Assembly: GCA_023512255.1 (NCBI GenBank)
Contig: JAILZY010000054.1
Span: 1-24,439, forward strand
Source of the DNA: a bacterium
GTDB lineage: Bacteria; SZUA-182; DTGQ01
Direction of reading: 5' to 3'
Length of the DNA: 24,439 nucleotides
Shown here: positions 1 through 24,439 of the stretch, piece by piece
How positions within the stretch are numbered: the first letter of the stretch is position 1
Layout of the letters: each line of letters begins with the position of its first letter
Made by a program: the position numbers and the translations under genes
The notes under the pieces: generated by a model
Database searches by the model: none
Seen by the model: only the letters and a program-made list of their open reading frames with translations
Told to the model about the DNA's origin: nothing

Positions 1-6
1 TAAGCA

Positions 7-106
7 ACCGACCATAAATATTTATAACTCATCATTAATGGCCAGGCTATGGACAATGGTGATGATTATCTCACCCCAAGGATGTTATAACTCATTATGG
101 TCGGGT
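7..106. repeat. Inverted and direct repeats upstream of the first Gly-Leu-Tyr gene
   Basis: CCGACCATAA (8-17) is perfectly inverted at 95-104 (TTATGGTCGG). Inside this pair the 11-mer TTATAACTCAT occurs twice in direct orientation (22-32 and 85-95). The arrangement could be an operator or the end of a small repeat element. It lies about 175-270 bp before the first secreted repeat gene. No function can be assigned. Confidence 0.4.
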
Positions 107-173
107 ACTTAAAACCTGGATTTATGATCTTATTATGTTATGGGTCTTTCTGTGATTTGAGGGCGGAAAGAGC

Positions 174-187
174 AGAAAGGAGGTGAT
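174..187 (+). promoter_or_regulatory. Fourteen-base perfect anti-SD complement in the leader
   Basis: AGAAAGGAGGTGAT matches in full the complement of the usual bacterial 16S rRNA 3' tail. It is followed at once by an ATG (186-188) that opens only a four-codon frame (M-V-R-S-stop, 186-200). The real gene starts at 281 with its own SD. The CAGAAAG part (173-179) can pair with CTTTCTG (146-152), so the box may sit in a hairpin. It could be a standby ribosome site, a leader mini-ORF or chance. Confidence 0.35.
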
Positions 188-280
188 GGTCAGAAGCTGA
201 AAAAAAACGGGCATTAGCCAATGTTGATTTAGTGTCTCTGATCAATTTTTCATTGTCTGGTTATGGAGAGGAGTAAGATT

Positions 281-790
281 ATGCTTCCCAAAAAAATTTT
301 GAGTATTTCTATTGTTCTCTTAGCTTGCCTTATCTTTTCTACCGCCACTCCCAAGACCTCGCAAGCTTACTATGGTCTTTATGGCCTTGGCCTCTATGGT
401 ATGGGTCTCTATGGTATGGGCCTCTATGGTCTTGGTCTCTATGGTATGGGCCTCTATGGCTTAGGGCTCTATGGCGGTCTCTATAGTCCTTGGCTTTATG
501 GTGGCCTCTACGGTATGGGTCTTTATGGCCTTGGCCTCTACGGTATGGGTCTCTACGGTATGGGCCTCTACGGTCTTGGTCTCTATGGCGGTCTCTATGG
601 TATGGGCCTCTATGGCCTCGGGCTCTATGGCGGCCTTATGGGAGGTATGCTGGGCTTGGGAGGACTAGGTGGCCTGCTGGGGAATTGGGGAACGAGTAGT
701 ATTACCACCACGGTCGGAACTCCTCCTGCGGCCACAACGCCAGCCGTAGCTCCGACCGCGCCGGCAGCTACACCTGTTATTGTAACCTGA
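281..790 (+). CDS. Secreted Gly-Leu-Tyr repeat protein (GLYG protein 1)
   Basis: I chose the ATG at 281 because GGAGAGGAG (265-273) sits 7 nt before it. An upstream in-frame ATG at 263 overlaps that SD and has none of its own. The product is 169 aa. Residues 1-29 form a Sec signal peptide (Lys-Lys, hydrophobic core, Ser-Gln-Ala end), so the mature protein would begin Tyr-Tyr-Gly-Leu. Residues 30 to about 120 are a low-complexity tract with 17 Leu-Tyr-Gly units, spaced as GLYG, LGLYG or MGLYG and interrupted once by SPW. A Gly/Leu/Met-rich stretch follows, then a Thr/Pro/Ala-rich tail (about 137-169) like a flexible linker. There is no sortase or PEP-CTERM motif and no catalytic domain. A paralogue lies at 23421-24191. 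An exported structural, surface or self-assembling role is inference only. Confidence 0.8.
   Translation: MLPKKILSISIVLLACLIFSTATPKTSQAYYGLYGLGLYGMGLYGMGLYGLGLYGMGLYGLGLYGGLYSPWLYGGLYGMGLYGLGLYGMGLYGMGLYGLGLYGGLYGMGLYGLGLYGGLMGGMLGLGGLGGLLGNWGTSSITTTVGTPPAATTPAVAPTAPAATPVIVT
374..588 (+). repeat. Duplicated 71-bp coding block within the Gly-Leu-Tyr tract
   Basis: Positions 374-444 and 518-588 are near-identical 71-bp blocks. They differ at three positions, all T to C in the third base of Tyr codons and so silent. The offset is 144 bp, a multiple of three. This points to in-frame expansion by recombination or slippage after the shorter 12-15 bp units had formed. Confidence 0.85.
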
Positions 791-793
791 CCA

Positions 794-965
794 CAGATGT
801 TCCCCATCTTTAATGCCCTTTTATTTGGAAGGAACCCTTTTAAAAAAGGGTTCCTTCCAAACCATCCTCCTAAAATTTTAATTTATAATTAAAGTTTTAG
901 GAAAGGGGTTTTAAGGGGAAAACCCTTTTTCAAAAGGGTTTTCCCCTTGAGATGGGGAATATCTG
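794..965. repeat. Nested palindromic element with three hairpins inside an outer stem
   Basis: Four inverted repeats are nested. The outer arms at 794-809 and 950-965 pair over 16 bp with one G-U-type mismatch. Inside are a perfect 18-bp stem with a 2-base loop (824-841/844-861), a 15-bp stem with one mismatch and a 3-base loop (869-883/887-901), and a perfect 17-bp stem with a 2-base loop (913-929/932-948). The strand could fold into a cloverleaf. The first and third hairpins share the AAAAGGGTT arm, so alternative pairings are possible. It lies between two convergent genes and has no ORF. It resembles a REP/BIME or MITE-type intergenic repeat, but I do not recognise the family. Confidence 0.75.
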
Positions 966-981
966 GTTGACTTTTAAAAGG

Positions 982-1016
982 AAGGGCTGCCTTCTATCTC
1001 TGGGGCAGCCCTTTTT
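982..1016 (+). terminator. Rho-independent terminator after the first Gly-Leu-Tyr gene
   Basis: A perfect 10-bp GC-rich stem (982-991 AAGGGCTGCC pairs with 1004-1013) has a 12-base loop and continues into a T-run (CTTTTT, 1011-1016). It is the canonical intrinsic terminator layout on the plus strand, about 190 bp after the stop codon and beyond the palindromic element. It probably also separates this gene from the convergent gene ending at 1076. Confidence 0.8.
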
Positions 1017-1075
1017 ATTTTAAAAATTTTAAAATTATAATTCTTATAATCTCTGAAAGATAAATTTCCCTTCTA

Positions 1076-2377
1076 CTACCTCCTCAGGGAAGAGATAAAA
1101 CAGAGTTTATTGTCGCTTGAATTCTTCGGAGCCTGGATAGCGGTAATCAGGTGAGCTGTAGCCGGGGTGCCTGTTGCTTCAACCTCGCTATCTGCAGCAG
1201 GTTTGAACAGGAATTGATATCTGATGTTTTGTCCTGTAGAAACAATGGGAACGGTAGCTGTATAAATTACCCCATCGCTGAAATCATTATCCCCTGAATC
1301 CTTGGTCATATCCACCTGCTCACCCGGATCATCGTAATCTCCATCACTATTTTTGTCGATTAATACCTGAGCAACTGCAGGCTGAGGTCCAGATTCACCA
1401 TCCGCATTAGCCATAACATATCGGACCTTGAAAGTTACCTCCGTTTGTCCGGCATTGATGGTATCAGGCCAAGCTCCGGTATCCTTAAAGTATGTATCTC
1501 CAGTAACCCAGGTAAGTACCGGTTTGATATCGGGCTGATTCCCGTCATAGCTGATTTCCAGCCGAGGCCGCAACTGCTTTGTTGCATTGGGAGAGTAGAG
1601 CTCGACATACTCCTGGCCTGAGGGGGCGGTCCCCGCAAAGGTATTGGAGCTCACCAGGGCTATCTTGGTAATTCCTCCTTTATTAATCAAGCTGATGGGA
1701 TCGTCAATTTCAAGCTCGTTACGGCACGAATTGGGATCTATTGACTCTGGCGATGTATTGGGGTCAGAGGGAGTGCTCAGCGCACTTGCATATAGTTCTC
1801 CTTTTTCTAATGGAGGTCCTATGGTTGCCCCCCAATCTGAATTCCAGAGAGGTTCTTCGTAAACTGATTTAAAAATATGGATAGCGAAATTTGAAGAACC
1901 AGGAGTTAAGACCTTTCTTTTCCCATAGAAAACCAATTTGGCGGAAATGTTGGTAGCACCCTGCGGGATACCAGTGGTATCAAAGGAGAGGAAGGTTTTA
2001 TAGACGCCGTACCTCTCGCCGTTGATTTCTTGGCCGACTCTTACCGTATTTGAGAGAACGGTTGTGGTGAAGGTATTATCCTTACTGGAGTAGGATGAGC
2101 CATCTAAGGCCCCCCGGGCTGATCTGTCACCGGGTGTTTTCCCGCTGCTGGTAACCCATCTGAATTGTCGATTTCCTCCTTGTCTGGCAGTCAAAAAGCC
2201 TTTGGGACCAGAAAGAGCCCCAGTTGTTGTAGTTTTTGAACCTGTTGCTTCTGATTTCATCTCTCCGCCTGAGCTGCTGTAGGACTTATAGTTATTAGAC
2301 CCAGCGAAACAGACACGGGAAGAGAATATCAGTACCGTAGCTAAGAGAAAACAGAGGAAAAGCGTTTTTTCTTTCAA
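1076..2377 (-). CDS. Secreted DNRLRE-like protein with a C-terminal beta-sandwich and Ca-binding-like loop
   Basis: The start is TTG (2375-2377), supported by AAGGAGGG (2385-2392) 7 nt upstream. The product is 433 aa. Residues 1-25 are a Sec signal peptide (Cys-Phe-Ala end). Residues 28-60 are Ser/Thr-rich. Residues about 86-277 resemble the DNRLRE/carbohydrate-binding type beta-sandwich: a YKTFLSFDTTGIP strand followed by an AKLVFYG strand, closing with RPRLEISYD near residue 277. Residues about 285-410 look like a bacterial Ig-like module of the kind beginning LTWVTGDTYFKDTG. It contains DKNSDGDYDDPGE at 341-353, an EF-loop or dockerin-like acidic Ca2+ site. No catalytic domain is visible. 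It is most likely an exported adhesion or matrix-binding protein, and the substrate is unknown. It is transcribed alone, convergent with the first repeat gene. Confidence 0.75.
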   Translation of the reverse strand: MKEKTLFLCFLLATVLIFSSRVCFAGSNNYKSYSSSGGEMKSEATGSKTTTTGALSGPKGFLTARQGGNRQFRWVTSSGKTPGDRSARGALDGSSYSSKDNTFTTTVLSNTVRVGQEINGERYGVYKTFLSFDTTGIPQGATNISAKLVFYGKRKVLTPGSSNFAIHIFKSVYEEPLWNSDWGATIGPPLEKGELYASALSTPSDPNTSPESIDPNSCRNELEIDDPISLINKGGITKIALVSSNTFAGTAPSGQEYVELYSPNATKQLRPRLEISYDGNQPDIKPVLTWVTGDTYFKDTGAWPDTINAGQTEVTFKVRYVMANADGESGPQPAVAQVLIDKNSDGDYDDPGEQVDMTKDSGDNDFSDGVIYTATVPIVSTGQNIRYQFLFKPAADSEVEATGTPATAHLITAIQAPKNSSDNKLCFISSLRR

Positions 2378-3263
2378 GATTCTTCCCTCCTTAAAATCCC
2401 CCCTATCAAGCCAGCAGGGGCTTAAATAAGGTTAACGGTTAGCAGTAAGAAGCAGCCATCAGAACAGTAACGGAACCATTATCTAATTTTGCAAAATCGC
2501 TGCCAAGGGTGGGGGGAAATTTATTGGCTATAAATCAAATAGTTAAAGATACCCCTCTTTGGTTTTGCCGACTTATAGCTCTCTTAAGTGCTTTTCTTTA
2601 GTGCAGTAGATTTGGGATGGCTGTTGAGTAGGGAGGAGCGATAAGTAAGTATAAAAACTAAGTATAAAAACAGTGTTAATAGTGGTAATAAAGATAAAAA
2701 TGTGGATGGACAAGATAAAAACGCGGATGGGCCGCTATTTTATTAAAAAATATAATTTTTATTTGATAATTTATATTTATTTCCTGAAAAAATTCTGTTC
2801 TCTAGAAGTATATTTTTCTTTGCTGTTTACTTATCGAGCAGGTGATAACAAATTTTTCAACACCGGCGGGGCAGGGGCCGCTCGCATCATCTGAGCTTGA
2901 ATAATAATTCTTTTGAATAACTCTACTTAGAAACTCTACTTAGAGAAGGTGAATGTATTGGAGTCCACTTCTTCGATGTGGGGAGTGGGGTTTCTTAAGA
3001 GGGAAAGCCCCCGAGGCTCGTATTTTGCTTGCCAAATACCCTGGAGCTGGGTTTTTAGAGAAATTGGATCGCCAGATCGCATTATTACGAGATTGCATCA
3101 TAATGAAGCTATACGAACCTATTTATGAAGCTATTATGAAGTCTTAAGCCAAGGGGAAGGTGAGGAATTCCTTGTCTCTCCTACCACTCCGTCTTCTACC
3201 ACTTCTACCATACATAGGCAGGCAGTTTGATCACCTTTTGCTGAAGTACCCTTTCAGTAAAGG
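2378..3263. other. AT-rich intergenic region without a supported gene
   Basis: The 886 bp hold no convincing gene. Open frames at 2673-2894 and 2953-3147 have low-complexity or unrecognisable products and no well-placed SD. Near the secreted protein's start a small stem is possible in its leader (CCCCT around 2400-2404 with AGGGG around 2416-2420). Short direct repeats occur around 2691-2730 (GATAAAAA-G-GGATGG twice) and 2928-2945 (AACTCTACTTAG twice). I found no intrinsic terminator for accA here. Confidence 0.5.
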
Positions 3264-4223
3264 TTACTCAACCAGTTCTCGAAAGACACCATACTGGCGA
3301 TACCGTCGATAGCGGTCCTCGAGAAGTTTATCTTCCGAAAGCCTGGACATCTGAGCAAGGCAGCGGAGAATGGCCCGGCGAACGATATGAGCCATCATGG
3401 TAGGGTTACGATGTGCTCCGCCGATAGGCTCTTTCAGGATTTCGTCAGCCACCTTAAGTTTCAATAGATCCTGGGCCGTCATATGCAGAGCAGTAGCGGC
3501 CTCATTGGCCTTGGTGTGGTCTTTCCAGAGAATGGCTGCACAGCCTTCAGGAGAGATTACAGAATAGACGCTGTTTTCTAGCATCAGCAGCCGGTCGGCT
3601 ACTCCCAGAGCTAGGGCTCCGCCGCTTCCCCCCTCTCCGGTAACAATTGAAATGATCGGCACCCGCAGGAACATCATCTCGTAGATATTGCGGGCAATAG
3701 CCTCAGCTTGTCCCCGCTCTTCCGCCCCAAGCCCTGGATAGGCCCCCGGGGTGTCGATAAAGGTAATTATTGGTTTTCGGAATTTTTCAGCCAGTTTCAT
3801 AATCCGCAAAGCCTTACGAAACCCCTCGGGGCTAGCCATTCCGAAATTTCGGCTGATGTTTTCCTTGGTTCCTCTTCCCTTTTGGTGCCCGATGACCACT
3901 ACTTTATGGCTGCCTAGTTGGGCCAGCCCGCCAACAATGGCTGAATCATCGCCAAATTTGCGATCACCGTGCAATTCAATGAAATCAGAAAAGATTATAT
4001 TGATATAATCTAGGGTATAGGGCCTGTCTGGATGCCTAGCCAGAAGGGTTCTTTGCCAGGGTGTTAATTTAGCATAGGTTTCGTAAAAAACCTTCTGGCG
4101 CTTTTTTTTCAGCCTCTTAAGCTCCTGGCGAGCGCTATCGCCCCATTCCGTAGCCAACTGCCGCATTTCCTTGATGGCGCTGTCTAATTCAACGAATTGT
4201 TTTTCAAAATCCAAAATAGCCAC
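3264..4223 (-). CDS. accA: Acetyl-CoA carboxylase carboxyltransferase subunit alpha
   Basis: AccA is the alpha half of the carboxyltransferase that moves the carboxyl group from biotin-BCCP to acetyl-CoA, giving malonyl-CoA for fatty acid synthesis; it pairs with AccD. The 319-aa length equals that of the E. coli protein. The N-terminal helix pair (FEKQFVELDSAIKEM, residues 6-20) and LTPWQRTLLARHPDRP (53-68) are family signatures. The crotonase-type core has GHQKGR (112-117), DTPGAYPG (157-164), GEGGSGGALALG (196-207) and SPEGCAAILWKD (224-235). The start is GTG (4221-4223) with a modest AGGGAG upstream. It is the last gene of the minus-strand run, 134 bp after dnaE, and accD is not in the window. 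The long AT-rich gap suggests it may have its own promoter. Confidence 0.97.
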   Translation of the reverse strand: MAILDFEKQFVELDSAIKEMRQLATEWGDSARQELKRLKKKRQKVFYETYAKLTPWQRTLLARHPDRPYTLDYINIIFSDFIELHGDRKFGDDSAIVGGLAQLGSHKVVVIGHQKGRGTKENISRNFGMASPEGFRKALRIMKLAEKFRKPIITFIDTPGAYPGLGAEERGQAEAIARNIYEMMFLRVPIISIVTGEGGSGGALALGVADRLLMLENSVYSVISPEGCAAILWKDHTKANEAATALHMTAQDLLKLKVADEILKEPIGGAHRNPTMMAHIVRRAILRCLAQMSRLSEDKLLEDRYRRYRQYGVFRELVE

Positions 4224-4306
4224 CTAGTTTCTCGCTCCCTAATTTTAAAAGTTCGCTAACCTCGGCTTTAAACTCTATTCTCATTCGGCTTTTATTTCAA
4301 ATAAAA

Positions 4307-4335
4307 TTGACATTTTATTTATTATTTGTTATATT
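4307..4335 (+). promoter_or_regulatory. Possible sigma70 promoter facing the 3' end of dnaE
   Basis: TTGACA (4307-4312), a 17-bp spacer and TATATT (4330-4335) fit the sigma70 consensus on the plus strand, in the accA-dnaE gap. It would transcribe antisense into dnaE. The gap is very AT-rich, so chance is a real possibility. Confidence 0.25.
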
Positions 4336-4357
4336 TTAATACTTTTATTTTTATCAC

Positions 4358-7300
4358 TTATCTCTCTAGCAAAACAGCTCCATTCCCTAGACGTTTTTCA
4401 AGCTCCATAATCAGCTTATCCGAAGGATCAACCTGGATAGAGGATCCGGCTAGGAAAACAAGCTCCTTCCCCTCATCAGTAAGAAGATGCAAGTAGAGTC
4501 TGCACCGCCCCCCTTGATGATTCTGAATAATATGATGCAGATCGCTCACCTTCTTTTGGGTAAGATCCTGAATCAGTAGCCGAAGATGTAGTTCCCTCAC
4601 CACTTTCTTTCGCAAATCGTCCAAGGATAGCACCTCATTAGCCACCACTGCTGCCTTTTCTCCCCTAAGATCCACCTGCCCTTTGATTAGCACCGGGATG
4701 TCTTGATCGAGAAAAGAGGCTGCACTTTTGTATATTTCGGGAAAAAGAACCACCTCAACCGAACCGTACGTGTCCTCAAGGATAGCAAAAGCCATCCGCT
4801 CTCCCTTTTTCTGAGTTACTATTTCCCGCTCAAGTCTCAGCAGACCGCCGCACCGCACCTCCTGTTTAGCAGCCAGAGAGGGGATGTCCTGGCTGGTGTG
4901 TCTGGTATGGAATTTCAGATCCCGGGCATATCGATGCAGGGGATGACCGGTTAGGTAGAAACCGATCACTTCCTTTTCATATTGTAGCCGCTGTCTCTCG
5001 TGCCACTCCTCAACCTGGGGCAGGCTGTGGGCTCCTCGTCCACTGAGGTTAGGCTGATCAGTGCTTCCCTGCTGTTGTTCATCATAGTCAAAGAGGGATG
5101 TCTGGCGGCTGCTTTTGGCTTTTTGCATCATCTGGCCAAATTCCACTGCCTCATCAAGAGCAGCCATAAGCTGAGCTCGATGCCCTCCCAGAGAATCAAA
5201 AGCTCCTGCCTTGACTAGACTTTCCAAAACTCTCTTATTTACTGTCCGAAGATCAACCCGTCGGCAAAAATCAAATAGATCTAAAAACTTCCCTCCTTTT
5301 TTCCTGGCTCTGATAATGGCAGCTACGGCATTTTCTCCCACATTCTTGATGGCTGCCAGCCCAAACCGGATGCGGCCATCGACCACATTAAAATGCTGCT
5401 GGCTTTCATTCACACAGGGGGGCAGGATAGCGATTCCCATCTCTTTGGCTTCGTTGATAAATTTAACCACCTCATCGGTATTCTCCATTTCACTGGTCAT
5501 CAGAGCGGCCATTAACTCGACCGGATAATGGGCCTTTAGATAGGCGGTCCGATAGGAGATCAGGGCATAGGCTGCACTGTGGGATTTATTGAACCCATAG
5601 CCAGCAAAATGGAATATGAGATTGAAGATCTTATCCGCCACCTTGGGATCAACCCCTTTGGCTGTGGCCCCCTCGATGAATTTGCTCTTTTGCTTGGCCA
5701 TGACCTCAGGGTCTTTTTTCCCCATTGCTCGGCGCAGAAGATCTGCATCACCCAGGCTAAATCCAGCCAGCTCACTGGCAATCTTCATCACCTGCTCCTG
5801 ATAGACGATCACCCCATAGGTCTCTTTCAGAATGCTCTCCAGGCAGGGATGATCGTAGTGTATCTGCACCTGGCCAAACTTTCTCTGGATAAAATCATCC
5901 ACCATGCCGCTACCCAGGGGCCCTGGCCGAAAGAGCGCCACCAGGGCGATCAGGTCCTCAAACCGATCTGGCTTCATCCGCCGAAGCAGATCCCTCATCC
6001 CTGAGCTTTCGAGCTGGAATACCCCAATGGTTCTAGCTTCTTTCAAGAGGTTGAAGGTAGCCTCATCATCCATAGGAATAGTGTTCAAATCAAGCTGTAG
6101 TCCTCCGTGAGACTCCCGAATCAACTCCAGGGTATCCTGAATAACGGTCAGGGTACGAAGGCCGAGAAAATCCATCTTTAGCAGACCTATTTTTTCGATA
6201 TCCTTCATCTGGAACTGACAGACGATATCGGTTTTGTCTGCCGCGGCCTCACCCTTTTCCTTTTGCATGCTGTAGAGGGGGAGAAATTCCACCAGCGGCC
6301 TTGGGCTGATGACAATTCCAGCCGCATGGGTTGAGGCATGTCGGGTTAGGCCTTCGAGCACCTTCGAGATCTCAAATAGCTTAGCTACCCTCTCATTTTC
6401 CTGGATAAGGTTTCTCAGCCGCTCTTCCTGCTGAATAGCCTCATCTAGGCTGATATTCAAAACATTAGGAATAAGCTTGGCGATCCGATCGCACTCGGCA
6501 TACTCCATGCCTAAAACCCGCCCCACATCCCGTACTACTCCCCGCGCGGCCATGGTTCCAAAGGTGATAATCTGAGCCACATTATCCCGGCCATACTTTT
6601 TAGTTACATAATCAATCACTTCATCCCGGCGTCGCATGCAAAAATCAATATCAATATCCGGCATGCTCACCCGCTCAGGATTCAAAAACCGCTCAAACAA
6701 AAGCCCATAGGCTAAGGGATCAATATCAGTAATCCCAAGGGCATAAGCAACCAAGCTGCCGGCTGCCGAACCCCTGCCTGGTCCTACAGCGATCCCCTGC
6801 TGCCGGGCATAGTGGACAAAATCCCAGACAACAAGGAAATAGCCGGCAAAGCCCATTTTTTCAATCACCCGAAGCTCATGATCGAGCCGGTCCAAAATAG
6901 CTGCGGCTTGGGGTGGCTCGCTCAAACATCTTGCCTCAGGAGGCTGCTTTCCCTCTCGATGAGCTAATCTTTCTTGCCGAAGCCGTGAAAGTCGCTCCTT
7001 TGTGTCTAAATCCCTCAGCAAGCTCTCATACCTTTTGACAATCCCCTGATAGGCTAGCTCCTCTAGGTAATCTTCCAGGCTATTTCCATCCGGCGGCTGA
7101 TAAGAGGGGAGAAAATATTGACCAAAGGTAAACTCCAGATTGCAGCGCTCAGCAATGGACAGGGTATTGGTTATCGCCTCTGGGAGCTCTTGGAAACATG
7201 CTGCCATCTCCTGAGGAGAGCGAAAGTAGAATTGGTCGGTACCAAAGCGCATTCGCTTGGGATCATCGAGCGTTTTGCCGGTCTGAAGGCACAAGAGCAC

Positions 7301-7969
7301 CTCGTGGCTTAAGGCTTCCTTGGCCTCAAGGTAGTGGCAGTCGTTGGTGGCTACCAGAGGCAGATCAAACTCTTTAGCCAAGGTAACTAGCTCTCGGTTT
7401 ACTATTCTCTGCTCGGCCAGGCCATTACTTTGAAGCTCCAGAAAGAAATTTTCCCGTCCCATGATGTCTATATATTGCCTGACGGCCTGCCGAGCCTCAT
7501 CTGTATTTCCGCGGGCCAAGGCTTGCGGAATCTCACCCTTCAGACAGGCGCTCAAGGCGATCAGCCCTTGCGAATGCTGGCTCAAAAGTTCCTTATCAAT
7601 CCGGGGACGATAGTAAAATCCCTCCAGATAGCCAGCAGTAACCAGACGGACCAGGTTTTGATATCCCTGCCAATCTTTAGCCAGAAGCACCAGGTGGAAA
7701 GAAGCATCTGTGATCCCACGGGGTGAGCTTCTTTCTTTTCGGCTCTTTGGAGCTACATAAACCTCACAGCCGATAATAGGCTTCAAGCCTGCCTTTTTGA
7801 CCTCCTGGTAAAACTCGATCGCTCCGAACATGTTGCCATGATCGGTAATGGCCAGGGCAGGCATTCCCCACTCTTTGGCTATTTGAGCCAGCCGACTGAT
7901 CCGGCAGGCTCCATCCAGCAGGCTGTATTGGGTGTGGACGTGAAGATGGACGAAATCTGAATGGCTCAT
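4358..7969 (-). CDS. dnaE: DNA polymerase III subunit alpha
   Basis: This is the replicative polymerase catalytic subunit. I place the start at ATG 7967-7969 (1203 aa, MSHSDFVHLHVH), which has GGGAG just upstream and lies 16 bp after the guaA stop. A frame extension to 8029 would overlap guaA with an unlikely N-terminus. Domains in order: PHP domain (about 1-215) with HLHVH, TDHG, GCEVYV, FHLVLLAK and NDCHYL; polymerase core with GPGRGSAAGS (about 397-406) and the catalytic PDIDIDF aspartates (437-443), then KMDFLG as the further acidic motif; thumb/fingers and helix-hairpin-helix region; C-terminal OB fold (starting about CGGLLRLEREI) and tail. A charged 40-residue stretch (about 320-360, rich in Arg/Glu) precedes the palm. 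The PHP metal ligands look intact, unlike in E. coli. It is co-transcribed with guaB3 and guaA. Confidence 0.97.
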   Translation of the reverse strand: MSHSDFVHLHVHTQYSLLDGACRISRLAQIAKEWGMPALAITDHGNMFGAIEFYQEVKKAGLKPIIGCEVYVAPKSRKERSSPRGITDASFHLVLLAKDWQGYQNLVRLVTAGYLEGFYYRPRIDKELLSQHSQGLIALSACLKGEIPQALARGNTDEARQAVRQYIDIMGRENFFLELQSNGLAEQRIVNRELVTLAKEFDLPLVATNDCHYLEAKEALSHEVLLCLQTGKTLDDPKRMRFGTDQFYFRSPQEMAACFQELPEAITNTLSIAERCNLEFTFGQYFLPSYQPPDGNSLEDYLEELAYQGIVKRYESLLRDLDTKERLSRLRQERLAHREGKQPPEARCLSEPPQAAAILDRLDHELRVIEKMGFAGYFLVVWDFVHYARQQGIAVGPGRGSAAGSLVAYALGITDIDPLAYGLLFERFLNPERVSMPDIDIDFCMRRRDEVIDYVTKKYGRDNVAQIITFGTMAARGVVRDVGRVLGMEYAECDRIAKLIPNVLNISLDEAIQQEERLRNLIQENERVAKLFEISKVLEGLTRHASTHAAGIVISPRPLVEFLPLYSMQKEKGEAAADKTDIVCQFQMKDIEKIGLLKMDFLGLRTLTVIQDTLELIRESHGGLQLDLNTIPMDDEATFNLLKEARTIGVFQLESSGMRDLLRRMKPDRFEDLIALVALFRPGPLGSGMVDDFIQRKFGQVQIHYDHPCLESILKETYGVIVYQEQVMKIASELAGFSLGDADLLRRAMGKKDPEVMAKQKSKFIEGATAKGVDPKVADKIFNLIFHFAGYGFNKSHSAAYALISYRTAYLKAHYPVELMAALMTSEMENTDEVVKFINEAKEMGIAILPPCVNESQQHFNVVDGRIRFGLAAIKNVGENAVAAIIRARKKGGKFLDLFDFCRRVDLRTVNKRVLESLVKAGAFDSLGGHRAQLMAALDEAVEFGQMMQKAKSSRQTSLFDYDEQQQGSTDQPNLSGRGAHSLPQVEEWHERQRLQYEKEVIGFYLTGHPLHRYARDLKFHTRHTSQDIPSLAAKQEVRCGGLLRLEREIVTQKKGERMAFAILEDTYGSVEVVLFPEIYKSAASFLDQDIPVLIKGQVDLRGEKAAVVANEVLSLDDLRKKVVRELHLRLLIQDLTQKKVSDLHHIIQNHQGGRCRLYLHLLTDEGKELVFLAGSSIQVDPSDKLIMELEKRLGNGAVLLER

Positions 7970-7985
7970 AGCTCTCCCGCCATAA

Positions 7986-9539
7986 TCACTCCCACTCGAT
8001 AGTGCTTGGGGGCTTGGAGCTGATATCATAAACGACGCGGTTTACTCCGCTTACCTCATTGATGATTCGGTTGGAGATCCGCTCTAGCACCTCATAGGGT
8101 AGCCTTACCCAATCAGCAGTCATGCCATCGAGGCTATTGACTGCCCGAAGGGCAATGACGTTCTCATACGTTCTGCCATCTCCCATGACCCCAACCGTTT
8201 TCAGAGGAAGCAGGATGGCAAAGGATTGCCAGATATGACGGTATAAACCAGCGGCCCGAATCTCCTCCAGGACAATTACATCCGATTCCCGCAGGATGTT
8301 AAGCCGCTCTTCCGTAACCTCGCCGATTATCCTAATGGCTAGGCCTGGCCCTGGGAAGGGCTGCCGCCAGATAATCTCTTCCGGTATTCCAAGCTCCTTT
8401 CCTACCAGACGTACCTCATCCTTGAATAGCTCTCGAAGCGGCTCGATAATTTCCAAGTTTATTCTCTCCGGCAACCCCCCGACATTGTGATGGCTCTTGA
8501 TGGTAGCCGAAGGTCCTTTGACCGAAACACTCTCGATCACATCGGGATAGAGCGTTCCTTGGACCAGAAATTGCGCATCCCGAATCTTTTTGGCTTCCTC
8601 CTCGAATAGGTAAATGAACTCATTGCCGATAATCTTTCTTTTCCTCTCAGGATCGGTAACCCCGGCCAGCTTGTCCAAAAAGCGCTTGGCCGCCTGACAG
8701 CAGACCAGTTTAATATGGAAAAATTTCCCAAATACCTCCTGTACCTTTTCCGCCTCGCCCTTGCGCAAGAGCCCATTGTCTACAAAAATACAGGTCAGTT
8801 GATCCCCGATGGCTTCATGGGTCAGGACCGCGGCTACCGAGGAATCCACCCCGCCGCTCAGGGCGCAAATTGCCCGCTTGTCTCCCACTCTTCGCCTGAT
8901 GTTGTGAATGGCATGGCTGATAAATGAAGACATGGTCCAGTCCGGCGTACAACCACAGATTCTGTGCACGAAATTTTGCAGAATTTTTCTCCCCTGATGC
9001 GTATGGACCACTTCAGGATGGAACTGCACCCCGTAGATAGGCTTATCCCGGTGTTTGATAGCTGCATAAGGAGCATTAGCCGTATGGGCTAGGGTAATAA
9101 AGCAAGATGGCAGATGAATAATCTGATCTCCATGACTCATCCAGACTACATTGTTTTCGGCCGCAAAACCATAGAACAGCTCATCATCAGGCCGATCCAG
9201 CTGAAGCTCCGCTTTCCCGTATTCCCGTTTTGGTGTCCTGACCACCTCTCCCCCAGCCAGGTGGGCGATCAACTGCATGCCATAGCAGATGCCCAGGATA
9301 GGAAGGCCAAGGGTCATGATTTCATGAGCTACTCGCGGGGCATCAGGATCGAAGATACTAAATGGTCCTCCCGAAAAAATAAGACCGCTCGGCTTGACCT
9401 GAGCCAGGGCATCTAGGCCAAAGGTATAAGGGACAATTTCACAGTAAACCTTACTCTCTCTGATGCAGCGGGCAATTAGCTGAGTATATTGAGAGCCAAA
9501 ATCGTAAATTAAAATTTTTTGGTCAGAGCCGGCCATCAT
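7986..9539 (-). CDS. guaA: GMP synthase (glutamine-hydrolysing)
   Basis: It converts XMP to GMP using glutamine and ATP, the last step of guanine nucleotide synthesis. At 517 aa it is full length. The N-terminal class I amidotransferase has [13 protein letters not shown] (56-68), nucleophile Cys85 in GICYGMQL and His174/Glu176 in VQFHPEVV. The ATP-pyrophosphatase domain carries the SGGVDS P-loop (228-233). The C-terminal dimerisation domain ends with the typical [11 protein letters not shown]. The start ATG (9537-9539) overlaps the guaB3 stop as ATGA. A second ATG follows immediately, so the exact start is uncertain by one codon. The overlap implies translational coupling with the preceding IMP dehydrogenase-like gene. 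Confidence 0.98.
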
Positions 9540-10696
9540 TTCCCCATACCAACCCGCTGAACTTGTTGAAAAATCTTACCCTCAGTCTTAATGGCCGGGG
9601 CAATGATCAACTCGGTCATCTGCATTTCTCGGATATTTCTGGCTCCGCAGTTTCCCATCGAGGTTTTAAGCGCACCGATCAGATTCTGAGAGCCATCATC
9701 AAGCTCAGCCGGGCCAAAGAGAATCTGCTTCAGGGTCCCTGAGACCTTGGTCTGAATTTTGGTGCCCCGCGGCAGGGCTGCATGTGGCATAGCCATTCCC
9801 CAGTGATATCCCCTGCCTGGTGCCTCCTTGGCTCGGGTAAAAGCAGAGCCCACCATGACCGCATCTGCTCCGCTGGCAAAAGCCTTGCAAATATCCCCTC
9901 CCACTGACATGCCGCCGTCGGTAATGACCGGAACATATCTTCCTGTCTGCTTATAATAAAAATCACGAGCTGCGGCAGCATCCGCGGTGGCGGTTACCTG
10001 CGGCACCCCAATGCCCAAAACCCCCCGAGTGGTGCAGGCCGCACCTGGCCCAACCCCGATCAGTAGGGCATCGGCTCCAGTCTCCATCAACTCCACTGTG
10101 GCATCGAAGGTAACGCAGTTTCCAATAATCAGCGGAATGGTAATCTGTTTGCGAAGCTTGTAGAAGTCCACAGTTTCATATTCTGTAGAATAGTGCCTGA
10201 CCGTAGTTACTGTAGACTGAACTACAAATACATCCGCTCCCGCTTCCTGGGCGATTTGGCCAAAGCGCTCAGCCCGCATCGGAATGCTAGACACAGCTAC
10301 CTTTACACCGCCAGCTTTTATTTCCTCAATCCTTTTGGCAATCAAATCCTCTCGTATTGGCTTGCTATAAACTTCTTGGATTACTCGCGTTGACTCCTGC
10401 ATCTCGGCATTGATAATCATGTCAATGGCTTCTTGCGGATTCTCGTACCGAGTCTGCACTCCTTCAAGGTTTAGGACAGCCAGTCCGCCGAGTTTTCCCA
10501 TCTCAATGGCAAACTTGCAATCCACCACTCCATCCATGGCCGCAGCCAGAATAGGAATCTCAAACTCAAGCTCCCGCAATTTCCACTTCACATCGACATC
10601 ATTTGGATTGATGGTAATTTTCCCAGGCACTAAGGCTATTTCGTCAAAGCCATAGCATCGTCTGGCTTTTCTTCCTCTGCCAACCCACATTCCCAT
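9536..10696 (-). CDS. guaB3: GuaB3-family IMP dehydrogenase
   Basis: Family members oxidise IMP to XMP with NAD+. The 386-aa protein is a single TIM barrel. It lacks the paired CBS domains that canonical GuaB (about 480-490 aa) carries between barrel strands. The catalytic loop [20 protein letters not shown] places the nucleophile at Cys221. [15 protein letters not shown] is the phosphate-binding region. The C-terminal stretch [12 protein letters not shown]...[23 protein letters not shown] is typical of the GuaB3 subfamily (IMP_DH_rel_2) rather than of GuaB. The start ATG (10694-10696) has AGGAG 9 nt upstream. It overlaps guaA by 4 bp, which supports a real role in GMP synthesis. GuaB3 was long annotated only as IMPDH-related, so activity here is inference from family and operon. 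Confidence 0.92.
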
Positions 10697-10713
10697 GATA
10701 TTTATCTCCTACC

Positions 10714-10817
10714 TTGATAATAATTGATAATAATATTTAGCTAATAATTATATTAAATTAAAAAATGGATAGTTAATATATGGTTAATGGTTAATATATG
10801 GTCAGTTAATATATGGT
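10714..10817. repeat. AT-rich repeats before guaB3
   Basis: The gap between the helicase loader stop and guaB3 contains three exact copies of the 13-mer GTTAATATATGGT at 10772-10784, 10790-10802 and 10805-10817 (spacing 18 and 15 bp). Closer to the gene are two tandem copies of TTGATAATAA (10714-10733). On the minus strand the 13-mer reads ACCATATATTAAC. The position immediately upstream of the guaB3-guaA-dnaE run suits an operator or promoter region. The repeats also resemble iterons, but no DnaA box is evident. Confidence 0.6.
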
Positions 10818-10867
10818 CAATAGTATGGTTAATCTTCTCGCTGCTGTCAAGAACAACTTCTCTTGAT

Positions 10868-11680
10868 TCAGGAGAAAATGCGCCCTCCCTTCCTACGGAA
10901 ATCAGGCCCAATGATTTCATACACCTTGCACATCTCGGAGAGCCGAGAGCGCAGCCGCTTCCCGATTCTATCCTCCAGGGTCTGCTCATTATTGTCTTTC
11001 TTCTCATCCAGCCAGTTTGAGGTGATAATGGTGGTTAGGTTTTCATTGTAGCGGGTATTGAGGATATAGGTCAGGGTATCCAGCATCCAGTCAGTTACCC
11101 GGGCTGCTCCTAGCTCATCCAAAAGCAGCACATCAATAGTCAGCACTGGATCTAGAACAAAAAACTCCGAGGTTTGAGATTGCGGATCATACGAGGCCTG
11201 AATTTCCTTGAGCAGATCACGAAAATCATAGAACATGCAGGGAACTCCCTTTTTTTCGATCAGCTCCCGGATAATGGCTACCGAAAGGTGTGTTTTGCCT
11301 ACGCCGCAGTTGCCCATGAATAAAATGCCCTCTTTGCGGGTAGGGTATTGCCGGATAAAGTTTTCAGCCGCAAATTTGGCCACAGCTATATTAACCTGAT
11401 GCTTTGAAGGATCAAGCCCCTTGCCCTTTTTGGCAATCTCCTCATAATCGTGCTCGCTGACCTTAAATTGCTCCAGCGTGCAGTGAGAATACCTGCGAGG
11501 TATGCGGGCGGCCAGCAAGAGCCGCTTTCGCCGTACCTGATAGTAGCACTGACACCTCTTGACCTTCTCAAAACCATCCTCGACAATCCGCTCCCAGCCG
11601 GTCCCCTCACAGATGGGACAATTTTCATCAAACATGGGCTGCTGTTGCTGCTCACCCCGTGCTTGTTCAGATTCTCTCAT
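10868..11680 (-). CDS. DnaC-like AAA+ helicase loader with N-terminal zinc motif
   Basis: The family is COG1484 (DnaC/DnaI/IstB-like ATPases), which load the replicative helicase or serve transposases. The 270-aa protein has an N-terminal CPICEGTGW...CQC motif (Cys21, 24, 43, 45), a likely zinc site as in chromosomal loaders. The AAA+ core follows: Walker A GNCGVGKT (123-130), Walker B VLLLDELG with Asp188/Glu189, sensor I TTIITSNW (216-223) and an arginine-rich LRSRLSEM (243-250) in the place of the Arg finger. The start ATG (11678-11680) has AAAGGA about 10 nt upstream. The neighbours are guaB3-guaA-dnaE downstream and a conserved partner gene upstream, with no transposase. A replication role is therefore more likely than IstB. 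Call dnaC-like; the symbol is not certain. Confidence 0.85.
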   Translation of the reverse strand: MRESEQARGEQQQQPMFDENCPICEGTGWERIVEDGFEKVKRCQCYYQVRRKRLLLAARIPRRYSHCTLEQFKVSEHDYEEIAKKGKGLDPSKHQVNIAVAKFAAENFIRQYPTRKEGILFMGNCGVGKTHLSVAIIRELIEKKGVPCMFYDFRDLLKEIQASYDPQSQTSEFFVLDPVLTIDVLLLDELGAARVTDWMLDTLTYILNTRYNENLTTIITSNWLDEKKDNNEQTLEDRIGKRLRSRLSEMCKVYEIIGPDFRRKGGRIFS

Positions 11681-11759
11681 GGCTGATCAATCCTTTAATA
11701 AAGAGGGCCTCGTTACAGGTTATAACTCGTTTCATTATCTGATTATAACATAAGCTCAA

Positions 11760-11799
11760 TTGATAAAACCTATTGATTCAGTTGATAAAGCCTATTGAT
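11760..11799. repeat. Two 18-bp direct repeats, one overlapping a stop codon
   Basis: TTGATAAAACCTATTGAT (11760-11777) and TTGATAAAGCCTATTGAT (11782-11799) differ by one base and are 22 bp apart. The second copy contains the TAG stop (11792-11794) of the upstream minus-strand gene. They occupy the start of the 111-bp gap before the helicase loader. Confidence 0.65.
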
Positions 11800-12625
11800 A
11801 AAGACTCAGCTGATGAATGCCGAGCTTTGACCTCAAAAGCTCTATAGAACAGGCTCGAACTGTTTCCTGATAGGCGCTAGGCTCCATCTGATTTTTATAC
11901 CTTTGGGTTTGCTGCCGAGCAGCCGAGAAAATAGACTCTCTGGCCTCAGCCGAAAGAGTATCCAGCAGAGTTTGCATAAGCTGCTCATCCAGCCTCTGCA
12001 ATCGCTTCTCGATGACCTCAACATCAATTCGGGCAGCAGCGGTGCGAATCTCGGATCGTAGTTTGGCTAGCTCCTCTTCGAGATGAACCGCCCGGACAGC
12101 GCGGCCAAAGAGAGTGGAGAGGGAAGTGGTGAATTCGGGCGATTGATTTTCACTCCCCTGCCCTTGGTGGCTGCTTTCTCCTTGGCCTTGGTTTGATTTT
12201 TTCCCAGCCGCCAGGGTTATTTCGGCAATCAGGAGGGAAATTCTGCGGTCAAGATACTCCCTAAGCTTTGCCTGCTCTTTGGCAAAGTCAAACGATGGCT
12301 GCACCTTGCGGCTCTCTGTCCATCCTCCCTCGTACTGAGGGCCGGATCCATCATGGCATGATCCCTCATAGTCCTTCTTTTGACGCGACCTCCATATGTT
12401 CATGATTTCCGGCTCGCAATAGGAAAGAAGATGAATCTTCTTTTGCGAAAGACCGCGAGAGCGAAGGTTTTCAAAGGTCTTATCTATCCCCTGGATGACA
12501 ACATGTAGGGGAATACCCATCTTCTCCCATTTGTCAATCACCAGCCAGTTAGCAGGAGAAAGAATCAACCCCTCGCCCTTCTTATGCGAAAAATACTCCC
12601 TAACCCTCTCTTTATACTCCCACAT
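11792..12625 (-). CDS. Conserved hypothetical partner of the DnaC-like loader
   Basis: I do not recognise a named family. The 277-aa product has a compact N-terminal region (1-80) with the pattern EGLILSPANWLVIDKWEKMGI, then PLHVVIQGIDKTFENL, then KKIHLLSYCEPEIMNIW. In my recollection similar proteins are encoded next to COG1484 loaders in several Gram-negative phyla. A hydrophilic Ser/Gln/Gly-rich linker (about 85-155) is followed by a charged, helix-prone segment (about 175-250) with coiled-coil-like Leu and Glu/Arg spacing. This build, an N-terminal helical domain plus linker, is reminiscent of DnaD/DnaB-type primosome proteins, but that is only an analogy. The start ATG is 12623-12625, with GGGGAG about 10 nt upstream. 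The gene lies 111 bp before the loader gene and is probably co-transcribed. Confidence 0.7.
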   Translation of the reverse strand: MWEYKERVREYFSHKKGEGLILSPANWLVIDKWEKMGIPLHVVIQGIDKTFENLRSRGLSQKKIHLLSYCEPEIMNIWRSRQKKDYEGSCHDGSGPQYEGGWTESRKVQPSFDFAKEQAKLREYLDRRISLLIAEITLAAGKKSNQGQGESSHQGQGSENQSPEFTTSLSTLFGRAVRAVHLEEELAKLRSEIRTAAARIDVEVIEKRLQRLDEQLMQTLLDTLSAEARESIFSAARQQTQRYKNQMEPSAYQETVRACSIELLRSKLGIHQLSLYQ

Positions 12626-12671
12626 TCCTCGAAAACTCCCCGCACATACTGAAAAACACGCTCAAATGCCT

Positions 12672-12834
12672 ATTCACTATCGGGCACTTTTATCATCACT
12701 CCTGCGAAAGTGGCAATCCATGGTATGGGGGCAGCAACCCTCTGGATTTCCGCCTACGCTGGAATGATATAAAATGCCTGCACTTAGAAGGCACATACAA
12801 AACCGGAAGATAAAATGTGTCCGGTAGTAAGAAT
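12672..12834. repeat. MITE-like element with two nested inverted repeats
   Basis: The ends 12672-12693 and 12810-12834 are inverted relatives. Their cores are ACTATCGGGCAC and ACTACCGGACAC (10 of 12 match), each followed inward by TTTTAT. Nested within, 12695-12720 and 12743-12768 form a second imperfect palindrome (20 of 26), of the widespread type CTGGATTCCCGC...GGAATGA. There is no ORF. It fills the gap between the methyltransferase and the loader-partner gene. A single copy of the end motif recurs at 22627-22645. It is best described as a non-autonomous or REP-like repeat. Confidence 0.55.
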
Positions 12835-12847
12835 GCCTATTGCTTGC

Positions 12848-14485
12848 TTATATATTCTTTCTATTATATGCATATTGATTCTTTTTGCCTAGATAAAATT
12901 TAATCTCTTCCCTCTTGCCCATGAGATCGGCCACTTTGATAAGGTCAAGCTGTTTTAGAATTTCAATTGTAATCGGTCTTTTTGCATCCCAGAAGATAAT
13001 CGATGAAAAAAATTCCTGTGCCGGGGGTGAGTTCAAGAGGCTGACAATCAGCTTGGCCTCACCTTCACTCTGGCAGGCGATAAAATAGCAGGTATCATCC
13101 AGCATCACCGGCTTGCCTGCATATGGTCCTACAACCACAAAGTGAAGCTTTTTATACAGGCCGGATATGGCTACTTTCCAAGGTGAAAATGCATAATCTC
13201 CGACGGCAAAAATGGCAAAGGGAGGACGGTTTTTATAGATCGAGCTTTTTCGTCGGGCAAAAAAGCCTAGATGCTCTTGTAAATAGCGCCATGTTTTCGG
13301 TGCCTTGTGGCGGATGATGGAAGTATCCTGGCCGATAAATTCCTGAGTGACGATAACCCAGCGGTGAGGGATAAGAAAAGAGTCGCCCTTTGAATTCGGC
13401 TCTCCCTCTTTCAATCTGCCAAGGTCAGAGCTTTTGAGCAGCGGGTATAGGCACTCATCCTCAAGGTCGCAGCGCTCACCCAAGCCGTTTTGATAAAAAT
13501 TCTCTACCCTGTGAAGCTCCATGATTTTCTGGCAATCGTGCTTAATTCCAGACCGCCACTGATAATGCCTCTCTCCCTTAACAAGCTCAAGCTGCCCCCA
13601 GGTGCGGTATTTTTCTATGTCAGCAACGAGCTGGCCGCGACCTAGATTACAAGTACGAGCTAGACTAATGGCCGATATAGGTGCCCCTTGGCTAAGGTCA
13701 GGGTAGACATAGATATAAGCCTGGTCAGCTTCCTGCCTTTGGCTCCCCCTAATCGAACATACCAGTAAACATGCCTTAGCGGAAATATTAAAGTACCTCC
13801 TGGCATCAATAAAATAGATTGCCGCCTCGATTGACTGATGGAGACTCATCTGCCACGTACTTTTTATAACCTTTCGGGCGACAGTGAATTTGCACAACAT
13901 GGCCACGGTTGCCCGCTTGCGCTCAAGGCATCTTATCAGGTGAATCAGCATCCACTCTGAAATGTCGAAATTGCTTTTTCCACTGATGGCCTCAAATCCT
14001 CCGTAATTTTGAAAGTTAGATTTTTGGGGAAGATTTTGGCCACCAATGCTTCCTAATTCTGAATTGGTTACCCAGGGCGGATTCCCTATAATCAGCAATG
14101 GTTCAGGCAGGGGATCGATCAGGTTTTCCCAGTTCATGGTAAAGAAATTCCCCTGCTTGAGCTCGACTTTGTTCAATTTGTCTGAAAGGTGTTTGTCTGA
14201 AAGGTGATTGTGAGAGAGTTTATAAGCCGCCTCATCAAGATAGGAGCTATTGATATCAATCCCAAGCAGTCGGTTAGCTGAGGGAAAGGTTTCCAGGGCA
14301 GCCAGGAGAAAACTTCCCTGCCCGCAGGTAGGCTCAACTATTGACGAGGGGGCGACTCCCACACTCTTCAAAAATCTGCAAATAAGAAAAGCCAGCTCCT
14401 GGGGAGTTTGAAAATCCCCGAATTCTATTTTGTCTCTTTCATCAGCAGGCATTGAATCTTGGACCATGGGGAGATTCTTGCTCAT
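12848..14485 (-). CDS. N6-adenine DNA methyltransferase, apparently orphan
   Basis: This is a class I S-adenosylmethionine-dependent methyltransferase of 545 aa. Motif order supports a gamma-type adenine MTase (TaqI/Eco57I-like): FGDFQTP (22-28, motif X region), EPTCGQGSFL (51-60, SAM-binding motif I), LGIDIN (74-79, acidic motif II) and NPPW (135-138, catalytic motif IV). The C-terminal half (about 300-530) with WRSGIKHDC, NRPPFAIFAVGDYAFSPWKVA and LNSPPAQEF resembles a target-recognition domain. No nuclease motif or adjacent restriction gene is visible. It sits between coaX and replication genes, so it may be an orphan or a remnant of a restriction system. The start at ATG 14483-14485 is weakly supported. 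Later ATGs at codons 7 and 12 are possible. A 15-bp tandem duplication occurs at 14177-14206. Confidence 0.85.
   Translation of the reverse strand: MSKNLPMVQDSMPADERDKIEFGDFQTPQELAFLICRFLKSVGVAPSSIVEPTCGQGSFLLAALETFPSANRLLGIDINSSYLDEAAYKLSHNHLSDKHLSDKLNKVELKQGNFFTMNWENLIDPLPEPLLIIGNPPWVTNSELGSIGGQNLPQKSNFQNYGGFEAISGKSNFDISEWMLIHLIRCLERKRATVAMLCKFTVARKVIKSTWQMSLHQSIEAAIYFIDARRYFNISAKACLLVCSIRGSQRQEADQAYIYVYPDLSQGAPISAISLARTCNLGRGQLVADIEKYRTWGQLELVKGERHYQWRSGIKHDCQKIMELHRVENFYQNGLGERCDLEDECLYPLLKSSDLGRLKEGEPNSKGDSFLIPHRWVIVTQEFIGQDTSIIRHKAPKTWRYLQEHLGFFARRKSSIYKNRPPFAIFAVGDYAFSPWKVAISGLYKKLHFVVVGPYAGKPVMLDDTCYFIACQSEGEAKLIVSLLNSPPAQEFFSSIIFWDAKRPITIEILKQLDLIKVADLMGKREEIKFYLGKKNQYAYNRKNI
14177..14206 (-). 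repeat. In-frame 15-bp tandem duplication in the methyltransferase gene
   Basis: TTTGTCTGAAAGGTG occurs twice back to back (14177-14191 and 14192-14206). It encodes a repeated His-Leu-Ser-Asp-Lys in the loop between motifs II and IV. The frame is kept. Confidence 0.85.
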
Positions 14486-14546
14486 CTTTAAGGAAGTTAT
14501 AGCACCGTCAATCTGGCCAGCTAATAATAGTGATACTATACTAACT

Positions 14547-15350
14547 TCAGGTAGGTGGCCCTTCTTCCGGCCCCTGTCGTTTAACCCGTTGTCGAATTTG
14601 ATAAATAATCCGTAATCCTTTTAAGGTGAGCTGGTCATCGAATACCTCAATAGCTGGGCACCCTTGCTGAAAGAGGCGGGCATTGCCTCCGGTGGCAATA
14701 ATTCTGGGCCTATCCTGTAACTCCTCGGTAATTTTGGCTATCAGCCCTTCTACCATGGCTGAAAATCCCCAAAAAAACCCAGACTGAATAGCCCTGCTGG
14801 TCGTCTGACCAATTACCTTGGCTGGTTTTTCGATTTTTACCGGAACCAGCTTTTCAGCGGCTTGAAATAAGGCCCGAGACGAGATCTGCACTCCTGGGAA
14901 AATACAGCCACCAAGATACTTCCCCTCCCTTGAGAGCACACAGAAGGTTATAGCCGTGCCAAAGTCGATGATAATGGCCGGAGCACCGTACAGATGGAGA
15001 GCAGCTACGGCATTCACTATCCGGTCTGCCCCCAATTCGGCAGGTTTTTCATAAGCGACGGGCAGATATTCTTCTTCTCCTGGCCGCACAAAATAGGGTT
15101 CAAGGGCAAAATAATCCCGACATGATCTCACCACAGACTCATCCATAGAAGGGACAACCGAAGAGATAACAATAGCGGAGATTCCCTCCGGTCGAATCCC
15201 TCTGCTCACCAGCAGTTGAGTCATCAGGAGTCCAATCTCATCCGAGGTCGCGCTTTTGTTAGTAAAGATGCGCCACTGCCCTTCTAGGGTATCCCCCCGA
15301 AACACTCCTAAAACAATGTTGGTATTTCCGATATCAATAACTAAAAGCAC
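14547..15350 (-). CDS. coaX: Type III pantothenate kinase
   Basis: CoaX phosphorylates pantothenate, the first step of coenzyme A synthesis. At 267 aa it has the usual length. It belongs to the ASKHA fold: DIGNTN (6-11) for phosphate binding, AELGADRIVNAVAA (104-117) with the predicted catalytic Asp109, IIDFGTAITF (127-136) and GGCIFPG. The start is GTG (15348-15350), 2 nt after the nadC stop, so translation is probably coupled. In many bacteria birA lies between or beside these two genes; it is absent here. A Gln/Arg/Pro-rich tail (about 250-267) is poorly conserved in type. Confidence 0.95.
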   Translation of the reverse strand: MLLVIDIGNTNIVLGVFRGDTLEGQWRIFTNKSATSDEIGLLMTQLLVSRGIRPEGISAIVISSVVPSMDESVVRSCRDYFALEPYFVRPGEEEYLPVAYEKPAELGADRIVNAVAALHLYGAPAIIIDFGTAITFCVLSREGKYLGGCIFPGVQISSRALFQAAEKLVPVKIEKPAKVIGQTTSRAIQSGFFWGFSAMVEGLIAKITEELQDRPRIIATGGNARLFQQGCPAIEVFDDQLTLKGLRIIYQIRQRVKRQGPEEGPPT

Positions 15351-15352
15351 TG

Positions 15353-16183
15353 CTAGGCGATCTCCATATTGAGATCAACAGCCTGGATCGTATGAGTCAA
15401 GGCTCCGACGGAAATAAGATCAACACCTGCTTTGGCGATTTCCCGAATGTTTTCTTCACAAACTCCACCAGAAGCCTCAGTTAGACACTGATGATTGATT
15501 CTCTCTACTCCCTTTCGAAGCTCATCAGGGGTCATATTATCCAGCAGGATACAATCTACCCTGGCCGCAAGGCACTCATCAATCTGGTCCAGGGAGTCAA
15601 TCTCAACCTCGATTCTGGTCAGGTGAGGAGCAGCCGCTCTGGCCATCCGAACCGCCTGCTCGATCCCGCCAGCGATTTTCAGATGATTGTCTTTGATCAG
15701 AATGCCGTCGCTTAAGCCGAAGCGATGATTATACCCTCCGCCACAGCGGACCGCGTATTTTTCAAAATCACGGTGTCCGGGTGTAGTTTTCCTCGTGTCT
15801 ACGAGCCGAGCCGAGGTCCCTTGGAGAAGATTTACATAATGAGAGACCTTGGTGGCGATCCCAGAAAGGCGCTGGAGAAAATTGAGCGCTGTGCGCTCAG
15901 CAGTTAAAAGCGCCCTGGCGCTGCCGGAAATTTCAGCTACCACCGTGCCAGCCTCTACCCTTTGTCCATCGCAGACCCTGGCCAGAAACCGAAGCCCTGG
16001 GTCAAGCAGATAAAAGGCCCGGGCCGCAACCTCAAGGCCACACACTACCAGCTTCTCCTTAGCCTTAATTATGGCTGTAGCCTGCCGCTCTGCAGGAATC
16101 ACACTCTCTGTGGTCAGGTCCCCGTGGCCGATATCCTCCTGGAGAGCTAGAATAATGATCTGATCCTTCAGCAACATATTCAT
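15353..16183 (-). CDS. nadC: Nicotinate-nucleotide pyrophosphorylase (quinolinate phosphoribosyltransferase)
   Basis: NadC converts quinolinate and PRPP into nicotinate mononucleotide, CO2 and pyrophosphate in de novo NAD synthesis. I chose the ATG at 16181-16183 (276 aa, MNMLLKDQIIILALQEDIG) because it matches the usual distance to the LQEDIGHGDLT motif. The frame stays open to an ATG at 16210, but the extra residues look unlike the family, and neither start has a strong SD. Signatures: GHGDLTTESVIP (near residue 19), TAERTALNFLQRLSGIAT (94-111), DTRKTTPGHR (129-138), the VRCGGGYNHRFGLSDGILIKDNH stretch (145-167) and LLDNM. It runs into coaX with a 2-nt gap. nadA and nadB are not in the window. 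Confidence 0.95.
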   Translation of the reverse strand: MNMLLKDQIIILALQEDIGHGDLTTESVIPAERQATAIIKAKEKLVVCGLEVAARAFYLLDPGLRFLARVCDGQRVEAGTVVAEISGSARALLTAERTALNFLQRLSGIATKVSHYVNLLQGTSARLVDTRKTTPGHRDFEKYAVRCGGGYNHRFGLSDGILIKDNHLKIAGGIEQAVRMARAAAPHLTRIEVEIDSLDQIDECLAARVDCILLDNMTPDELRKGVERINHQCLTEASGGVCEENIREIAKAGVDLISVGALTHTIQAVDLNMEIA

Positions 16184-16225
16184 AAACGCAATATCCACTA
16201 AGATACACACATATACATCAAGTGG

Positions 16226-16255
16226 GTAAGATAAGCCCCTTTGTAAGATAAGCCC
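16226..16255. repeat. Short direct repeat between valS and nadC
   Basis: GTAAGATAAGCCC occurs at 16226-16238 and 16243-16255 (17-bp period). It is in the 95-bp gap after the valS stop. No function can be inferred. Confidence 0.5.
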
Positions 16256-16278
16256 ATTCCATCAAGGGCTGATCTTCC

Positions 16279-18990
16279 TCAATTTGAGGAAATCAGGCTG
16301 AGATTTTGCTGGAGCTTGATTTTCTGAGTAGTCAAAAGCTCAACCGCCTCGCGCTCTTTGTCCACAATGTGGCTTGGTGCTTTCTGAATAAAATCCTCAT
16401 TGGCTAGCTTCTTATTGAGAAAGATCAGCTTCTCGTCAATTTTGCTAATTTCCCGAAGCAGTTTCTTGCGCTCTTCCTCAAAATCAATCAGCCCTTGGAG
16501 GGGGATATAGATTTCCATGTCCCGGACCACCAAAGAGACAGAATTTTTGGGTTTTTCTATATCCGGGCCGATTTTAATACCTTGGCATCGGGCTAAGAGC
16601 TCGATATAGCTGCTGTAGTTGGCCAGGATGTCTCTTTGCTCGCTTCCTGTAATCTTGATGAGCACCTCAACTTTTAGACCAGGATGCAGATTCAGCTCCG
16701 AGCGACTGTTGCGGATACCTTTAATTACATCCATGATTAGGGCCATTTTCTCTTCCGCCTCTCTATCTTCTAGCGATGGATCAAAGATAGGCCATGGACC
16801 GGCCATGATACTGGCGGCAGGCTTGGCCGCTTTGCAGCCAGTGCCTTCAGCCGCTATCGCCGGAGCCTCCTGATGGGGTAGTTTCTGCCAGATTTCCTCG
16901 GTAATGAAAGGCATGATTGGATGGAGAAGGACCAGGGTGTTTTGCAAAACCTTAACCAGCACCGCCTGGGCTATAGCCTTTGACTGACTGTTGGCTTGGC
17001 TGGTGAGTCTATTTTTGACCAGCTCGATGTACCAGTCACAGAATTCATGCCATAGAAACTGATAGATGGCATTGGCCGCATCATTGAATTTATACTCTGT
17101 CAAGGCCTGATCAACCTGAAGAATCAAGCTGTTAGCTCTGCTTAGGATCCAGCGGTCGGCCAAGTCCAGAGCCTGCGATTGAGCTATCGACACTGTAGGA
17201 TCAAAATCAGCCAGATTCATCAATACAAACCGCGAGGCATTCCAGATTTTGTTGCAGAAGTGGCGATAGCCCTCGATCCGCTTCTCCGACAGGCAGATGT
17301 CTCTACCCTGAGCAGCAAGAGCAGTGAGCGTAAACCGGAAAGGGTCTGTGCCGTAGCGGTCCATCATGATGAGCGGATCAATAACATTGCCGCGTGATTT
17401 GCTCATCTTCTGGCCATGCTCATCCCTGATTAGGGCATGAATGTATACATCATGAAAGGGCACCGTGCCGGTGAACTTCAAGCCCATCATGATCATTCTG
17501 GCTACCCAGAAAAACAAGATGTCGAAAGCCGTAACTAGGACCGATGTAGGATAGAAAAGTTCCATCTCCCGGGTTTTATCCGGCCAGCCAAGGGTTGAGA
17601 ATGGCCAAAGAGCCGAACTGAACCAGGTGTCCAGAACATCGGTTTCCTGTCTGAGGTTTTTGCTCTTACAGGAGCGGCAGGCAGCCGGGGTCTGCCTAGC
17701 TACGGTAATCTCCTGGCAATCCAGGCAATACCAGGCAGGGATCTGGTGTCCCCACCAGATCTGTCGAGATAGGCACCAGTCGCGGATATTATTCATCCAC
17801 TCAAAATAGGTATTTTCCCAATGGGAAGGAATAAATCGGACCCGCCCCTCTCTTACGGCTTCGATAGCTGGCTCGGCCAGGGGTTTCATTTTCAAAAACC
17901 ATTGCTTGGAAATTAAAGGCTCTACAGGTGTCTGGCAGCGGTAGCAGTGGCCTACTGCATGGCGATAGTCCTCGGTCTTAACCAGGTATCCTAAAGATTC
18001 TAGATCCTTAAGCACTTTTTTGCGGCAGGAAAACCGGTCCAGCCCCTGATATTTTCCAGCCTCAGCAGTCATATTCCCTTGCTCGTCAATCACCTTGATC
18101 TGCTCAAGATGGTGCCTTTTGCCTATCTCAAAGTCATTGAAATCATGAGCAGGAGTAACCTTGACCGCACCTGTGCCAAACTTTTCATCCACGACCGGAT
18201 CAGCAATAATCGGAATTTCCCTGTCCACCAGGGGCAGAAGAGCGGTTTTGCCGACCAGATCCCGATACCGTTCATCCTCTGGATGAGTGGCCACAGCTGT
18301 ATCGCCGAGCATGGTTTCAGGCCGCGTAGTAGCCACCATAATCGCCCGACTTTTATCAGAGCAAAGAGGATATTTTAGATAGTAAAGGTGCCCCTGCACC
18401 TCCTCGTAATTCACCTCAAGGTCAGAGAGCGCGGTCTGACAGCGGGGACACCAGTTGATCATGTAATGGCCACGGTAAATTAGCCCCTCCTCATAAAGGC
18501 GAACAAACACTTCCCGCACAGCCCGCGATAGTCCCTCATCCATGGTAAACCGCTCCCGGTCCCAATCGCAGGATGAGCCAAGCCTCTTGAGCTGCTCTAT
18601 AATCGTGCCCCCTGACTCAGCTTTCCATTTCCAGACCCTATGAACAAAGGCCTCTCTGCCAAGGTCCTCCTTTCGTAGCCCTTCTGCGGCTAACTGCCGC
18701 TCAACCACATTTTGCGTGGCTATGCCGGCATGATCAATGCCAAGCTGCCATAGGGTGTTTTTCCCGGTCAGACGTTTCCACCGAATTAGAATATCCTGTA
18801 GGGTATTATTCAAAGCATGTCCGATGTGCAGCGATCCGGTAATATTCGGAGGAGGAATGACGATCGAAAAGGTTGCCCGGCTCGACTCCTCCAGGCAGGG
18901 TTTAAAGAAGCCATTCTCCATCCAAAAGGTGAACCACTTCCCTTCGATTTCCTTGGGATCATATGCTTTCGATAAGGATTCAGTCTCCAT
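16279..18990 (-). CDS. valS: Valine--tRNA ligase
   Basis: Class I aminoacyl-tRNA synthetase charging tRNA-Val, with editing of threonine. I chose the ATG at 18988-18990 (903 aa) because AGGAGGAG lies 12 nt upstream and the protein then begins close to [12 protein letters not shown]. The frame also allows an ATG at 19029 that overlaps the upstream stop. Key sites: [13 protein letters not shown] (HIGH at 55-58), the CP1 editing domain with [14 protein letters not shown], zinc-type clusters WCPRCQ and CLDCQ...[17 protein letters not shown], and KMSKS (528-532). A C-terminal coiled coil (about 840-900) is typical of bacterial ValS. There is no room for a T-box leader, because the receiver gene ends immediately upstream. 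Confidence 0.98.
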
Positions 18991-19025
18991 AAAAATTTTT
19001 TTCTCCTCCTGATCACTCCTCAAGG

Positions 19026-19730
19026 TCATCCGCCATTCTTGATCCGATCAATTTCTCTTTGAATCATCACCTTCGCCTGTTCAGGGACAACCTTTCTGGC
19101 CATAGTCTCAATGATCGTTTTTGAGCTTTCAATAAGGTGTTGGGAAACTCCCTCCTCGGTAAAAATCGCCTGAAGCTGGCGAAAACAAGAATCACTTTGC
19201 AAAAACCTATCTACCCGATCAGCAATAATCTCCTCAAGATGAGTGCGGAGAAATTCCTCTACCTTTTCTTCAATCACCTGCCGAAGCCACTTTTCAACAT
19301 CAAGGTAAGCGACTGCTGGCCTCTGCTCGGCCGTGATTCCCTTTTTAGTTGGCTGAAAACATTCATCCACCATCCGAATAAGATCAGCGGCTTCAAAGGG
19401 CTTTCCTAGTATTCTGGTTGGGCCACACTCCTCGAGCTTTTCAAGAGGATATCGGTCGAGCTCCCGCACCAGTAAAATCACGGGGAGGTGAGACATAGAG
19501 GGATCTTCCTTTATTCTCCTGCAGATATTCTTTCCTCCAATGCCGGGCAGGTCTAGATCAATTAATAGGATATGGGGAGAGATGTTTCGGATCTTCTCCA
19601 TTACATCCTCGATTGAAGCCAGATTCACATTTAGGGAAATGACCTGATACTCTGTGTCAGCAAAGGCTAATCCAGCAATCTTTTGAATGGTTGGATTTAA
19701 ATCTAATAAGAGGATTATCTTTTGCCCCAT
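19026..19730 (-). CDS. Atypical receiver-domain protein with a helical C-terminal domain
   Basis: Residues 1 to about 125 are a CheY-like receiver with the phospho-acceptor-like Asp58 in [12 protein letters not shown] and the conserved Lys110 in ILGKPFEA. Two conserved features are altered. The N-terminal acidic pair is Asp10-Leu11-Asn12 rather than Asp-Asp-Glu, and the switch Thr/Ser position appears to be Val88 (PVILLVRE). Residues about 140-234 are charged and strongly helical ([17 protein letters not shown], then [13 protein letters not shown]), with no DNA-binding or enzymatic motif that I recognise. No histidine kinase is nearby. It lies 54 bp after the glycosyltransferase and reaches the start of valS, so it is likely co-transcribed. 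Phosphorylation may be weak or absent. Confidence 0.8.
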
Positions 19731-19784
19731 TTTTCTTTTCTCTTTTTTGATTTTTCTATCTCTTTTAAAAAGGCCTTGCCGTCT

Positions 19785-20840
19785 TTAAGAATTGGTCAAA
19801 AATCCCGCTATTGCTTCCAGCACCTCAGCTACTTCGATGCTAGCCATGCAACTTCCTGCTCCCTTAAAGCAGGCAGAGCGCTCACAGGGAGAGCAGGGAA
19901 ACTGGTGCCAAACTACCTCATGACCGCTTCCCCACGGGTGCCGCTGTCTGGGATCAGAGGGCCCGAACAGGGCTACTACCCGCTTTCCTAAGGCCGCGGC
20001 TATGTGCATCGGACCGCTGTCATGGCCAACGAATATATCTACAGTCCTCAGGAGAGAAATTAGCTGTCGCCAGCTAGAATGATAAATGATCTGGCCCTTT
20101 TGCGACATCAATTGGCTTATCTGCCTTACCCGCTCTCGGTCCGGCTCCTTATCCGAACCTGCCAGGATGAGATCGACGGAGCGCTCTTTAATGAGCCGGT
20201 CCGCCAATTCGGCAAATTTTTCGTTTGGCCAGACTATGGTTGCTCTTTCTCCTGCTGGGTGGATCAGGACTCTCTTTTTCTCTGACCTGGACTGAGGAGT
20301 ATCCTTTGTTCTGTTCTGATTCTCTTCATCCTGAGTCACAAAGAGAGTTAAATCCAACGGATTGCCGCTATACCTAATCAGTTCCCTGACCAAGTCAAGG
20401 TAAAATAATACCAGATGCTTCTTGATCGGGGAAATCTCCCTCTTAATATTATAGGCTTTACCTCGCAAGTCCGCCGATTCGTAGCCAATCCGAAACTCAG
20501 CACGGCTTAGGAAGGTGAGTAGACGGCTTCGTTTTTCTCCCTGCAAGTCAATAATTATATCATAGTGCTGCCTTTTTACCTTCCGGTAGAGATCAAAAAA
20601 TTCTTTTACAGTCTGTTTCTGCTCCTGCCTGGACCAGGGAATGATCTGATCAATAAAGGGACAACCAGCTAGAAGCTCTGAGAATCTCTCTTCTAGCAAA
20701 AAACTGATATGGGCTGCGGGAAAGCAATTTCGAAGGACCCTGACCATAGGAGTTGCAGCCAGAATCTCAGCTACCGACCACAACCGGATCACCAAGATGC
20801 TCTCGATCCTTGATCGCCGTAACGTTTCCCAATTCTGCAT
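19785..20840 (-). CDS. Glycosyltransferase family 9 (ADP-heptose:LPS heptosyltransferase type)
   Basis: GT9 enzymes add heptose or related sugars to the LPS inner core on the cytoplasmic side of the inner membrane. The 351-aa protein has the two-Rossmann GT-B layout. The N-terminal lobe begins ILVIRL (15-20). YDIIIDLQGEKRSRLL ends the first lobe. VLIHPAGERATIVWPNEKFAELADRL opens the second. FVGHDSGPMHIAAALGKRVV (about 270-289), with ALFGPSDPRQRHPWG, is the family hallmark. CSPCERSACFKGAGSC carries four Cys near the C-terminus, as in many members. One oddity: the usual Gly-Asp after the first strand is Ala24-Glu25 here. The ATG start (20838-20840) has only a weak SD. It is the first gene of the minus-strand run. 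Confidence 0.92.
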   Translation of the reverse strand: MQNWETLRRSRIESILVIRLWSVAEILAATPMVRVLRNCFPAAHISFLLEERFSELLAGCPFIDQIIPWSRQEQKQTVKEFFDLYRKVKRQHYDIIIDLQGEKRSRLLTFLSRAEFRIGYESADLRGKAYNIKREISPIKKHLVLFYLDLVRELIRYSGNPLDLTLFVTQDEENQNRTKDTPQSRSEKKRVLIHPAGERATIVWPNEKFAELADRLIKERSVDLILAGSDKEPDRERVRQISQLMSQKGQIIYHSSWRQLISLLRTVDIFVGHDSGPMHIAAALGKRVVALFGPSDPRQRHPWGSGHEVVWHQFPCSPCERSACFKGAGSCMASIEVAEVLEAIAGFLTNS

Positions 20841-21109
20841 AGATCAAACCACAACCAAAAGAGCTAAAAAGTTTTCAAATCTGCCTCTTGTCCCGGTCAA
20901 GGTCTACAGTTGATTGTTTTCTTTACATAATTGATATATTTATGTTATTTTATCAACAATCAGGGAAAAAAGCAATAATCAAAACACGAGAGAAAAAGCG
21001 TGTAATTCCCTACAGAATTTAATACTAATTCTACATAAAATAATAGCCCTTGGATAAAAACAAAAATTAGTTTGTTTTATTCATCATATTCTGATATATT
21101 TATTAAATT
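20841..21109. other. Divergent AT-rich promoter region with nested dyads
   Basis: This gap separates the minus-strand gene run from the hydrolase. Two nested dyads are visible. TGATTGTT (20911-20918) pairs with AACAATCA (20955-20962), enclosing ACATAA (20925-20930)/TTATGT (20940-20945). Next to it, AGGGAA (20962-20967)/TTCCCT (21006-21011) encloses ACACG (20984-20988)/CGTGT (20999-21003). They are good operator candidates for a divergent promoter, but the AT content lowers their weight. Confidence 0.4.
21072..21100 (+). promoter_or_regulatory. Candidate promoter of the hydrolase gene, nearly leaderless
   Basis: TTGTTT (21072-21077), a 17-bp spacer and TATATT (21095-21100) resemble a sigma70 promoter. 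Transcription would begin about 7 nt later, almost at the ATG (21110). There is no SD before that ATG, in keeping with a leaderless or near-leaderless mRNA. Confidence 0.4.
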
Positions 21110-22183
21110 ATGGTTCACTCTCGAAAGGAGCAGGAAAAATTAAACCCACAGGCCTCAGTCAAAACTTCGGCCTCAAGACCTAACAAAGTTGGTCTTGAGG
21201 GCCTTCCTCTCCTCCTAGCCCTTATTGTCGCCTTTGCTCTGGGAGTGCTGATCCAGGGCAGATACGATCTCTATCGGGCCGCAGTCAATGGATTTGTCTC
21301 TCAGGAAACCAGGCAGCGAAGAAAGCTGAAAAACATCCTGAATCTCCAGAAAGATTCAACCTGGTCTCGTGTAAAGATTCAAAAAATAACCGATCATCCT
21401 ACCTATACAGAAGAGCTCATTGAGTTTATCGGCCAGGAAAATAGCGAACCTTTGGCCGCCTATCTCCTTATTCCCAAATCCTCGACCAGCCGGAAGTTTC
21501 CAGCAGTCCTATGTATTCACGGTCATCATTCCACCAAAGAAAATGTAGCTGGAATAACCCCCTCCCCATACAATATCAATTATGGATATACCCTGGTCCA
21601 GGGTGGCTACATTGCTCTTATTCCTGAGATTCGATATTCACAGGACATCTGGCGGCTTGAGGATCCGATAGGATTGAACCTTCTGTTGATGGGCAAATCG
21701 CTGACTGGAGAGCGGCTAAGCGACCTTTGGCGATGCATCAGCTTCCTTAGAAGCCACGATCAGGTCGATCAGGATCGGATCGGAGTGGTAGGATGGTCTA
21801 TGGGCGGAGGATTGGCTCTCTATCTTTCAGCTATTGATGAGAGGGTAAAACTCTCCTATATTAGCTGCTACTTTGGCACCTACGAAGGCACGATCATGGC
21901 CGTGCGCCAGAGCACTGATAACTATATCCCTGGCATCAAAACCTTTGGCGACCTGCCTGATGTAGCCTGCCTTATTGCCCCTAGGCCATTGCTCATCGAG
22001 CACGGAAGTCCTGATCGAGAATTTCCGACTGAAATAGCCAAGGCAGCTTTCGAGCAGGTTAACCATACCTACACTCGATCGGGAAATGGGGATAAGGTGA
22101 AGTTGGTTATTAGAGAAGGCGGGCACCGATTCTATGGCGATCAACTGCTCCCTTGGTTTAATCAGTTTTTCCAGAGCCGATAA
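21110..22183 (+). CDS. Membrane-anchored alpha/beta hydrolase (dienelactone hydrolase/esterase-like)
   Basis: Serine hydrolase of the alpha/beta fold, 357 aa. Residues 31-50 are a single transmembrane segment behind a Lys/Arg-rich N-terminus, so the catalytic domain is probably held on the outer face of the inner membrane. The triad can be read directly: Ser230 in GWSMGG, Asp302 in GSPDREFP and His339 in EGGHRFYG. The oxyanion-region motif is CIHGHHS (135-141). The long APRPLLIEHG strand before Asp and the overall size resemble acetyl-xylan esterase/dienelactone hydrolase-like proteins (Abhydrolase_7 and relatives). The substrate cannot be told. The ATG lacks an SD; an SD-like GAAAGGAG at 21124-21131 is not followed by an in-frame start. 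It is a single-gene unit divergent from the glycosyltransferase. Confidence 0.87.
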   Translation: MVHSRKEQEKLNPQASVKTSASRPNKVGLEGLPLLLALIVAFALGVLIQGRYDLYRAAVNGFVSQETRQRRKLKNILNLQKDSTWSRVKIQKITDHPTYTEELIEFIGQENSEPLAAYLLIPKSSTSRKFPAVLCIHGHHSTKENVAGITPSPYNINYGYTLVQGGYIALIPEIRYSQDIWRLEDPIGLNLLLMGKSLTGERLSDLWRCISFLRSHDQVDQDRIGVVGWSMGGGLALYLSAIDERVKLSYISCYFGTYEGTIMAVRQSTDNYIPGIKTFGDLPDVACLIAPRPLLIEHGSPDREFPTEIAKAAFEQVNHTYTRSGNGDKVKLVIREGGHRFYGDQLLPWFNQFFQSR

Positions 22184-22237
22184 GCACTGCATCCTCCTAA
22201 GATAAGATTCTAATAAGAAGTAGAACTAGAACTCCTA

Positions 22238-22277
22238 AATCCTTTAATCAGTTCTGGAATCCTTTAAGCATTTCTGC
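22238..22277. repeat. Tandem 20-bp repeat downstream of the hydrolase
   Basis: AATCCTTTAATCAGTTCTGG (22238-22257) is followed at once by a copy (22258-22277) with three differences. It lies about 55 bp after the hydrolase stop, and no function is evident. Confidence 0.6.
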
Positions 22278-22298
22278 AATTTTTGCATAAGGAGGATT

Positions 22299-22358
22299 AT
22301 GTTCTATATTATATTCTATATTATATATTCCCCATATTACCCATATTACCAATATTAA
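22299..22358 (+). CDS. Possible Tyr-rich micropeptide (19 aa)
   Basis: An AAGGAGG box (22289-22295) is followed 3 nt later by an ATG opening a 19-codon frame, MFYIIFYIIYSPYYPYYQY, ending with TAA. Eight of the 19 residues are tyrosine and the first ten are hydrophobic. TAT and TAC codons are expected in AT-rich DNA, so chance coding is quite possible and the spacing is short. The SD is the only real support. It may instead be a non-coding repeat. Confidence 0.2.
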   Translation: MFYIIFYIIYSPYYPYYQY

Positions 22359-22470
22359 AAAAATCAATATTAAAAATATCAATTTTATCCTAATTTTTTT
22401 CATAACTATCTACTCCTCAAATTTTACCATATAACATGATATACATGCTGATCCTTATACATATATTCAT

Positions 22471-22504
22471 ATCTGCCAATATATAATATCTGCCAATATA
22501 TAAC
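22471..22504. repeat. Tandem 17-bp AT-rich repeat
   Basis: ATCTGCCAATATATAAT (22471-22487) and ATCTGCCAATATATAAC (22488-22504) are adjacent copies with one difference, in the middle of the non-coding region. Confidence 0.7.
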
Positions 22505-23420
22505 ATATGTGGATATTACAGTAAATATTATACTATAATTGTAATTTATATGTCAAATATAAATTTATATTTTTATAATATTATATTTTTGACTATATCG
22601 TCTATTTCTACATACAAGCTCAAATTAAAAAAGTGTCCGGTAGCGAGCTTTCCCATAAGAATGGTATCAAATAGGATCATTTGGTCTCAAGTGAACAATT
22701 TTAGCAGAACAATTTATAATCATGGTAGCCACCTGCAAGCTTTTATAATGATTCCCGTGTACGAGGCTTATCCGGCGCAAGTTTGGCAAAGCCATTTGTG
22801 CTCCATCTCATGATCCCTGTATATAGAGTTTATACACACTGATCTCATACTTTTTATGAGTCTATAAGTATCTATAACTATTTGATATTATTATAATCAT
22901 GTCTTGCGCTCATATCCTCCCCGCTATTTCTTATCCCTCAACTTATGAACCTTGCCCTGCCATCTTCCCCTTTAGGGTCCTAATTTTGCTTTTTTCGACT
23001 ATCAAGTTTCGTTGGCAGAGGCTTGCATACCCTTTTTGGAAAAAGGTCGCTTACCCCTCTTCTCCCATATTTTCTCCCATACTCACTTCAGGCACAGAAG
23101 TTGCTTGCTGCTTCATATGAGCTAGTGCCCAAAATGGTTTCACAGAAGGAAAAGGGTGCGAGCGAGCATTTAGCGAGCATTTTTATAGAGAGCTCGACTA
23201 TTAGCTGCTTTTGTCTTCCGGGCAAGGGCCAAAATATCCAGTTCAGATTAAGGTAAAGGGGGTGAGTGTCGGCAGAAAAGAGGGAAAGAAATTGTGTCTA
23301 TCTGTAGGTCTTTAGGTGTTTCTGTATTTTTCTCTAGGAGTATGGGTGTTTGTGCGTTCGAATTCTGAATCAGTGGGTTAGGACAATAGTGGGTTAGGAG
23401 AGAAGGAGGAATGTCCTGCT

Positions 23421-24191
23421 ATGAGTATCCCTAAGATAAAAATTTTCCTGATGATTCCCTTATTCCTCGTTATTTTGGTATTTACTGGATTCCAGAGAAC
23501 GGCTTATGCATACTATGGCCTGGGTGGATTATATGGCGGGCTTTATGGCCTGGGGCTTTATGGTGGTTTATATGGCGGCCTGTACGGAGGTCTGTACGGC
23601 CTCGGGTTGTATGGCGGCCTGTACGGCGGCCTCTATGGCGGCCTCTACGGTGGATTATATGGCGGGCTCTATGGCCTGGGGCTGTACAGTCCTTTTGGCT
23701 TACAGAATATGTACTATTCGATCGAGACAGGCGGTGGCCTAACCTATCAGGTGCCATTCCTGCAAATCGCTCCGCTGCTTGGCATAGCCGGGCTGTACAA
23801 CTCTCTGTTCCCCAATTTGTTCAATCCCGCTGGTCCAGCAGGTGCTGAGCAAACCGGTACCTGGTCAGGAACCTGGACCTCGGGTCTGGTCAGTGGCCCC
23901 ATAACTCTCAACCTGGTAGTAGATCCGCTCTTTGGGACCTTGAGCGGCTACGTCCAATTGCTGGGCAACCCATACCTTGGAGCCCTCGTTTCTGTTACCG
24001 GTACGCAATTGAACAGCCAGATCTTCCTCGATGGTTCGGGTATTGGCATCGGCAGTCAGACCATCAAGCTTGAGGTTATCGGAACTCTGACCTCAACTAC
24101 GACCATGACCGGTACCTATACCATGATCAACAGCACCTCGGTTATCGATACGGGAAGCTTCAACGCTACCTTAGGTGCGCCTGTAGTTTAA
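23421..24191 (+). CDS. Secreted Gly-Leu-Tyr repeat protein with a C-terminal beta domain (GLYG protein 2)
   Basis: ATG 23421 lies 10 nt after AAGGAGGA (23403-23410). An overlapping ATG at 23411 gives only seven codons. The 256-aa product has a Sec signal peptide (1-30, Ala-Tyr-Ala end), and the mature chain begins Tyr-Tyr-Gly-Leu exactly as in the gene at 281. Residues 31-90 hold 12 Leu-Tyr-Gly units, mainly the four-residue GLYG spacing, ending in LYSPFG. Both paralogues contain LYSP. Residues about 91-140 are a hydrophobic Gly/Pro/Asn linker. Residues 146-256 look like a lipocalin-like or antiparallel beta domain (GTWSGTWTSG, then repeated Thr/Gly/Leu strands, then MTGTYTMINS and DTGSFNATLG), a pattern seen in exported bacterial proteins of unknown function. 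A surface role is inference. Confidence 0.8.
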   Translation: MSIPKIKIFLMIPLFLVILVFTGFQRTAYAYYGLGGLYGGLYGLGLYGGLYGGLYGGLYGLGLYGGLYGGLYGGLYGGLYGGLYGLGLYSPFGLQNMYYSIETGGGLTYQVPFLQIAPLLGIAGLYNSLFPNLFNPAGPAGAEQTGTWSGTWTSGLVSGPITLNLVVDPLFGTLSGYVQLLGNPYLGALVSVTGTQLNSQIFLDGSGIGIGSQTIKLEVIGTLTSTTTMTGTYTMINSTSVIDTGSFNATLGAPVV

Positions 24192-24251
24192 TTTTAGCCT
24201 AGAGGTAGGAAAAAACGGGGAGAAACAAACTCCCAGCTATCTTTTTGAGTA

Positions 24252-24296
24252 TTGCATTGGGCTGGCCTATAATGAGTATGGGCCAGCCCAATGCAA
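24252..24296 (+). terminator. Long perfect hairpin after the second Gly-Leu-Tyr gene
   Basis: TTGCATTGGGCTGGCC (24252-24267) is perfectly inverted at 24281-24296. Three further pairs leave a 7-base loop. It starts 60 bp after the stop codon. No T-run follows immediately on either strand, so it is a weak intrinsic terminator at best. An mRNA-stabilising or bidirectional structure is equally possible. Confidence 0.5.
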
Positions 24297-24439
24297 GCTG
24301 TCGGTGGTCAAAAAAGAAATTTTTTGTCAAAACTACACTTTTGCAGAAATTTCTTTAGCGCCTTGACATCCTTAGAAAGTTACCTCTAATAGCAAATCCA
24401 GTAAAATCAAGGCCTTGGAGAAAAAGTGCAAAAGCATAG

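Follow-up and report, generated by a model that had tools for sequence, protein, structure and literature searches.

A probably mobile, paired palindromic repeat with a new tag and REP-like architecture in an uncultured bacterium

Among described bacterial repeats, the closest to the sequence considered here are REPs of the GTAG and CGTC super-families, tagged short hairpins of 20–40 nt that are intergenic and in high copy, and that form opposite-orientation dimers with structured or variable spacers (PMC3733652). Dimers of unequal partners have been described, and the CGTC super-family is without a known transposase in the published survey (PMC3733652). A REPIN is a mobile dimer built from a pair of inverted REP-like units (PMC3116915), while the enterobacterial RU-1, RU-2, and RU-3 are intergenic mobile repeats of 100–170 bp, likened to the present one by description and size, not by sequence (PMC2759123). 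The locus lies in a 24,439-nt stretch (contig JAILZY010000054.1, positions 1–24,439; GTDB lineage SZUA-182, DTGQ01), referred to below as the window. Its positions 822–949 carry an element with all of the REP features just listed, including the unequal partners, and with the dimeric form of REPINs. It differs in its tag, which is AAAGTTTTNGG rather than GTAG or CGTC; in its longer unit, about 52–60 nt; in the absence of a RAYT flanked by or adjoining any unit examined; and in its carriers, which are Ruminococcus, Acidobacteriota, Aminicenantes, Magnetomicrobium, and a small uncultured phylum. GTAG/CTAC occurs anywhere in just 5 of 166 units and CGTC/GACG in one, so that neither serves as the tag. 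As a short tagged palindrome in high copy, extragenic, and found both as inverted dimers and as solo units, the element is a REP/REPIN in the wide sense of the term. No earlier description of AAAGTTTTNGG-tagged repeats, or of the tag in print, was found in a limited search of the open-licence literature, and the comparison overall points to an undescribed relative of REP repeats.

A first-pass annotation of the window had described four palindromes at 794–965 as one nested, cloverleaf-like set beyond what chance would produce. All four were located. HP-A (824–861, arms 824–841/844–861) has an 18-bp stem and HP-B (913–948, arms 913–929/932–948) a 17-bp stem with 2 nt between its arms, both with 100% pairing; the middle hairpin is at 869–901 (arms 869–883/887–901), and the outer stem pairs 794–809 with 950–965 over 16 bp at 94%. 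The first and third hairpins do share arm sequence, 95% over 20 nt. Folding energy as DNA is −59.3 kcal/mol, compared with −21.6 ± 3.1 kcal/mol in shuffles (z −12.1), and positions 780–1080 folded as RNA give a z of −10.6 against shuffles; the palindromes are real. The nesting stands in part: all four palindromes exist, but the inner three are repeated together elsewhere in the genome, without the outer stem. The palindromes of the window are thus two layers, an inner repeat at ~822–949 and a separate outer stem.

The inner repeat (822–949, + strand, oriented from HP-A to HP-B) is a dimer of two inverted tagged hairpin units. Its limits are common to 46 further paired copies, and beyond the terminal TT..GGAAGG and CCCCTT the flanking sequence turns random at once, giving sharp boundaries; there is no gene inside. 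Each unit consists of the near-invariant 11-nt tag AAAGTTTTNGG, a linker, and a hairpin around AACCCTTTTTCAAAAGGGTT. Half unit A, the tag plus HP-A, occupies 824–879 on the − strand, and half unit B, the tag AAAGTTTTAGG plus HP-B, is in the opposite orientation at 891–948 on the + strand, as delineated from tag statistics in foreign hairpins and a cross-genome alignment. The two units have slightly different stems and face each other tag to tag. Pairing of the inverted tags (CCTAAAATTTT at 869–879 and AAAGTTTTAGG at 891–901) makes the middle hairpin, with a hypervariable palindromic A/T tip between them, for three hairpins in total. The order is constant in the 30 own-genome copies read with flanks: HP-A, spacer AAACCATCCT, CCTAAAACTTT, variable A/T tip, AAAGTTTTAGG, spacer, HP-B. 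Short tips among 20 parsed copies show 90% symmetric pairing, compared with 48% in shuffles, and 19 of the 20 parsed tips are distinct. Four copies have a longer, non-palindromic middle. A 161–164 bp form with a shared middle of this kind (L201:12859-13022, L209:4829-4992, L213:4822-4983, and L226:4880-5040) is possibly an older form of the element. The terminal-hairpin half is duplicated outward on nine A sides and five B sides (14 flagged among 47 paired copies), and in one case (L022) the outward duplicate has the same variant base as the adjoining arm, which suggests hairpin-templated copying. In the window, TGCCCTTTTA (814–823, + strand), adjoining HP-A, may be a decayed half-arm duplication like those beside some other copies (compare L027).

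The genome (G000) is 3.83 Mb in 172 contigs. A DNA search of it with positions 785–1030 gave 40 scored places, nearly all spanning 824–948 without the outer arms. There are at least 50 copies of the paired-hairpin repeat; the exact full HP-A stem is found at 58 sites, the middle stem at 34, and tag-plus-hairpin units number 108 (51 + 57), with none for a reversed-pattern control. Of 47 paired copies, 45 are intergenic, one is within an ORF call, and one is at a contig edge. Neighbouring genes are in tandem for 26, divergent for 11, and convergent for 8; gene contexts come from simple ORF calls, so these placement counts are approximate. Many copies begin within 20 bp of a stop codon. The first-pass annotation had also looked to flanking target duplications; none was found at the 47 paired copies, the longest flank repeat being 4.45 compared with 4.35 in shuffled pairs.

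A sister species of the same genus (G001), with about 71–84% DNA identity in matched stretches (about 80%), gave no match to the element by blastn or by pattern. None is present beside its orthologues of either window neighbour gene, gene order being rearranged there, and no exact empty site was recovered through joined flanks in synteny too broken for it. One of these neighbours encodes a protein of GLYG(M/G)-type repeats, and its closest match in the sister species sits elsewhere, without the element. The window has two such genes, at 263–790 and 23421–24191, both for secreted-looking proteins; the first has no Pfam or NCBIfam family, and many related stretches are found in the sister species. 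On the other side, a 433-aa gene has its own ordinary terminator-like hairpin, GGGCTGCC..GGCAGCCC, at 976–1017 on the − strand, independent of the element. It went unflagged by a consensus terminator scan, probably because its loop is above the limit of the scan. The same hairpin adjoins the orthologous gene of the sister species, where the element is missing; the element is therefore lineage-specific here and the 433-aa gene does not need it to end its transcript.

Farther afield, a strict pattern run on 386 genomes spread over the domain was found only in G000, in G007 of the same class, and in G040 of another lineage; paired forms are present in the latter two as well. In a genome scan by name, the matches listed were mostly Ruminococcus, with others in Acidobacteriota, Aminicenantes, Magnetomicrobium, and Desulfovibrio. 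Tag-plus-hairpin copies numbered 70 in an Aminicenantes MAG, 63 in an Acidobacteriota MAG, 41 in R. flavefaciens FD-1, 28 in Ruminococcus YE71, 15 in YRD2003, 10 in a Magnetomicrobium MAG, 7 in XPD3002, and 4 in FC2018; Neglectibacter and Desulfovibrio had none, nor did reversed-pattern controls in foreign genomes. Solo units predominate in the Acidobacteriota and Aminicenantes loci read, some of them directly downstream of a stop codon or immediately ahead of a start codon. Plasmids and phages gave no match to the Ruminococcus-type consensus. Some Ruminococcus hairpins (L081, L102, L103, L106, L112, L167, and L168) contain an additional TGACTCCCCGCAGTGCGGGGAGATGTCACGCAGTGACAGAGGGGAC block within one of their arms, which looks like another, nested repeat. 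Solo units at L088, L108, L130, L144, L152, L157, L162, and L183 have GCCGCCGGAGGC or TCGCCGAAGGC as a constant terminal tail, which may be a second signal.

Because it is multi-copy, intergenic, sharply bounded, gene-less, without target duplication, and absent in the sister species, window 822–949 is most likely a mobile palindromic repeat of the non-autonomous type, behaving as REP dimers do (REPIN/BIME) and dependent on a trans-acting enzyme for its spread. The earlier suggestion of a mobile REP/MITE-type repeat is borne out to this extent, with relatives in other phyla besides.

The enzyme was sought around the repeats. No recurrent mobility gene was evident among 464 flanking ORFs, the recurrent neighbours being only Ruminococcus secreted proteins and ordinary genes, and the fetched loci contained neither a long version of the element carrying a gene nor an insertion sequence using its hairpins as ends. 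Y1/RAYT genes were considered as a linked mover and set aside, as Y1 domains do not track the element (one in G000, none in G040, and six in the element-free sister species). Hairpin hits led to six genomes from which six Y1 loci were retrieved; none of these has a unit near its Y1 gene, and no RAYT was flanked by AAAGTTTTNGG-tagged units at the fetched Y1 loci, a negative limited by the incompleteness of the MAGs. The sole Y1 domain found in G000 is in frame within a DNA-methylase-like gene (L238:1330-2943; G000:C83) surrounded by AGCCTGCTGGAAGCAGGCT repeats, which on the other strand read GTAGAGCCTGCTTCCAGCAGGCT, a GTAG-type REP pattern. Judged from these surroundings, this RAYT-like gene appears to go with a repeat different from the AAAGTTTTNGG-tagged units.

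IS200/IS605-type elements leave no target duplication, and the same is true of the element. They are further alike in having hairpins near their ends (HUH Y1; background in PMC6006769); unlike them, the element does not encode a transposase, and the flanks of its paired copies show no fixed target tetranucleotide. In a refinement of the mobile-repeat reading, the element would be a genuine REP/REPIN whose mover, a HUH tyrosine transposase of the RAYT type, has escaped view by acting in trans or by being absent from the MAGs. The element's architecture, its unequal dimers and lack of target duplication, and its role as an insertion hot spot (below) all agree with reports on REPs, but with GTAG and CGTC so rare in the units and neither the tag, the one RAYT-like gene of the genome among GTAG-type palindromes, and no RAYT-like gene in G040, we regard this refinement as possible and somewhat doubtful.

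The stems vary in a compensatory way. Within the genome, 18 double-changed cells were counted, compared with 5.8 in shuffles, and across genomes 23 compared with 8.1; the arms compensate in both alignments and the sequence is multi-copy, the two points on which the first-pass annotation had made its repeat and RNA readings depend. In the 30-sequence cross-genome alignment the tag is nearly invariant while outer pairs of the stem vary on both sides. Sequences were picked for this alignment by a near-exact inner core and its rows chosen to contain the tag, so conservation of the core partly reflects selection; unaffected by the choice of rows, the tag was found upstream in 65 of 98 foreign hairpins located by core alone and in 0 of 98 shuffled flanks. 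A control with the structure slid by +1 gave about equal covariation (0.175, compared with 0.158 unslid) because some genomes have a one-base bulge, with fewer paired cells (81.6% compared with 95.0%).

This covariation, together with the very stable fold and the many starts close to stop codons, could be read as a structured RNA or bidirectional terminator, under selection as RNA and multiplied through duplication. Such a structured RNA was one reading of the first-pass annotation, but covariation fits DNA hairpins equally, and G-T and A-C mismatches are similar in number (4 and 7, small counts) and look strand-symmetric. Every orientation class is occupied, including the divergent one (11 of 47). 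Covariance models gave no Rfam match to the element at the gathering score, the consensus scan found no T-tract terminator at it, the 433-aa gene retains its own conserved hairpin, and the sister species does without the element, all of which make an RNA-level explanation unlikely.

The outer stem has a different origin. Its left arm (794–813, + strand) is a 19-of-20 match to one end of a high-copy insertion sequence, and its right arm (950–965, − strand) is a diverged copy of the same end (CAGATATTCCCCATCT). The end pattern (CAGATRTTCCCCAT plus the next bases) occurs 96 times in G000. In nearly every case it sits ~55 bp from the end of a contig, with either of two constant sequences after it; these are the ends of a very high-copy insertion sequence at which the assembly is broken. 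This insertion sequence, with end CAGATGTTCCCCAT, is seen for example at L297:1501-1990. For its transposase fragment Pfam gave no family, and NCBIfam only a weak hint of IS1634 (E 0.12). A similar end lies beside a half element in L196/L073, there are no such ends on the other paired copies, and no duplication flanks the inverted outer ends in the window. From these matches, the outer stem seems to be a separate relic, the ends of the high-copy insertion sequence flanking this copy; the inverted ends, together with the hairpin element they enclose, could represent a mini-MITE or the remains of an IS. Of 42 ends of the insertion sequence, 4 fall within a hairpin unit or abut one (p about 4e-6 if placement were random), and insertion into REPs is reported for ISPpu9 (PMC8450116).

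With its multiple gene-less copies, roughly symmetric ends, and a bracketing pair of IS ends in the window, the element might be taken for a MITE of the classical kind, bounded by terminal inverted repeats and mobilized by the DDE transposase of a full-length insertion sequence. Against this, the target site duplication of a MITE is missing, the IS ends are not on other paired copies, half units also occur alone, and the fetched loci gave no insertion sequence that ends in these hairpins, which leaves it quite unlikely. That the whole of 794–965 is one cloverleaf unit, as the first-pass annotation implied and as the good 16-bp pair enclosing the rest would favour, is very improbable and is refuted for the family, the outer stem being missing from other copies and its arms matching insertion-sequence ends.

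If the element is a mobile REP-like dimer, it would spread from single-stranded DNA such as the lagging strand. A trans-acting enzyme would read the hairpins there and cut at or near the tag or the hairpin base. The cut strand would be joined elsewhere without duplicating the target, and the stems would stay paired because the hairpin is the enzyme's substrate. Hairpin-templated copying may then regenerate the tips and give rise to the terminal duplications of a half arm.

Few repeats are as common in bacteria as those of the REP type. The AAAGTTTTNGG-tagged hairpins might tentatively be placed beside them as a third large cross-phylum super-family of tagged palindromic repeats, one moved by a non-RAYT enzyme. 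The stems covary and the tag is nearly letter-identical in rumen Ruminococcus, Acidobacteriota, Aminicenantes, and a small uncultured phylum, which implies that it either spread widely by horizontal transfer or is an ancient recognition signal under constraint, and the AAAGTTTTNGG-tagged unit offers a defined sequence signal for finding the enzyme.
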